From NCBI GenBank assembly GCA_001839685.1, contig MLAK01000717.1, positions 1 to 64,000 on the forward strand: DNA of 64,000 nucleotides. The letters are read 5' to 3'. The DNA is from Tritrichomonas foetus. Taxonomy: Eukaryota; Parabasalia; Tritrichomonadida; Tritrichomonadidae. Both the position numbers and the translations under genes were made by a program. Positions 1 to 64,000 of this stretch are shown piece after piece (positions within the stretch are counted from its first letter, which is position 1; every line of letters begins with the position of its first letter). Below the pieces are notes generated by a model. It worked only from the letters and a program-made list of their open reading frames with translations. It searched no databases and was not told the origin of the DNA.

Positions 1-9
1 GTGGTAGGA

Positions 10-66
10 CAAAGGTTTATGGGGTGGTCCCACAAAAACCTTTGGGGGACCACTTTGTAAACCTTT
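10..66. repeat. Nested inverted repeat at the window edge
   Basis: Three short arms fold on one another. AAAGGTTTA (11-19) is complementary to TAAACCTTT (58-66). GTGGTCCC (24-31) is complementary to GGGACCAC (46-53). CAAAGGTTT (10-18) can alternatively pair with AAACCTTTG (36-44). The stretch is clearly more GC-rich than the AT-rich DNA after it. This could be the terminus of a mobile element that continues off the left edge, or a hairpin-forming intergenic repeat. No protein of such an element is visible here. Confidence 0.6.
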
Positions 67-383
67 CATATAGGAGGGATAACAATGTGAATGCTATCAT
101 TTTCACATCAAAAAAAACAAATTTATAAACTACTTTTATCGATCCCCACCCATAGTTTTCTCACTTTTACGATTTATTTTTACTGAACATCTATGATATT
201 CTCAATATCCAATTAGAAATACATTGAGGCAGCTGTAGCTATAACTTTTTCACAAAGATAACTGAAATAATTTGAATGCACTAGACGACGAAAGATTTTT
301 TTTCAATATTGTTGCACATTTATTCATTTAAAAAGTTGATATAAAATTAAAGAAAATGAATAAAATTTTATCTTGATTTCGTG
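67..383. other. Intergenic region before the phosphatase gene
   Basis: AT-rich DNA with no convincing ORF. It holds the AAAAAGTT motif at 330-337, listed separately. Nothing else recognisable. Confidence 0.6.
330..337 (+). promoter_or_regulatory. AAAAAGTT upstream motif
   Basis: The motif begins 54 nt before the ATG of the phosphatase gene. The same octamer, in either orientation, recurs upstream of most genes here, so it is a candidate promoter element. Its function is inferred from position only. Confidence 0.45.
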
Positions 384-1583
384 ATGATAAGTGTTTCACA
401 GCATGTTATTCAAGCTTTCAATAAATGCTTCGGTAAAGAACAAATGGGTGAATGTGAAAATGCATTGAACAACAAAAAGATCCAACTACCAAAAATCACA
501 GATACAATTATATTAACACTCTGTTCTTTAGCACAAAATCGATTTCAAAATCAGAGTATATGCATAGAAGTTCCAGAAGATATATTTGTTATCGGTGATT
601 TACACGGAAATATTTTTGATCTAATTCGATTATTATCGAAAATTGAATTTTTTACTTATAAAAAGCCAATTTTATTTTTAGGGGATTATGTTGATCGTGG
701 ATTATTTTCTGTTGAAGTTATTTCTTTCCTTTTTTCATTAACTGTTGAATATCCAGAATCCATTTTTCTTCTCCGAGGAAATCATGAATTCACTGATGTT
801 AACGAACGTTATGGATTCCAAAAAGAAATCAGATCACAATATAATAACGTTGGAATATGGTATCGAGTAAATCAAGTTTTCAATGAAATGCCGATTGCAG
901 CCATTATTGGGGATCATACATTTTGTGTTCATGGAGGAATCTCACCTAAAATTAGAAATATTTCTCAACTAAGCAGTGAAATGAGAAGACCAATTTCATC
1001 ATTTAAAGAATATCCTTATTTAGATGATTTGATGTGGTCTGACCCAACTGAAAAATGTGAACATTTTATTGAATCAGAAAGAGGAGGTGGAAGTTTATTT
1101 GGAAAAATGGCATTGGATGACTTTTTAAAGCGAAATCAAATGAAAAGAATAGTAAGGGCACATCAAAAATGTGATAATGGGTTTAAAAATGATTTTGATG
1201 GTTTATGCTTCACAATTTTTTCCACGTCAAATTATGAAAATGAGAATTTAGCAAGTTTTGCGAAAGTTACAAAGGAATCTCTAACTGAAACTATTTTACC
1301 TTGTATTGAAATAACAAAAATTCCACGCTCTGAAATAGATTTTATTCCAATCGAAATCAATGAAATGCCTCCTCGACATCCAACAAGTTCTCAAATCCCA
1401 AGTATTAAGCCACTCCTATCTCCACGAAATGTAAAACGAGCCAAATTTTCGGTAGCTTTACATTCAGACACACCAAATCCAGTGAATGAAACAATCCCGA
1501 AGCTAAGGTATGTCAAACCAGCCAGATTTAGATTATCACTCACCACACCGATCACAGATCTTGATGACTCACCTATCTTTTGA
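384..1583 (+). CDS. PPP-family Ser/Thr protein phosphatase (PP1/PP2A-like)
   Basis: A metal-dependent phosphatase that removes phosphate from Ser/Thr on proteins, probably in cytosol or nucleus. The metal- and phosphate-binding signatures appear in order: GDLHGN (about residue 71), GDYVDRG (about 100), RGNHE (about 131), HGGISP (about 183), WSDP (about 218), RAHQ (about 258) and FSTSNYE (about 279). The last corresponds to the FSAPNYC loop of PP1. The core fills residues 60-300. A basic, Pro/Ser-rich tail of about 100 residues follows and is not part of the family core, so it may carry docking or regulatory sites. The ORF extends to a GTG at 381; I use the ATG at 384. It is divergent enough that PP1 and PP2A cannot be told apart by eye. 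Confidence 0.93.
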   Translation: MISVSQHVIQAFNKCFGKEQMGECENALNNKKIQLPKITDTIILTLCSLAQNRFQNQSICIEVPEDIFVIGDLHGNIFDLIRLLSKIEFFTYKKPILFLGDYVDRGLFSVEVISFLFSLTVEYPESIFLLRGNHEFTDVNERYGFQKEIRSQYNNVGIWYRVNQVFNEMPIAAIIGDHTFCVHGGISPKIRNISQLSSEMRRPISSFKEYPYLDDLMWSDPTEKCEHFIESERGGGSLFGKMALDDFLKRNQMKRIVRAHQKCDNGFKNDFDGLCFTIFSTSNYENENLASFAKVTKESLTETILPCIEITKIPRSEIDFIPIEINEMPPRHPTSSQIPSIKPLLSPRNVKRAKFSVALHSDTPNPVNETIPKLRYVKPARFRLSLTTPITDLDDSPIF

Positions 1584-1626
1584 AACTATAGCTAACAAGA
1601 TGTTTTTTCCTCTATATGTTGTTTTT

Positions 1627-1632
1627 AATAAA
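1627..1632 (+). terminator. AATAAA, possible polyadenylation signal
   Basis: An AATAAA hexamer lies 44 nt after the phosphatase stop codon. Similar hexamers follow the genes ending at 2860, 6336, 17117, 20406 and 56773. Trichomonads are known to use UAAA-type signals close to the stop. Assignment is by position only. Confidence 0.4.
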
Positions 1633-1882
1633 CTATACGGTATAGACAAAATATTATTTAGATATCAATTTGGCTTTAAAATCATTTAATGTCACAGTAT
1701 GATTTTTTTTCATATTAGAAAATCATGAATAATTTATTTGATTCATTACCACAAAGAAAATCGTTCAAAGAATGATGACTTAGAACACTTTGACAAGAAG
1801 GAAGTTACGGTTATTTGACCTTAACCATTGAATATTTCACAATGTCTGTTTTGTTTACTAAACTCTTGAGGAAACCGAGTAA

Positions 1883-2860
1883 ATGGTTGATGTTAATGTT
1901 TTATTCCAAGGGAAGGATTACCCACAGCAAGGGCTTGCTCCAAATACTCCATTAGGCGAAATTATTAAAGCTTTTAAGTTACATAATTCATCTCCAAATT
2001 TGAAATTTACTTGTAACAAAAGAAAAGTGAATGTTAATCAAACAATTAGCCAAGTTTTACCTCCAAAACAAACTACTCTCATAATTCATGCAATTGAAGA
2101 TAAACCCAAATCGAAACCAGCGAAACAAGTCACAACTGTTAAAACAATTGTTCGAACAAAAATTACAGTCAATATAGACTTTTTTAGCTTATTTAGATTT
2201 CATCGGTTTGAAATAAAAACCGATAAAAATTTGTCACATTTAATTCTAATGTTTTGTAAAAAAGAAAATTCAAATCCAGATGAAATTTGCTTTTATAATG
2301 ACTCTTATGAAATCCTGGATCCAAATAAAACAATTGAAGCAAATAAAATCAAAAATAATGCAATTCTTCATGCTCGTCGTAAAGAAGGAAAACATAAAGA
2401 TCTCAATTTCTGGATAGAAGACCTTGAAAATCGAAGAATCCCAGTGGTTTTAAATTGGGGAGAACCATTTAAGAAACAATTTCAAAAGTTTTGTGAATCT
2501 GTAAATCTCGATTTTGAAAATACCCTTTTTTGCTTTAAAGACGAAATAATTGACCCTGATAGCACACCTAATGATATTGATCAATTAAAAGATTATGAAG
2601 TATTCAATATTATTGAAAAAAGGCCAATTTTTACTGTTTTAGTTGAAAATGTACCAAACAGTGCGACAGAAAACGATTTAATGGAATTCATTGGAAATGC
2701 TCCAAATAAAGTCGATGTTTTTGCAGATGAAGAAGGAAAAATTCCTGGTTATGCAACCTTATCATATTATCGACAGAGTGATGCTTATATGGCGATTATG
2801 AAATGCTTAGAAGAGGAATTCCAAGGAGCACAAATGTATGCATCACTTCAAATAATCTAA
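1883..2860 (+). CDS. Ubiquitin-like / SUMO-like multidomain protein with C-terminal RRM
   Basis: I recognise folds, not a named family. Residues 3-71 read as a ubiquitin-like domain. Residues 92-166 look like a second one. Residues 173-246 resemble a SUMO-like (Rad60/NIP45 SLD-type) domain, including the typical turn before 'DPDSTPNDIDQLKDYEVFNI'. Residues 249-325 fit an RNA-recognition motif: an RNP2-like strand TVLVENVP, an RNP1-like strand IPGYATLSYY, and helices in the right places. A Lys-rich linker (72-91) separates the first two domains. None of the ubiquitin-like units ends in a processable Gly-Gly tail, so they are built-in interaction modules, not conjugated tags. A role linking SUMO-type binding with RNA is an inference. 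An alternative is that the last domain is a fourth ubiquitin-like fold. Confidence 0.75.
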   Translation: MVDVNVLFQGKDYPQQGLAPNTPLGEIIKAFKLHNSSPNLKFTCNKRKVNVNQTISQVLPPKQTTLIIHAIEDKPKSKPAKQVTTVKTIVRTKITVNIDFFSLFRFHRFEIKTDKNLSHLILMFCKKENSNPDEICFYNDSYEILDPNKTIEANKIKNNAILHARRKEGKHKDLNFWIEDLENRRIPVVLNWGEPFKKQFQKFCESVNLDFENTLFCFKDEIIDPDSTPNDIDQLKDYEVFNIIEKRPIFTVLVENVPNSATENDLMEFIGNAPNKVDVFADEEGKIPGYATLSYYRQSDAYMAIMKCLEEEFQGAQMYASLQII

Positions 2861-3338
2861 TTTTCTTTATGTATAGAAATTTTGTTTTTATAATAAATAT
2901 TATTCGAATATTCCTTTTCTTTTACGCTCACAGAGTTTATTAATGAACACTCAAAGTAAGATTTGCTGTTTTTGAAAATGATTAATCATCATCAACCTAT
3001 TAAAAATGAATAAAGTATAGATTCGGATTTTCAAAACAATAGCAAACTCATAGACATATGTTTCGTTGAGTAAATATAAGCATTGCATAAAATAAGATTC
3101 ATGACTTAGATGCGATCAATTCTGTCTTTTTTCTGTCAAATTTTTCTTAAAGATCGAATCATGTATTCAAGTGGAATATTCACAATGTTTGTTTGATTAT
3201 TGACTCTAATTTCAATACTTTTTTCTATGTTCTCCTATCAATTATTGACTTCAATTCTAAAAATATTTTCAATAAAACTACTGTCGATAACTATAGAAAA
3301 AGTTATGAAAGGAATCTTATTGAGAATACTAATTTTTC
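2861..3338. other. Intergenic region between the UBL/RRM gene and the Rab gene
   Basis: AT-rich. AATAAA occurs at 2892-2897, 32 nt past the upstream stop, and AAAAAGTT occurs at 3297-3304 before the Rab gene. An open frame from 3200 into the Rab gene reads in another frame and has no coding features. Confidence 0.5.
3297..3304 (+). promoter_or_regulatory. AAAAAGTT upstream motif
   Basis: Begins 42 nt before the Rab ATG at 3339, in the sense orientation. A TTTTTCA stretch overlaps the start codon and could hold the initiator. Confidence 0.45.
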
Positions 3339-3953
3339 ATGAGAGCAGTCTCATCTTCATACCAGAAAATTCGAAGCGAAAAAATCGTCCTTATTGGCGC
3401 TGCTTCTAGTGGCAAGACTTCACTTGTCAATCGCTTTATCAATGATAAATTCAATGCCACATCTGAAGCCACAATTGGCGCAGCATTCATGAACAAAACA
3501 ATTAAAGTCGATGGAACAGATATTAAACTCGAAATTTGGGACACAGGTGGCTCAGAAAAGTACAGATCACTTGCCCCAATGTATTATCGCGATGCTCGAG
3601 CTGCTGTCGTTGTTTTCGATGTAACAAGCACGGCATCTTTCACAGAGGCACTCGAGTGGATCACCGAATTTCGTGAGAAGTCACAGACAGGCTCAATTGT
3701 AGTTGCTGCCGCAAATAAATGCGATTTGGAAAGCGAAAGAAAGGTCACATTTGAAGAGGCTCAAGATTTTGCCTTTTCAAACCAACTTGAATTGATCAAA
3801 GAAACATCTGCTTTAAGTGGCTACAATGTTACAGATTTGTTCCAGGAACTCGGAAAGCAGCTCCTTCTTCTTGCTCCACAGAGCAATGGCGATGATATTG
3901 AAATCGCAGACATTGCACAACCACCACAAGAAGCAAAGAAAGAATGCTGCTAA
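3339..3953 (+). CDS. Rab5-like small GTPase with altered catalytic loop
   Basis: A small GTPase of the Rab family, expected to recruit effectors to early endosomes in its GTP form. Motifs: P-loop GAASSGKT (20-27), switch I Thr in ATIGAAF (44-50), NKCD (126-129), ETSAL (155-159, in place of ETSAK) and a C-terminal pair of cysteines (203-204) for double prenylation. IGAAF and SLAPMYYR are typical of the Rab5/21/22 group. The striking change is in switch II, where the usual WDTAGQE reads WDTGGSE (67-73). The glutamine that positions the hydrolytic water is replaced by Ser72, and the Ala before the Gly by Gly70. Slow intrinsic hydrolysis is predicted. Length (204 aa) is normal for a Rab. Confidence 0.93.
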   Translation: MRAVSSSYQKIRSEKIVLIGAASSGKTSLVNRFINDKFNATSEATIGAAFMNKTIKVDGTDIKLEIWDTGGSEKYRSLAPMYYRDARAAVVVFDVTSTASFTEALEWITEFREKSQTGSIVVAAANKCDLESERKVTFEEAQDFAFSNQLELIKETSALSGYNVTDLFQELGKQLLLLAPQSNGDDIEIADIAQPPQEAKKECC

Positions 3954-4426
3954 GGAAAATTGAAAAATTAATATTTAAATATTTTTTCATCTTCAGGGAA
4001 AATCTTTGTTTTTACTTTTTCTTTGTAAAATCACATTAGATTCAATTTGACATGATTTCAAAACGCTCAAATTAATCAAGACAAATTCAGAGATGAGAAT
4101 CATTTCAAAAAAATTGACGGTTCATTTTTGAAGATGAAAAAGTTATTATTCAGTTTATTAAATGCTTATATTTAGGTTGTATATGTATGAATATGTCATG
4201 CTTCACTCAAATATTGATATAGGACCAAATTAGAGGTTGTTCATTATTTTGGTCTATGAAATTTCTAGAAAAAATGCTATATTTTACATTAATCACATGT
4301 GTGCTACCCGTTGATCGGATTAGGTCATGTGAAAGAAAAAGTGATATCACAAAGCTGAGTGAATTGGGACAGTTGTCTCGATTTATTTGATCAATCAAGG
4401 TCAATTATGATTCCTCACATTTATTG

Positions 4427-4434
4427 AAAAAGTT
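4427..4434 (+). promoter_or_regulatory. AAAAAGTT upstream motif of uncertain target
   Basis: Begins 66 nt before the ATG of the small ORF at 4493 and about 310 nt before the ATG at 4744. A TCATTTCTA initiator-like string follows shortly after. The spacing suits the small ORF or an untranslated transcript better than the gene at 4744. Confidence 0.3.
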
Positions 4435-4492
4435 TATAAATTGAATACTTTCTCATTTCTATTGTTTATTGAGATGAAATAATACCATATAT

Positions 4493-4675
4493 ATGAAATC
4501 TCACAAATCTTTTGTGATTTCTACAAAACCTTTCAAATGTTACTTTTTTCCTCAAGAAGATAAGAACTTTTTCTGTGGAGAGATCATCAGAAATATTAGT
4601 GATTACTATTCAATATTAATTGTAATATTTCTGAAATATTTTGGTGATTTCCAATCCTCAATTTCTTTACAATAA
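4493..4675 (+). CDS. Possible small ORF, 60 aa, doubtful
   Basis: An ATG ORF of 60 codons, rich in Phe, Ile and Lys, with no recognisable domain. Its only support is an AAAAAGTT motif about 60 nt upstream and an initiator-like TCATTTCTA, the arrangement seen at real genes in this window. Composition is close to intergenic DNA. It could be a noncoding transcript or chance. Confidence 0.2.
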   Translation: MKSHKSFVISTKPFKCYFFPQEDKNFFCGEIIRNISDYYSILIVIFLKYFGDFQSSISLQ

Positions 4676-4743
4676 CATCTTTTTCAAAAGATCTGTATTC
4701 AATTCGATCATCATAAACTCCAATTTTTTTTCGCGAGCTTTCG

Positions 4744-6336
4744 ATGTTTAATAATTATCGTCTTCCAACAAAATTAGGTCTCAGCCCGTCTTCGAAATAT
4801 TGGCAACAACACCCAGGCTACCATCGATCTCTTACGAATATTGATGGAAAGTCATATATTTGCGATTTTATCCCTCTACAATTCCAAGATGTCAGTCGTT
4901 TTAACCAGTCATTAAACGATGCTCTTGCAGTTATGTCATCTAAGCCCAAATTCAACGTTCCTATTGTTCCAATTTCATTCTGGACTATTATTTCAACAGG
5001 TGACCCAACTCCAGCCCACCTTATTCTTTTCACAGAAAATAGCGATGGCAAACTCTCACTTGATGAAGTTGAAAAGCCACCCAATAAGAACCAACAAATT
5101 GCCATACCTTCACCGGTTGAAAAGACAACAATGATGTTCTGTATTAATCGTGTGTTTGATTACGCCGGAAAATTCGATTCACTTACCAGCGGCTACCTTC
5201 GTTTAACATTCCGCTGTATCTTCTTAAATAACAATCGCGATATCTCATTCGGATACTACGGACTTCATTTACTGAAGGAATTCATCGCCCCTGAGTGCTT
5301 CTCCAGGTTCTTTAATGACGAAAGCCTTCATGGTATTGATTCAAAAATCCCACACCAGGTTCGCAGCTATGGCTCCCTTCATTGGCGTGTTGAATGTCTC
5401 GGCGATCACCAAATACCATTCAAGCAGAGCGTTTTTGCTCTTTGTGCAAAGAAGAATGCTTCATATTTTAATGGTTCCTCACAGGCACCAAATGCGCCAT
5501 TTCTCTTCATTCACAATCACTTCGACCCAAAGGCACGATATGGACTCTACTACAAAGGTGTAAAGGCCAAAGAATTCATCCCACTTGCAATCGAAATTAA
5601 TAAGCGTTACAATTCACCCTGTCGTGATGACGACTTATCATCATTATATAAAGTTGCACCGAATCCAAACTTCGCCAGCCAGAACAACCTATTTTCGAAA
5701 TTCATGCAATCATTGGTTATCCCTTATCCTGATGATCCATTCCGTGACCTTGTTCGTGAGCAACTTCAGCAACACTTGTCGTTCATTACCACCGCTTACA
5801 CACTTGACTATACATTCTCTACCCATACTGCAAAACGTGGTCCAAGGCTTCACGAAAACAATGCTTTCGCAAATAGTGAAGGCTTAAGCACAATCAATCA
5901 ATCATTCGTTGACGAGCTCAAAAAGGCTTCATTACTTGGTTCACTTGATGCATTATATTACCTGAGTCACTTCACTCTTCTTCAATCTGAGGGAGAAGTT
6001 CCTGACGAACTCGTTGAATACATGAAAGCCGCAAGCGACTACGGAAACGCTTATGCATCCTTCGAATATGGTCTTTACCTTGCAACAAAGGCCGTGTTGG
6101 AGCGACTTAATCCAAACAGTGGTGCACAGCTTGAAATCATCAAGGATGCTGTTCAATACCTCGAAAAAGCTGCCAAAAAGAAACCATTCGCTGTAGTCTT
6201 CATTGCCTTCTTCGCTTACATTTGCAAGGATAAGATCTACGCTGCAAAGTGTCTTGCAAGGGTCGAGAAGACCATACCATCTGTTCAAAACACTTTGGCT
6301 TACTTACAAGTACCAGATGAAGAACAAACTGCATAA
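4744..6336 (+). CDS. Unrecognised 530-aa protein with helical repeat-like C-terminus
   Basis: I do not recognise this family. The first about 370 residues look globular and mixed alpha/beta, rich in aromatic residues, with no signal peptide or membrane segment. From about residue 385 to 515 the chain is helical, with small-residue patterns like Sel1/TPR repeats, for example KKASLLGSLDALYYLSHF, AASDYGNAYASFEYGLYL and AVQYLEKAAKKKPF. Such repeats usually scaffold protein complexes. Its third positions hold more G and C than the neighbouring genes, which may mean strong expression or strong constraint. The ATG at 4744 is the first in frame. No AAAAAGTT motif lies within 200 nt upstream. Confidence 0.85.
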   Translation: MFNNYRLPTKLGLSPSSKYWQQHPGYHRSLTNIDGKSYICDFIPLQFQDVSRFNQSLNDALAVMSSKPKFNVPIVPISFWTIISTGDPTPAHLILFTENSDGKLSLDEVEKPPNKNQQIAIPSPVEKTTMMFCINRVFDYAGKFDSLTSGYLRLTFRCIFLNNNRDISFGYYGLHLLKEFIAPECFSRFFNDESLHGIDSKIPHQVRSYGSLHWRVECLGDHQIPFKQSVFALCAKKNASYFNGSSQAPNAPFLFIHNHFDPKARYGLYYKGVKAKEFIPLAIEINKRYNSPCRDDDLSSLYKVAPNPNFASQNNLFSKFMQSLVIPYPDDPFRDLVREQLQQHLSFITTAYTLDYTFSTHTAKRGPRLHENNAFANSEGLSTINQSFVDELKKASLLGSLDALYYLSHFTLLQSEGEVPDELVEYMKAASDYGNAYASFEYGLYLATKAVLERLNPNSGAQLEIIKDAVQYLEKAAKKKPFAVVFIAFFAYICKDKIYAAKCLARVEKTIPSVQNTLAYLQVPDEEQTA

Positions 6337-6366
6337 GCTGATGGAAAAAACAAATTAATTCATAAT

Positions 6367-6372
6367 AATAAA
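6367..6372 (+). terminator. AATAAA, possible polyadenylation signal
   Basis: Lies 31 nt after the stop codon at 6336. Judged by position only. Confidence 0.35.
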
Positions 6373-6563
6373 CTTGAAATTACGTAACTTGTCATCTTTA
6401 ATATTAACAATAGCTGTATTTTTCCCGACTTTTCTCTCTTTGGTTTTATTTGAGCCTTTCAGGAGTGATTTGAGAATTGATGCTTTTTGTCAGAAACGAC
6501 GATGATCAACTTTTTCAATGAGATGATTATTATATTTCTGAATAAATGGCCAAGTAAGCAATT

Positions 6564-6626
6564 AAAAAGTTTTTAATTTCTTGTAGGAATCAAACAAATA
6601 GATTGTTATTGAAAGAATCATTACTT
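6564..6626 (+). promoter_or_regulatory. AAAAAGTT motif plus TCATTACTT initiator
   Basis: AAAAAGTT at 6564-6571 is followed by TCATTACTT at 6618-6626. The latter matches the T. vaginalis initiator pattern TCA-Y-T-W-Y-T. With transcription from its A (6620), the 5' leader would be 8 nt to the ATG at 6628. This also argues that the TTG at 6625 is not the start. Confidence 0.55.
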
Positions 6627-6627
6627 G

Positions 6628-8166
6628 ATGAGTAGCAGTGATTCATTTTCATCTTCAAGTGAGGATTCTGATTCCGATGAATATCAACGCGAAATCAAAA
6701 AACTCAGAACATCAGTCGAAAATATTTACAGTCTCAATTCTAATCCATCAAGCGACAAACTAGAAAAAGTCGTTGAAGTGGAAAAAGTGCCAGATTCCCA
6801 AATTGACGATTTGCCTGATTTTAAACCAAAAAATATGGGAACCGGTTTTTCCTCCTCTTCACAATCTGATTCTTCATCTTCATCTTCATACTCAGAAGGA
6901 TATGTTTCTGATAATGCCGATGACTTAGAAAAAGAAATTATTCATTTTGAAAATAATGAAAGTAGCTGTGATTTTGACAAAAGTGATTTAATTACTTCTT
7001 ATAAAGCAAAAATTCAAACCATTCTTGATTCAAAATCACAACTCGAAGAAGAAAATTATCAATTACGACAACAAAATCTCGAACTAATGAATAAACTTAA
7101 AAACATTGAAGCAGCTTTTATTTCTATTCAAGAAGAGGTTTCTCTTTTAAGGAATGAAAACCATAATCTCTCAAAACAACTCAATACACATCAACAAAAC
7201 CATAAATATGATTCCAAACACAAATCTAGACACAAGTCTAAACACAAATCCAAGCACAAGTCCAAAAACCAATCTAAAAACCAATCCAAACCTCAACAAT
7301 TACTTGAACAATTTGATAATCTAAAAGAAAGAAAAATTCGATTACTTGGTCGTGGAGCTTCCTCGAAAGTTGTTGAAATTGAAGATTTAGAAACGAAGAA
7401 AAAATACGCCAAAAAAATATTATTTAAAGAATTTTTAAATTTCACAGGAATGAAACATTTTGTTGCTGAATTTGAACTTTTGCATTATGTTAATCATCCA
7501 TGTACAACCAAAGTTTATGGTTTCACACTTGGAAACCAAAATCAACAACCTGCCATTTATCTGGAAGTTTTAAACACATCTTTATCTAGTTCCATAAATT
7601 CTCCCCTCTTTACAAACACTTTAAAGGCACGCACAATTCTTGAAATTTGTTGTGCAATGGATTACATCCATGAGTGCGGAATTATTCATCGTGATTTAAA
7701 AGCTGACAACATTTTATTCAATGAAACATTAAATTCAAAAATTTGTGATTTTGGAATCGCTCAACTACAAAATTCTCAAACATTGACTAAAAATGTTGGA
7801 ACTTTGTATTACATGTCGCCTGAAATGATATCTGAAAAGGACTATGATCAAAGTACGGATGTTTATTCTTTTGGCATTTTAACTTATTTTATTTTGATTG
7901 GCGATGTTCCAAAATTATCAGTGACTGATAAAATTAATGGAGTTCTTCCTGATATTCCAGACAATGTTTCAAAGCTTGGAAAAAATATAATAGAAATGTG
8001 TTGTCATTTGAATCCAAAAGAACGGCCGTCTTTTGATGAAATTATAAAAATAATCGTTCAAGATGATTTTAAATTGTTTGAAAATATAGAAATAGATTTT
8101 ATAAAAAAGAGATATGACAAACTTATGAACTTTAAAATGAATACTCCTGCAAAACGTATTATTTGA
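6628..8166 (+). CDS. Protein kinase with Ser-rich N-terminus, coiled coil and basic repeat
   Basis: A Ser/Thr-type protein kinase that looks catalytically complete. Residues 1-95 are acidic and Ser-rich. Residues about 125-190 form a coiled coil. A basic stretch with repeated HKSK units follows (about 196-222) and could bind nucleic acid or act as a nuclear signal. The kinase domain runs from about 235 to 490, with glycine loop GRGASSKV, the lysine in YAKKIL, HRDLKADN (catalytic D356), DFG (374-376) and GTLYYMSPEM. The group cannot be fixed by eye; it is somewhere near TKL/STE. The open frame can be read from a TTG at 6625; I use the ATG at 6628, which sits 8 nt after an initiator-like sequence. 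Confidence 0.9.
   Translation: MSSSDSFSSSSEDSDSDEYQREIKKLRTSVENIYSLNSNPSSDKLEKVVEVEKVPDSQIDDLPDFKPKNMGTGFSSSSQSDSSSSSSYSEGYVSDNADDLEKEIIHFENNESSCDFDKSDLITSYKAKIQTILDSKSQLEEENYQLRQQNLELMNKLKNIEAAFISIQEEVSLLRNENHNLSKQLNTHQQNHKYDSKHKSRHKSKHKSKHKSKNQSKNQSKPQQLLEQFDNLKERKIRLLGRGASSKVVEIEDLETKKKYAKKILFKEFLNFTGMKHFVAEFELLHYVNHPCTTKVYGFTLGNQNQQPAIYLEVLNTSLSSSINSPLFTNTLKARTILEICCAMDYIHECGIIHRDLKADNILFNETLNSKICDFGIAQLQNSQTLTKNVGTLYYMSPEMISEKDYDQSTDVYSFGILTYFILIGDVPKLSVTDKINGVLPDIPDNVSKLGKNIIEMCCHLNPKERPSFDEIIKIIVQDDFKLFENIEIDFIKKRYDKLMNFKMNTPAKRII
7213..7290 (+). repeat. In-gene tandem repeat encoding HKSK/NQSK units
   Basis: About six diverged 12-nt units of the form AAACACAAATCC encode a His-Lys-Ser-Lys series that shades into Asn-Gln-Ser-Lys. 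It lies between the coiled coil and the kinase domain. Unit number could vary between strains. Confidence 0.7.
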
Positions 8167-8213
8167 TAATAGTGCAGAATATTGATAAACAATTATTTAT
8201 AGATGATATTTTA

Positions 8214-8215
<2 letters not shown>

Positions 8216-8249
<34 letters not shown>
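8216..8249 (+). repeat. Poly-T run, 34 nt
   Basis: An uninterrupted T run beginning 50 nt after the kinase stop codon. A similar 40-nt T run follows the gene ending at 52325. It would be a U tract in the sense transcript. Confidence 0.9.
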
Positions 8250-8250
<1 letters not shown>

Positions 8251-8476
8251 TTCCTTATTGGTAATAACAAATCAAAGTAGAGAATGACAGTGAAAAGTAG
8301 CTTTCATCTCTGCTGGTTATATCATTATCAACATATAAGTGAAGTGAATACGTCTCCGGTTCGCTTGTCCAAGTTCAAATCAAATGTAACCATTTAAATT
8401 TATTTCACTTTTGACCTTTATTTGACCTTCTCGTTAAGTTTTACGGATCTTATCTGACAGAACACTTCACTCAGCC

Positions 8477-8510
8477 TAATTTCACCTTAGTTACCAAAAA
8501 GGTGAAATTA
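8477..8510. repeat. Perfect 12-bp inverted repeat (hairpin)
   Basis: TAATTTCACCTT (8477-8488) and AAGGTGAAATTA (8499-8510) are exact complements around a 10-nt spacer. ATCTGACAG occurs on both sides at 8452-8460 and 8524-8532. It may be a structured RNA, a protein-binding dyad or a tiny mobile-element remnant. Confidence 0.75.
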
Positions 8511-9273
8511 TGATGCAACTCAGATCTGACAGTAATGGAGTAAGTTAATTGTTTATAATAACGGCAAAATCATAATTACTGGTTTCAAATTCGAACAAGT
8601 ATTACCTCTTCACTGTAGAAAACTTTACGTTAAATAATCACAGAAAAGTCAATTTTTGTGATAAAAATATCTTTCATTGAAAATGATCAATTTTGATAAA
8701 TACATGAACAGATGCCAAAAGATATATACTCTAATTCTATGAGGAAAAATCGTTGAAAATTTAGATTCTAGATTTCAGGGAAAACTTCTTTTTTCACTTG
8801 TATTCTGAATATGTGAAAAGTCAAAATCAATTCAATATTGAAAGGAATTTTATTTCAATATTTATCATTATTATCTTCTCATATTAAAGATAATCTTTGA
8901 TTAAAAATATTTTTTATGTTAACATCTATGATTTTTTTAGATTTACATCAGCGGGAATCCTTAAAAACGCTTTTTTAGTCGAATAAATTCAAATTTCTCT
9001 GATACGATAATTCTACTGTAACTAAAAGAAAAAATGGAAATATTTTCAATTGATCATGAAAAATATAAATATATATTGGTCATCATATATGCTATAGTAT
9101 TTTCCAGATAATTCATTCTTAATAATATAAATTATATAAATATATAAGATGATATAATTATAACAGTTATGTTGATGGTCAATTGTTTTGAAATTTCACA
9201 ATTATATTCGATATAGCACAATTCTTTCTGTGTGTTTCAGAAAACATTTGAAAATTGCCAAAATTGCATATAC

Positions 9274-9281
9274 AAAAAGTT
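9274..9281 (+). promoter_or_regulatory. AAAAAGTT upstream motif
   Basis: Begins 122 nt before the ATG at 9396, in the sense orientation. That is farther than usual. If the start were the ATG at 9480, the distance would be greater still, so the motif mildly favours 9396. Confidence 0.35.
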
Positions 9282-9395
9282 TGTGAATTCATCCCAAAAT
9301 ATTAGAGGGATTGATTTTTTTTTCTGTGATGCTTCTTAATTTTTCACTTAGCTTGAAGTTTTTCATAACATTCTATACTTAGTGAAAAAAATATT

Positions 9396-10580
9396 ATGTA
9401 TTCAACACGTTTTTTTTCACAGAAAAGTCATTATAAAACAGGTCCATCAAATTCAAAAAGTTCATTTCGACTATCTGGAATGGCAACCCTAATTGTCCCT
9501 CCTCCATCAATCGCCAGAGAAATTTACCTCGAAGACCAAATCCAGCCAGCTGTTTTCGCTTTCAATCGTTGCCCGGGCGACGGTGTTTCAAGGCTTTGTG
9601 AGGCATTCTCACTTCCCGAAACCCCGAGAAATATCGCTCATATTATGCATATTGTTCCAGGTCTCATTGGCACAAAAATAGGTGAGTTCTTATCCAAACG
9701 TAAAAACGAAGAAATATTATATTGTTATTTTAGCGAAGTCGACATGCATCTCCCATTCCTTGAAGCTCTTCGAACTGCCTTTTTGACAACGATGCACCTT
9801 CCGGCAGAAGGTGAACAAATTGACAGAATTTTACAGGCAATTTCGAAAATATATGTTCAACAAAATCCAGATTGTGGTTTGGACAGCGACCAAGCATACA
9901 TTCTCGCATACGCAACAACCCTTTTAAACAGCGATCTGCATAATAGCAAAGTTGTCCGTAAAATGACAGTCACAAATTTCATCGATAATATCAGAAATGC
10001 TTTACCTGACCAAAGTGTGACCGATAAGTTTCTTGAATCAATTTATCAAGATATTAAATCAACACCTTTCACATTTCGTTATCAGGCTGAAGAGAGCCTC
10101 GCTTTGGCAGCACCACGGCTCAAAGGATTCATGCAAAAGAAAAATGACTCATGGAAATCAATTTACACACGTTATTATTTTGTTCTTGCAAACAGTTCTT
10201 TATATTATTATAAGGATGACAGTCCTACTTCACTTTCCAAGCCAGCTGGGTGCATCCAGCTTGTGTCAGTTTCAATAACACCTGAAAAAACCAAAGAAAT
10301 TGTAATTAAGGCAAACTCTGATGAAATTCAAAATGTCAAGTTTAAAGCCAATGGACCACAAATTGTACACGACCAACAAAAAATTTTCTTGAAAGTTTCT
10401 TCTGAAGTGTCACGTGATAAATGGCTATACATATTAAAAACTTCATCTGTATTTAATGATTTTGCAGATGAGCTGCAACCACCCAACAACTACGTCTCCT
10501 CAAGCGCTTTCGATTACGAGGTCTCCGAAGTGCAGAGTTTCAACAGGAGCGATTTTATTGTTGCAGACAGCGACACCTGA
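9396..10580 (+). CDS. Sec7-PH guanine nucleotide exchange factor for ARF GTPases
   Basis: An ARF-GEF that would catalyse GDP/GTP exchange on ARF GTPases at membranes. The Sec7 domain spans about residues 45-225. It contains the glutamic finger region MHLPAEGEQIDR (133-144; usual form LPGEAQKIDR), with the catalytic Glu at 138. The second Sec7 signature is AYATTLLNSDLHN (171-183). A PH domain follows from about 241 to 350 (GFMQKKNDSWKSIYTRYYFVL and later DKWLYILK) and should bind phosphoinositides. The layout resembles small cytohesin-type GEFs without the coiled coil. A basic Ser-rich leader of about 28 residues precedes the Sec7 domain; the ATG at 9480 is an alternative start that would remove it. 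Confidence 0.92.
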   Translation: MYSTRFFSQKSHYKTGPSNSKSSFRLSGMATLIVPPPSIAREIYLEDQIQPAVFAFNRCPGDGVSRLCEAFSLPETPRNIAHIMHIVPGLIGTKIGEFLSKRKNEEILYCYFSEVDMHLPFLEALRTAFLTTMHLPAEGEQIDRILQAISKIYVQQNPDCGLDSDQAYILAYATTLLNSDLHNSKVVRKMTVTNFIDNIRNALPDQSVTDKFLESIYQDIKSTPFTFRYQAEESLALAAPRLKGFMQKKNDSWKSIYTRYYFVLANSSLYYYKDDSPTSLSKPAGCIQLVSVSITPEKTKEIVIKANSDEIQNVKFKANGPQIVHDQQKIFLKVSSEVSRDKWLYILKTSSVFNDFADELQPPNNYVSSSAFDYEVSEVQSFNRSDFIVADSDT

Positions 10581-11207
10581 AAGTTTTTACTAACTGATGT
10601 GCTCGCCTTTCTAGAAAGTGATATTTGTGTATTAATATATAAAGAAAGTATCTTTTTTTTTAATTGATTTACTTTTTTCTATTTCAATCTCTCTCTCACA
10701 CAATATATATATATATTTGATATAATTTCCAATGAGATGAAACATTCTATCGACAAAATGACCCAATTTTGAGCTTATTTCAATAATATGCATAATTATG
10801 ATTAGGTTGTAATTCATTATCCGATGAGATAGGATATTCGATTAAGGATAATGTCCAAGTGGACAAAAATTTCATATTTCAATGTTATGTGATTTAATGG
10901 TTCTCTGGATCCCTTCGACATGGAGGAGTGGCTGTGAATGAACACACTTGGTGTATGACAAAAGCAAATTGGATCCAAAATCCGAACTTTGATGGCATTT
11001 TAATTAACTTCGTGGATTTATTTCTGCTAGTAGAAAGTTGAGAAATGTGATAATTTGCCGTTGAAGAAATATTTCGTTCATTCAACAAATGCTTTTATTT
11101 CAATATGATAGTAAAAGCCAGGAAACGAAAATCTACAAAAAAAATACAAAAGATGAAATAGAGAATATATCAACAGGATTGAATTGTTTACAAATTTCAT
11201 AAATGAT
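10581..11207. other. Intergenic region between convergent genes
   Basis: The 3' ends of the ARF-GEF and CFAP299 genes face each other here. AT-rich, with a short (AT)n stretch near 10704-10716 beside CT repeats. Several small minus-strand open frames have no coding features. Confidence 0.5.
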
Positions 11208-11903
11208 TTATACCTTACGTCTCGATGAGTGAACATAGAGTACGCAGTGTAAATAGTTGGGGTCGTCAATATCATATCGAATTGTGTTATCACCAGGCTT
11301 GTCTGCCATCGCTGGGTCCAAGCTGAACTCTTTCATATCACGGCGGTTGTTGATAATAATTCCTTTATCGTTGTCGGCGTGGACTTCAAATGATGTCGAT
11401 TCGTTTTTGTGGACAGTTCTTGTCTTCCAGTTATAGAAGCTCATGTCAGAAGTCTTTGGACGCAATTTCTTCTGCTTTTTGAAATAATTGGTCCAATCCT
11501 CGTTCCTTAAACGGTCAGCATAATCAATATAGGCGCTAACTTCTTGGCCGGCTGCATTGAAGTCTCTTATGAAAATAAGAGCGGTTTTTTGACCATTCCT
11601 GACTTCGTCTTCGATTTCACCAAGTTTTTCCATTAATGGAGAAAAACTCAAATCGCAGCCTTGATGAGTAAGTGGAATTTGAGCGCTTCGCTTAGTATTC
11701 TTTTGATCTGCAAGTTCTTGCTTCTTTTGTTCGAATTTTTTCCTTTCCATGACTTCAGAGCCACCAACACATCCTAATTCGAAAAGTTGTCGAGCGACGT
11801 CGCGGCTTCCAAGATAGTAAAGATGCTCCTGCGTAATCTTTGAGTCGAGATAATCTTCGTATGTTTCGAATTGGGCAACAATTTCGTGTTCAAGAGTTGT
11901 CAT
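11208..11903 (-). CDS. CFAP299: CFAP299-like cilia/flagella-associated protein
   Basis: A homologue of the conserved eukaryotic protein CFAP299 (C4orf22, DUF4464), found in organisms with motile cilia. The strongest evidence is the N-terminus: VAQFETYEDYLDSKIT, then LYYLGSRDVARQLFELGC and GGSEVMERKKFE. These match the family's hallmark of a TYEDYLDS block followed by a short-chain 'LARQLVELG' helix. The 231-aa length equals the family's usual size, about 230 aa. It is all soluble, with no signal peptide. The molecular role is not known beyond association with flagella and ciliogenesis. Its presence is good evidence that the organism is flagellated. The start ATG at 11903 is the only sensible one, since the conserved block begins about ten residues later. 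Confidence 0.88.
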   Translation of the reverse strand: MTTLEHEIVAQFETYEDYLDSKITQEHLYYLGSRDVARQLFELGCVGGSEVMERKKFEQKKQELADQKNTKRSAQIPLTHQGCDLSFSPLMEKLGEIEDEVRNGQKTALIFIRDFNAAGQEVSAYIDYADRLRNEDWTNYFKKQKKLRPKTSDMSFYNWKTRTVHKNESTSFEVHADNDKGIIINNRRDMKEFSLDPAMADKPGDNTIRYDIDDPNYLHCVLYVHSSRRKV

Positions 11904-11990
11904 TTAAACCCAGATTTTGTTTTTAACCAAAACGATTTTTTATACGTTTGTTTATTGAACGATAGCGTTCGATAAGTTTTGAATTTATTC

Positions 11991-11998
11991 ACTTTTTG
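11991..11998 (-). promoter_or_regulatory. AAAAAGTG variant of the upstream motif
   Basis: On the minus strand this reads TTCAAAAAGTG, about 88 nt upstream of the CFAP299 ATG. It differs from the common octamer in the last base. Confidence 0.35.
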
Positions 11999-12516
11999 AA
12001 TAAAAGTATTTCATTTTTGTACGTTTGTGTTTCGACTTTGCATTCCTCATGATTTATTTGCTCCAGTATGATAGAGAAAGTAAATTCGAGGCAGTTGTTT
12101 CACTCATAAGGAATTTGCACTTGTTTATATGAGGAAGATCAAAAATTATTTTTTTATATTTATTCATGAATTTTTAATAAATCATTAATGTCATGCATTA
12201 TGCATTATGTATTATGATTCTTTGGTAGAATGCTGCTATGCCAGAACCCTATCATAATCTTTTTCTGCTTTCAATTGAAATGACATTTTCAATGACTATA
12301 TGGTCGAAGAGTTGGACATTGTAACTATTAAAGTCGGATCACGACAGTTCCAAAATTTGCAGAATAAGCATTTTAACTATGATAAAATTGTATCAGTTGG
12401 TTTAAAATTGTATCATGATTACATTTTGGGCAAAAATCACATAATATCTCAGGATATTATGAATGCATTATTGTCCATATTTTTGAAAGTCTCTAATATA
12501 AACTTAACAAAATTTA

Positions 12517-12573
12517 AACTTTTTGTTCGAACTGAACGATACGTGGCGTAAAGTTATCAAATTTTCATACTTT
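12517..12573 (+). promoter_or_regulatory. AAAAAGTT motif (reverse) plus TCATACTTT initiator
   Basis: AACTTTTT at 12517-12524 is the octamer in reverse. TCATACTTT at 12565-12573 resembles the trichomonad initiator and abuts the ATG at 12574. A start there leaves a proper signal peptide. Any upstream non-ATG extension would run through these promoter elements. Confidence 0.55.
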
Positions 12574-13788
12574 ATGATGTTGCTTTTTTGCCTCTCCTAT
12601 TTAATAAAGAGCTATTCCCTTCAATGTTCATCGCCACTAAAGCATGCTGAACCAGTCAAGAACGCTAAGCTCGTCTCTTTCGCTTTATACTTACGACATG
12701 GAATGAGAACCCCACTCATGCCTTATACAAACCGAACCTACATCGGACAATGGATTTGTGATTCAGAGAGTGCTTATGCTCCAAGGAACCATTTCTCAGT
12801 TCACAAAGACGGCATTTCCAGACGATATTTTAACCAGCTCGATCGAACCCTCGTCGAATTTCCGCCAAACTGCCAAACCGGTGACCTCCTCCTCCAGGGT
12901 ATGGAGCAACACCACGAACTTGGCGAATTTTACCGCAATTATTTAGTAGAAGAGCTTCATTTTCTACCGAAATTAGTTCATCCAGAATTGATGAAACTTC
13001 GATCAAGCTTTGTCGAGAGAACGTTTAGGTCAGCAGAATCCTTCCTCGCTGGATTCTACCCACCAGTTACACCAGGCGAAAGATTGTCGATTATTACGGG
13101 AACTGATTCATCAGACTTTCTTTACCCAGATGCATATTTTTGCTCAGATTTGATGAAAGACTGGGAAAAATTTACCAGCAGTGAGAAATTCATTGAAAGG
13201 CGTGAAAAAGCTCGTGTTTTATACAAAGATTTGTATAACCGATTAAATTTGACCTTCGATGGTGAAAATTGGCTCTATATTGGTGATTACCTCAATACCA
13301 TGACTTGCACTAATCAAGAACTCCCAGACTTCGTCAAAGAAGTTGTCACTGATGAATTATTTGAACAAACACAAAAAGACATTGCATATTATTCATATGG
13401 TCACTACTCAATTCGCCGAGGAGTTGGTGCATCTGCAATTTTGCGTGATTTATTTAATAATATCGATGCACAATTAGAAGGAAAAGCTGAAGAGAGATTT
13501 TTCTTATACTCAGCCCATGACTCGACACTTGCTTCAATTCTTTCAGCATTCGGAATATATTCTGAAGAACTACCAACTTACAGATCACACCTTGCCTTCG
13601 AAATTTGGGAAAATGAAGCCAACGACAAAGGTGGATCCAAAGAAAAATATGTCAGGGTTGTATTTAATGGAGAACCAATTGTTTTGGATCAAGAAAACAA
13701 AAATGTGTTTGTGAAGTATTCTGACTTGAAGTTGGAACTTGCCCAGGCAGGAGTACTGGACTACTGCAGAAAAGAGTATGATTTCTAA
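12574..13788 (+). CDS. Secreted or lysosomal histidine acid phosphatase
   Basis: A histidine-phosphatase-superfamily (branch 2) enzyme that hydrolyses phosphate monoesters through a phosphohistidine intermediate. With the start at 12574 the protein is 404 aa and begins MMLLFCLSYLIKSYSLQC, a convincing signal peptide. The catalytic RHGMRTP motif (RHGxRxP) is at residues 41-47; His42 is the nucleophile. The proton-donor HD pair is in YSAHDSTLASIL (H315, D316). Length fits lysosomal or prostatic acid phosphatases. No C-terminal membrane anchor is visible, so a soluble secreted or lysosomal protein is likely. The ORF can be extended upstream to a TTG at 12523, but that leader is not hydrophobic and contains the initiator. 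Confidence 0.93.
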   Translation: MMLLFCLSYLIKSYSLQCSSPLKHAEPVKNAKLVSFALYLRHGMRTPLMPYTNRTYIGQWICDSESAYAPRNHFSVHKDGISRRYFNQLDRTLVEFPPNCQTGDLLLQGMEQHHELGEFYRNYLVEELHFLPKLVHPELMKLRSSFVERTFRSAESFLAGFYPPVTPGERLSIITGTDSSDFLYPDAYFCSDLMKDWEKFTSSEKFIERREKARVLYKDLYNRLNLTFDGENWLYIGDYLNTMTCTNQELPDFVKEVVTDELFEQTQKDIAYYSYGHYSIRRGVGASAILRDLFNNIDAQLEGKAEERFFLYSAHDSTLASILSAFGIYSEELPTYRSHLAFEIWENEANDKGGSKEKYVRVVFNGEPIVLDQENKNVFVKYSDLKLELAQAGVLDYCRKEYDF

Positions 13789-13905
13789 ATAGAGTTTTTG
13801 TTTTCCCATCATTTTTATTTCATTATTTTCATTTATCTTTTTCATGTAAATTTAAATGGGCTGATTTGTGAAGTGAAAAATGATTCTAATCAATTGAAAA
13901 TATTT

Positions 13906-14030
13906 AACTTTTTGAATATTATATCCTATTCAAATTGGGAGAAACTATAGTGATCATAGAAAATTCTGTGAATATAGAAATCATTTGAATTTTACGTTTA
14001 GACCGTTTAATTTTTTTTGTTGACCGTTAA
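13906..14030 (+). promoter_or_regulatory. Reverse AAAAAGTT motif and two GACCGTT(T)AA elements
   Basis: AACTTTTT is at 13906-13913. GACCGTTTAA at 14001-14010 and GACCGTTAA at 14022-14030 form a closely spaced pair 19-48 nt before the ATG at 14049. ACCGTT/AACGGT is a typical Myb-binding core, and Myb-like proteins bind core promoter elements in T. vaginalis. That link is inferred. Confidence 0.4.
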
Positions 14031-14048
14031 AATTTTCAGCAAGAGAGA

Positions 14049-17000
14049 ATGTTTGATTCCATATCAGACTCTGATCAAACAACCTCCCGCGAGCAAACAT
14101 CGACAGATCTTGATTCAGAACTACAATTGAAAGCTGAAAATTGCGAAAATCGTCTCAAAGATATCAATGATTCGTTAACCAAAGAGAATCGCCAATTACG
14201 CGCACAGTTTAACGAAGCTGTCCAATGTGTTTCCCAGGTTGAGAAAATGCATAAAAAAGTTGCACAATTATCAAAAGATTTGAGTAACGCGACTATGGAA
14301 AGAGATGATTTATCTCGGCGATTGGATATTGCTCTTAAAGCGAATAACGAACTTAACGCACAATTCCAACTCGAAAAGGCCAAATATTACGAACAAAGGA
14401 AATCTGATAATTCTGCGATGAAAAAAGAACTCCAGAAAAATCAAGAATCAACAAAATCTCAAATGAACAAACTTTACGATCAAATTGACAGCCTTCAATC
14501 TGCGAAAGATTCACTCGAAATTGATTATAAAACGAGCTTCAATACAATTCAGAGGATTATCACAACAGCTTCTCACTATTTTCAATATACATTCAACAAA
14601 GCAGATGATCTCATTCAATTTTTGGAGCAACCTCCTCAGCCTCTACCGAATATCATTTTGAAGAATAATAACGAAACACAATCGGCAAAACCAAAAAGTA
14701 TTGTAAACGTTCAACAAACAAACCAAAAATCTGATGATCATCATAAAAATCGAAAACTCAAACAAATGATTGATGAAAATCTAAGAATTCGAGAAAATCT
14801 TGAATCAGAAGTTGTTAAATTAAAGAAAGAAATCAAAGACAATAATTTCACTTACACAAGAACAATAGAAGATTTAAATAAGAAAATTTTGCAATCAAAA
14901 GAAGATTCTTTTCTCGAAGTTGAGCAATACAAACATCAAATTTCAGTACTTGAAGAAAAAGTTCAAACATTAAAGGCTGACATTCAAAAACGCAAGGATG
15001 AAATTAAAAAAGTGAAAGCAGAACATGAAGCTCATGTTCAAACTGCCAAAGAAACTCCAAAGCCTGCACCAACAAAGAAAGAAGATGATCTTGTTATTGC
15101 TAACGAACAAATGGTTCAAAGAACAGTTGAATTAGGAAACCAAGTTCGAGCACTACAAGACAAACTTGATGCATCAACAGAAAAAGTGAAAGAATTAAAT
15201 GAAATTGTTACCCAAAAAGATATTTCTATTGATCAATTAAATCATGATTTAAGTGCATTAAAACTTGTCCATCAATCAACACTTGAAGAAATCGAAACAG
15301 TAAGGAATGCGCTTCATTCTAAAGATGCTAGTGTTCGAGAAGAGGAAAGAAGAACTCATCAAATTCATATCCTTAAAGGACAATTTATCACTTTACAAAA
15401 AACGAATGAGTCACAATTGAAACAAATTCGTGAACTTTCGTCACAAAATGAAAAGAATTCCAGACTTGTCGATGATCAAACTAATCTTATTTCAAAATTA
15501 AAGCGCGATGTGGAAATTTTAGAAACTCGAAATAAAGAAATGAAAGATGAACTCGGTATAACCAAACAAGAAATGGCAGAAAGGCTTTCTCAAATTCAAC
15601 CCGATGTAATGCCAGCCGCTGTTTGGAAATTCAATGAATTTGATGCCACATTAACAGCTGAAATTGATAGAATTGCCCTTTCACCAACTTTGCAACCTTC
15701 TACAAAGCTGCAGCACATTTATCGAACAATTAATAAACATTTTAAAGAAATGCTTTTAAATAAAGATAGAGCCTTTGATGCCGCAAATCGCGAAAATCAA
15801 GCAGTTAAAGAATTGTTTAATCAATTCTTTGTTGATGCTTCAATTGCTCTTGCTCAAAAACCAATTTCATTTGATGATTTCCTTATTAAAAATGGCCATA
15901 AAAATATGACAGAAGCCATAAACAGGTTTAGAAATGACTTCGATGAAATGAAACGCCAAATAGACATTAATGAAACAATTATTAAACATTTGATAGATTC
16001 TATGAATTTTAATGATACTCGTGATCCATCATTACTTATCACGCAAATAAATGAACTTAAAGCACAATTTGTTACATTAAAGAGTAATCTTGCACACAGA
16101 AAGAAACGAATTGCTTCATTGAAAGCTCAATTTCAATCATTTAAGAATAAATCAGAAAGAGATTCTGTTGACATTAAAGAATTAAATGAGCATCTTAAAA
16201 ACACCATCACTGGATTGAATAAAAATAATAAAGACCTGATTTCAAACGCCCAAGTTCTTAAAAGAGAAATTCATAAGCAAAAGATGCAAATCGACGATTT
16301 AACTCGAAATTATCAAGATGCAGAAGCAAGACTCAAAGCAGAAAATGACCATATTTTGAAAGAAAAAGAAACCTCTGAACATCACCTTAATGATCAAATT
16401 GAAGTAATTCTTAAACAACTTAGAGAAGCAGAACAATTGAATATGACAAATGAAATTGCAATTACTAAAATGAAGAAAGTGATGACGAATATGAAAACTG
16501 TCATAAGTGAAAAAGAAGCCAAAATACAAGAAATCACGACAGAAAATGAAGCAAATATTTCACATCTGAATGACAAATGGACAAATGAAAGAAATCAAAT
16601 TGTGTCAAGTTATGAGAGCGCAATTGCTGAAGTGAAGGCACATAGTGAAGAACAGAGAAATGATGTTGAAAAACTTGTCCAAGATTTATCAGATGCAAAA
16701 AAGAAAAAGAAGAAAGCTCGTAATTGTGCAAATCAATTAAGATCAGAAAAAATGCAGCTTGAAAAAGATATAGAAGCTCTAAAACTTCAAGTTCAAAGAG
16801 CGAAAAAAGTGGCAGAAGCAGCTGCAAAATCACAATTGGCTTCAGCTGAAGCGGAATTCAATTCAAAAATCGACGAGCAAAGGACAAATCTGGAAAATGA
16901 AAAAAGAAAATTGTTTGCTTTTGTTGCGGATCAATTTCGGCAATTCTTTAACCCACATGATTCATTGGATGAAAATACATTTCGGTGCCTGGTTTCAAAA

Positions 17001-17117
17001 GCCAGTTCGGAATTGATAAGATTGATGTCATCAGATATGGCAATTCGAAAAATGGTTGGTGCTGATGTTCGACAAAAGACAGATGATGCTGTTGCGAGAA
17101 TAATTACAGATTGTTAA
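14049..17117 (+). CDS. Long coiled-coil protein, 1022 aa
   Basis: No named family recognised. Almost the whole chain is heptad-like and rich in Glu, Lys, Gln, Asn and Leu, typical of extended two-stranded coiled coils. Breaks in the pattern occur at about residues 170-235 (hydrophobic YFQYTF, then an Asn/Lys-rich linker), at about 515-590 around the single PAAVWKFNEFD block, and in the last 70 residues (FVADQFRQFFNPHDSLDENTF), which look globular. Trichomonads encode many such proteins, often in cytoskeletal, basal-body or Golgi-tether roles. None can be assigned here. The ATG at 14049 follows a short TTTTCAGC string that might be the initiator. Confidence 0.85.
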   Translation: MFDSISDSDQTTSREQTSTDLDSELQLKAENCENRLKDINDSLTKENRQLRAQFNEAVQCVSQVEKMHKKVAQLSKDLSNATMERDDLSRRLDIALKANNELNAQFQLEKAKYYEQRKSDNSAMKKELQKNQESTKSQMNKLYDQIDSLQSAKDSLEIDYKTSFNTIQRIITTASHYFQYTFNKADDLIQFLEQPPQPLPNIILKNNNETQSAKPKSIVNVQQTNQKSDDHHKNRKLKQMIDENLRIRENLESEVVKLKKEIKDNNFTYTRTIEDLNKKILQSKEDSFLEVEQYKHQISVLEEKVQTLKADIQKRKDEIKKVKAEHEAHVQTAKETPKPAPTKKEDDLVIANEQMVQRTVELGNQVRALQDKLDASTEKVKELNEIVTQKDISIDQLNHDLSALKLVHQSTLEEIETVRNALHSKDASVREEERRTHQIHILKGQFITLQKTNESQLKQIRELSSQNEKNSRLVDDQTNLISKLKRDVEILETRNKEMKDELGITKQEMAERLSQIQPDVMPAAVWKFNEFDATLTAEIDRIALSPTLQPSTKLQHIYRTINKHFKEMLLNKDRAFDAANRENQAVKELFNQFFVDASIALAQKPISFDDFLIKNGHKNMTEAINRFRNDFDEMKRQIDINETIIKHLIDSMNFNDTRDPSLLITQINELKAQFVTLKSNLAHRKKRIASLKAQFQSFKNKSERDSVDIKELNEHLKNTITGLNKNNKDLISNAQVLKREIHKQKMQIDDLTRNYQDAEARLKAENDHILKEKETSEHHLNDQIEVILKQLREAEQLNMTNEIAITKMKKVMTNMKTVISEKEAKIQEITTENEANISHLNDKWTNERNQIVSSYESAIAEVKAHSEEQRNDVEKLVQDLSDAKKKKKKARNCANQLRSEKMQLEKDIEALKLQVQRAKKVAEAAAKSQLASAEAEFNSKIDEQRTNLENEKRKLFAFVADQFRQFFNPHDSLDENTFRCLVSKASSELIRLMSSDMAIRKMVGADVRQKTDDAVARIITDC

Positions 17118-17430
17118 TTTGTGGATTTATATAGATTTATATTTTATTTTTATTATTGCATAATAAAATTTAATATGTTGGTTTTTCTAATTTCCACATT
17201 CTATCTTTTGTTTTTCATATACTTTCATAAACTGGAATTGAACACGAATCGAAAAATATTCTGTTTTCGGATGATCGAATGAATATCATTAATTTTTGTT
17301 GAAATTTATTTAACATGCAATTTTATAGTATTTTACTTGATTTATTTATGATTTCATTAATTATATCTGATATATGGAGAAAAAAATATTTCACATTTTC
17401 AATTTTTGACTGATCTATTCAAAAAGTTCA
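17118..17430. other. Intergenic region between coiled-coil and propeller genes
   Basis: AATAAA at 17162-17167 (45 nt after the upstream stop) and AAAAAGTT at 17421-17428 are the only signals seen. Confidence 0.5.
17421..17428 (+). promoter_or_regulatory. AAAAAGTT motif adjoining a start codon
   Basis: Ends 2 nt before the ATG at 17431, much closer than elsewhere. Either the motif works at variable distance or translation begins further in. The homology-like N-terminus supports 17431. Confidence 0.35.
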
Positions 17431-20406
17431 ATGTCTCTTTTAATACGCGAAGTACTTCCGACTTCGTCATTAAGGGATGCTGCACTAATTCCGAATTTTA
17501 CAGAAGAAACAGAGCAAGATGTTCTCGCAATTGCAAAAGGAAACAAACTGATAATATATCCGATTAGTACAATTCGCTCATCTCCGCCCCAAGTATACGA
17601 ATTTTTCAATGAAATCATGGTAGTTTGTCCAGTTCATAACGAAGAGTCGATAAAATCGAACATTTTGTTGATATTTGCAAATTTCAAAGCATGCATTTTT
17701 GGATCAGACGGAAAAAGCAAGCAAAACTTTTCAATTGAAAATTCATCGGATTTAATGATTCCTATAAAGGTGAAATATTCACTTCACCCTGATTTAATTG
17801 CAATTCAGACATCAAATCATCATATTGAAATTTTTCAAAAAACAAGCAACTGCTTATTAAATCCAATAACTTCTATTTCAATTGGATGTAAAAAAATTAT
17901 TGGGTTTTGTTTCTGCGGTCCCACAGATCGAGTGAAAAGACTTGCCATTTTAATTGAAAATTTCACACAATCACCATCATTACAAATTGCGGAAATTGAT
18001 TCTGACACACGTACATATTCAATTGATCAACAAATGTCAATAAATTTACCACAGGATTCTTACTACATGTTTTCACTGCACCCCGAAAAATTATCAACAA
18101 TAATTGTGTTAACAACAGCAAAATGTTTAAGAATAACTTATAAAAACTTCACACCAAAGATGAAAAGCGCAACTATTTCTACACAAGATCCAATATTGAA
18201 TTGTGATTTAATTTCGGGAAATGTTTTTTGTTTTGTTGATGATGCAGGTAGCTATGGATTTGTTGAAATTGATCAAAAAGGAGAAGTTATGTTTGTGAGT
18301 AGTGGAACAATAGAAAGCCCATATAAAATTATCTCACTCACTCATAATTTATTATTTATTATATCACATGATATGCAATCATGCCTGATTAAAATCCGAA
18401 AAGACTATTCATTCAAAATTCTCAAGAAGTTCGAAACTACAGGTCGAATTAAAAAAGTACTAAAAAATGAAAATGAATTCATGGCAATAAGTGAAAAAGG
18501 AAGTATTAAAATGAAACCATTTGAAGAAACTGGGATTTTAGAAAAAGTTGACATTCAAGGTGGTATTCGAATCTTCTCAAAGAAAAATGGGTCTGATACT
18601 TTTTACAGAAATCGAAATACTAATGATCAATATACTATAATTCTATCAAAGGGTAGAGAAACTATTGAAATTGGCTCAAAAGGTCAAACAATTGAAGACT
18701 CGACAAATTCCATTAATCAAAAAACTCTCTTTTTCAATGAAATAATTCATTGTACTGAACATGAACTTCGAATTCAAAATGAAACAAAAATCTCTGATAA
18801 TTTCCGACTTTGTGAAGCTTCTCACAATATGGTTGCTTACGTAAATGCTAAAAATGAACTTCACTTATTAAAAATTCAGCGAAATGAGAATGATGGAATC
18901 ATAGGTATTGAAAAAGTTGATTTCTTTCATTCAAACTCTGGTTCAATTAACAACTCAATCACACAATCGAATGAAAAATCAACACATAATAAATCATTCG
19001 AAAATAATTCTTTTGTCGTATCAGATGAAACAATTCTTTCAATTGCTTTAAATGATTCGTTTTTGGCAGTTATGACATCATTTATTACGGTTTACCAAAT
19101 ATCAAATCAGAAAATTATTAAGACGATAGATTTACCAAATACCACTTCACTTCTTTGTACCAAAAATGAACTTATATCTCTAGATAATCAAGACTATGTT
19201 TATATTCATCCATTTTCCAGTCTCAAATCCACAAAAATTCGTTGTGAAGGAACTCACACCCGTCTTGTTGCAGGCAACGGATATTCAATCATTTGTGGAA
19301 GCAATCCATCACTTTTGATTGACAACAAAGTAACTATTCCCCTTAACTGTGTGCCTTTTTATGACTGTGCCTGGCTTCAAAGGAACCAATTTTTCATCCT
19401 CAATTTTCATTCAATTCAAAAAATTCACATTTACAAAAAATCCTATTCAAATGAATGCACGATTTCTTCTGTTCCTATTTCTTCATTCGTTCGTCTAACT
19501 GACCAACAATTTGTTTATTCACGTACAATGAATGAAAACACATACTTCTTTTTAAATAAGAATGAAAGGCCATTTTATTCCTGCCAAAACTTTGTTTGCA
19601 TCGATAATGCTAATAATACATTAAATATCATTTCCAAAAACAACGTAATGATGTTTGATAAAAAGTTAAAAAAGATAAATGGAATAAGTTTTGATCAAGA
19701 TATCTTAAATTTCATAGTGAATCATCAAAAAAGATATATTTATCAAAAAAAGAATATAATTGATTTGGAATCAAGCAGTTTTATCTTTCAAGCCAATGAA
19801 TCACAAGAAATAACATTTGTTTCAATGAACGATCGATATACAATTGTAATCATTAATAAAGATACGATGGTTTTATTTTTAATCAATGATGATAATTCCT
19901 ATAAACTTGCTGATATGATTAATTGCTATGAAGAGATAAATTGCATGACATTAAATCGAGATACAGTCATTATTGGAACAAATAACCATCAATTGTATAT
20001 TTATCAAATTGAAAATAACAGTAATTTTAAATTGGTTAATATTGTAAACTTTCTTTCATCTGCACCAACATCAATTGATAAATTTAATAATACATTTTTG
20101 ATTGGTTTTGAATGTGGAAAAGTGATTGAACTTACAATACATAACCTGGATCATAAATTTGTCAGTATTCTTGAAGTTCTTCAATCAAATGTAAAATGTG
20201 AAGCGGGCTTTTGTAAGCAAGATCAATTTTTATCACAACATGCACGCTTTGATGAGAAAAAATCTATTATTTTTGATTTATCAGTTTTGACTAAATTTTA
20301 TTCAATGGATTATCAAGAACAAAAGTTTGTGTTAAATAATTCGACTTTTTCGGTTGAAGATGTTTTGGAAACTACAAATGGATATAATAATTTGTTTTTA
20401 TCTTAA
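17431..20406 (+). CDS. DDB1/CPSF160/SF3B3-like beta-propeller protein
   Basis: A large all-beta protein that fits the DDB1/CPSF-A superfamily, scaffolds with three WD-like propellers used in CUL4 ubiquitin ligases, mRNA cleavage (CPSF160) or splicing (SF3B3). The N-terminus, ending in DVLAIAKGNKLIIYPI, parallels the DDB1 opening strand 'LLIAKNTRLEIY'. The C-terminal segment shows the CPSF-A pattern: SSAPTSIDKFNNTFLIGFECGKV, then 'IIFDLSVLTKFYSM', where the family has 'IDGDLIExFL', then a final helix. No membrane segment or signal peptide. At 991 aa it is shorter than typical members (about 1100-1400). Which of the three paralogues it represents cannot be told, and an MMS1-like role is also possible. 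Confidence 0.6.
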   Translation: MSLLIREVLPTSSLRDAALIPNFTEETEQDVLAIAKGNKLIIYPISTIRSSPPQVYEFFNEIMVVCPVHNEESIKSNILLIFANFKACIFGSDGKSKQNFSIENSSDLMIPIKVKYSLHPDLIAIQTSNHHIEIFQKTSNCLLNPITSISIGCKKIIGFCFCGPTDRVKRLAILIENFTQSPSLQIAEIDSDTRTYSIDQQMSINLPQDSYYMFSLHPEKLSTIIVLTTAKCLRITYKNFTPKMKSATISTQDPILNCDLISGNVFCFVDDAGSYGFVEIDQKGEVMFVSSGTIESPYKIISLTHNLLFIISHDMQSCLIKIRKDYSFKILKKFETTGRIKKVLKNENEFMAISEKGSIKMKPFEETGILEKVDIQGGIRIFSKKNGSDTFYRNRNTNDQYTIILSKGRETIEIGSKGQTIEDSTNSINQKTLFFNEIIHCTEHELRIQNETKISDNFRLCEASHNMVAYVNAKNELHLLKIQRNENDGIIGIEKVDFFHSNSGSINNSITQSNEKSTHNKSFENNSFVVSDETILSIALNDSFLAVMTSFITVYQISNQKIIKTIDLPNTTSLLCTKNELISLDNQDYVYIHPFSSLKSTKIRCEGTHTRLVAGNGYSIICGSNPSLLIDNKVTIPLNCVPFYDCAWLQRNQFFILNFHSIQKIHIYKKSYSNECTISSVPISSFVRLTDQQFVYSRTMNENTYFFLNKNERPFYSCQNFVCIDNANNTLNIISKNNVMMFDKKLKKINGISFDQDILNFIVNHQKRYIYQKKNIIDLESSSFIFQANESQEITFVSMNDRYTIVIINKDTMVLFLINDDNSYKLADMINCYEEINCMTLNRDTVIIGTNNHQLYIYQIENNSNFKLVNIVNFLSSAPTSIDKFNNTFLIGFECGKVIELTIHNLDHKFVSILEVLQSNVKCEAGFCKQDQFLSQHARFDEKKSIIFDLSVLTKFYSMDYQEQKFVLNNSTFSVEDVLETTNGYNNLFLS

Positions 20407-20805
20407 TAAAATTTATAATAAATTTATCTGGTTTTATTTTTCTAGTAATAATTGTACTGTAATTTAGATTTTGTTGCTTTGTTGACTTCGACAAAATGAA
20501 AAAAAAATCAGAAATGATGAAATAAAGTGTCAATAAAATTGGAAATTTTTCGTAGTTTATTATTCACAAATTTATAAACTATAATTGAGAGACTTTCTAA
20601 CAAATTATTTCATATTATCTATAAGATATTCATCAAACGTTCAAAAAAAAAAAATATCTTGTATTTCAAATATTTTCTATATAATTTAAGTTTATTTTCT
20701 GAAACGGATTGAAAAATTGAATGTAGATAGATTTATCAATAAGAAAAAGTTGATTTTAGGACGTTAACGAAAGTTAGTTGTTTCAGTCTCATTATTCTCT
20801 CCTCA
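20407..20805. other. Intergenic region before the AMPK-type kinase
   Basis: AATAAA overlaps the preceding stop (20405-20410) and recurs at 20418-20423. The promoter elements at 20744-20799 are listed separately. Otherwise featureless AT-rich DNA. Confidence 0.5.
20744..20799 (+). promoter_or_regulatory. AAAAAGTT motif plus strong initiator match
   Basis: AAAAAGTT lies at 20744-20751. TCATTATTCTC at 20789-20799 matches the T. vaginalis initiator TCA-Y-T-W-Y-T-C closely. The predicted leader to the ATG at 20806 is 15 nt, typical for trichomonads. GACGTTAACG-like sequence lies between them. Confidence 0.6.
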
Positions 20806-22242
20806 ATGGCGGACGAAGATGATAAAATTCCATTTCCACGATTCGTTGGACTCGATAAATTTAATCAACACGCAAATTATAACAGTGAAATGTCACCAGG
20901 AAAATTATATTTAGAAAAAAACTATATTTTAGGCGAAAAAATTGGTGAAGGATCATTTGGTTGTGTTTACAAAGCTGTTCACAGATTAACAAATAGCGAA
21001 GTCTCAATTAAAATGATAGACAAATTTAATATCAATAGTTCACCAGATGCACGAAAGCATTTTGATAATGAAAAAACAATATTTAAAACTTTAAACCATC
21101 CACTTATCACACAATATTATGAAATGATTGATTGTGGAAATGAATACTGCATCGTGTCTGAACTCGCCAGTTATGGAAATCTTTTGAAATATGTGAACGA
21201 ACACCCTTCAAACATGAATGAAAAAGAAGCAAGACGCATATTTACACAGATAGTTCATGTTGTGAAGTATCTACATTTTGATAAAAAAATGGCGCATCGT
21301 GATTTGAAACTCGACAATGTTCTTCTTGATAAAGATAAAAACATAAAACTGATTGACTTTGGATTCGCAAAATTGTTTGAAGAGAATAAATTATTTTCAT
21401 CAATTTGTGGATCAATTGCTTATGTTGCACCTGAAGTGATAACTGGTAAACCTTATAATGAAGAAGCAGATGTTTGGAGTTTAGGTGTTATGCTTTATGC
21501 CATGGTAAATGGACAACTTCCTTTCAATGGGGATAGTCCGAAAGTTCAGCTGCAAAGAATTGCAAGTACTGAGCCATATTATCCATCACGAATGTCAAAT
21601 AGTTTAGTTGATTTGCTTCGGAGTATTTTCACAAAAGACTACAAAAAGAGAATTACCTTGGATGATATTTTGAAGCATCCATGGATAACAGCTGAAGTCT
21701 CTGATATTGATGGTATCATTTCTATTTACAATCAAGAAGTGAGTGTGATTGATGAAAGTGTCATTAAGCAATTACACTATAGAGGTATTGATACTCAAGG
21801 AATTGAAGATGATATCTTTTCATTGGCAGAAAATGAAAGAACCGTTGCTTATCGACTTATCCAAAGGGCCAAAATAAATCAAAAAATTCGAGGTACTCTC
21901 TTTAAGAAATCAATAGTGTCTCATTCTAAAACAATTCCTGCTTCTTTGGTTTTAAGAACCCAAGAGCAGTGTAAGAGAATGAGTGAAAATAGATGTACAT
22001 TCACGAATTTAAATCGAGAAACTGATTCAACATCAGAAAATAATCAGACAACTTCGAATACCACAATATCTGCTCGCTGTAAAAATATTTCTCGTAATCA
22101 AAATGTCATTCTTTCGTCCAATCTCGGAAAAGCAGCCAAACAAAGAATGTACAGTCATGTTAATATACTTAATCCCAAAGATACAGGAAAGAAAACTCAT
22201 CTTCAACCAGTGAATGTGAAACCAAAAATTTTAAGATTTTAA
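20806..22242 (+). CDS. CAMK-group (AMPK/SNF1/MARK-like) protein kinase
   Basis: A Ser/Thr kinase resembling AMPK-related kinases. The kinase domain spans residues 40-294: glycine loop GEGSFGCV (47-54), ATP-binding Lys69 in VSIK (usually VAIK), HRDLKLDN (164-171), DFG (184-186) and CGSIAYVAPEV (201-211). The CGS block is diagnostic of AMPK/MARK/SNF1 kinases. The residue equivalent to AMPK Thr172 appears to be Ser (FSSICGS, 197-203). After the domain, 'RGIDTQGIEDDIF' (about 325-338) suggests a small UBA-like regulatory helix set. A Lys/Ser/Asn-rich tail follows. The gene is convergent with an LKB1-like kinase; in other eukaryotes LKB1 phosphorylates exactly this T-loop position. A functional link is an inference. 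Confidence 0.9.
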   Translation: MADEDDKIPFPRFVGLDKFNQHANYNSEMSPGKLYLEKNYILGEKIGEGSFGCVYKAVHRLTNSEVSIKMIDKFNINSSPDARKHFDNEKTIFKTLNHPLITQYYEMIDCGNEYCIVSELASYGNLLKYVNEHPSNMNEKEARRIFTQIVHVVKYLHFDKKMAHRDLKLDNVLLDKDKNIKLIDFGFAKLFEENKLFSSICGSIAYVAPEVITGKPYNEEADVWSLGVMLYAMVNGQLPFNGDSPKVQLQRIASTEPYYPSRMSNSLVDLLRSIFTKDYKKRITLDDILKHPWITAEVSDIDGIISIYNQEVSVIDESVIKQLHYRGIDTQGIEDDIFSLAENERTVAYRLIQRAKINQKIRGTLFKKSIVSHSKTIPASLVLRTQEQCKRMSENRCTFTNLNRETDSTSENNQTTSNTTISARCKNISRNQNVILSSNLGKAAKQRMYSHVNILNPKDTGKKTHLQPVNVKPKILRF

Positions 22243-22636
22243 GAATGCTGATAATTTGAGTTCAATCCTCAAGATTATTGTGTGATATATTCGTTTTGTT
22301 TGATAAATCAATATCTTTCTAATTTAATAATCTTCCATAATTATATTTCTTCATTATTCTCGTGAATCTATTCCAGCTTCATCAGTCTAAACAGAAAAGA
22401 TAATGATAAAAGATTAATAAATAAAGGACATTCCCCTCGATGAATGAGTAAAAGAAAAAAAGCTATTATTTTGAAATAAGCGCACAGTTTTATTTTGAAA
22501 GAAAAAATAAATACTATAAATAACTTCCACAACAAATGTAAAATTTGTATATCCTGAGTTCTTTTCACGAAAGCAACACCAATTTTTATTTTGTACATAA
22601 AAATCACAAAAAATAATACAATTGAAGAAAAAAAAA
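22243..22636. other. Intergenic region between convergent kinase genes
   Basis: AT-rich 3' flanks of two facing genes. No RNA gene, repeat or convincing ORF. Confidence 0.5.
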
Positions 22637-23734
22637 TCAATCGAGGGACTTTGTTTTTCCTAGTTTTGAATAAGATGAATTCGCCTCGACCATTTCTGTT
22701 GCATAAGAAGGACAAGAAACAGAACGGAGTCCTGCAAACGAATAATTTTCTGGACAAACGATAGCCATAATTTTCATCACTTGTGTTGTTCCGCGAGGAG
22801 GTGGCTGAAAAGGCCTAAGTCTGAATGAAAGGGATGAGCTTTGAGCACCTTCGAAGAAAGGATGGTTTTTGATGTCATCAAGGGAAATTCTTTCGTCAGG
22901 ATTTTTGTGGAGCATTTTCAAAAGAAGGTCAATGAAATTGTCTGAATATTTTCGATTTTCAGGAATCACCAATGGTGTGTTATTTATCTTATTAACAATT
23001 TCATAAAGATTCTGGCCATAGTAAGGAAGTGACCCATAAGCTGCTTCATATAAAGAAACGCCCAAACTCCAAACATCACCTTTTGTGGGATCGATATCAA
23101 TATCACTAAAATCTTCCTCTTCGTCCTCCAAAAGCTCAGGTGCTTGATAGGCTGGAGTTCCTATGACTGTTTCAGCACTCTGGAAAGTGTGACCGATTCC
23201 AAAATCTGATAATTTTACTGACCCGTTTAAAAATAGCAGAATATTGGACGGTTTGATATCTCGATGAACAATTCCTTGCGAGTGAAGATAAGATAAGCCC
23301 TCGACGATCTGTTTGAAAATTCCAGCGAGAATATTTTCTTCGAATTTGATTCCCTTTTGAATCGCCTGTTGGAGGGAGCCACACTCAGCCCACTCCATGA
23401 AGAGATATGCCGTGTCTGTTGTCGATGCGTAAAGGACGTCATGTAACGCCACAATGTTGGGATGGTTTAATATTCTCATAATTCGAATTTCACGTTCAAG
23501 GCCTGCAGCACCTGGGCCATTGTGGCGGCGCTCGTGGACATGAACAGCTTTGGCGGCATAGTATTTACTGGTCGTATCGTCTTGCGAAAGGTATACTTTT
23601 GAGAATGCGCCTGACCCCAATTTGGTCAGCAACAAATATTGATTAACCATTTTTAATTTCAATTGTTTCTGTTCTTCGACAATGACGTGCTGAACAGGTA
23701 AGAACCTTGGACAAGTCGATCTGCGAACGTGCAT
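22637..23734 (-). CDS. LKB1/CaMKK-like Ser/Thr protein kinase
   Basis: A complete kinase of the CAMKK/LKB1 type. The domain runs about residues 33-294: GSGAFSKV (40-47), Lys62 in AAKAV, HRDIKPSN (157-164), DFG (177-179) and GTPAYQAPE (192-200). The YQAPE block, the following acidic insert and 'GQNLYEIVNKI' resemble LKB1's 'SPAFQPPE' and 'GDNIYKLFENI', and the region GLEREIRIMRILNHPNIVALHDVLY resembles LKB1's alpha-C segment. LKB1 and CaMKK activate AMPK-family kinases by T-loop phosphorylation. The 70-residue tail is Ser/Pro-rich. The 28-residue leader before the ATG at codon 29 (MVNQYLLLTKLG) is basic and may or may not be translated. STRAD and MO25 partners are not in this window. Confidence 0.88.
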   Translation of the reverse strand: MHVRRSTCPRFLPVQHVIVEEQKQLKLKMVNQYLLLTKLGSGAFSKVYLSQDDTTSKYYAAKAVHVHERRHNGPGAAGLEREIRIMRILNHPNIVALHDVLYASTTDTAYLFMEWAECGSLQQAIQKGIKFEENILAGIFKQIVEGLSYLHSQGIVHRDIKPSNILLFLNGSVKLSDFGIGHTFQSAETVIGTPAYQAPELLEDEEEDFSDIDIDPTKGDVWSLGVSLYEAAYGSLPYYGQNLYEIVNKINNTPLVIPENRKYSDNFIDLLLKMLHKNPDERISLDDIKNHPFFEGAQSSSLSFRLRPFQPPPRGTTQVMKIMAIVCPENYSFAGLRSVSCPSYATEMVEANSSYSKLGKTKSLD

Positions 23735-25157
23735 GTTGATCTTGCTGGAAGAAAGTTTATCTGAATAAAAAAATTTCGATTAAATTCACCTTATTTTCAC
23801 CATGTCTTTCTACCATCAAAAAAATTCTTGACTTATTGAATGAAGTTCATTCTCATCAACTATTGAATGAAATGTATGAGAAATTGAATATAGGGCTAAA
23901 AAGCGATTGAATTTACCCCGATTAACACATCATAACTAATGTGATTTTTTCTTTCATGTAATTCAAAATTTCTATAGAATAGAAATTAGCTCAATTCACG
24001 TTTTAGTTTTTTCTTGGTTCGTGTAGAATTAGATTCGGGAATTTTTCATTATTATAAAAAAGTATTATGAAAATAAAAAAGTCTCATCATTGTAAATATG
24101 TAAATAATCCATAATCAAATATAATATTCAGATATTTTTACAAGTATCAACATTAAAAAGTTGAATAGCGGTTTGAGATTGAAACTCATAAAATATTCAC
24201 AAACTTTTTGATAATTATTGTATTAATTCAATATTGTTATTTATAAACGGATTGATATTTTGAATCAAAACATGTCGTTATAATGTATGCTAGTGTAATT
24301 GGAATAAGTTGTTATCATATATTTGTATAAATGTATTTCTACAACGATGAGGAGAAAGCAAAATGATTTTCCTGGAAGGGCTTGATGACATATTGAATTG
24401 TGAAATTATGAGAATTGAATAACCATTGAACTTTTTTTTTTTTTCAATTCCAAGTTCATTTTGAATAATCGCAACGGGATTTATCTCAATATGTACTTCC
24501 ATTTTAAATCACCTTATATCGAGATCCATTAGAAATCAATGCATTATTTAGACTACTATGATTCTAATTATTAAACCTTTGTTGTGTTATCACTTTAAAA
24601 ACGTTTTTACACAGAGAATAAGAGCGATTTATGACTTCTAAAAAAATTTGATAAAAATTGAATAAAATGATTATTTTTAGAATTTTACCACACTCTAATA
24701 ATTCGAGTAGAATTTATTCTCAAGCTAAACTGTTTTGACGCACCACACTTCATTTTCATCACACAATTATCAATAATTTCAAAGTATGTGGCAAAACATA
24801 TTGAATTATTGAAGCAAATCAAAAAAAATTGTGAAAAATAAAGCAAAGCTATTGAATGGTTTTGATTAAAATTAAATCCAAACTTTTGAATAATGTTCAA
24901 TGGAACTTCGATCTCCTCCCATTTCGATATTTATCAACTCTGTTTCCGAAACCAAACACAATTTGGAAACTGTGGTGGGTTTTAAAAAGTTAATAATTTC
25001 ATGATTTAATGTTTAATTAATATGATTAGAGATAAGCAGAATTTTATTTATTAAGTAATATCAGCATAACAAATTTGTATTAGTTAAGGTGTAGAATGTG
25101 GCACTTAAAAAGATTTTCCCTCAATAACTATTTAATCGTTAGTAACAAAAAGATTGG
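23735..25157. other. Long intergenic region, 1.4 kb
   Basis: AT-rich. AAAAAGTT occurs at 24155-24162, 24984-24991 and, in reverse, at 24202-24209. Small minus-strand ORFs (24290-24502, 24685-24900) look like chance. It is the 5' side of the LKB1-like gene and the 3' side of the talin-like ORF. Confidence 0.5.
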
Positions 25158-27146
25158 CTAGAATTTCCGATTAAATTGTTTTAATGCATCTTCTTGTTGT
25201 TTTAAAACTGTTTCTAAATTGTTCAGATCTGATTGTAAGTTCAATCTTAATGTAAATTTATTCATTACTTTCTTTTGCACCTTTGATTCTTCTTCTATCA
25301 TCTTTTCTATTGCAATGCTTTCACCTTTAGTCACGACAGCATCAGCATGAATAACTACTTTTTTGACATATTCAATCATTTTTCCTTCTGAATCACCACC
25401 AAGTTGTTGAATTTTAGCAACAAATGCTGCAACTGATGCCTTAATAATTTTAGCTGCTGAAATAACTTTGTACTCTGTATCACTTTCAGCTTTTGAAATT
25501 AAAATTTCTGCAACAATCAAAAGCAATTCAGCAGCCTCTGAAAGATCTTGTGCACATTTTATTAGTGCCTTTTCATTTTGTAAATGGCCACCACTTTCCA
25601 TCATTTTTTGTTTAGTAATTACTTGTGCTCTTTGTAAAATTAATGACGTCATTTCAAGAACAGGTGAAGCATTTGAAATAACAAATGCAGGAAGAGTTCC
25701 TTGTTCAGCGTTCAAATTCATTTCTTGTCTTTGTAAGCCATTATTAGACTCCTCTGCAAGATCATTCGTATTTTCATCAATAATATCGATACCTTCATCT
25801 TGTATTGGTTCTTCTATTGTTGATATTTGTGCACTGAATTTGGCAAGTCTTGCATTCATCTCATTAATTGCATTTGCAGTTGCTTGAAGTTCACGTGTTA
25901 CTTCATCAGATGCACTACTTGTATCTTCAATGGTATCAATAATTTCCTCTTCAATAACTGCAGACTTTTCTTCAAAGTTTTTCACTGCTGCACTAGCTAA
26001 ATTAATAGTTGATTCTATTTGAGGCCCAAATTGTGAAATGGCTTCATTAATATCTTGATCAAAATTCCCTTCACGAAGAAGCCGATTTCTTATTGCGACA
26101 TGAAGATTCGAAACAACTGAGATAAATGAAAATATTGATGTTTGAAGTTCACCTAATCTTTGATCTGTGCAAACTGAAATCATTTGACGTGAGAAGGAAA
26201 TAAATTTATTTGAATCATTATCTATTTTTTCGATTATTTCGATAATGACGTCACTATCTACAGAATACTCGGAAAAAACCTTTTTAGCCTCAGTTAGATT
26301 ATTTAAAATTTTTGTACTTTGACTCTGAATTGAAGAAAGAACATCATGGGGAGTTAAATTATCAGATATCTGTTGGTTAGTCATTTTTGGTTCAAATTTT
26401 TCAGGTATTTTATCAGCAGAATCTGGATCAGGGTTAATTATTAAAATGTCTGTCAATGTTGGAACAATTTTACTTAACCTCATAATAGATTCACCCATAT
26501 TACCAGAAATTTCGAGTAATTTTTTAACTGGAAATAAGGATTTGGTGAAATTGATTTTAGAAGAACAATCAATAAAATTATTGAAATGAAATTCAATTTG
26601 TATTAAAACGCCTGCAAAGTCGCTGGCTGTTTGACCAACAGCTTGAGATCTTACAGTTGCTACACTTTCATTGAATATTTTGAACGATGGAAGGAGTTTC
26701 TTTTCTAAAACTTCATTTCTGTTATTCCTATACATTTCTTCAACAAGAGAAATCAAAGCATGTGAAATAATGTCCGCCATAGAAAATAAAACATCACATA
26801 GTTTATCTTGCATTTGTTGTACAGATTGTAAAAAAGGAGTTGATGGTATTTCTGGGGATGGTAGTCTTTCAATCATATTAATAAATGAATCCAATTGTCG
26901 TGCAAGGTTTCTATTAAGTTGTCGAAGTTTAAAGTTTATTGAATCAGCTTGCTTATAAATTCGAAATGTCGTTGAATCAAATAATGAAATTCCATTCAGA
27001 ATTGTTGAAAATCCAGTGAGAAAGGTTTCTATTACATGGGAATTTCTTAGATTACTTATTGATAATCCATTTAATGCAAGGGCAGAAGCTTCAAAAGATA
27101 CAATATTATGTTTCATCAAAATACCCATTAATTTTTCTTCTTTCAT
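25158..27146 (-). CDS. Talin-like protein, C-terminal part with I/LWEQ domain
   Basis: A helical-bundle protein whose last about 180 residues look like a talin/HIP1R-type I/LWEQ (THATCH) actin-binding domain. The best block is 'KVISAAKIIKASVAAFVAKIQ' followed by EGKMIEYVKKVVIHADAVV, close in pattern to 'EVIAAAKxIAASTAQLVAA'. A terminal amphipathic helix (about 640-660) corresponds to the dimerisation helix of that domain. Residues 1-470 are four- or five-helix-bundle-like. A link between actin and membranes or adhesions would be expected. The ATG at 27146 is in the same frame as the upstream ORF (27159-30290), with one TAA and four further codons between them. The two are therefore probably one gene interrupted by a stop, a readthrough gene, or a recently split pair. 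Confidence 0.7.
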   Translation of the reverse strand: MKEEKLMGILMKHNIVSFEASALALNGLSISNLRNSHVIETFLTGFSTILNGISLFDSTTFRIYKQADSINFKLRQLNRNLARQLDSFINMIERLPSPEIPSTPFLQSVQQMQDKLCDVLFSMADIISHALISLVEEMYRNNRNEVLEKKLLPSFKIFNESVATVRSQAVGQTASDFAGVLIQIEFHFNNFIDCSSKINFTKSLFPVKKLLEISGNMGESIMRLSKIVPTLTDILIINPDPDSADKIPEKFEPKMTNQQISDNLTPHDVLSSIQSQSTKILNNLTEAKKVFSEYSVDSDVIIEIIEKIDNDSNKFISFSRQMISVCTDQRLGELQTSIFSFISVVSNLHVAIRNRLLREGNFDQDINEAISQFGPQIESTINLASAAVKNFEEKSAVIEEEIIDTIEDTSSASDEVTRELQATANAINEMNARLAKFSAQISTIEEPIQDEGIDIIDENTNDLAEESNNGLQRQEMNLNAEQGTLPAFVISNASPVLEMTSLILQRAQVITKQKMMESGGHLQNEKALIKCAQDLSEAAELLLIVAEILISKAESDTEYKVISAAKIIKASVAAFVAKIQQLGGDSEGKMIEYVKKVVIHADAVVTKGESIAIEKMIEEESKVQKKVMNKFTLRLNLQSDLNNLETVLKQQEDALKQFNRKF

Positions 27147-27161
27147 ATTTTTTACATTTTA
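27147..27161 (-). other. In-frame stop and 12-nt junction between talin-like ORFs
   Basis: Read on the minus strand: GAA TAA AAT GTA AAA AAT ATG. The TAA (27159-27161) and the ATG (27144-27146) are in one frame. No other stop separates the two ORFs. Confidence 0.95.
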
Positions 27162-30100
27162 TTCACGAAGAATTATATTTGCACACTCTCTAAAAATCTC
27201 CACTTTTTCATACATTTTATCAACAATGGAATCAATGTCATATTTATTTTTTTGAGTGAAATCAAATTCTATTGGATTAAGTTCGAGAAGTCTGCTGGAT
27301 AGAGTTTGAAGAATAGGTTGAACTATTTCTCCATTTACTCTTCTATGCAATAAATTCTTAATAAGAGGAGATAACAGAGTTTGAACATCTAATTTTTCAT
27401 TATAATCATTCAATCTGCTTATTACATCAAGTGCAATTAGTTTATAGATATCTTTCATTGCCTTAAATAAATATTTGGAACTTTTCAAACGATTTGGGTC
27501 ATGGGCAAAATGAATTATAACCTTCTTATACTTTTCATTATATAAATTCAGATATTCATCTTTTTTCACATTTCCATACCTAGACAATGATGTAATGAAA
27601 ACAATTGATGAAGAAATCTTTAATGAAACTTTGGTCATATGCTTTTCACCTTTTAGGATATCTTTGACAACTAAAAAAATTTCTTCATGTTGAGTTCTGA
27701 CAAGCTCTGAATACTTATCGAAAGTGTCTTCATTATCACCAAGCGAAGCAGATAAGTAACAAAAACTATCAAAAAACTTTTCTAAATCATCCGAATTTGT
27801 GTTTAGTTCCATTGTTGATTGTAAAAACAGTGAGGCGGCTTCACCAAAATCTCTTGTAGGATTTTTGATGGCTTGAAACCATTTTCTAGCTATCATTATT
27901 GCATTTGTAACATTGTCACTGCGGATCCAGCTTATGATAATATTAGCAAAAAATTTCAAAGAGGGTTTCAATGATATTGCAGTTTTCTCCATTTTTGTAA
28001 GTTCACGTAATTCTTCAGATATATTAATTTCATTGCATGGTTGTGGAAGTAAAGATATTGCTGTAAGCATATCAGCTAGAAGTTTGGGAATTGAGTTTGT
28101 ATATATTATTAGACTTTTTTCGTCATCTACCTCATTAGTTCCAGCAGAAATGGCACATGATAGTGGCCAAATAACTTCTAATGAGACTTTGGCTGTTGTA
28201 GGAAAATTCATTAAGGTTGTTGCATCTCTGATGTTATTTTGAATTATTGCACATAATATATTAATACCTGTGTATGGAATTGAAAAGAAAAATGCAAATA
28301 GTTTATTTGACAGTTGTAAATACCTTTGTGTTTCTGATATCATTGGAATTAATTGGTTGAGATAGGCTGTTATTGCTGCAACAAAATCAAATGACTCTTC
28401 AAATTTAAATAGTGCCGACATCTGCTTCATATGGACTTTGTAATCACAAAAAACAAATTTGATTATCTTACTATAAGCAAACATCAATGGATAGTACACC
28501 GAAGCTCCCTGTTCACCAATACATGAAACTATCGTATTTATACTTGAATTTATAATCGAAAAGTTTTCAAAAATTTTAATTATATCAGAAATATCAACTA
28601 AAATATAATGTGAAGTTGATTGGCAAAGAGAATGAATCGTTCTAGTTGCGTCCAATATATTTTTTGGTAAATCTAAATTCAATCCATGAAGATATATCAA
28701 AGAATTCCCCACAGTTTCTGCTCTTAACTGTATTTCTGAAGAAACTGTCAAAAGAAGTTGAGCATGCCATTTAGCATATTTAAAAGCAATTTCATTATTA
28801 ATTTCATATTCTGAATTTAATTCTCTTTGAACATTTTCGTTCGTGCAAGAAGAAATTGTTTTTTGTAAAACGTGCGGAAGGGAGCAAATTGAGTTAAATG
28901 ACCTTTGAAGTTCAGGGAAAAATAGAGCAGAGTGAATATCAAGAGATTTTATAGATGTTATTTGAGAAATGTGATAACTTAACTGGCCAAGTGCATTTTC
29001 ATTAAAAAGAGATAGATCACTGTTGTAAACTTGAAAAATTGTTGTGGCTGATTGAGAAACTTGTTCAAAATAATTATTTAAAATTTTTGCAATAACATTT
29101 GTGAGCTGATTTAAAATATCATAAGAAGTTTCGAAACCAGAAACAGTCATTGCATAAAATCTCATCACGGAAATAATTGCTATCACTTGAAGTTCACTTT
29201 CTTCATTTTTACATGTTTCTAGAAGTTCCGTAATTGTGCCACTAGAAGATATCGTATCTTTCCAATTGCAAAGAAAACTAGCATCTACAATTCTCTGTGA
29301 ACTAATTTTGTGAATTTCAATAGCTTTTTCCAATAAAGGATATACACTTTTTCCATTCATGTAAAGAATTGGAATTTGCGAGATAATATCCATCACAATT
29401 TTATCAGTGTGTTCTGATCTAAATTTGGAAATTAATTCAATTAAGACAATTGAGTGATTTGCTGTTTTAACAAAATCTTCTTTATTCTTTAAAATTGATT
29501 CAGTTTGTGATATAACAGTAAAAAGCGTAGGCGATTTTTCTACAATTTTATCCAAAATAAAAGAAATATTTGAATTGTTATGAAGGCGATTTGTTTGATT
29601 TTGTAAAGAATTGAACAATTCTTTGGATGTTGATTCTAAAATATCTATCCATTCTTTAAGATATTCATCTTGTGATGATTCTTGAATAGATTCATATGAT
29701 TGAACTACTGATAAATCAATTACGAGACTCTCAATTGTGCTAATTATGGATGCACATTCTTGTAATTCGTGAAGATTCTTAGGTGGACTTAATGTCTTTG
29801 ATAAACCTTGTTCAACAGTTGAAATTATGTTCACTATATTATCCAAAATTAATAATGAGTCACTAATTAATTTTTGTAATTCCGGAATATATGCTTGAAA
29901 AGTAGGTGCAGTTGAAGATGTTAACTGGGGTAGATACTCACTAAATTTCATAACTCTGATAACAACATCATTATATAAGGGTTGCAACTGGCATGATGGA
30001 TCAACCATTTTATCTTGTTCAATGATTGCTTTCTGAATGAGATTTGAAATTGCTGAAAATTTATTAAAGTTTTCCTTTAAAATTAGTTGTGGACCTCCTG

Positions 30101-30290
30101 CAATGAGACGTAATTTATCATGTATCGAATGTAAAATCGGTTTGATGTAAGATATCATTTTGAATGTTATTTGTAAATGATTCCCAAGAATGGATATCCA
30201 AATTGCAACACGATCATCTGGTACAATATCACTTGGTAATTTGGTAGAGAATTTTGCAAGAGATGCAGCGAAGTTTTGAAACTCACTCAT
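27159..30290 (-). CDS. Helical-bundle protein, likely N-terminal part of the talin-like gene
   Basis: A 1043-aa almost entirely alpha-helical protein without membrane segments, signal peptide or catalytic motifs. The helices are long and amphipathic and occur in bundles, like the rods of talin or vinculin-type proteins. I see no FERM or ANTH head domain at the N-terminus (MSEFQNFAASLAKF). The ORF ends ...LRE-TAA. After four in-frame codons an ATG opens the 662-aa ORF that carries the I/LWEQ domain, so the full reading frame would be about 1710 codons. Twelve nt is too short to hold a separate polyadenylation site and promoter. Candidates: sequencing or assembly error at the stop, a pseudogene, stop-codon readthrough, or a dicistronic transcript. 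Confidence 0.8.
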   Translation of the reverse strand: MSEFQNFAASLAKFSTKLPSDIVPDDRVAIWISILGNHLQITFKMISYIKPILHSIHDKLRLIAGGPQLILKENFNKFSAISNLIQKAIIEQDKMVDPSCQLQPLYNDVVIRVMKFSEYLPQLTSSTAPTFQAYIPELQKLISDSLLILDNIVNIISTVEQGLSKTLSPPKNLHELQECASIISTIESLVIDLSVVQSYESIQESSQDEYLKEWIDILESTSKELFNSLQNQTNRLHNNSNISFILDKIVEKSPTLFTVISQTESILKNKEDFVKTANHSIVLIELISKFRSEHTDKIVMDIISQIPILYMNGKSVYPLLEKAIEIHKISSQRIVDASFLCNWKDTISSSGTITELLETCKNEESELQVIAIISVMRFYAMTVSGFETSYDILNQLTNVIAKILNNYFEQVSQSATTIFQVYNSDLSLFNENALGQLSYHISQITSIKSLDIHSALFFPELQRSFNSICSLPHVLQKTISSCTNENVQRELNSEYEINNEIAFKYAKWHAQLLLTVSSEIQLRAETVGNSLIYLHGLNLDLPKNILDATRTIHSLCQSTSHYILVDISDIIKIFENFSIINSSINTIVSCIGEQGASVYYPLMFAYSKIIKFVFCDYKVHMKQMSALFKFEESFDFVAAITAYLNQLIPMISETQRYLQLSNKLFAFFFSIPYTGINILCAIIQNNIRDATTLMNFPTTAKVSLEVIWPLSCAISAGTNEVDDEKSLIIYTNSIPKLLADMLTAISLLPQPCNEINISEELRELTKMEKTAISLKPSLKFFANIIISWIRSDNVTNAIMIARKWFQAIKNPTRDFGEAASLFLQSTMELNTNSDDLEKFFDSFCYLSASLGDNEDTFDKYSELVRTQHEEIFLVVKDILKGEKHMTKVSLKISSSIVFITSLSRYGNVKKDEYLNLYNEKYKKVIIHFAHDPNRLKSSKYLFKAMKDIYKLIALDVISRLNDYNEKLDVQTLLSPLIKNLLHRRVNGEIVQPILQTLSSRLLELNPIEFDFTQKNKYDIDSIVDKMYEKVEIFRECANIILRE

Positions 30291-30301
30291 GATGATTACT
30301 C

Positions 30302-30446
30302 AAAAAGTGAAAATGAGATAATATGATATCACATCAGCATCTGTCAAATTTCAATCCATTTTAATCGTACACCGATCGGCACTTCGTGAAATATGGTGAA
30401 ATTTTCAAATATAAAAGAAACATAGTTATCTCGCATTTAACTTTTT
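30302..30446 (-). promoter_or_regulatory. AAAAAGTT motif and initiator-like sequence
   Basis: On the minus strand AAAAAGTT (30439-30446) is about 149 nt upstream of the ATG at 30290. Closer in, CACTTTTTGAG (30302-30309 contains the AAAAAGTG variant in reverse) directly follows a TCATTTTCAC initiator-like string. Confidence 0.35.
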
Positions 30447-30567
30447 TTCATGAAACAAAAAGTGAATAAAACTTGACAAAAAACATATTTAATATTAAAA
30501 CATGAAAAATAAGCTAAAATCAAAGAAAAATCAAAAAAAAAAATTGCATACAATCTTAATATTTATT

Positions 30568-31134
30568 CTATTTTTCAGTTTCTGCCTCTTCTTCATGTGA
30601 ATCAGAATCAGATTTCTTGTGAAGGACTTCTCCCAAAAAATCCATAACTTTTTGATAATGGAAGTTTCGAATAAGCTTTCGCTGGTTTTTATCTTCTTCT
30701 TTTTCTGGAAAGTGGTTGTTTTCTTCAAGGCGATCTTCGAAAGAATTCAATTGTTGCTCAATGTCGACAATGGCGGTTATTGGAACTTCAAGCATGCCTT
30801 TATCTGTGCAAATTCTACATAATTCCATAAATTGACCTTGGATATCGTTTAAAATACTCTTTAAAATGTCGCTCGCTTGATTTTTCTTTTGTTTTGGTGT
30901 TTCAAGCAAGGACTGTAAATATGCAGAAGAACTAGCGATCGAACTGTTTAAGTTTTCTTCCATTTCTTCGTTGATTTTGGTTTGTTCCATCCATTCTTCG
31001 AAATTATATGATTCTGATAGTTCATGAATAATTTCTCGTTGTCCATCTAGAATTTTTCTGAGTCTAACATTTTCGTCGATTAATTGTTCGTTTTTCTGTT
31101 GAGCTAATTGATATAGAATTTTAATTTTTTCCAT
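30568..31134 (-). CDS. Small acidic coiled-coil protein, 188 aa
   Basis: No family recognised. Residues 1-65 form a heptad-type coiled coil (KIKILYQLAQQKNEQLIDENVR...). The middle (90-150) is helical. The last 20 residues are acidic and Ser-rich. The gene is divergent from the transporter gene, and only 77 bp separate the two ATGs, so the two share a promoter region. The minus strand shows AATAAA right at the stop (30562-30567 as TTTATT on the plus strand). The size and coiled-coil-plus-acidic-tail form could suit a subunit of a larger complex, but nothing more can be said. Confidence 0.75.
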   Translation of the reverse strand: MEKIKILYQLAQQKNEQLIDENVRLRKILDGQREIIHELSESYNFEEWMEQTKINEEMEENLNSSIASSSAYLQSLLETPKQKKNQASDILKSILNDIQGQFMELCRICTDKGMLEVPITAIVDIEQQLNSFEDRLEENNHFPEKEEDKNQRKLIRNFHYQKVMDFLGEVLHKKSDSDSHEEEAETEK

Positions 31135-31211
31135 TTCTGCAAAATTTGGGTAATTTTTAAACGTTCTTTGAGAGACCGTTTATTCCATATTGATGCTAAT
31201 TGATTGATCTT
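31135..31211. promoter_or_regulatory. 77-bp bidirectional promoter with GAGAGACCGTTTA
   Basis: Shared space between divergent genes. It contains GAGAGACCGTTTA at 31170-31182, with a Myb-type ACCGTT core. The same 13-mer occurs at 39225-39237. The AAAAAGTT octamer is absent here, unlike most other upstream regions. Confidence 0.5.
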
Positions 31212-32120
31212 ATGATTAAACTAATTTTAGCAATTGCTTCTATGTATATATGCTTTTTGATCCATTTTACAATACAAGAGTCATTATTACCCCAAGGTGA
31301 ATTTAATGACAATTTCTTTCATTTTCCTTCTGCTTTACTTTTCTGGGTCAATCTCTTCAACATGATTGCTGCAAGCATTGTAACTAAATTCAAAAAACTA
31401 CACCTGCCATCATCACCATACCCATATTTATGGATTTCCATCCCACAGCAGATTGGACTTGCAGCTTCTAACTATGCTGTTAAATATGTTGATTATCCAA
31501 CATTGTCACTTTTGAAATCAGCCAAACCTATGTCAGTTATGATTTGTTCAATTTTCATATTCAGAACTCCAATTACTAAAGAAAGAGTACTTGTAGTTAT
31601 TGTTCTAAGCATTGGATTAGCAATATTTGGATTTAAAAGAAAATTTACTGGTTCAACATTTTCTGGATTATTCCTTGCTTTTGTGTCTCTTCTGTCTGAT
31701 GCAATTTATGTTCCAATGGTTGATCGACTTAAAGCAAACGAGGGCGGTCCATTTATAACCATGAAATATTCATATTCCTGGAGTTTGTTATTTATATCGA
31801 TCGTTTCATTTTATGAAATTTTTCATTCTTTTATTTGGTTGTCACTTCATCCTTTATTTATTCCTAAAATTCTAGCATTTGGATTCACAGGTTGCCTAGC
31901 ACATGTCTCTCTCTTTACTGCAGTTGGAATGTGTGATGGAATTGTGATTTCTATTGCTACAACAACAAGAAAGTTTTTCTCAATTTTATTGTCTTCGATT
32001 TTGTTTCACCATCATCTTACGAGCTTACAATGGGTAGGTGTTTTTATTGTCTTCTTTGCTTTGGGGATGGAAATTTTCTTCAAAAACAGAGAAAATTCAA
32101 ATATGATGAAATTGATTTAA
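31212..32120 (+). CDS. SLC35B-like nucleotide-sugar transporter (UAA family)
   Basis: A multi-pass membrane protein of the drug/metabolite transporter superfamily, SLC35B/UAA branch. It would exchange nucleotide sugars (UDP-sugars or PAPS) across ER or Golgi membranes. About 9-10 hydrophobic segments fill its 302 residues. Family signatures include 'AASNYAVKYVDYPTLSLLKSAKP' around residues 90-110, where the family has 'YVSYPTQVLGKSCKP', and near the end 'ISIATTTRKFFSILLSSILF' followed by SLQWVGVFIVFFAL, which closely follows SLC35B1's 'SIVTTTRKFFTILLS...LQWLGVxLVF'. The C-terminus is lysine-poor, and no KKxx retrieval signal is seen. Substrate cannot be inferred. The start is the ATG at 31212; a TTG at 31200 adds only four codons. 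Confidence 0.9.
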   Translation: MIKLILAIASMYICFLIHFTIQESLLPQGEFNDNFFHFPSALLFWVNLFNMIAASIVTKFKKLHLPSSPYPYLWISIPQQIGLAASNYAVKYVDYPTLSLLKSAKPMSVMICSIFIFRTPITKERVLVVIVLSIGLAIFGFKRKFTGSTFSGLFLAFVSLLSDAIYVPMVDRLKANEGGPFITMKYSYSWSLLFISIVSFYEIFHSFIWLSLHPLFIPKILAFGFTGCLAHVSLFTAVGMCDGIVISIATTTRKFFSILLSSILFHHHLTSLQWVGVFIVFFALGMEIFFKNRENSNMMKLI

Positions 32121-32319
32121 AATTATAAGTGTTCGAGTATATACATAGAAAAAATAAGATGGCCGCTTTATATTTTTTAATACACGACTATGAGTTTCAT
32201 ATTATGAAACATATATTACTCAAACGCCAATACAAATAACATTCAAACACTAATAGAAAAAAAAGGAGTTAAAATATAGAGTACTTGCAAAATATGAAAA
32301 ATAATTCAAACATTTAAAA

Positions 32320-33600
32320 TTAATAGTTGACTTCTTTTGGAATTTTCATCCTTCCATTCAGCGGTTTTTTTATTCTTGATTCTTTGGGATGGCTAACGCG
32401 CGGTATCACAATTGTGGAAGGTACAATTCCATTCAAATCTCGTGTTGGTGATGCATTTGATGGTAAAGATAAACTCGATTGTTGTGGTTTATTGTTTTGA
32501 ATTAATGGTTTTGGTGGTTGTTGGCTTGGATAGGAAAATCTAGGTGACGAAGTAGTGAATTCATTTCTTTGTCGATCCTTCATCATTTTATTTCTTAATT
32601 CTTTTACTTGATTAATTGATCCTGGTTTCTTGTATATTTTCTTCATTCTAATTTCTTGCTCATGTAAATATTTTTGCCACTTTTGTTCTCGAATATTTTT
32701 ATAATTGTTTTGTTGTCTTAAAAAGTTTTCATCCATTTCTTGTCTCATTTGCATATTCGGCTGGATGACTTCTAAATTTTGGTACATTTTTTTTGGATCT
32801 TCATTCACATTATTTCCTTCATCATCATAGTTATTTCCATTATTTTGGTTTTGTTCATTTTGATAATCATTTGTATAAAATTCATCATCGTAGTCATTAT
32901 TTAAACTATTTACATCATCATTATCAATGTCATCATAATTATTAATATTTTGGAGATTATTCAATTTATTCAGATTGTTGTTTTGTTTATTGATTTTATT
33001 TATGCTGACAATTTCATTTGCCTGCTTTTTGTTTTGAGAAAGTCGAACAGCCTCCATTTTTCGTTGATCATTGTATGCTGCTCTTGGGTTTCTTCGGTTT
33101 GTCAAAGGAGGAGGAGACACTTGATTGTTGATATTTTGGGATAAATCAATTGGAAGCTGACTTTTGTTAAAATTGTTTTCTGTTGGATCATTTTTTATGT
33201 CATTTTGATTCGCGTTTAAGGGGTTATCCTTATTTGCAATATTATTTTGGTTTTTCTTTTGAGCGTCCGATTTGGAAATGTATTCATGAATTGACGCAAG
33301 TCTGTTTCTTTCGTTAATTACGAGCTGGATTTTCTCTAATCTTTGTTTTTCCATTTCGAGGGAAATATTAATTTTGGCGGTTGGGTCTTGGAGAGAGTTG
33401 AAATCTTCCTTGATGTCAAAAGGAACTAAGTCGTAAGGTGATATATGCAAGTTTGAAAGCGCTTCTTTTGTCGCTGGTTCCAGGAATTCTGGTTCGATTG
33501 TGAGCGTGCGAGGATTTATATCGAGAATACTTTGTACCGTTATACGTGGATGTTTCATTGGAGTCGATCCATCATTTGCCATTGACAAAGGATCATTCAT
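32320..33600 (-). CDS. Asn-rich low-complexity protein, 426 aa
   Basis: Unrecognised. The N-terminal about 105 residues are ordinary sequence: a segment 'RTLTIEPEFLEPATKEAL' followed by a charged helix MEKQRLEKIQLVINERNRLA. The centre (about 115-290) is an Asn/Asp/Gln/Lys-rich disordered stretch. A short coiled-coil part (about 300-345, ...LRQQNNYKNIREQKWQKYLHEQEIRMKK) and a basic Pro/Ser tail follow. The organisation suits a flexible scaffold. The ORF can be read from a TTG at 33771, but the first ATG is at 33600. An AAAAAGTT motif at 33645-33652 would fall inside the longer version, so I take 33600. Confidence 0.75.
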   Translation of the reverse strand: MNDPLSMANDGSTPMKHPRITVQSILDINPRTLTIEPEFLEPATKEALSNLHISPYDLVPFDIKEDFNSLQDPTAKINISLEMEKQRLEKIQLVINERNRLASIHEYISKSDAQKKNQNNIANKDNPLNANQNDIKNDPTENNFNKSQLPIDLSQNINNQVSPPPLTNRRNPRAAYNDQRKMEAVRLSQNKKQANEIVSINKINKQNNNLNKLNNLQNINNYDDIDNDDVNSLNNDYDDEFYTNDYQNEQNQNNGNNYDDEGNNVNEDPKKMYQNLEVIQPNMQMRQEMDENFLRQQNNYKNIREQKWQKYLHEQEIRMKKIYKKPGSINQVKELRNKMMKDRQRNEFTTSSPRFSYPSQQPPKPLIQNNKPQQSSLSLPSNASPTRDLNGIVPSTIVIPRVSHPKESRIKKPLNGRMKIPKEVNY

Positions 33601-33644
33601 TAATCGATGTTCGAATGAAAAAATTGATGATTTACTATATATTG

Positions 33645-33652
33645 AAAAAGTT
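33645..33652 (+). promoter_or_regulatory. AAAAAGTT upstream motif (reverse to the gene)
   Basis: On the plus strand, 45 nt upstream of the minus-strand ATG at 33600. It supports that start over the TTG-initiated extension. Confidence 0.45.
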
Positions 33653-33864
33653 TCCCGATGCTTATCAAAAGCGAAACTTCCAGAAATGGGCACTTCAATA
33701 ATTGAATTAACGAATGCTAATCTCTTTGAAAATGAAAAAAAAATGTCATTTTCTAGATGTATACAAACCAAATAGTCTTAACGTACGAAATCACTCAAAT
33801 GATCCTTATCATCAGTATTACTTAATACCATCAGTCAAAAATCAAAACCCAAATAGCTAAAAGA

Positions 33865-33963
33865 ATGACGAAAATTTCCCTTATCGCAAACTTCGCAAAT
33901 GGTCGAATTCACAAATATTTCGAAAATGATTCTGAAGAAGCTATTGTTTCAGTTTTCGGGTGA
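33865..33963 (+). CDS. Very short ORF, 32 aa, possible gene remnant
   Basis: ATG to TGA, starting MTKISLIANFANGRIHKYFE. Its base composition and codon use resemble real genes here more than the flanks do. It may be a micro-protein or the truncated 5' end of a former gene. No domain. Confidence 0.2.
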   Translation: MTKISLIANFANGRIHKYFENDSEEAIVSVFG

Positions 33964-34284
33964 ACAGCTTTCAGTCAATTGTTAAATCTATATTTTATAG
34001 TTATGAGCCATATTTATTCATAGTTTTGAAATTTTGCAACAATTAAACCGAAAAAAGAGCGATTTTGGAGAAAGCATAAAAAAAAATTGTGAGAAGCTTT
34101 TTTTCCAAGAATCATAAAGATTATAACACTGCTTCCCATAATTCTATTTACACTTCTTCTATCGATTTTTAATTAAAAATCGCGAAAATTTTGATAGTTT
34201 TAACTCAGTGATGTTGAATTAATTCAATTTCTATTTGACAAATATGAATGTATTGAAATCTTTTCTGTCATAAAATTTTAGTAT

Positions 34285-34545
34285 ATGAAGAAAATAGACT
34301 GGCAGTCCTCAACAGCACATTCTCAAGCAGGGATACAGATACAACGATTGAAAGACCAAATCAAGAAAAATGGAATCCAATATGTTTTTTTCCAGACTCA
34401 ATGCCAAGTGAATTTTCTGATGACTCGCCAATTAGATGGCAAAACATTCGTAATCTTCTCATTGATGCCTAAATTTTTTTTATTTATATCAAAATTATTA
34501 ATATTTTTTTTATACTTCATTTTTGTATTTTGGAAAACATTATAA
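34285..34545 (+). CDS. Doubtful 86-aa ORF with hydrophobic C-terminus
   Basis: The first about 60 residues look like ordinary protein (Gln/Lys-rich helix, then IQYVFFQTQCQVNFLMTRQLDGK). The last 25 (FLFISKLLIFFLYFIFVF) come from a T-rich stretch and would form a membrane segment. It may be a tail-anchored small protein or the fragment of a decayed gene read through into T-rich DNA. Confidence 0.25.
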   Translation: MKKIDWQSSTAHSQAGIQIQRLKDQIKKNGIQYVFFQTQCQVNFLMTRQLDGKTFVIFSLMPKFFLFISKLLIFFLYFIFVFWKTL

Positions 34546-34858
34546 TTTTCGATGGAGGGTCATATGATAATAAAAAGCACGATTTATGATAAGAAATAAT
34601 CAAGATATTAATGCTATAAAATCACTTTTTATCTCAATAATTCTCAGAAATTTCTGTTGGGTTTATTTTTTTCTCACAATTTTTTTTTGGATTTGGTTTT
34701 CTCTGTATCTTGATTTTTAAATTATAATATTTATATATTATTAATAGGATTACAATTAAATAATATTTAGATGACAATAATATCAACAATTATTCATTTA
34801 GATCTCTCAATAGTCTTCTACATCTAGAGCTAGTTAGTTTGTATACATCTCATTTTCT

Positions 34859-35118
34859 AAAAAGTTGATTTCAATTCAATGATAAACTTTTTCTGTTTAT
34901 CGAGATTCTAAATACAAAAAGTTTATAAAGGAATCTAAAGGAGTTGAAATGTAATTTTTTGAAGAAAGGAGGCCGTTTATCACGAAAGAGAACGTTTACA
35001 TAATAAAGATAACCGCATTATGAAAAGAAAAACTAAAACCATATATACTGTTAAAAAGTGAAATATTCTAACCATATTTTTTTGTGAAATCTCTCAAGCT
35101 TTCAACTCAATATTCATG
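34859..35118 (+). promoter_or_regulatory. Cluster of AAAAAGTT-type motifs and an initiator
   Basis: AAAAAGTT at 34859-34866 and 34916-34923, its reverse at 34885-34892, and AAAAAGTG at 35053-35060. TCAATATTC at 35107-35115 adjoins the ATG at 35116 and resembles the trichomonad initiator. GGCCGTTTA and AACGTTTAC, Myb-type cores, lie between 34970 and 35000. This is the densest upstream region in the window. Confidence 0.5.
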
Positions 35119-36510
35119 AAACATTTTGGGAGACCGATTTTCGCCGATTACCTCGTAAAGATCAACTCACCACCACGATCCGACGCAATTATCGCAGTAT
35201 TTATTACAGGAGAAGTTTTTTTAATTCCCATCGACGATAATCGACAAAATTATCTCATAAATCCTTACACTGAAACGGCAAAATGGTTTGAACCGACAAT
35301 AAATTCTTCTTCCCAAGAATCCGAGTTTTTGAAACGGTTTTATTTGGTTCCCCACCTCGCGCATGTTTCCGGTGTGAAACCAAATTGCATTGGCTCAATC
35401 AAATTTTCAAAAAACGTAGAGCCATTAAAGATAGAATTCACGAATGACGGAAGCAACCTTTTAATTGTTTACGGATTGCAGCATAAGGATATTCCATCGA
35501 TAGGCGTTTTTAAGGTAACCAGCACCAAAATGTCCCTTGTTTATGCTGACTCTCTACTCTCAGTGGCTGACATCACATATTCAAGCCACAATCATGCATT
35601 AATCCTCATTCCAAGACTATCACAAACGTCGGTTGGCATTTTGGAAATCCCCCAAGCCCCGAGAAAATACCAGCCACGACTGATTCCAGAAATGATGTTT
35701 GCTGGTTCTCACCTCCGGCGCACCGTTCATCTGTCACCAGGCGGCAGCAACAAATGGCATCTTCTCTCCTGGTCAGATGAAATATGCCCATCAATCATTG
35801 CTTGGCATTTTTCATCACCCACAGAAAAAGAAAAATTATGGAGTGCTTGTGTAATAGATATTTTGTTGCCATGTTACCTTCAGTTTTTGTCGTATGACCA
35901 AACCTCAGATAAACTTGGTTTTATTGTGCAGAAAAATGATGATACACTAGTGTGTGTTTGGGATCTTGAAAATAAGCATATTATTCAATATAATTATAAG
36001 ATACCTGGAATCGATCAAATTTGGTCAGCTAAATGGGCTAAATCTGTTAGTAGTTCGTCAGTATTTTTCACTGTGTCAGCAAGCACTGGATATTATGAAC
36101 ATCAAATAGACAAAATAGTAAAATGGCCAAATCCTATAGACAAAATGGCCAAGTTTTTCACAGATGAACAAGAAAATCGTTTTTATTTTGATGATCAAGG
36201 CGAATTGAAAGTGGTTTCTGCGCCTGTTTTTAAAGAACAAGTGAAACTAGAAAATGTTGAAGCACAACAAGTTGCTTCCTATCCAATTATTCAGAATTAT
36301 ATGAATGGAAAATGTGACACGTTGAGTTGTATGCATTTGTACCGATGCGCAAATTGTCGGAGGCCACTTTTATGTCCCTTGGTATCAAGGTCGACTGAAC
36401 ATAGACTATCAAATTGCTACTGCAGCGCGGAATGCCAACTAAACCACTGGCCAACTTATGTTGCGATTCACCAACCTATCTCTCTCCCAATTGAAATAGA
36501 TAATATATGA
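35116..36510 (+). CDS. Propeller-like protein with C-terminal MYND-type zinc finger
   Basis: No single family recognised. Residues 1-395 are beta-rich, with WD-like strands such as 'LVCVWDLENKHIIQYNYK' and 'HLLSWSDEICPSIIAWHF', suggesting a propeller. The last about 55 residues form a MYND-type zinc finger: CANCRRPLLCPL, then YCSAECQLNHWPTYVAIH, with cysteines, the CxxEC pair and terminal histidines in MYND-like order. The usual final Cys is His here. MYND fingers bind proline-rich peptides in co-repressors and methyltransferases; no SET domain is present. Alternatively the first part may be an intraflagellar-transport-like or COP-like propeller; the evidence does not decide. Confidence 0.75.
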   Translation: MKHFGRPIFADYLVKINSPPRSDAIIAVFITGEVFLIPIDDNRQNYLINPYTETAKWFEPTINSSSQESEFLKRFYLVPHLAHVSGVKPNCIGSIKFSKNVEPLKIEFTNDGSNLLIVYGLQHKDIPSIGVFKVTSTKMSLVYADSLLSVADITYSSHNHALILIPRLSQTSVGILEIPQAPRKYQPRLIPEMMFAGSHLRRTVHLSPGGSNKWHLLSWSDEICPSIIAWHFSSPTEKEKLWSACVIDILLPCYLQFLSYDQTSDKLGFIVQKNDDTLVCVWDLENKHIIQYNYKIPGIDQIWSAKWAKSVSSSSVFFTVSASTGYYEHQIDKIVKWPNPIDKMAKFFTDEQENRFYFDDQGELKVVSAPVFKEQVKLENVEAQQVASYPIIQNYMNGKCDTLSCMHLYRCANCRRPLLCPLVSRSTEHRLSNCYCSAECQLNHWPTYVAIHQPISLPIEIDNI

Positions 36511-36950
36511 GAGTAAATGGTATAATATTTTGCATCATTTTTATTTCTATTTTTATTGTTTTTCATCTTAAAAGAAGACTCTTGAATTTAGGAAGAAATC
36601 TACCAATAATATTCTGCAATTTCTTTGATGATACTAATTACAATTCACCTGAATATAATATATTTTATATGAAAATGTACAAATCTCATATTTCTTTGTT
36701 GTTTAAGGGTGAGCTCCACAAATTTGAATGAAAAATGATCGTTCGCATCATATTTTTTTCATCATTTCTCCATGATATTCTTGTTTTTACGGATTTTCCT
36801 TTGAGCAACAATAATAGATCATAATTATGAAACTAACAGATCTATAAACTTGGAAAAAAAAAAAAATTTAAACTATTAATTAATTTGATCGAAAAAAAAG
36901 TTGAATCACTTCAATTATTTATTAATAAAATCTCAAATCATTTGGTAACT
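36511..36950. other. Intergenic region between MYND gene and transposase ORFs
   Basis: AT-rich. A 74-codon ORF opens at 36507 overlapping the MYND stop (ATGA) and is rejected as coding. TTTAAGGGTGAG at 36702-36713 has an inverted copy at 39241-39252 across the transposase. Confidence 0.45.
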
Positions 36951-37160
36951 TCATGCATCTATTAGATCCTCTGTTTCTGGAGTCCACTCTGATGAAAAAT
37001 CACTTTCACTCTGACTAATTGAGGAATCCTCTGAAATTTCATAATCATATTCACTCTCATCCGAAACGGGAATATAGTCTTCATCATCAATATCATCAAC
37101 CTCCTCTCCAGTAAAACCTAATCTCTGAAAGTATTTGTGAATTGTCAACTTTTTTGGCAT
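36951..37160 (-). CDS. Acidic 69-aa ORF overlapping the transposase 3' end
   Basis: Starts MPKKLTIHKYF and continues with an acidic, Ser-rich stretch (about 30 of 69 residues are Asp, Glu or Ser). Its ATG overlaps the last 16 nt of the transposase ORF in the -1 frame. The junction is a run of seven A in register A AAA AAA, a canonical -1 slippery heptamer. A -1 slip would fuse this tail to the transposase as ...RRLKKMPKKLT. TIHKYF resembles a degenerate PCNA-binding motif (IxxYF), a weak resemblance only. It may be the transposase's own C-terminus (frameshifted naturally or broken by mutation), or a second ORF of the element. Confidence 0.5.
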   Translation of the reverse strand: MPKKLTIHKYFQRLGFTGEEVDDIDDEDYIPVSDESEYDYEISEDSSISQSESDFSSEWTPETEDLIDA

Positions 37161-38416
37161 TTTTTTAGTCGTCTCATTTTTCTCTTTTTAACTTTTTCCA
37201 ATGGTTTATACTCGATTTCTGATTCTTCGATTTTCTTTTTAATTTTAGCTCTTTTTTCAATTCTATAGTCTTTAACCTTCTTGAGATATTCGGGATCTCT
37301 TCGTTTGGTTTTGTTACGATCTTTTTCTGCATCGATCTGGTGAAGAATTTGTGAAATTTGTCGCGGCATTGAGGGGAGGCCGAGTTTTTGGTATAAAACA
37401 AATTTCCAATTTGGCTCATTGATTGACAAAATGGCCGAGGAAATTCGCATCCTCCATGATTCTGACCATTTTGTATTTTTATTCGCAAAATGGCATTTTA
37501 TGGCATGAAAAGATTCACACATTTGTGTAGACACCGAATCATTACATTTTAAAAGTAATTTGGCAGTTGAATTTAAAAATAATTTCAAAATCAGAATATT
37601 TTCCTTGTGAAATCCATCTTTCCAGATNGGATACATTTTGGCCTCATGAAGACACTTTTGATGCTTTCCCATGAGGTGATNTGACACATTTATCCACTGT
37701 ATAACTTTTTCTTGATGAGATAAATCTTCTTTGAGCAAGAACAAGAAAAAGAATCTTAATTTATTATGAAGGCCGCGAAATTTACATGGTGTCATTGCTT
37801 TATATTTATTCCAACGCCGTTCATATGACTTCATTAAATGATTTTTGTCAATTAGTTCTCGGATATCCCATTTCGATTTCTCGATTTCTTTTTTGCATTT
37901 TGAATCTTTATCATGAACATAATACTCTGCTTTTTCATCATTTTTCCATTTGGGAATTAATCTCCTTATTCCTTCAACTTCCATCTGGTTGCTAGGTCCA
38001 TCAAAATTCCCTGGTTTTTGTTCATTTGGTTTCTCCAATATTACAAAGTCAAGTATTTTTCGAATAACTGGNTCTATTATTGCTACCACACATTGATTAG
38101 CATTTCTCCTGTGGCTCCAGGAGCCATCAAATGAAATATATTTGGAACGCGATTTATCATTTTTCCATTTGGCNCAGGAAAACANTGCATATTCAACAAT
38201 AATATCTGAAATTTCCTTTTGTATGTTATAGAAAGTGCTTTTTGAAGGAGGAATTAGATTATTCCACAAAAAAATATGTGAAGTAGTGCTATAGCTTTGC
38301 CCTTCGACAATTACTGAAAATACAAATCTTTTGCAATCCAGTATCCTATATGGAGAACTTGGATAGCGGAAATTTCTTGCCTCTTTTAAATGCACTAGCT
38401 GCTTTTTAGGCGGCAT
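37145..38416 (-). mobile_element. Mutator-like DDE transposase
   Basis: A 423-aa transposase of the Mutator-like type, of the group found in protist and animal genomes, which cuts or joins DNA with a DDE triad. Matching blocks, in order: YISFDGSWSHRRNANQCVVAI (93-113, first Asp at 97); GPSNQMEVEGIRRLIPKWK (140-158); EYYVHDKDSKC (164-174), equivalent to the family's GDGDSK; and STQMCESFHAIKCHFANKNT (296-315), with the catalytic Glu at 301. The spacing fits. A basic tail ends in RRLKKCQKS. All five ambiguous bases of the window (37627, 37681, 38072, 38174, 38185) fall within it, as expected when reads of near-identical copies are merged. No convincing terminal inverted repeats were found. Confidence 0.8.
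37160..37166 (-). other. A7 slippery heptamer (A AAA AAA)
   Basis: Minus-strand sequence CTA AAA AAA TGC. In the transposase frame the heptamer is in exact X XXY YYZ register. The -1 frame continues into ATG CCA AAA of the acidic tail ORF. Frameshifting here is a prediction. Confidence 0.6.
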
Positions 38417-39424
38417 GAATTTTTAATATTTTTCAATGGTTTACGTACGTTTTCAATAGTTTATTAAACTCAAAATCATTAAAATGAATAGAAGTCCAAA
38501 TCTGTTCGACTTTGATGAAATCTCTTGAATGCTTGATTTAAATGAACAAATTCTCTAGAGACTAATAGAGCCGGAATTTAATTTTAAGACAATTTTTGAA
38601 CCGCATATTAATGCACTTCATTCGCGTGTGATGGAAATATTCACGGAAATAGATATGTTCATTTCATAATATATCGCTTTGTAATTCAAGTATACCCTTT
38701 TTTAGGCTAATAATTTCATTGGGCCTTTTTATCACATCAATGAAAAAGGACATCAATTTTGTCCAAAAAATAAAAAAATTCAATGTAAAAAAAAAAGATG
38801 AAGTGAATTTGTGGGAAGTATGATCGTTTTCACGGAATATTTGCTGAATATCTCGGCGAAAATAAACATTTTAATCTTTATTTCGGTTTCTTTCTTTTTA
38901 TATGCAACTTCTGACTATTGTAAGACAATAAAAAACTAGATGATTTTTCAGCAAAACTCGATTTTAAAAGTTATAGAATGCTTTTGTTTTAAAATATTAG
39001 AGTATGCAACTTTGTGAAAACAAAGAATATCAGCATGGCTAAAAAGTAATAGAACCATTTCACTTTATTCATCTATTATCAAAATTGATATCTGGTAATT
39101 TCGTTACAAATTAGAATTTTCCTTTACCAAAATAATTTATGAAATGTAATATTAAAGAAATTATTATTAAAGAAAGGAATGGAAAAGTGAAGAAATAAAT
39201 ACATCAAACTTTATTTGAAATATCGAGAGACCGTTTAAACCTCACCCTTAAAGTCTTTGTTATAAGACAGTTTTGGCTTTAAATTAATAAAATCACTCGA
39301 TATTAACCAATTGTTAGTTTTTCTCTTTTCAGCATTGATCATTGTGGTAAAAATAGAGAACGTAAATAAAAATAGAGGCAAAAAGAAAAAAATATGCAAG
39401 TTTTAGTCCATCAAAGCAATAATT
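38417..39424. other. Intergenic region, 1 kb, upstream of the transposase
   Basis: AT-rich, with no gene. GAGAGACCGTTTA occurs at 39225-39237, and CTCACCCTTAAA (39241-39252) is the inverted partner of 36702-36713. A short hairpin GGACA...TGTCC lies near 38750-38765. Confidence 0.5.
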
Positions 39425-40066
39425 TTATGGGCGGAAGACAAAATAAAGGAAAACAGACAAAAACACAATCACCACAATCACAACCAGGATCCAAATAATT
39501 GCAGTTCTCCTTTTTTGTCTACAGAGCATTCTATCCGTCACTTTTTCACCAATTGAAATTTCAGTTCCCAATTCATCGAGTCGACCTCCAATCATATCTT
39601 CTTTGTATTTTTGTGAGCTCATTTCCGTTAAAATTCCTGTTCCAACTTCTTTAATATCATTTACATTTTGGTTGAAAGAATCGACCATTCCATTTCCTTT
39701 TTCGATTTCCTGTCTTTGGCCAGTTAAGGTGTTACGTTGAGCCGCTGAGCCACCGTCAAGGTGCATAGCACCAGCAAATAAGTTTTCACGATTCAAAGAT
39801 TCTTGAAAACGATCTCTTAATCTTCGAATTTCTAAATCCTTATCTTGAAGAATTCTGTTGATGCGAAGTGTGTCGCTTGATTCCCACATGATTTTTTCTT
39901 CATTAATTGAGCTGATAATTTCGTCGATTGTGTTAAAATCGCTTTCAATTTGCCTCACTTTTTCTTGGCGTTGGGTACCTTGCAAGTTGCCAACTTGTGC
40001 GATACCTTGAGCAATTTGACTGGTAATGCGTTGAAGGTCACGCTCGTATTCGCTGCAGCTACTCAT
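39425..40066 (-). CDS. Qb-type SNARE (Vti1-like), tail-anchored
   Basis: A C-terminally anchored SNARE for vesicle fusion in the Golgi/endosome system. Residues 1-95 are helical and fit a Vti1-type Habc bundle. The SNARE motif spans about 128-180 (VDSFNQNVNDIKEVGTGILTEM, then SSQKYKEDMIGG). The central-layer Gln is residue 152, in the 'xSQ' position of Vti1 (DLHSQRETI). A basic RRKQ-like patch (183-187, RQKRR) leads into a 23-residue hydrophobic anchor (189-211). The Qb class follows from this pattern; Qa and Qc are less likely because no typical syntaxin features appear. It goes with the Rab5-like GTPase and ARF-GEF elsewhere in this window as trafficking machinery. Confidence 0.82.
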   Translation of the reverse strand: MSSCSEYERDLQRITSQIAQGIAQVGNLQGTQRQEKVRQIESDFNTIDEIISSINEEKIMWESSDTLRINRILQDKDLEIRRLRDRFQESLNRENLFAGAMHLDGGSAAQRNTLTGQRQEIEKGNGMVDSFNQNVNDIKEVGTGILTEMSSQKYKEDMIGGRLDELGTEISIGEKVTDRMLCRQKRRTAIIWILVVIVVIVFLSVFLYFVFRP

Positions 40067-40506
40067 CTTGTAACAATTTTTATTTCCGATAGGAAATTTT
40101 TGAGATTGAAAAGTCTAATTACATGGCGAAATTATGGTTAAAATAACCGAAATATTAGAAAGGTGATAGTAAGATCGATAATTCTAGGTCAATTTTATGG
40201 TCAATTTGAAGTTATTTAATTTACCCTAATTGTTGATTATATAAGTGAAAATAATGACCTCTTTCGTTATCTGAATGGTCAAATCGTCAGTAGGATATTT
40301 GAAAGTTTGTGCAAAAAGCTGTCATTTATAATTACATGAATAAAAATAATTTTATGAGATAAATCATCCAATCTTACATCATCTCATTAAATATATTCTC
40401 TTTTTCTTCTCAATTTTTGTAAAATTTGGGATTCAAATGAACATCTTACAATTAAAATAAAATATAATTTATAAAAAATTGAAGCATAGTAAACACTTAA
40501 AACATT
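40067..40506. other. Intergenic region between SNARE and pseudokinase genes
   Basis: AT-rich. No AAAAAGTT octamer was found upstream of the SNARE gene, an exception among genes here. No other signal. Confidence 0.5.
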
Positions 40507-43416
40507 TTATATAAAGTCACCGAAAAATTCAATATTGGTTAGAATCAAATAATTATCACCATAATGATTAGGCCCAGTCTGTCTCAATCGGATCATCTGG
40601 AAATCTCCAGTTGAGGCAACTTGAAATGTCGCAACTCGACTTTTCCCGTTTAATTCATTATTATCGTCTCTTCTATCAATTTCGTACCATTGCCCAGTAT
40701 TACAACCTTCAACGACCCAATTTTTAAGGTGAGAATAACCTTGTCCGCATAAATAAGTCTTAATAGTATAATGTGTGATGCAAATCTGATGAACTCCAAA
40801 GTCAAACTGTATATAAGAGTTCGGTACATTTGCAGAAGTCCAACATTTATTCCATTCAAAGTTTATTATTTCATGTAGTGAATTCTCTCTATTTCTATCC
40901 GCAGAATTTCCAGTTATAGTAACTATACCTTTTTCGACTAAATTTCCTTTCACTTCATTTGTTAGATGTGCAAAAATGCCATCAAATGGTGCATATGCAT
41001 ATGGAAATTGTGCATTTTCAAGCAAGTTCTTGAAAGACATTTTATTTTTTGAAAGTACATTTGGTGCTTTCGATAGTTTTTTAGATCCTCCTAATATATT
41101 GTTGTTTGGATTTAATGACACATTGCTTGAAAAATTATTTGACAAACCACCATTTGGTGATGAATCTGTATTATTATTATTTTGCTGTGAAGGAGATATA
41201 TATTGAGAATGGAATAATGCGAATGCGGATTGTTTTTCTTGTTGTGATTGCTGTTGTTGTGGTTTCGGTGGTTGTGGAATATTATTATTGGCAACAGGAT
41301 GTTGTATATTTTCTTTCGAGAATCGTGTTGGAACTTTCGGTGGCATATTCACTGATTTTGGCAAATTAGGTGATGATGCAAATAATCTGCTATTTTCATT
41401 TCTTTTAGGACCATTTGGCGACGCTGCATGCTTTCCTGTTCTTGAAAGACGCGTTTTATTGGAAGGTTGGAGTGAAAGACGTGGCTTGTGAGAAGTTGGT
41501 TCTGGAATTTGCTGAACTACTGCAGGTGGCGGTGTTGTTAGACTCATTCGTTGCTGTGGTGGAATTGGTGCAGGAATTTGCTGAGGAGGTACAGGTTCTT
41601 TGAAGTTAAATTGATTTTCCTTTTTCAGATCATTAGTGGACACTTTTAGAGCAGGAAAAGCATCATCATTCTTTCCTTTATTTTTATCGTTGTCTACATC
41701 ATTTACATTATTAGTATTAGTTGCATTAGTATTATTATTGTTATTGTTGGTTGTATTAGAGTTGTTTGAATTATCCTTGGAGTCAGTTTCGTTTGTATTA
41801 TTTGTTTGGTTGGAATTGGGAATGGATATGTCAGTATTAGATTTAGAAAGTGTTTTTTGAGATCCATATGTTGGAAAAGGTGAAAGATCTTTTGGTTGTG
41901 ATTCTGGCTTAGGCATTGCAGTAATTGAAGGAAATACTTCAGTCACATTATTTTTATCATTTGTATTATTTTGGTTTAAGTTTGATTTTGGTCCAGTGAA
42001 AGATTGATTGCTTTCTGGATTATTCACAAGACTATTATTTGTATTATTAATAATATTGAGATTTGTAGTACTAATATTATTACTCTGGTTTGATGAATTT
42101 GAATTATTTGTATTGGTTAAAGGTGGATTATTCACACTAGAATTCCCACTTCCATTTAAATTGGGTGGAATCATTGTTGGTTTAATTGGATTATTCTGAC
42201 CCATTTTTGGAAAATTTGCAGGATTGGGTTCAATCATTGGCCGAATTGGTTGCTTTGTAGAAAATCTTCGATTTTGATTAATAGCAGCCCAGTTTGGTCT
42301 ATTATTGTTAGGATGATCAGCATTGATATTGAGTTTCACGTTTTCTCTTTCTTCTCCGATTCCACCTTTAAAATTCCTTTGAATTTGTGTCATATTTATG
42401 GTCAAGACTTCGACATTCCTTTTCAAATTTTCAACAATTCGATTTAGTGTTTTATTTGCATCAGAAAGTGATTCAATTTGATCTATTGTTTTAATTAAAG
42501 CTTTTGTCGCAAATGATGAAGATAGACAGTTTGTTTGATAGTTTCTCATCTGTATCGATTCTATATCTTTTAATGGTAAGAAAAACTCATTTTTCAAAAA
42601 TCTCAAAACAATTGATTCAAAGGTTGGTCTTTTTGAAGGTTCTTTGTCCCAACATTGTGAAATTAGTCTTTGCCAGCATTCTGGAATATTTCCGGTTAAA
42701 GGGGGTCTTTCCCCATTAAGAATTTTTGTTTTTGGATCTTTTTCATTTTCACCAAAAGGTAGATTTTTGGTAATTACGGCATAAGCAATCATTCCGTACG
42801 AAAAGACATCAACAGAGGAGGACAATTCACTTCCTCCTGTATCAATGGCTTGCGCCGAAAATAATGATGACGAAAAAAATTCTGGCGCGAAAAAGCTCAT
42901 GTCACGTGTTGAATATTTCCTTTTTTTAGGGGCGATTTTCCCCATTGAGTAATCAGAGATTACTGGTTCCCAGTTGTTAGTCAACAATATATTGCCGGGC
43001 GTTAAAGCTCCATGAATGAGTCGATTTTCATGAATAAAACGTAAGCCTTTAGCGACCCCAAAAAGTATCTTCATTCGTATAAAATCGGTCATCAATTCTG
43101 GTTTACTCAACAAAGTCAAGAGAGAGCCGTTATTTTGATATTCGTTTACGATTGACATTGGCCGTTTCTTGGCATGATCCGGCAACGAGTAGCCAAAAGG
43201 TCGTAGAATGGCCATGTGATAGAGCGAGGAGATGACGTTCACGTGAGATGTTATTTCAGAGTTATCGGATAAATTCGTTTTTATAAATTTAATCGCATAA
43301 TGGCGCTGTGTCGATTTTTCTTTGGCTAGGTAGACCTTCCCAACACTTCCAGTTCCGAGTTGACATACCTTTTCGAAATGCGATGGAGAAATCTGAACTG
43401 GAGATTTCTCAATCAT
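40507..43416 (-). CDS. TKL-type pseudokinase with Asn-rich linker and F5/8C-like domain
   Basis: Three parts. Residues 14-277 form a TKL-type kinase fold with glycine loop GTGSVGKV and Lys43 in AIKF. The catalytic loop reads HGALTPGN (135-142) instead of HRDLKPxN, so the catalytic Asp is Ala and the following Lys is Thr; DFG is DYS (155-157). It should not phosphorylate in the normal way. Residues about 340-800 are Asn/Pro/Ser/Gln-rich and disordered. Residues about 805-969 form a galactose-binding/F5/8 type C-like domain, with signatures LTNEVKGNLVEKGIV, NSYIQFDFGVHQI, 'HLKNWVVEGC' and 'IRLRQTGPNHYGDNYLILTNIEFFG', as in trichomonad TKL proteins and BTBD9-type proteins. The domain would bind carbohydrates or proteins. 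The ATG at 43416 is preceded by AAAAAGTTTGA on the minus strand. Confidence 0.9.
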   Translation of the reverse strand: MIEKSPVQISPSHFEKVCQLGTGSVGKVYLAKEKSTQRHYAIKFIKTNLSDNSEITSHVNVISSLYHMAILRPFGYSLPDHAKKRPMSIVNEYQNNGSLLTLLSKPELMTDFIRMKILFGVAKGLRFIHENRLIHGALTPGNILLTNNWEPVISDYSMGKIAPKKRKYSTRDMSFFAPEFFSSSLFSAQAIDTGGSELSSSVDVFSYGMIAYAVITKNLPFGENEKDPKTKILNGERPPLTGNIPECWQRLISQCWDKEPSKRPTFESIVLRFLKNEFFLPLKDIESIQMRNYQTNCLSSSFATKALIKTIDQIESLSDANKTLNRIVENLKRNVEVLTINMTQIQRNFKGGIGEERENVKLNINADHPNNNRPNWAAINQNRRFSTKQPIRPMIEPNPANFPKMGQNNPIKPTMIPPNLNGSGNSSVNNPPLTNTNNSNSSNQSNNISTTNLNIINNTNNSLVNNPESNQSFTGPKSNLNQNNTNDKNNVTEVFPSITAMPKPESQPKDLSPFPTYGSQKTLSKSNTDISIPNSNQTNNTNETDSKDNSNNSNTTNNNNNNTNATNTNNVNDVDNDKNKGKNDDAFPALKVSTNDLKKENQFNFKEPVPPQQIPAPIPPQQRMSLTTPPPAVVQQIPEPTSHKPRLSLQPSNKTRLSRTGKHAASPNGPKRNENSRLFASSPNLPKSVNMPPKVPTRFSKENIQHPVANNNIPQPPKPQQQQSQQEKQSAFALFHSQYISPSQQNNNNTDSSPNGGLSNNFSSNVSLNPNNNILGGSKKLSKAPNVLSKNKMSFKNLLENAQFPYAYAPFDGIFAHLTNEVKGNLVEKGIVTITGNSADRNRENSLHEIINFEWNKCWTSANVPNSYIQFDFGVHQICITHYTIKTYLCGQGYSHLKNWVVEGCNTGQWYEIDRRDDNNELNGKSRVATFQVASTGDFQMIRLRQTGPNHYGDNYLILTNIEFFGDFI

Positions 43417-43650
43417 TTAGGTAATCAAATTTTCTAAAAAAATTTAATCAAACTTTTTATATAGTTTATTTCATGTTTCTTAATTATCACCAAATGATCC
43501 ATAGAATAATTCTAAACATCAATTGAATTTCATGGTATTTTTCAATGCAACACATTGATTTCTGAAGATTGTTCTTTCAATCACCATTTTTATAAAAAAT
43601 TGGGTTGAGAATTAAACTTTTTCTTTATTTACTATATAAAAAGTTAAAAA
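43417..43650. promoter_or_regulatory. Upstream region of the pseudokinase gene with three motif copies
   Basis: On the minus strand AAAAAGTT lies at 43451-43458 (35 nt before the ATG) and at 43615-43622. A plus-strand copy is at 43638-43645. The RING gene ends at 43651, so all three lie in the space between the genes. Confidence 0.5.
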
Positions 43651-44382
43651 TTACTCCGCGATTACACCTGCCGCAATACTGTTTTCTTCTGTTACGCATT
43701 CAATCAATTCTGTAACCGGCGCCCGACAGACCGGACAATGGCTGCTCATTGTCGCAAATCGTTCGCTACATTCGCGACACATACAACAGTGGCGACATGG
43801 AAAGGCTACAACAGAGGCCGTCTCTGAGCAACAAATGAGGCATAGCCCATCTGAGAAGCCGTCGTCGCCATCAACTCCTTGCTGTCTGAAAACGCGAGAT
43901 ATGGTCGAAATTACACCATCAATGACCATTTTGTCATCGACAACCGTTGGGTCTTGATTATTGTGTGCGTGTAAAGTATACATTCGGCATGTTACTCCAT
44001 TTATTTGGTCGAAGTCGAATTTGAGTGTCCACTGATCGTCGATCGGTCGTTTAAATTCTTGAGTCGATTGCAAACCAACTCCATATTCGGCGGTTTCGCT
44101 TGATGTTTCGGTCTGTAGCGTAATTTTTCCCGACGAGGCTGAAGAAAATGAGACAGTGATTGTCGAATCTGTGATTTCTGTAAAGGCTGGATTGTTTAAT
44201 GCAACAGGAACCGTTAAATGAGAGGCCACAACTCTTCTGATTGGAATATTTGATTGACCGATTTCTTGGAGATGATCGGCAATTGCGGCATTGATGGCAT
44301 CTGCAGCCTCTGCTTGACGAATTGGGCCATAGTAAGAAAACCATACTGGCTCTTGAAGTGGATGACAGAGGTTACATCCCAT
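43651..44382 (-). CDS. MGRN1/RNF157-like RING E3 ubiquitin ligase
   Basis: A C3HC4 RING finger protein that would transfer ubiquitin. The RING occupies residues 181-219, with C181-C184, C196 and H198, C202-C205 and C216-C219 (CLICCSE, CRHCCMC, CPVCR). Upstream (55-140) is a beta-rich segment like the DAR2 region of the MGRN1/RNF157/LUL family. The N-terminus MGCNLC is a strong N-myristoylation signal with adjacent cysteines for palmitoylation, as in LUL and MGRN1 proteins, so it is probably membrane-associated, perhaps on endosomes. The sequence GLCLICCSETASVVAFPCRHCC matches that family's RING. Its 5' side faces the acyltransferase gene across 678 bp, and that region holds a perfect 28-bp palindrome. 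Confidence 0.85.
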   Translation of the reverse strand: MGCNLCHPLQEPVWFSYYGPIRQAEAADAINAAIADHLQEIGQSNIPIRRVVASHLTVPVALNNPAFTEITDSTITVSFSSASSGKITLQTETSSETAEYGVGLQSTQEFKRPIDDQWTLKFDFDQINGVTCRMYTLHAHNNQDPTVVDDKMVIDGVISTISRVFRQQGVDGDDGFSDGLCLICCSETASVVAFPCRHCCMCRECSERFATMSSHCPVCRAPVTELIECVTEENSIAAGVIAE

Positions 44383-44475
44383 TCAGGCACTTTTGACGAT
44401 AAATAATATTTGCGACGATCAAAATTCCGCACTTTTGTGATTTTGTGAAGATTTGATTATTTAACGAATTGAAAA

Positions 44476-44538
44476 TTTTACCGTGAACAATTATCGTTAA
44501 TTTGACTTTTAATTTAACCTTTAAGGTTCACAGTAAAA
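44476..44538. repeat. Imperfect 13-bp inverted repeat enclosing a dyad
   Basis: TTTTACCGTGAAC (44476-44488) and GTTCACAGTAAAA (44526-44538) are complementary at 12 of 13 positions. AACCTTTAAGGTT (44516-44528) overlaps the right arm. It lies about 95-155 nt upstream of the RING ATG and could be an operator-type site. Confidence 0.65.
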
Positions 44539-44552
44539 CTGGTTTCAGTTTA

Positions 44553-44580
44553 TCATCATGTTTGATATCAAACATGATGA
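44553..44580. repeat. Perfect 28-bp palindrome
   Basis: Centred at 44566/44567 on GATATC. Each 14-nt half is TCATCATGTTTGAT, and the second half is its exact reverse complement. There is no spacer. It lies 171-198 nt upstream of the RING ATG and about 480 nt upstream of the acyltransferase ATG. Confidence 0.95.
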
Positions 44581-44976
44581 ATACACTATCGGAGAGATAT
44601 CATTGTTTCCTAAAGGTGAACTAAAAACGAGTTGTCATAGTCATTAATAACAAAATAATAATTTTCACTCAGATGAATATAATTTTTTAATTAAGTCACT
44701 CTAACTATAGATCCAAATCTCTCCCTACTTGTATGGAATATAAAAAAATTAGAAACAGGGAAGGTTCAATAGAAATTAGAATCTATTATTTTAGAATTGC
44801 TATTTTGTAATAGTGAATTTGGTGAAATGTGAAAATATGCCCTAAACTTGGGCCTAAACTCGAGGAATCTAGGCTTTTTAAATATGATGAGGAATCATTA
44901 TCAAAAAGCGAAAAATCGTATCTTTTCAAATTTCTAAGGATCAAATAATGATTATTCAATAATTTAAATCGAATCT

Positions 44977-44984
44977 AACTTTTT
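44977..44984 (-). promoter_or_regulatory. AAAAAGTT upstream motif (reverse)
   Basis: Reads AACTTTTTGAATAA on the plus strand, 77 nt before the ATG at 45061. The same extended string begins upstream of the gene at 14049. Confidence 0.4.
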
Positions 44985-45060
44985 GAATAAACATCTAGAA
45001 ATTTCTATGATAAATTCAGAAAAGATTCGATTTCACTTTTTTTGAGCTTCTCCTTAACTC

Positions 45061-46323
45061 ATGCTCCGCTCTCTTGAGGGAATTGAAAACCGATTTGCAA
45101 ACCCACTGTCTTCGGATTTAATCGAATTTGCAATTAAACTGGACAATCCAAAAAGCTTATCGAAGGTTTTAAATAATTTTCAGAAAGTTTTCATGGGACT
45201 TCGCCTCAAAGTAATTGACCAACATTATCACGAAGCTCCACAAGCCCAAGTTATCAAACTTCCACAATACATTCAAAGCGTTCGAACAGCATGTGATTGG
45301 ATGTTCAAAAATCATTCACTTCCAATTGACCAAAGACTTGCATCAATAGCTGCCAATGACAGTATTGTTGTGATTAACACTAATCACAATTGCGGCGATA
45401 GTGGATTCATATTAAAGGCTTTGAAACATTGCCTTGATGATGATTTAGGATTTACTGATCACAAATGTCCAATTTCAGAATCGGCTGGTTTCAAAAATGA
45501 AATTGAACGTGCAGAAAAAGTGAAACCACCAATTTTCCCTTATAATGAATGCACTTCAATCGTTTACGATAAAAATGACCCACATTTCGATACAGATAAC
45601 CTTCCACCTGAAGTAATTGAAACTGCAATTCCCGCCGAACAGCTCGCTTGCTATGATTTTAAATTGAAAAGACCAAAAGGCCTTACCGAGCATATTTGGA
45701 TTGCCACAACAATCAATTTAGCTGCAATGGCCTTAAAAACACGTGGAAAGCAACATCTTGCTTTACCAATTATTATCGATGAAAGAAAATTTGCAGATGA
45801 TCCGAAGAAAATTGATTGGTCTTATACAAATTGTGTTACAGCAGCACATATTCGTGCATGTCCTAAAGATAATGATACTATTCAAGATATCGGTAAACAG
45901 TTTCGAAAAGATCTTGAAAGAATTGGAAAAGATGGCTATTTCTATTGGATTAATAATGGAAACTTTAGTGGTAATCCTTACCATGGATATGCAATGAGTT
46001 CATCAATTGGTGCAATTAATATTAAAAAACCAATCATTGATTTCCATATTCAATCACGCCCAATGTGTTCACCTGAAGTGAAAATCAGTCCTGATATGAT
46101 GGCTGGTGGTTTAAACATTTTTTCATACTCACTTGTAACACCAACAAAGAATGTTTTCTATCCTACAATGAATTCCATTCCTTCAACAACAACACAAAAA
46201 GTGAAACATGCCCTTCATCAAGGCTTCCTTCATTTCATGAAAGATATTCCAGTCGACACAAAATACAATGAAGCTTTAGCAGAACTTGAAAACTTCCAAA
46301 ATAAAATCATGGCTGAGTTTTGA
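45061..46323 (+). CDS. Possible CoA-dependent (HxxxD) acyltransferase
   Basis: A 420-aa protein that resembles the chloramphenicol-acetyltransferase/condensation-domain fold: alcohol acetyltransferases, wax synthases, BAHD enzymes. The clue is 'VVINTNHNCGDSGFILKAL' (103-121), whose H109-xxx-D113-x-G fits the catalytic HxxxDG motif, with the His as general base. The usual first His of HHxxxDG is Asn. The rest is alpha/beta without membrane spans or signal peptide. The C-terminal segment IDFHIQSRPMCSPEVKISP (about 334-352) resembles the conserved second-half loop. The acyl acceptor cannot be guessed. If the motif match is accidental, the gene is an unknown. It is the right-hand member of a divergent pair with the RING gene. 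Confidence 0.55.
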   Translation: MLRSLEGIENRFANPLSSDLIEFAIKLDNPKSLSKVLNNFQKVFMGLRLKVIDQHYHEAPQAQVIKLPQYIQSVRTACDWMFKNHSLPIDQRLASIAANDSIVVINTNHNCGDSGFILKALKHCLDDDLGFTDHKCPISESAGFKNEIERAEKVKPPIFPYNECTSIVYDKNDPHFDTDNLPPEVIETAIPAEQLACYDFKLKRPKGLTEHIWIATTINLAAMALKTRGKQHLALPIIIDERKFADDPKKIDWSYTNCVTAAHIRACPKDNDTIQDIGKQFRKDLERIGKDGYFYWINNGNFSGNPYHGYAMSSSIGAINIKKPIIDFHIQSRPMCSPEVKISPDMMAGGLNIFSYSLVTPTKNVFYPTMNSIPSTTTQKVKHALHQGFLHFMKDIPVDTKYNEALAELENFQNKIMAEF

Positions 46324-47011
46324 AGATGGGATTCATTCAATGTATTATAGCATTTTATTATTATTAAACCTTATGATTAACCAATTACAATAATGCTATT
46401 TTTTCTATTTGAATTATCAGTAATATATAAATACCACGATTTCGAACTCGTGAATTATTGTGTTATGGAGTATAAACTAACATTGAATGAGAATTCACTA
46501 AACAGTGATTCATAAAGGTGATTCTTTCTTTCTTCGATTGTTTAATGCAGTACATCGACACCAAGATTAATCTTTGTAAGGAAAATTGTATTTCAAAGCA
46601 TTCATTTTAATCAGAATGTAATTTAATGAATAGGACTATTTTGAAATTTATTCAAATTTAGATGTTAAAAAATAATGGTTTCACTCAAAGGTGAAACTTC
46701 AATAGATCTATTGAAAATTATATATTATTGTGAAAAATGTCAATGTTTGGATTATTTACACTATTTTTTCTCCGTGAAATTAATCATTCAGGCTCATTGA
46801 ATAGAGACAATTCTTCACTGACTAAATAATAAAATATGGTGAATGAGAAGAGTGTCTGGTTTTTACCCACTTTTTAATAAAACCGATTTATCAAAAAGTT
46901 ACTTTGTAATAGATTTTCTGAAGAGTTTGACAATTACATTTAAATTTGAGACTAGCCATTGATGATATGACCGTATATACATTTAAATGAAGATTTTCAT
47001 CATATTCTCAA
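46324..47011. other. Intergenic region, 688 bp
   Basis: AT-rich, no ORF. The promoter elements at its right end (46893-47009) are listed separately. Nothing else recognised. Confidence 0.5.
46893..47009 (+). promoter_or_regulatory. AAAAAGTT motif plus TCATATTCTC initiator
   Basis: AAAAAGTT at 46893-46900. TCATATTCTC at 47000-47009 lies just before the ATG at 47012, giving a leader of about 10 nt. Confidence 0.5.
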
Positions 47012-50000
47012 ATGATGATATCAATCTCTTTTCATTTAAAATCGCAGAAGAGAGGTGGCTGCTCGGTTTACTTATACGGCAGCTTGCCAGAGCTCGGTGG
47101 AGGTGATCCAACCAAGAGCATTGAAATGACCAGATCGAACGGTAGTTATTCATTTTATGCAGATATCAAAACAAGCTTAAATAACGACAGCAGCAATTTT
47201 TGGTATCGTTACTACTTCAAAACCCGATTCGGCGCAATTATAAACGAAGTTTGTCCTCCACGGAAATGCTATCTAAATATTCACGATAACATCAACAACT
47301 CAGTCATGAATTTTTATGATACTTTCGATATACCTTCATCAATTGGTGGAGTTGTGATACAATTTCGGGTCCAATATAAAGCAAATTATGGTCAGAAATT
47401 ATTTGTGTGTGGAGATAATGAAATTCTTGGAAAATGGAAACCGGAAAATGCTGTACAACTTGAGCCAGTTCTGAATTCAGATTTTTCTGAAAGTGATATT
47501 TGGACTACTACTGTTATGATTCCATCCTCAAATAAGCCAATTTCTTTTATGTATAAATATATAGTTTTTACATCTCCGAAGAATTTCTTCTGGGAGCCAC
47601 AACATAATCACTGTTTTGAAATTGGAGCATGTCCATCACCATCGGTTTTCGTGATTAATGACGTTTGTCAATGGTGTGACAATTTATATGAAATTTATTC
47701 ACGTGATCCATTTGTGAAGGTAATTAATCGTAGACAAACATCTCAGCAACCTTTAACATTTGTTCCAAATAATACCCCTGATACAGTTTTTGTTAATTTT
47801 ACAGTAAGAGCTCCACACGTTCGACCAAGCCAAGTTCTTTCAATTATTGGATCAACACAAGAAGTTGGTGAATGGTATGCAGATAGATCATATCAAATGA
47901 ATGACAGTGAATTTCCAGTATGGAAGGCAACAATTTCATTCAAAACATCTGACTTTCCAATCGAATATAAATATGTTCTTTTAGATCGAGCATCAAATGA
48001 TGTAATCTATGAACAAAGATACAACCGTGTTATTACTTTATGTGATTTAGAATCAGTAGACAGAAGTTTTCCAACTTCAATAAACATAAATGATTGGTAT
48101 ACAAATCCAAATCCAGAATTATATAAAGGATTTGGAATAACAACTTCTCTTTTCACTTTGAAGACTGAAAAAAGTTGTGGAATTGGTCAATTCACAGATT
48201 TACCCAAGCTTGTTGATTATTGTAAGAAAATAGGATCTTCTTTAATTCATTTACTACCAATCAATGATACTTCTGGAAGTGGGGATTGGGAAGATTCCAA
48301 TCCATTTAATATTATATCAGGTCGAGCTTTACATCCAATTTATATTGATTTATTAGCAATTCATGGTGTTTCTCATTCAGATTTATGTGAAATTGCCGAA
48401 AAAAAGCAAAAGTTTGAAAGTTTGAATGGAATTGACTATCCAAAAGTTTATAAGTTCAAAATCAAGAAATTAAAAGAAATTTTTATTGGAATTGAATCAA
48501 GTTTAGGAACAAATAATCAATATCGCGCATTTGTGAAAAATAATCAAGATTGGTTAAGGATGTATGGATTATTCTGTTATTTCCGAGATCAATATAAAAC
48601 TAAAAATTTCAATAAATGGCCACAACATAATTCTATTACTCATCGTGAAATTAAACAATTGTCAACTGAATATGTGAAAGAACTCCAATTTTATTATTGG
48701 GTTCAATACATTTGCCATAAACAATTATTATCGGCTAAAGAATATGCCGAAGAACATTCAATAGTTTTAGAAGGCGAAGTTGCGTTACATTCTCCTTATC
48801 AAAGTGTTTCTGTTTGGGCCAACCCTGATTTATATAACATTGACATGATTACTGGAGAAGTTCCAACAAACGAAAATATGAGTTCCTTTAATTGTTTAAC
48901 AAATAATGGAAATAATTATCAAAATAGCTCACCAATGAATAATTCTGTCTATAGTTCTTTAAACAACTCACCTTCATTTAATTGGAAAGGAATTGCTGCC
49001 ACTAATTATGCTCAATGGTGTGATAGAATAACATATATGTCCAAATATTTCCATATGATTCAAATTAATCAATCAACATCGATTTTCAGATTCTTTGAAG
49101 TAAATAATTCTCAAAGTATTCACAGTATTTTGGGACATTTTAATCCAGCCATTCCTTTATCAAAAGCTGAATTAAAAGAACATGGATTACTTGATATTGA
49201 TCGATATACCAAACCTTATGTTCGATGGTACCTACTTAAAGATAAATTTGGTGATGATGCCGATCTTATTGCCTCAACATTCTTCAACCATTTTGGTACA
49301 TCTCTTGAAAACCAAATCTTTAGCTTCAAACCGGAATATAACTCAGAAAAGAAAATCAGCAAATATTTTAAGAAAAAGGAAATGAATCAACAACAACGAG
49401 AAATTTGGGAAAAAGGATTAATTGAACTCATTGACAATGTTTTACTTGTAGAGGATCCTGAAAAACTTGAGCATTATCATGCTCGTGCTGAAGCCTGTAT
49501 CGAAAAAGTCATACAAAATAATAAACAAGAAAAAACAGTGATTTCTTCAACATCTTGGCTTGATTTACCTAAAGCACAAAAAGAAGAGTTTGCCAATTTA
49601 TTAACTGATTATTTCTATCACCGACAAAATGAATTATGGACTGAACTTTCTTATCCAAAGCTCAGAACAATCAAAAACTCAACAAATGCACTCTTATGTT
49701 CCGATAATGTTGAACGAAATCATTTATTTATTGGAATTTTACAAGATTTTAACATTTTATCGAGCAGAGTCCAAAGAATTCCTAGATATTATGGCACATT
49801 TTTCGACAAAGTGAGAGAATATCCTTATTTGTCAATTGCTACACCAGCTACATCACAAATGCCATCGTTACGTGACTGGTGGGAAGAAAACCAACAAGTT
49901 ACAGCTGATTTCTGGAAACATGAAATATGGAGAACAGATGAACCGCCAAGGTCATGTGAACCATGGGTTCAAGAATTGATTTTGAAGCAACATTTAACTT

Positions 50001-50227
50001 CACAATCAATGTGGGCAGTTTTTATGTTGCAAGATATTATTTCTATCGATGAGAGATTCCGACAGACAAATCCAGAGAAAGAAAGAATTACTCCTTGCCC
50101 GAGTGAATTTGTAAATAATGAGAGAAAATGGAATCGACGAATGCAATTTACACTCGAGAAAATAAATGAAGCTGATGACTTTTGCTATAGAATTCGAAGA
50201 ATTGTGGAAGATAGTAATCGAATTTAG
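47012..50227 (+). CDS. DPE2-like GH77 protein with three CBM20 domains, probably inactive
   Basis: Related to the disproportionating enzyme DPE2 (4-alpha-glucanotransferase, family GH77), which moves glucan chains in starch/glycogen metabolism. Three CBM20 starch-binding domains lie at about residues 1-105, 112-225 and 259-360; plant DPE2 has two. The GH77 part runs from about 372 to 1060, including the DPE2-type insertion. All three catalytic acids appear changed. The nucleophile motif RIDH reads QINQ (N686). The acid/base segment GEDLG reads CSDNV (S897). The third, 'CHD...LRAWW', reads 'TSQ...LRDWW' (Q949). The neighbouring residues align well, so this is loss, not misalignment. It probably binds glycogen as a scaffold or regulator. 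The first ATG, 47012, follows an initiator. Confidence 0.85.
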   Translation: MMISISFHLKSQKRGGCSVYLYGSLPELGGGDPTKSIEMTRSNGSYSFYADIKTSLNNDSSNFWYRYYFKTRFGAIINEVCPPRKCYLNIHDNINNSVMNFYDTFDIPSSIGGVVIQFRVQYKANYGQKLFVCGDNEILGKWKPENAVQLEPVLNSDFSESDIWTTTVMIPSSNKPISFMYKYIVFTSPKNFFWEPQHNHCFEIGACPSPSVFVINDVCQWCDNLYEIYSRDPFVKVINRRQTSQQPLTFVPNNTPDTVFVNFTVRAPHVRPSQVLSIIGSTQEVGEWYADRSYQMNDSEFPVWKATISFKTSDFPIEYKYVLLDRASNDVIYEQRYNRVITLCDLESVDRSFPTSININDWYTNPNPELYKGFGITTSLFTLKTEKSCGIGQFTDLPKLVDYCKKIGSSLIHLLPINDTSGSGDWEDSNPFNIISGRALHPIYIDLLAIHGVSHSDLCEIAEKKQKFESLNGIDYPKVYKFKIKKLKEIFIGIESSLGTNNQYRAFVKNNQDWLRMYGLFCYFRDQYKTKNFNKWPQHNSITHREIKQLSTEYVKELQFYYWVQYICHKQLLSAKEYAEEHSIVLEGEVALHSPYQSVSVWANPDLYNIDMITGEVPTNENMSSFNCLTNNGNNYQNSSPMNNSVYSSLNNSPSFNWKGIAATNYAQWCDRITYMSKYFHMIQINQSTSIFRFFEVNNSQSIHSILGHFNPAIPLSKAELKEHGLLDIDRYTKPYVRWYLLKDKFGDDADLIASTFFNHFGTSLENQIFSFKPEYNSEKKISKYFKKKEMNQQQREIWEKGLIELIDNVLLVEDPEKLEHYHARAEACIEKVIQNNKQEKTVISSTSWLDLPKAQKEEFANLLTDYFYHRQNELWTELSYPKLRTIKNSTNALLCSDNVERNHLFIGILQDFNILSSRVQRIPRYYGTFFDKVREYPYLSIATPATSQMPSLRDWWEENQQVTADFWKHEIWRTDEPPRSCEPWVQELILKQHLTSQSMWAVFMLQDIISIDERFRQTNPEKERITPCPSEFVNNERKWNRRMQFTLEKINEADDFCYRIRRIVEDSNRI

Positions 50228-50606
50228 AAATATTCCATTATATGTTTAAAAAACGCTTTTTAACTGTTAATGAAAACCTTTTATTAAATAGAGCTTGAAT
50301 ATTCTGAATATTTGTTATTTTTTCTAATCATGATTATTTATACATGAAAATGTTGGTCATTTCACCATATTTTAAATAAATTTCTCTGACCAAAGCATCT
50401 TAGAAACTGAATTGAATAAAATTCAATAAAAAAGATTATTAGATAATTCAATAAATAAAATCATTAGAGTTTGAATATATCACTGAAATACACAAAAAGT
50501 TCAACATATGATCACAAAAAGTGAAGACATGTTGAAAAAGTTTATCATCATATTCAAAAAAATGAATAAAAATGACCCATAAGAAATTTTGTTAACATTT
50601 TTGAAA
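50228..50606. other. Intergenic region before the MRH receptor gene
   Basis: Contains two AAAAAGTT motifs and one AAAAAGTG, listed separately. AT-rich otherwise. Confidence 0.5.
50494..50542 (+). promoter_or_regulatory. Triple AAAAAGTT/G motif
   Basis: AAAAAGTT at 50494-50501 and 50535-50542, and AAAAAGTG at 50515-50522. All are on the plus strand, spaced about 20 nt apart, or roughly two helix turns. The last is 65 nt before the ATG at 50607. This is the most regular array in the window. Confidence 0.5.
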
Positions 50607-52325
50607 ATGAATCTGTTGGTGTTATTCGTAAGTCTATCTTTTTCAGTTTCGATTGAACGATTTCCATGCGCTGCAAATATTAACGGTTATTTATTCAACA
50701 TTACAGAACTCGCTAATGGACGGAAAAATGGATTCGATATTATCAAACGAACAGACGACGATCGTTACTACTTCAAGATGTGCGGTGAATTACCCCATGA
50801 TGAACTTCCACCACTCGCTCCGGATTCAACAGACATTTCCGTTATGAGATGCAATTATTCGTCCCACGAATGCGCATCTGCTATTCCTGTTCAATCATTT
50901 GACTGGAAATTGCTCGATCAAGACAATCCTAATGAAGGTGTTATATATCACGCATCAGGGGAGCCTTTTGTTGATCCAGAAGATAGACAATATTATACAA
51001 TTGATTTCGAGATTATGTTATATTGTGATAAGTCAGAAACAAAGCCAGACACAAATTATACATATTTAGTTTACAACAATACAAACGAAGTTGTTGTTCG
51101 TGTCATTTTCTTTACTGCTTTTGCCTGCCCAGTTAAAAAACCATCTCCATCACCAACTCCGAATTTTGCACCTGATTGTGAATTTGAATACTATATGTCA
51201 TCAGTTTCCCATTATGGAGTCTATACAGACTTCAAAATATTTAATGATGGACCATATGGAATTCGTGTTCCTTTAACAATCAACAAATCTGAAAAAACTA
51301 TGTTTTATCAACCATGTGAAAGAATGCTTTGTCCATTTAATTACACTTGCACAGACTCAGGTTATTCAAGTGCATGGCTCTGTGATCCAGTAACACGATC
51401 ATGCGATAATTACGGCTTAATATCACCTGATGGAATCGATGCTGAAATCCAACATATTTTGGTCAAAGATTCGCCAATTGTCATTCGACATCAGAATGAA
51501 AATGCAAAAAGGAATATGACTTTAACAGTTTCCTGCAATAAATTATATGAATATGATCACTTTAAATTCGACAAAGAAGCAACAATCACAGATGGATCAT
51601 TAAAAGTGACCGCTTCAGCTGCAGATTCATGCTACAAACAGAATCCAGCTCCAGTTCCACCTTTTTCAGATGATATTTGCTATGCACCGCTTACATACTT
51701 TGGCAATGTAAATATGTCAACCTTTAATAATAATCCTGACGGTCATATAGCTCAAGTGAATGATGGATATACATTATATTATCAACCATGTGGTGGAATG
51801 AAATGTCCAAACGGTGCTCAATGTGATGGTGACAATAATGCAACAGTTTGGCTCTGCCAAAATGAAAGTTACTTGGATTGTATTGCTTATGGATTATTGG
51901 AAAATAATCTTTCTTACTCTGAAAATGTACGTGAGTTCATTGTAACTTACACCGGTGATCGAAAGAGAATGACTACAGTTGAGTATAAATGTGATGAATC
52001 TCTAAAAGAGAATGAAATTAAAATGCCATCAGTTGTAACACTTTTTGGAACAAGATTAAGATTTTCCGTACACTCTAAAAACTTTTGTTCTCGAAGAAAT
52101 GGATCATCAGTCACAGGTGGCGCAATTTTCTTGATTGTTTTATTTATGGGAATAATTTTGTATCTAGCATTTGCATTAATTGTTGGATATGTCAAGAATG
52201 GACGAATTGGCCTACCAAACACTGAGTTTTGGACAGAATTCTTCGCTTGCGTTTCGACAGGATTCATGTTTATTGTGAAGTGTGGTCACATGGATGTAGG
52301 AAAAACTAAATATGATGAAATATAA
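50607..52325 (+). CDS. MRH-domain transmembrane sorting receptor (M6P-receptor-like)
   Basis: A type I membrane protein with three mannose-6-phosphate-receptor-homology-like domains, as in cargo receptors of the Golgi-endosome route. Residues 1-16 (MNLLVLFVSLSFSVSI) are a signal peptide. MRH-like units lie at about 20-175, 190-345 and 350-495. Each has Cys pairs and the 'YYF.CG' or 'YQPC' strand; the first opens with FPCAANINGYLFNITELA. The lumenal part has many N-x-S/T sites. A transmembrane helix at about 504-530 is followed by a 42-residue tail containing the family-like 'PNTEFWTEFF' stretch and ending in YDEI, a YxxPhi sorting signal. I place the start at the ATG at 50607, since a TTG at 50589 would add only six codons before the signal peptide. 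Confidence 0.85.
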   Translation: MNLLVLFVSLSFSVSIERFPCAANINGYLFNITELANGRKNGFDIIKRTDDDRYYFKMCGELPHDELPPLAPDSTDISVMRCNYSSHECASAIPVQSFDWKLLDQDNPNEGVIYHASGEPFVDPEDRQYYTIDFEIMLYCDKSETKPDTNYTYLVYNNTNEVVVRVIFFTAFACPVKKPSPSPTPNFAPDCEFEYYMSSVSHYGVYTDFKIFNDGPYGIRVPLTINKSEKTMFYQPCERMLCPFNYTCTDSGYSSAWLCDPVTRSCDNYGLISPDGIDAEIQHILVKDSPIVIRHQNENAKRNMTLTVSCNKLYEYDHFKFDKEATITDGSLKVTASAADSCYKQNPAPVPPFSDDICYAPLTYFGNVNMSTFNNNPDGHIAQVNDGYTLYYQPCGGMKCPNGAQCDGDNNATVWLCQNESYLDCIAYGLLENNLSYSENVREFIVTYTGDRKRMTTVEYKCDESLKENEIKMPSVVTLFGTRLRFSVHSKNFCSRRNGSSVTGGAIFLIVLFMGIILYLAFALIVGYVKNGRIGLPNTEFWTEFFACVSTGFMFIVKCGHMDVGKTKYDEI

Positions 52326-52360
52326 ATAATACCTTATGCCAAATTTCTTTCTATTTTTCT

Positions 52361-52362
<2 letters not shown>

Positions 52363-52402
<40 letters not shown>
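52363..52402 (+). repeat. Poly-T run, 40 nt
   Basis: Begins 38 nt after the MRH receptor stop codon. It parallels the T run after the kinase gene at 8216-8249. It would be a U tract on the transcript. Confidence 0.9.
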
Positions 52403-52403
<1 letters not shown>

Positions 52404-52885
52404 TTCAATTCTTTTTTTCTTTTTCCTTTTATAAGTCGTTTTTTCCGAAAAAAATATTTTAACATGTAACATATTATTTGCTAGAAAATTTTTCAAAGAA
52501 ATTTAGTATGAAAAGATGATTTTAAAGTTTATGCGAATAAAATATTCCTTGTTGAAAAAAGACTTTTTCTTTTGTATAGCTTTTAGTGTAACTACTCAGA
52601 ATATGCTACTTCAGACAAAAATCCTTTTTATCCAAGGGTTTTCATAAGCAAAATGATTTTTAACGGTGTTTTTTTTATAGTTGGTTGTTGCTTTCAATCA
52701 CATACCAAAACACTGATCACACATTAAACTTTTTCATTTGCTAATCAGCCTCTCTTTCTGAAATAAATGAATGCATTCACAAATATTCTTTTGAGTCACA
52801 GAAAAAATAATTTTAATTCAATTGTCATTTCAATAAATAGCCTCTTTTGAATACTTGGAGTGTTAATTCGATTTATAAATATTTG

Positions 52886-52893
52886 AAAAAGTT
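52886..52893 (+). promoter_or_regulatory. AAAAAGTT upstream motif
   Basis: 26 nt before the ATG at 52919. The longer TTG-initiated frame from 52847 would run through it, which supports the shorter protein. Confidence 0.45.
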
Positions 52894-52918
52894 TTGGAAA
52901 GTCGCTATTTGTCTTGAA

Positions 52919-55900
52919 ATGACGAACAACACAGACGAAAAGGAAGAAATCGAGATATTATCAAATAAATTATACAAACTGTTCGAAACAAATACGAGCA
53001 CTAATATAATGCGTGTTTTTGAAGATCTTTTACTCGAAGATTCTAATTTAACATTCCCCGAATACATCGAAACGCTTAAAAAATCACAGAAAAAATGCAT
53101 GTGTCAATCATCATGGTCAAAAGAAACACTTACTGTTCATTGCGCCGATTGCGAAGAAAGCAGAAGTTCATGCATTTGCGTCCCCTGCTTTCTTGCAGGC
53201 GACCACAAAGGTCACGAAGTGAGATTGACACATTCCATTAGTGGAACATGCGATTGCGGTGATCCAATTCATTGGAAAACATGCGGATTTTGTTCCGAGC
53301 ATCCCGGACCTGAACCACACCCAGAAATGACCCAACTTGATTCTAAAACACGAATCAAGTTGATAGCTATTGCAAAAACGGCTCTCAAGAAATTGTTATT
53401 TTTTGCAAGTTTCGATAAAAATACATTTAAAAATATGATTGAATGGCTTCAAAATATCGTTTCTTTAGGTGATGCATCACGCCGTTGCGTTTCAATTGCA
53501 TTTTCTGAAACTTTTGAATACATTGACCTTTTTTATCATAGTTTGAATTTGGATGAAGCAAATATAAGCAAGTTATTATCATTTTTAGGATCTTTGACAA
53601 ACGATGCAGTCTTTCGATATTATTTTTCATTCAGCGTAATCAACTCACTTCCAAGTTTTGTTTATGCAAATTGTAAAATTGCACTATCTTCACATGATCC
53701 TAAAAAAACACCACTTTCTCCAGCTAACCAGCTTTTTAACTTCACCTTTCATGGTTTTACTGCACGTATTGTTCAAGATTTGATTACGGAAAAAGGGCTC
53801 GATTGGGCAAATATTGCAATTGACACATTGAAGTTATGTGTCGATTTCACCTATTCGAATGTGAACAAAGAATTTGCAACTAATGCCAAAATTTTTACAG
53901 CTTTTCGAAAAGTTTTAGGTTTATTGAAATCTGCAATCGCAATTAATTGTGATATTGAATATTTTTTGGATAAATTTTCGGAAATTTGTGTAAATCATGA
54001 ATTCACTTATCCAATTAAACGGGTTTTTGGTGTAAAAGCTGATGATCCAAAGAAAACTCAAAGTGTGATGTTTTCCTTAATCCTTAATCTATTTCAATTT
54101 ATTCATACAATCACAAAAAATAACATTTACTCAAAAATTCCACTCTTAAGACTTAAGCAATTCTTTGAAAGCAACACTTTTCAAATGATTGATCAAGATC
54201 ATGAAAATGAAAACGAAATTGAAGATAATGAGTCATTATATGAACATAGTGTTCTTTCAAACAATGTTCAATTTTCACAAACATTTCAAACTCATATTCT
54301 AGCATTTTGTACATTAAATTTGAAAGAAAATAGTTTACGCGATTATATTAATGAAGTATCAGATGACCCAGAAACATTTATTAAAAATTGGGCTTTACTT
54401 CCTCTTCGATGGATTGCAGCAGCTGATTTGTTTGATTATCAATTTTTCGTACGTAATGATTCACATTCACTAACTGCATTAAACTCATTTAAATTTAGAA
54501 CAAATATACAATTGAAGTTTATTCCGTCATTTGCCTTAATTCAATCATTATTGAATAGTACTAATGATATCGATTCATTTTACTTTTTAATTTTACATAC
54601 ATATGGATTTTTTGATCAAGGATTAACTGACGACGAACGCCTTGAAGATAATCAGCTTCGTCTTCAAACATTTTCAACATTTTTCTTCATAATTTGTTTA
54701 ATTTTTGATACACTTTGTGCACAAAAAGACTTGTTTACAATGAGGCGTTTATCTGTAATTTCTAGATTGATGATGAATAATCTTTCGCCTGAAGAAATTG
54801 AATCGGTATGGTTTGGAAAAGTTATGTCAGACGAAAAGTTTGTCGAAGATTTACCAAGCTTTGCTTCACGAATTAAAACAAGTAGTGGTACAAAATATAG
54901 ACTTGTAGATGATTCTGATTGGCATCCAGTTCTTCCACATTTACTGACATCCACAATCATTTCATTAATTGGCAATTTCGTGAAAAAGAATCCTGATTCC
55001 TTGATTAAATTCCCAAATCTTCCATCAGGTTCAGGTCGTTTATTATTTTCGCCTGTTCTTTTTTCTTTAATGTATCATATTTTATCATCATATGCATGCA
55101 ATTCATCAGATGAACTTCTTCAGTTAGTTTTCAATGTTCTCATTGTCACATCAGCACATCAAAATGAAGAGAATAGGAATATTGACAATACAATAACTGA
55201 CAAATCTGTAATTGAAGCTAATTCTTTCGAAGAGCTTGTAGAAAAACTTAGCCATGTTTCATTTCTTCAGTTTTTGCAACTAAAAATAAGCTATGGAATT
55301 AATAGTACTAAAGAAACATCAATAATTGATATTATTGGCACTTTTAGAGGTCTTGGAAGAATTGTAATTGATAGATTAAACATTCCAGGAGTAAATGTTG
55401 ATGTTCAATCCGAACCAGTTGAAAAGAATCGTGAACGTGCACAAAAATTGAAGAATAGAATCATGAGTGAATTCCATTCACAGCAAAGTAAATTCCTATC
55501 AAATCAAAGTGTAAGCGATCAAAATACTATGCAAAATGTTGAATGTCACATTTGCCAACTTACTGATGAAAATGATTATTTGGTTTATCCTGCATTGTGC
55601 TTCAAAAATGCTCTTCCTTTATTCATAAAATGCAAAACTCATGATCGAAAACTCCCAAAATACCCTTCATTGAAATCTATTCGAATTTGCTTGCATCCTG
55701 TACATTTTTCATGCTTACAGAAAGAAAAGAAAGAGTACTATTGTCCAGTCGATCGATGCCCAAGAAACTGCGCACTTCCTATCTTTCCAGATGATTATAA
55801 AGTTCTTAAAAAATTGGAAATCATTGACGGAATTGACAAATTCTTCGACACTGCTTATGAAACTCAACAATTAGATGAAATTCTAACTTTATATGCAGAT

Positions 55901-56773
55901 GAAATTGAAATGGTTGAATATTATCATCGTTGTGCACCAGATTGCCTTGATAATCAGACAACTGCAGTGATGTTACATACAATTTTCCTTTGTATTTGGC
56001 ATAAAAAACGAAATGATGCTCTTGTTGATGACATAGAAACAGGTACTTCTCCACATCTTGCTAAATACATTGCTTACATTTTGCAAAACAACCCTTCTAT
56101 CATCAATAGTGTTGATGAATTAGTTTTTAGTATGAAAGAATTTCTTGAAACAAATCCTATTGATCTCGAACCTGATGAAGTTTTGAGATTCTTCCGTTGT
56201 GCCGCAATTTTTGATCATTTCGGACTAGGAAAGAAATTATTGAATGAAGATTTCATTGATTGGGATTACATTCTATCTGCTGAATTCCTTTCAAAACATT
56301 ATGGAATCAAACTTCAAGAAACTGATTTGCCAATGTTTTCACTCATTGATCTACCAAAGGCATATCTTGACTTTATTGGTCCACCGTACAATTTTGATTT
56401 CATTCTGGCAAATGATAAAGGCTTACTAACAATGTGTTTACTTACTGGTGAAATTGTTGAAATGCCTAAACATGTAAGTGGTTCAAAAGGCAAATACATG
56501 CAAATTGCAGATATTTTAAAGAACACCTTTGATTCGGCATTTTCTGTTTTCCTTGTCATGAATGGAAATGATGCAACTAAAGTACTAATTTGTGATATGG
56601 AATTCAATGTAATTATACAGGCTGATGGAGTATACGTTGATACTTTTGGTGATGTAGATTATGGAATGAAAAGAGGTAAATTACTTTACTTAAACGAAGT
56701 CAAAATTGAAGAAGTGATTAATAAATTACTTTCTGGATCATGGACAAACACATTAAAGTGGCATAATTCTTGA
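52919..56773 (+). CDS. UBR-box E3 ubiquitin ligase (N-recognin-like)
   Basis: A 1284-aa E3 of the UBR1/PRT6 kind. The UBR box (about residues 58-130) is well conserved: CMCQSSW, HCADCEESRSSCICVPCF, DHKGHEVRL and GTCDCGDPIHWK, then CGFCSEHPG. It would read destabilising N-terminal residues. A long helical middle follows. The C-terminal RING-like block begins at C876 (CHICQLTDEND) and ends with IRICLHPVHFSCL, then YYCPVDRCPRNCALPIFP, matching UBR1's 'CGHxxHxxC...FLCPLCKSLCN'. The usual second Cys of CPxC is Asp here, a residue that can still bind zinc. It lacks a recognisable ClpS-like type-2 domain and is shorter than UBR1 (about 1750-1950). The first ATG, 52919, is preceded by the upstream motif. 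Confidence 0.87.
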   Translation: MTNNTDEKEEIEILSNKLYKLFETNTSTNIMRVFEDLLLEDSNLTFPEYIETLKKSQKKCMCQSSWSKETLTVHCADCEESRSSCICVPCFLAGDHKGHEVRLTHSISGTCDCGDPIHWKTCGFCSEHPGPEPHPEMTQLDSKTRIKLIAIAKTALKKLLFFASFDKNTFKNMIEWLQNIVSLGDASRRCVSIAFSETFEYIDLFYHSLNLDEANISKLLSFLGSLTNDAVFRYYFSFSVINSLPSFVYANCKIALSSHDPKKTPLSPANQLFNFTFHGFTARIVQDLITEKGLDWANIAIDTLKLCVDFTYSNVNKEFATNAKIFTAFRKVLGLLKSAIAINCDIEYFLDKFSEICVNHEFTYPIKRVFGVKADDPKKTQSVMFSLILNLFQFIHTITKNNIYSKIPLLRLKQFFESNTFQMIDQDHENENEIEDNESLYEHSVLSNNVQFSQTFQTHILAFCTLNLKENSLRDYINEVSDDPETFIKNWALLPLRWIAAADLFDYQFFVRNDSHSLTALNSFKFRTNIQLKFIPSFALIQSLLNSTNDIDSFYFLILHTYGFFDQGLTDDERLEDNQLRLQTFSTFFFIICLIFDTLCAQKDLFTMRRLSVISRLMMNNLSPEEIESVWFGKVMSDEKFVEDLPSFASRIKTSSGTKYRLVDDSDWHPVLPHLLTSTIISLIGNFVKKNPDSLIKFPNLPSGSGRLLFSPVLFSLMYHILSSYACNSSDELLQLVFNVLIVTSAHQNEENRNIDNTITDKSVIEANSFEELVEKLSHVSFLQFLQLKISYGINSTKETSIIDIIGTFRGLGRIVIDRLNIPGVNVDVQSEPVEKNRERAQKLKNRIMSEFHSQQSKFLSNQSVSDQNTMQNVECHICQLTDENDYLVYPALCFKNALPLFIKCKTHDRKLPKYPSLKSIRICLHPVHFSCLQKEKKEYYCPVDRCPRNCALPIFPDDYKVLKKLEIIDGIDKFFDTAYETQQLDEILTLYADEIEMVEYYHRCAPDCLDNQTTAVMLHTIFLCIWHKKRNDALVDDIETGTSPHLAKYIAYILQNNPSIINSVDELVFSMKEFLETNPIDLEPDEVLRFFRCAAIFDHFGLGKKLLNEDFIDWDYILSAEFLSKHYGIKLQETDLPMFSLIDLPKAYLDFIGPPYNFDFILANDKGLLTMCLLTGEIVEMPKHVSGSKGKYMQIADILKNTFDSAFSVFLVMNGNDATKVLICDMEFNVIIQADGVYVDTFGDVDYGMKRGKLLYLNEVKIEEVINKLLSGSWTNTLKWHNS

Positions 56774-57336
56774 TTAACTATTTAATTTATCGATAATATG
56801 GAGATGATGATAATTGATGTTAACATTGCTTAGAGATTTTGTTTATTAATAAAACACTTTCTTTCATTCTTTCATTGTCATTATCTTTTTTTATGATGAG
56901 ACGCGATTAACCTTATCACTAAAGAATTATTCCGCTTTTCACTCTGCAAGCATGATGAGATTAACTCTTTCATGACATTTGTTTCAATAGAAAATCTGAC
57001 TTTTTCAATTTTGATGATGATTTGAAAGGAGATATTTTTCAATCAGAGAATTTGACGAAAAATATCGAGGGATAAAATGAATTTATAATGTGTATAGAGA
57101 TAAATATATTTAAAAATATCATAGTTATTCATATTCATATATAAATTTTAGTGAAAAATAAGCTTTTCATTGAGAAAAACTCGAAATATTAATTACCGTT
57201 ATCAATCATGTTTACTTTTTTTTAATAGGATATCTGGTCTTCTAGACTTTTTGATAATGATAAACATTATGAAAAAGTTTTCTTTTAGATTTTGTAAGAA
57301 AAAACAAGCTAAAAATTTATCGCTTTACAATCGCCA
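56774..57336. other. Intergenic region before the bromodomain gene
   Basis: AATAAA at 56848-56853, 75 nt after the UBR gene. AAAAAGTT at 57272-57279. Otherwise plain AT-rich DNA. Confidence 0.5.
57272..57279 (+). promoter_or_regulatory. AAAAAGTT upstream motif
   Basis: 58 nt before the ATG at 57337, in the sense orientation. A GACTTTTTGATA string 20 nt earlier is a one-base variant in reverse. Confidence 0.45.
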
Positions 57337-58032
57337 ATGAGTAATGCAAATCTTGCCGAACTCCTTAAAATCTGCAAAGAAATCACAGAAGAATTATCTC
57401 GTTATCCAGGCGCCGAACTTTTTAAAGAGCCAGTCAATCCAGATCATCAAACCGCCCCAAATTATTACAAAAAGATAAAAAATCCTCAAGATCTCGGTTC
57501 AATCATTGATAGGCTAGATCGAGGTGAATATTCAGACGTTAAATCGTGGGAAAGAGATATGAATACAATATGGCAGAACGCCGAACTTTATAACGGAAAA
57601 GACTCATACGTTTCAGTTATTGCACATCACATGGCAGGCCAGTTCAGTATTATGAAGAAACGACTCGAAATGAAAAAAATTTCTGGATGGATGAAATATT
57701 TATATTTATCGCGTGAAAAGCTTGACAGGCTTTTATTATCACCTCCATCTGGTGTTGGAACCATCTTTCCAATCAGGCGCCAAAGTAGTGATGTTGAGTA
57801 TGCTCCATTTTCAAGTAGAGAGCTGGACTGCTTGATTGAAGCTAGTCGGTATTTCTACAAACCAGATGATATGCTTCAAATGACCAAAATTTTGATGTCT
57901 GAAAATTTGCCCACTAACGAGTCAGAAAATATGATTGTAAACATTGATGAATTATCTCCAAAAGCACTCCATAACCTCCGTGACTACTTTAAGAAAAAGT
58001 TACATCAACTTGGGCAAGAATATCCTTCTTAA
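57337..58032 (+). CDS. Bromodomain protein with NET-like domain (BET-type reader)
   Basis: A compact chromatin reader. The bromodomain covers about residues 8-113, with 'YPGAELFKEPVNPD', where BET proteins have 'WPFxxPVD', then YYKKIKNPQDLGSIIDRL, and 'WQNAELYNGKDSYV' with the acetyl-lysine-binding Asn in the YN pair. The second part (about 155-222) has the NET (extra-terminal) pattern: a first helix SRELDCLIEASRYF, then MIVNIDELSPKALHNLRDYF, close to BET's 'EIDIDTLPPxTLRELExY'. It has one bromodomain, not two, and no kinase or acetyltransferase, so it is a minimal BET-like factor that would bind acetylated histones and recruit partners through the NET domain. Length 231 aa. Trichomonads have few BET proteins. 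Confidence 0.9.
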   Translation: MSNANLAELLKICKEITEELSRYPGAELFKEPVNPDHQTAPNYYKKIKNPQDLGSIIDRLDRGEYSDVKSWERDMNTIWQNAELYNGKDSYVSVIAHHMAGQFSIMKKRLEMKKISGWMKYLYLSREKLDRLLLSPPSGVGTIFPIRRQSSDVEYAPFSSRELDCLIEASRYFYKPDDMLQMTKILMSENLPTNESENMIVNIDELSPKALHNLRDYFKKKLHQLGQEYPS

Positions 58033-58465
58033 TTCATCAAAATAACTCAACTCAATTTTTTTTTCAATTTATGACAAAGCTTTCGTTCTGAAACTGTATT
58101 CCTTAAATAATTAGTACTTTATTCCATATATAATATATATTTCGAATATTGAAATGCGTGTACAATGATAAATAAAAAAAATTAATTAATTATTCATTCT
58201 TAAAAATTTTATTATGATTTCTTTTAGGTACTTTTCAAAGCTTGATTATGAATAACATTTGTGGTTAATTCTTGCTTTTGTTTCTTTTCATAGAATACAA
58301 AAGGACAATGAAGTTTTCGAAAGATTTCTATTTTTTGGTGTCGAATAAAGTGTAATTGAATTGTCGCCAACCATATAAACGCTGAAAAAATAATTTGCAT
58401 AAAATAATTTATCAAAAAGTGAATCTTTAAATTTGGCGCGAAAATAATTTATTCTCGAAAAAAAA
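58033..58465. other. Intergenic region before the giant coiled-coil gene
   Basis: AT-rich. AAAAAGTG at 58414-58421 is 45 nt before the ATG at 58466. Overlapping minus-strand ORFs (58224-58545) look spurious. Confidence 0.5.
58414..58421 (+). promoter_or_regulatory. AAAAAGTG variant of the upstream motif
   Basis: Sense orientation, at the usual distance of about 45 nt before the ATG at 58466. Confidence 0.35.
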
Positions 58466-61400
58466 ATGTCGTATTTACGGGAAGGAAGTAGCACACCGAC
58501 CCGTACATTCGGCAACAGAGCCGCTTTTACTCCCGATTTTGTCAAATCTTACACTTCAAAAGCGAAATCGCCATTTTCTAATTCGATTAAATCGCCGAAA
58601 GCCGAAAATTCGTCAAATAAAACATTAAGTCCTACAACAGGCCTCAAAATAAACGAAGGTTACAAAAGGTCAATAACCATTGCACAAAACAGTGCAAAAT
58701 TAAATTCCATAAGAAGGGATTTAACACAATTAAAGTCTGGTTTTTCAATTGAAACAGATATGTTTCGTTCTTTTTTGTCACAATCAAAGAACGAAATATT
58801 CAAAATGGTGCAAAAACAAAATCGGGAATTAAAGAAAAAATATATGACTGAAAATAGCAACGATTCTGACAGTTATCATTTTAGCAATAGTAACAATTAC
58901 AATACGAGTGTTAATAGCTTCAAAAATTCAAATAATTCAAACAATTCTGCCACGAAAATTGCAGCTCTTGAAAAACATATAAATGAACTTACTGAACAGC
59001 TGAAAACTGCTCGATCAAATGATTTAAGCCTTCAGGTCCAAAAGCTTGAAGAAGAATTGAAGGAGAAAGATATCTATATTGAAGAGATCGAACAGGATCA
59101 CCTTCAGGAGGTCGCTAATTTAAAACAACAAATTGCTGAACAAAATGATATCATTAGAGATTTCAAAAGCCAACGTTTCCACTTAATTCAACTTCAAGCC
59201 CAAATTGATGATAAAAATCGAACAATTGAAAGATTGAAAGATGACATTGCCAAAACCACTTCTGAATTGGACAGTCAAGTGCAAAGCAATGAAACAGCTG
59301 CTGATGATATTCAATATACAATGGATACAATTAACCAACTCAAAAATGATTTAATTAATGGTGAAGAACAAAATAAATCATTAAATATCGAATTAAGTAA
59401 AATCAAATATTTACTTGAAAGTGAACAGGAAAAGAATGAAGCTCTTTCTAACCAAATTACTGATGCCAATAGTCAAATTGCTCAATTAAAGACAATTTTA
59501 TCATCAAAAGATAAAGAAATCGAAAACGTGAATCAAAAGAATTTAGACATAATACATCAACTTGGCGAAAAAGAACAAATTATTGATGAACAAATGACAG
59601 AAATTTCTGTGTTAAATGCAGAAAAATCAATTGCTTCACCGAAAGAACAACTGTCGCCTCAACAATCAATGAATGTTCTGTCTACTTATTCAATGAATAT
59701 GAAAAATGTTCAAAAATATAAAATAGAAAATTTGTCATTGAAGTCTCAAATTGAAAAATTGAATGCGGAAAGCAAAGAACAACAAAACTTAATTTCAGCA
59801 CTTCGATTGAATTTACAACAAAGTGAAGAATCATTGAATCATATAAAAGATCAATTAATGAATAGTCAATCATCATTTGATCGGAAAGAAATGCGAATGC
59901 ATTCATTCAAAGAAGAAATTGTTCGTCTTCAAAGCGTAATTTCTCAAAAAGAAAAACTTATTTCAGAATTAATGAATTCTGATAATACTCGAAGTAAAGA
60001 AATAGAACGGTTACACATGGAACTTGAAATGTCTAAAAATAAACCAGTCGAACAAGCTCACATCGATGAACGACTTCATAATCAATTTAATGAAATTTCT
60101 CAAGAATTAAGTGAATCCAGGACTAAAATTAATGATTTGGATTTATTAAATAAGAAGTTAAATAGTACAATTAAAGAATTAAAGCAAGAAAATGAATCTC
60201 AGAACCACAAAATATCTCATTTTGATCGAGAAATCGCAAGATTGAATCAAGAAAATTTGACACTTCGATCAGCTAATGAAAACACAAGTATGCAGGCTGA
60301 ATCAACAATTAAAAGATTGCAAAGAGAATTAAGTTCACTTCAAGAACAATTTGAAAGCACTGTTTTCGAAAACAAGAGTTTTTCTGAAAAATATAATGAC
60401 TTAATGAAGAATATTCAAACCAACACAGAAAAAGCCGATAAACTTTTCATTCAAAATAATGAATTAAAGAAGGAAAATACTGCTTTGTTCCAACAAATTA
60501 ATACTGAACTTCGTCCAATGAAAGATGAAAATAAAAGATTGAAAACAATGATCGAAAAATTTAGAAATACCGAAAAATCCATCACAGATGATAACACAAG
60601 AATGTTCACTGAAAATGCAATCCTTAAAAAGACTTCTGCTAAAGAAATTTCGATTTTAAAGGAAACAATTTCCAATAAAGATGAACAAATTTCGAGTTAC
60701 ACTCAAGAAATCGAAAAAATGAAAAATGAATCAGAAAAATGGAGTAAACTTATTTCAAAATTATGTAAGATTTATAAAACAGATAAAATTGAAAATATGA
60801 TTGATTTATCAAAACAAACAAATGAAATAATTGATATAATGAAGAAAGATGCAGTTGAAAACAAGGCTTTAATCTCTAAACTCCAAAATGACATTAAAAA
60901 TCTTCATGGGGAAATTTCTGAATGTCGAATGCAAATGTTAACACAATCTCAAACAATTGAATCAAGGGTGAAAGATTTAAACATTTCTAAAGACTCAATT
61001 AGCATTCTTCAAACAAAATTAACGGAAACAGAAATAGCATTGGCTGCGAAAACTCGTGATTGGGAAGACCTCGAAGATTCGTTTGAAAGAAGTCATCAAG
61101 AATTTGATACTCTTCATGATATAATTGAATTCACAACTGTTGAATCCCTTGGAAATGCAATTCAACAAATTCAAGGACAGAATCAAGAACTTGACGATGA
61201 GTTAAATGGAATTAGAGTTGATCTTGAAAAAGCGAATAATGAAAAGAAGAAATTGAAATTGCAAATCAATGATCTAACTAAGAAGAATGCAATTCAATCG
61301 ACTCAAATTGATAGATTAACACAAAAATTAGAAGAAGCTAGATCAATGGTAACTGAAGAGAGTTCATCTTCTCATACAGCAACACTTTCTTTAAGAAAGC

Positions 61401-64000
61401 TAATTGATGAAAAAGATAATGAAATCGATTTAATGAAGTATGAATTTGAAAGATTCCATTCTATTATTTCGTATGCTCGTGTTGAAGATTTGTTTAGCAC
61501 TGTATCTGCACTTTTAGATTCAAAGAATCAAGAAATAGAAAAACTCAATTTTGCAAATTCACAGGCTCAAACCAAATATAATCAAAAGATTAGTGAGATG
61601 ACAAATAATATAGAGAAATTACAGAACCAAATCAAAGGATTATTGAAAGTCAAAGATGAAAAATCATTTTATACAAACAAAGTCAAATTATTAGAAACTG
61701 AAATCTCGGCAGCTAAAAATGGACAGCAGAATGCGGAAAACAATCTCGAAATTGCTCAACAGAAAATTGAAAAAATTGTTTTGGCAATGGCAACATTCAC
61801 TAAATGTGAAAAACCAGAAGATATTGAAGTTGTTCTTGACGTTTTAAGATCCAAACTTGCTTTAAGTAAAGAAAAAATCAGAGAAGCCCAAGCTCAATAT
61901 GCCGTTTTGGAAGATGAAAATGCCAAACTTAAATCGGAAATAGACACAATTAGAAGCACTTCATTTGAACAACAGAATACAAATGAAAGAAAGGAAATTG
62001 AAATGAAGATGAAAGATAATGAAAATTTGGTTTTCTTTGGTGTTAACTCAATCGATCAACTCCAACAGAAATATAGCGATCTGCTTAAATCGATAGATAA
62101 GTATCAACTTCAAACTAAGACTCAAGAAATAGAAATTCAAAAATTGAATGATCAAATGAAACTTAAAGTATCTGCAATTGATAATATCACAAATGAACGA
62201 GACTCCCTTTCACAGATGAATCAACAATTAGTACGTAAATTTAATGAAGTTGAAGAATTGTATCTTGAATTGAAAGAGAAAAATATTACCCTCACTAAAA
62301 ATTATCAAAAGGCATCTGATGACATTAAAGAATTAAAGAATCAATATCAAGGAGTGAATGAGGAAAAACATAATGCCGTGTCCAGAATTCAAACAATAAC
62401 TGTTGAAAAATCTTCAATGTCAAGTCAAATTCGAGATCTGACAAAAATTAATCAACGCTTAACATTAGAAATAAATGATTTGAATTCAGAAATTCAAAAA
62501 TTAAAGACTCAGTGTGGTTCGTTAGAAACTGAAAACACTAATTCCAATCAAGTTAATAATAATTTATCAATTAAGAATTCTACATTAAATGATCAATTTG
62601 ATAAAATTAAAGCAGAAAATGAACAATTAACCAAATCCCTTGCAAGTCAAAATGAAATAAAGAAAGAATTAGCTCAAACTATAACCGAACTCAAAGTCAA
62701 AATTGAAGCGTTATCTAATGAAAAAGAAACAACATCTTCTCATAATTCTACTTTGAAATCGAAATTTGGCATGTATAGTGAGAAAATTGAAGAAACTCAA
62801 GAAAAGCTATCAAAAGCGACTGAAGAGCTTGACGAAGCTAAAATTGAAATTAAACAATTAAGGATTAAGTTTGAATCACAAGCACAACAAATTTCAACAC
62901 TTATTGTTCAAAATAAGAAATATTATGACGATAGCCAAACAATGGCAACAAAATATGAACAAGCTCAAAGTGACAATCGACGATTATTATCTAAAGCAAC
63001 AAGTTTGGAACTTCAAGTCAAAAGATTATCGAATGAAAATGATGATTTGAATAAATCTGCTTATTCTGAAATCACCGAGTTGGATGACCTTCGAGTCGAA
63101 AACCAATCACTTAAATTAGAAAAAGAATCTTTAGAAAATCACATTGATTTTTTGAGATCTGAAGGTGAGAAAATTTCTAAACAATTCGATTTCATTGTAA
63201 TTGAAAATGACACACTTAAAACCGATCTTCGACTTCTGAAAAATAAAGTAAAAACACTCGAAAATGATACCAAAGCAATTCGACAACAAAATATTGCTTT
63301 TTCAAACCAAAATAACCAATTGATGAGTGAAAATAAATCCCTTACAGCCGATAACAGACTCTTACTTAGTAAGAATTCAACTTACAATGTTCAACAAAAG
63401 AGTATCACTGATGCAAATGAAGCGCTTACCAAACAAAATGAAGAATTAAAATCTCAAATTAGTGCTTTGAAAATCGAAAATAATACTCAAATATCACAGC
63501 TTAAATCAGTGTCTGCTCAATTAGAAGCTGTTCAACAAAAATATGCACAATTAACTGTGTTATTTGAAAGTGCAGATTCAAAGGCTAAACAATCAACTTC
63601 AGAACTTCAAGTAGCAAGAACAAGTATAAGAACCCTTACTTCCAATAATAAAGCTCTTCAAAAGCGAAATGAAACTCTTGTTGCAGAAAATGATAAACTT
63701 TCAACATCAAACACTTCTTTGAAGATGACAGCCGCAGAAACAACATCAAAAAACACAGAATTAACCCAAAAAGTTGATCAAATGACAGATTTAATTAAAA
63801 AATCAACTGAAAGAATTAAATCTTTACAAGAAGTTCAACAAGAAAACCAAGGCAAAATGGTTCAACTGAAGAAACGTTTAAGATTATCAAACAAACAAGT
63901 AAGTGAATTAGAAAGTGCAAAGAGAAAGTTAGTTATTCAAGCGAATGAACTTGATGTTCTTAAACAAAACCTTGCTGAATACGACGATGCATTACCAGCT
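58466..64000 (+). CDS. Giant coiled-coil protein, 3' end beyond the window
   Basis: An open frame of 1845 codons with no stop to the right edge, so the gene is partial. It starts MSYLREGSSTPTRTFGNR, a basic Ser/Thr/Pro-rich head of about 60 residues with SP sites, followed by a short helical part. An Asn/Ser-rich linker (about 134-160) comes next, and then uninterrupted heptad coiled coil with Leu, Glu, Lys, Gln and Asn for the remaining about 1680 residues. I spot-checked the frame at several points and at the end, where codon boundaries agree. No motor, kinase or membrane segment is seen in the visible part. The pattern is that of trichomonad cytoskeletal or Golgi-tether proteins, often labelled 'viral A-type inclusion protein' by automatic annotation, which should not be taken literally. 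Confidence 0.85.
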   Translation, partial: MSYLREGSSTPTRTFGNRAAFTPDFVKSYTSKAKSPFSNSIKSPKAENSSNKTLSPTTGLKINEGYKRSITIAQNSAKLNSIRRDLTQLKSGFSIETDMFRSFLSQSKNEIFKMVQKQNRELKKKYMTENSNDSDSYHFSNSNNYNTSVNSFKNSNNSNNSATKIAALEKHINELTEQLKTARSNDLSLQVQKLEEELKEKDIYIEEIEQDHLQEVANLKQQIAEQNDIIRDFKSQRFHLIQLQAQIDDKNRTIERLKDDIAKTTSELDSQVQSNETAADDIQYTMDTINQLKNDLINGEEQNKSLNIELSKIKYLLESEQEKNEALSNQITDANSQIAQLKTILSSKDKEIENVNQKNLDIIHQLGEKEQIIDEQMTEISVLNAEKSIASPKEQLSPQQSMNVLSTYSMNMKNVQKYKIENLSLKSQIEKLNAESKEQQNLISALRLNLQQSEESLNHIKDQLMNSQSSFDRKEMRMHSFKEEIVRLQSVISQKEKLISELMNSDNTRSKEIERLHMELEMSKNKPVEQAHIDERLHNQFNEISQELSESRTKINDLDLLNKKLNSTIKELKQENESQNHKISHFDREIARLNQENLTLRSANENTSMQAESTIKRLQRELSSLQEQFESTVFENKSFSEKYNDLMKNIQTNTEKADKLFIQNNELKKENTALFQQINTELRPMKDENKRLKTMIEKFRNTEKSITDDNTRMFTENAILKKTSAKEISILKETISNKDEQISSYTQEIEKMKNESEKWSKLISKLCKIYKTDKIENMIDLSKQTNEIIDIMKKDAVENKALISKLQNDIKNLHGEISECRMQMLTQSQTIESRVKDLNISKDSISILQTKLTETEIALAAKTRDWEDLEDSFERSHQEFDTLHDIIEFTTVESLGNAIQQIQGQNQELDDELNGIRVDLEKANNEKKKLKLQINDLTKKNAIQSTQIDRLTQKLEEARSMVTEESSSSHTATLSLRKLIDEKDNEIDLMKYEFERFHSIISYARVEDLFSTVSALLDSKNQEIEKLNFANSQAQTKYNQKISEMTNNIEKLQNQIKGLLKVKDEKSFYTNKVKLLETEISAAKNGQQNAENNLEIAQQKIEKIVLAMATFTKCEKPEDIEVVLDVLRSKLALSKEKIREAQAQYAVLEDENAKLKSEIDTIRSTSFEQQNTNERKEIEMKMKDNENLVFFGVNSIDQLQQKYSDLLKSIDKYQLQTKTQEIEIQKLNDQMKLKVSAIDNITNERDSLSQMNQQLVRKFNEVEELYLELKEKNITLTKNYQKASDDIKELKNQYQGVNEEKHNAVSRIQTITVEKSSMSSQIRDLTKINQRLTLEINDLNSEIQKLKTQCGSLETENTNSNQVNNNLSIKNSTLNDQFDKIKAENEQLTKSLASQNEIKKELAQTITELKVKIEALSNEKETTSSHNSTLKSKFGMYSEKIEETQEKLSKATEELDEAKIEIKQLRIKFESQAQQISTLIVQNKKYYDDSQTMATKYEQAQSDNRRLLSKATSLELQVKRLSNENDDLNKSAYSEITELDDLRVENQSLKLEKESLENHIDFLRSEGEKISKQFDFIVIENDTLKTDLRLLKNKVKTLENDTKAIRQQNIAFSNQNNQLMSENKSLTADNRLLLSKNSTYNVQQKSITDANEALTKQNEELKSQISALKIENNTQISQLKSVSAQLEAVQQKYAQLTVLFESADSKAKQSTSELQVARTSIRTLTSNNKALQKRNETLVAENDKLSTSNTSLKMTAAETTSKNTELTQKVDQMTDLIKKSTERIKSLQEVQQENQGKMVQLKKRLRLSNKQVSELESAKRKLVIQANELDVLKQNLAEYDDALPA

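Follow-up and report, generated by a model that had tools for sequence, protein, structure and literature searches.

Tritrichomonas foetus is a parasite of cattle. We have analyzed a stretch of 64,000 nt of its genome (assembly GCA_001839685.1, contig MLAK01000717.1, positions 1 to 64,000; the window in what follows), in which an odd pair of long open reading frames, ORF1 and ORF2, can now be read as the two parts of one interrupted gene. On comparative evidence the two frames are the halves of a single ancestral gene of about 1710 codons that has acquired a new nonsense codon. This gene encodes a headless actin-linker paralogue of the I/LWEQ (THATCH) type and is probably a recent loss-of-function allele or has lately become a pseudogene; both the recency of the stop and the loss of the full-length product are what we infer from the comparisons described below.

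Two open reading frames, one ancestral gene

The first-pass annotation of this DNA had described a 1043-aa and a 662-aa frame that share one reading frame and are separated only by a TAA and four codons, and the coordinates bear this description out (Table 1). The start codon of ORF2 at 27144-27146 is placed 12 nt past the TAA in the frame of ORF1. At the local base composition, the 666 codons that stay open after the stop would be expected with a chance probability of about 4e-25. ORF2 contains zero further stops in its 662 codons, and no other stop or frameshift is found in the about 1700 codons of the gene. None of the 26 gaps counted in the window is shorter than these 12 nt, and the remaining 25 measure 77-1515 nt, in a count confined to the 27 closed ATG ORFs of at least 150 aa. 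That 12 nt are too short for a gene boundary had been the original argument for a single gene; it is not needed any longer, although the local spacing agrees with it.

Table 1. Positions of the interrupted gene, its parts and neighbouring genes in the window
Feature	Position	Strand	Remarks
ORF1, N-terminal half, all-helical	27159..30290	-	1043 codons + TAA; colinear with residues 1-1038 of the C200 paralogue protein
In-frame TAA stop	27159..27161	-	slot filled by a sense residue in 23/23 aligned homologues
Four codons from the stop to the next ATG, reading NVKN	27147..27158	-	coding sequence in homologues
ORF2, C-terminal half, ending in the I/LWEQ (THATCH) module	25158..27146	-	662 codons + TAG
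THATCH/talin-R13-like region	25293..25928	-	ORF2 residues about 407-618
Kinase genes and Ras-family gene, listed jointly	20806-23734, 40507-43416, 3381-3863		scan of neighbouring ORFs

When ORF1 and ORF2 were searched separately against the genome, both returned the same top two other loci, C200 and C570, where the matches to the two halves lie in order, on one strand and without internal stops. The open frames at these loci comprise 1688 (C200) and 1675 codons (C570), and the proteins, TRFO_19262 of 1676 aa at C200 and a 1651-aa protein at C570, run uninterrupted across both halves. Weak matches of the ORF2 search were also seen at C255, which was left unaligned, and at C368, which entered the BLAST comparison only and there gave no match to ORF1 or ORF2 at the cut-off. 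The junction is ungapped when the window ORFs are aligned as separate fragments with both paralogues. Across all 23 homologues the slot of the stop is exactly one residue wide (alanine in 16, serine in four, and cysteine, leucine and valine in one each), and in some of the aligned sequences a length difference of one residue occurs a few columns beyond it. These 23 sequences are the 22 proteins listed by a search for which the C-terminal region of the C200 protein served as the query, C200 itself included, plus the C570 protein; they are not independent, as several are close relatives and Histomonas contributes both P0006 and P0010. Single proteins of 1629-1725 aa account for 19 of the 22 listed proteins, the other three being shorter models (944, 1408 and 1448 aa); the search spanned sizes of about 922-2933 aa only, a range outside which half-length C-terminal relatives would fall. 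The ATG of ORF2 is not conserved among the aligned homologues.

The Histomonas meleagridis protein P0023 (GPJ56_008446; 1629 aa) spans both halves as a single protein. Among 24 proteins it is the top match to ORF1 (553 bits, the next reaching 283) as well as to ORF2 (384 bits, the next 334), and in separate trees of each half it groups with the interrupted gene, with a support of 1.0 in both. The half-trees were built from 20 homologues and the interrupted gene; P0006, P0010 and P0016, which are shorter models, were left out of them and of the conserved-column counts below, and P0006 and P0010 also out of alignments A2 and A3. An alignment of orthologues from other trichomonads had been proposed as a check on the junction, and the Histomonas orthologue turns out to be one uninterrupted protein. 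Since it is one protein, the interruption is taken to have arisen on the Tritrichomonas side. Further searches for relatives with ORF1 alone and with the two-row alignment A1 returned only the window's own protein; both searches are insensitive, the A1 search even missing the Histomonas protein present in its own query, so that their silence means little. P0006 and P0010 are the nearest Histomonas relatives of the C200 protein and are truncated in different ways, to 944 and 1408 aa. Where they overlap they largely agree by eye, and the shortening looks like an artefact of the gene models or of the assembly.

Because the paralogues and the orthologue are single frames or single proteins across the junction, with one residue in the slot of the stop, the pair represents one gene and not two. 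The earlier proposal of a stop inside a single gene of about 1710 codons is thus upheld. Two separate genes are out, as the relatives are unbroken through the junction and none of the other 25 gaps of the window is below 77 nt, and a dicistronic transcript has little in its favour, given that all 23 aligned homologues code for protein across the junction. The database protein for ORF1 (P0001) has 999 aa and begins at the second in-frame methionine, 44 residues into the ORF. In both paralogues residue 1 aligns to the longer start of ORF1, which speaks for that start as the correct one.

The neighbourhood of the gene was scanned as well. Nine neighbouring ORFs include three protein kinase genes, and one Ras-family gene was also found. 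From 58466 to 64000 the window holds a coiled-coil-like ORF of at least 1845 aa with an A-rich coding strand, which runs off the window end. tRNA and Rfam scans of the window gave no matches.

Origin of the in-frame stop

The explanation that we regard as probable is that a recent nonsense mutation in the sequenced T. foetus would have created a UAA where the last helix of ORF1 ends. Translation would be expected to end at this codon and to yield at most a 1043-aa protein without the actin-binding end, while the second half, ORF2, would not be expected to be made in quantity. The copy would then be either a null allele specific to this strain or a pseudogene of recent age, and T. foetus would still have TRFO_19262 (C200) and the C570 copy as intact paralogues.

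Compared with the Histomonas orthologue, the branch of the interrupted gene is longer by a ratio of 1.17 in the N-terminal half (0.778 versus 0.664) and of 1.21 in the C-terminal half (0.809 versus 0.668), and hence ORF2 is not accelerated on its own. The columns shared by 90% or more of 19 other homologues number 32 in the N-terminal and 88 in the C-terminal half; the interrupted gene keeps 20 and 66 of them, the Histomonas orthologue 23 and 71. Without translation, ORF2 would be expected (95%) to have gained a further stop by the time neutral divergence reached 3-4%. The openness of ORF2 and the even rates would therefore speak for a recent event, but they are equally expected for a recent loss, a maintained split and a consensus error. 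As for a pseudogene, the disabling mutation is absent from the intact relatives, all 23 of which have a sense codon there; no relaxation of constraint is seen, as would be the case if the event were recent, and equally with a split gene or with an error. Against a recent loss it can thus be held that both halves are otherwise open and evenly evolving, just as a maintained split or a sequencing error would appear, and that the stop sits at a helix boundary, where two half-proteins could fold independently.

Single nonsense codons of this kind can be placed in the context of the whole assembly. Stops within the domain were seen in 1/135 kinase, 2/150 cyclase and 2/150 Ras matches, rates that were taken from the best-scoring matches only and are therefore a biased, low estimate; both Ras cases look like short introns and were not counted as nonsense. 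The kinase C405 and the cyclase C1012 carry single nonsense codons in clear homology, neither of them intron-like by eye. An intron-like end is found downstream of the stop in C1012, but the domain match crosses it without excess length. In the cyclase match of C842, which is a longer one, there are four stops. The assembly contains at least 150 loci with an adenylyl/guanylyl cyclase domain (PF00211). Among the 150 cyclase matches listed, 30 have an open frame under 1300 aa, about 1600 being usual, and 19 of these 30 were sampled, with the stretch of one, L036, cut by the contig end. In 8/19 the homology extends beyond a stop or a frame change, and in 11/19 it does not; in the eight, 2/5 stops lie in possible intron spans, and frame changes were counted without an intron check. 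The transmembrane cyclases of T. vaginalis include pseudogenes with a nonsense codon (Cui et al. 2010, PMC2914791). In-domain stops are rare in the sampled matches and not to be expected for any given gene, but for a trichomonad genome it is ordinary that a duplicated family has one copy with a lone nonsense codon.

An error in the consensus or the assembly, in which case the strain would have a sense codon and an intact gene, is unlikely in our view. For T. foetus strain K, the published draft was assembled from Illumina reads and its gaps were filled with Illumina and 454 reads (PMC5399258), a procedure that leaves room for such an error. The present assembly is presumably of strain K. The locus is moreover known from one sequence, and all 23 aligned relatives have sense at the site. 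A lone substitution in a single-copy region is, on the other hand, an unusual Illumina consensus error, and the region does have one copy: no second copy of the 601-bp junction region, either as a duplicate or as an allelic contig, is found in the 63.7 Mb and 1064 contigs of the assembly. The lack of any other stop or frameshift along the gene argues in the same direction, as do the comparable in-frame stops of T. vaginalis, which were confirmed by PCR (PMC2914791).

A functional split, in which the 1043-aa half works alone and the 662-aa THATCH half is perhaps made by reinitiation or from a transcript of its own, seems to us rather unlikely. The position of the stop would suit such a split, since it lies at the end of a predicted helix (ORF1 residues 1019-1042) and a new helix starts from ORF2 residue 2. 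Both halves are open, ORF2 has no relaxed rate and its ATG follows shortly after the stop. In addition, the AATAAA formed at the stop could serve as a poly(A) signal. In T. vaginalis UAAA is described as a poly(A) signal that cooperates with the UAA stop (PMC6413133), and AAUAAA is reported in about 31% of the examined T. foetus transcripts (PMC12428144). However, if polyadenylation took place at the stop, ORF2 would have no transcript, the ATG of ORF2 lacks conservation, and every other gap in the window is wider, by the count given above. No split orthologue was seen either, in searches that are weak in this respect, with proteins under about 922 aa unlisted and a known orthologue missed.

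Translational readthrough of the UAA, which would give some full-length protein, is improbable. The shared frame, the continuous homology and the absence of decay downstream are what it would predict. Yet the stop is not conserved: it is absent in the Histomonas orthologue, the one orthologue available, and in the two paralogues, and the aligned homologues have sense throughout (23/23), a distribution that speaks against programmed readthrough. UAA with a following A is not generally known as a leaky context, which may hold for trichomonads too. Among the causes offered by the first-pass annotation, a recent nonsense codon or pseudogene gives the best fit, a dicistron loses favour and readthrough is left without positive evidence.

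It would be more speculative still to assume a maintained switch in T. foetus, with the UAA at the boundary between the helical and the actin-binding part tuning the ratio of tethered and untethered product. If this were true, termination would yield a 1043-aa linker lacking the actin-binding end, and leaky termination or reinitiation would add a little full-length protein or a separate THATCH protein.

That the stop lies inside a short intron and is spliced out is scarcely credible; both the motifs and the ungapped alignment speak against a short (type B) intron at this position. T. foetus does appear to have short introns of 25 and 30 nt, an in-frame GT..AG span of 27 nt covers the stop, and two longer spans over it (159 and 168 nt) start with GTAT. 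The short introns of Trichomonas measure 23-28 nt; they have a GT motif at the 5' end, and their branch site, of the CTAA type, is joined directly to the AG at the 3' end (PMC12316389). This branch/3' motif is present in 0/12 of the in-frame GT..AG spans of 20-220 nt over the stop, and no CTAA is found within 100 nt of it. The 27-nt span starts with GTGA and is A-rich, unlike the two intron-like T. foetus sequences or the published Trichomonas motifs (PMC12316389). The two longer spans would remove conserved coding sequence, and with homologues ungapped at the stop (23/23) a compensating deletion would be needed. Searches with a provisional intron motif were uninformative: allowing up to 2 mismatches, the window has 1 match versus 2.9 by chance, not at the junction, and in the genome there were 0 matches to the combined pattern and 17 versus 11 in the reversed control for the 12-base motif alone. 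The apparent stops in the Ras-family genes L030 (C977:6300-7600) and L029 (C566:9200-10800) resemble introns of 30 and 25 nt. With trichomonad-type motifs recognized by eye in these two Ras genes, T. foetus probably has very short introns.

The headless I/LWEQ family and known systems

The recent broken copy that we favour belongs to a conserved parabasalid family of headless I/LWEQ (THATCH) proteins with a typical length of about 1670 aa. The family consists of parabasalid proteins of ~1650-1700 aa that have a long helical N-terminal part, no FERM head that could be found, and a C-terminal THATCH module. This module is expected to bind F-actin, and actin binding by the intact relatives is presumed on that ground. 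By sequence comparison the interrupted gene is a third, divergent member among at least three related T. foetus genes: homology to family members is colinear over the full 1650-1700 aa, each half having been tested separately, and, lacking one uninterrupted reading frame, the locus is filed as an interrupted member. The family is not new as such, since members are already labelled I/LWEQ in public records. Full-text searches, in a collection short of most subscription journals, brought up no publication about a talin of trichomonads or of T. foetus.

The I/LWEQ label that had been given to the 662-aa frame is right, and it is carried by the paralogue alignment and the predicted structure and not by Pfam alone. 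PF01608 was not reported on ORF2 by hmmscan (E<=1), nor for this locus in the genome search with PF01608. Precomputed PF01608 is likewise absent from 5/22 family members, namely P0010, P0014, P0018, P0020 and the orthologue P0023. Paralogues in which PF01608 is recognized can be aligned to ORF2 over almost its whole length, and the structure predicted for ORF2 (mean pLDDT 80.9) gives matches to talin R13 and to the THATCH core of HIP1R. For ORF1 an AlphaFold2 model (mean pLDDT 85.4, pTM 0.72) is helical, in agreement with the original description; the epithet talin-like, in contrast, holds only in the sense of an N-terminal part of the I/LWEQ family. No Pfam domain lies above the cut-off on ORF1, and a fold search of it against PDB structures gave vinculin as the best match with an E value of 0.05, which is not usable. 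A sequence search against the PDB returned no match for ORF2 and one chance-level match (E 0.32) for ORF1. That no head domain is visible holds at the level of Pfam, where no FERM family is reported at E<=1 in ORF1 or ORF2. ANTH is found neither in Pfam at E<=1 nor among the listed matches of the ORF1 fold search, two approaches that a divergent ANTH domain could escape.

Closest to the interrupted gene are TRFO_19262 and the parabasalid I/LWEQ proteins, among them GPJ56_008446 and the Trichomonas vaginalis 'I/LWEQ domain family' protein. They are colinear with both halves and equal in the spacing at the junction, and they share the helical N-terminal part and, in most cases, the C-terminal PF01608/THATCH. 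The interrupted copy differs from its paralogues by the internal TAA and by an identity of 20-35%, depending on the half, and is 35-40% identical to the Histomonas orthologue. The C-terminal THATCH/R13 fold that the model predicts for ORF2 is common to the talins of animals and amoebozoans, whereas their FERM head was not found here and the N-terminal 1043 aa have no convincing structural match to talin. As for Sla2/HIP1R, the ANTH domain of these proteins is not reported here by Pfam (E<=1), which a divergent one could escape. With respect to the lesion itself, the transmembrane cyclase pseudogenes of T. vaginalis are a similar case, since they too belong to a duplicated family and are open apart from an in-frame stop (PMC2914791). 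The cyclases form a large, recently duplicated family, while the gene described here belongs to a small and old one in which two intact paralogues are seen.
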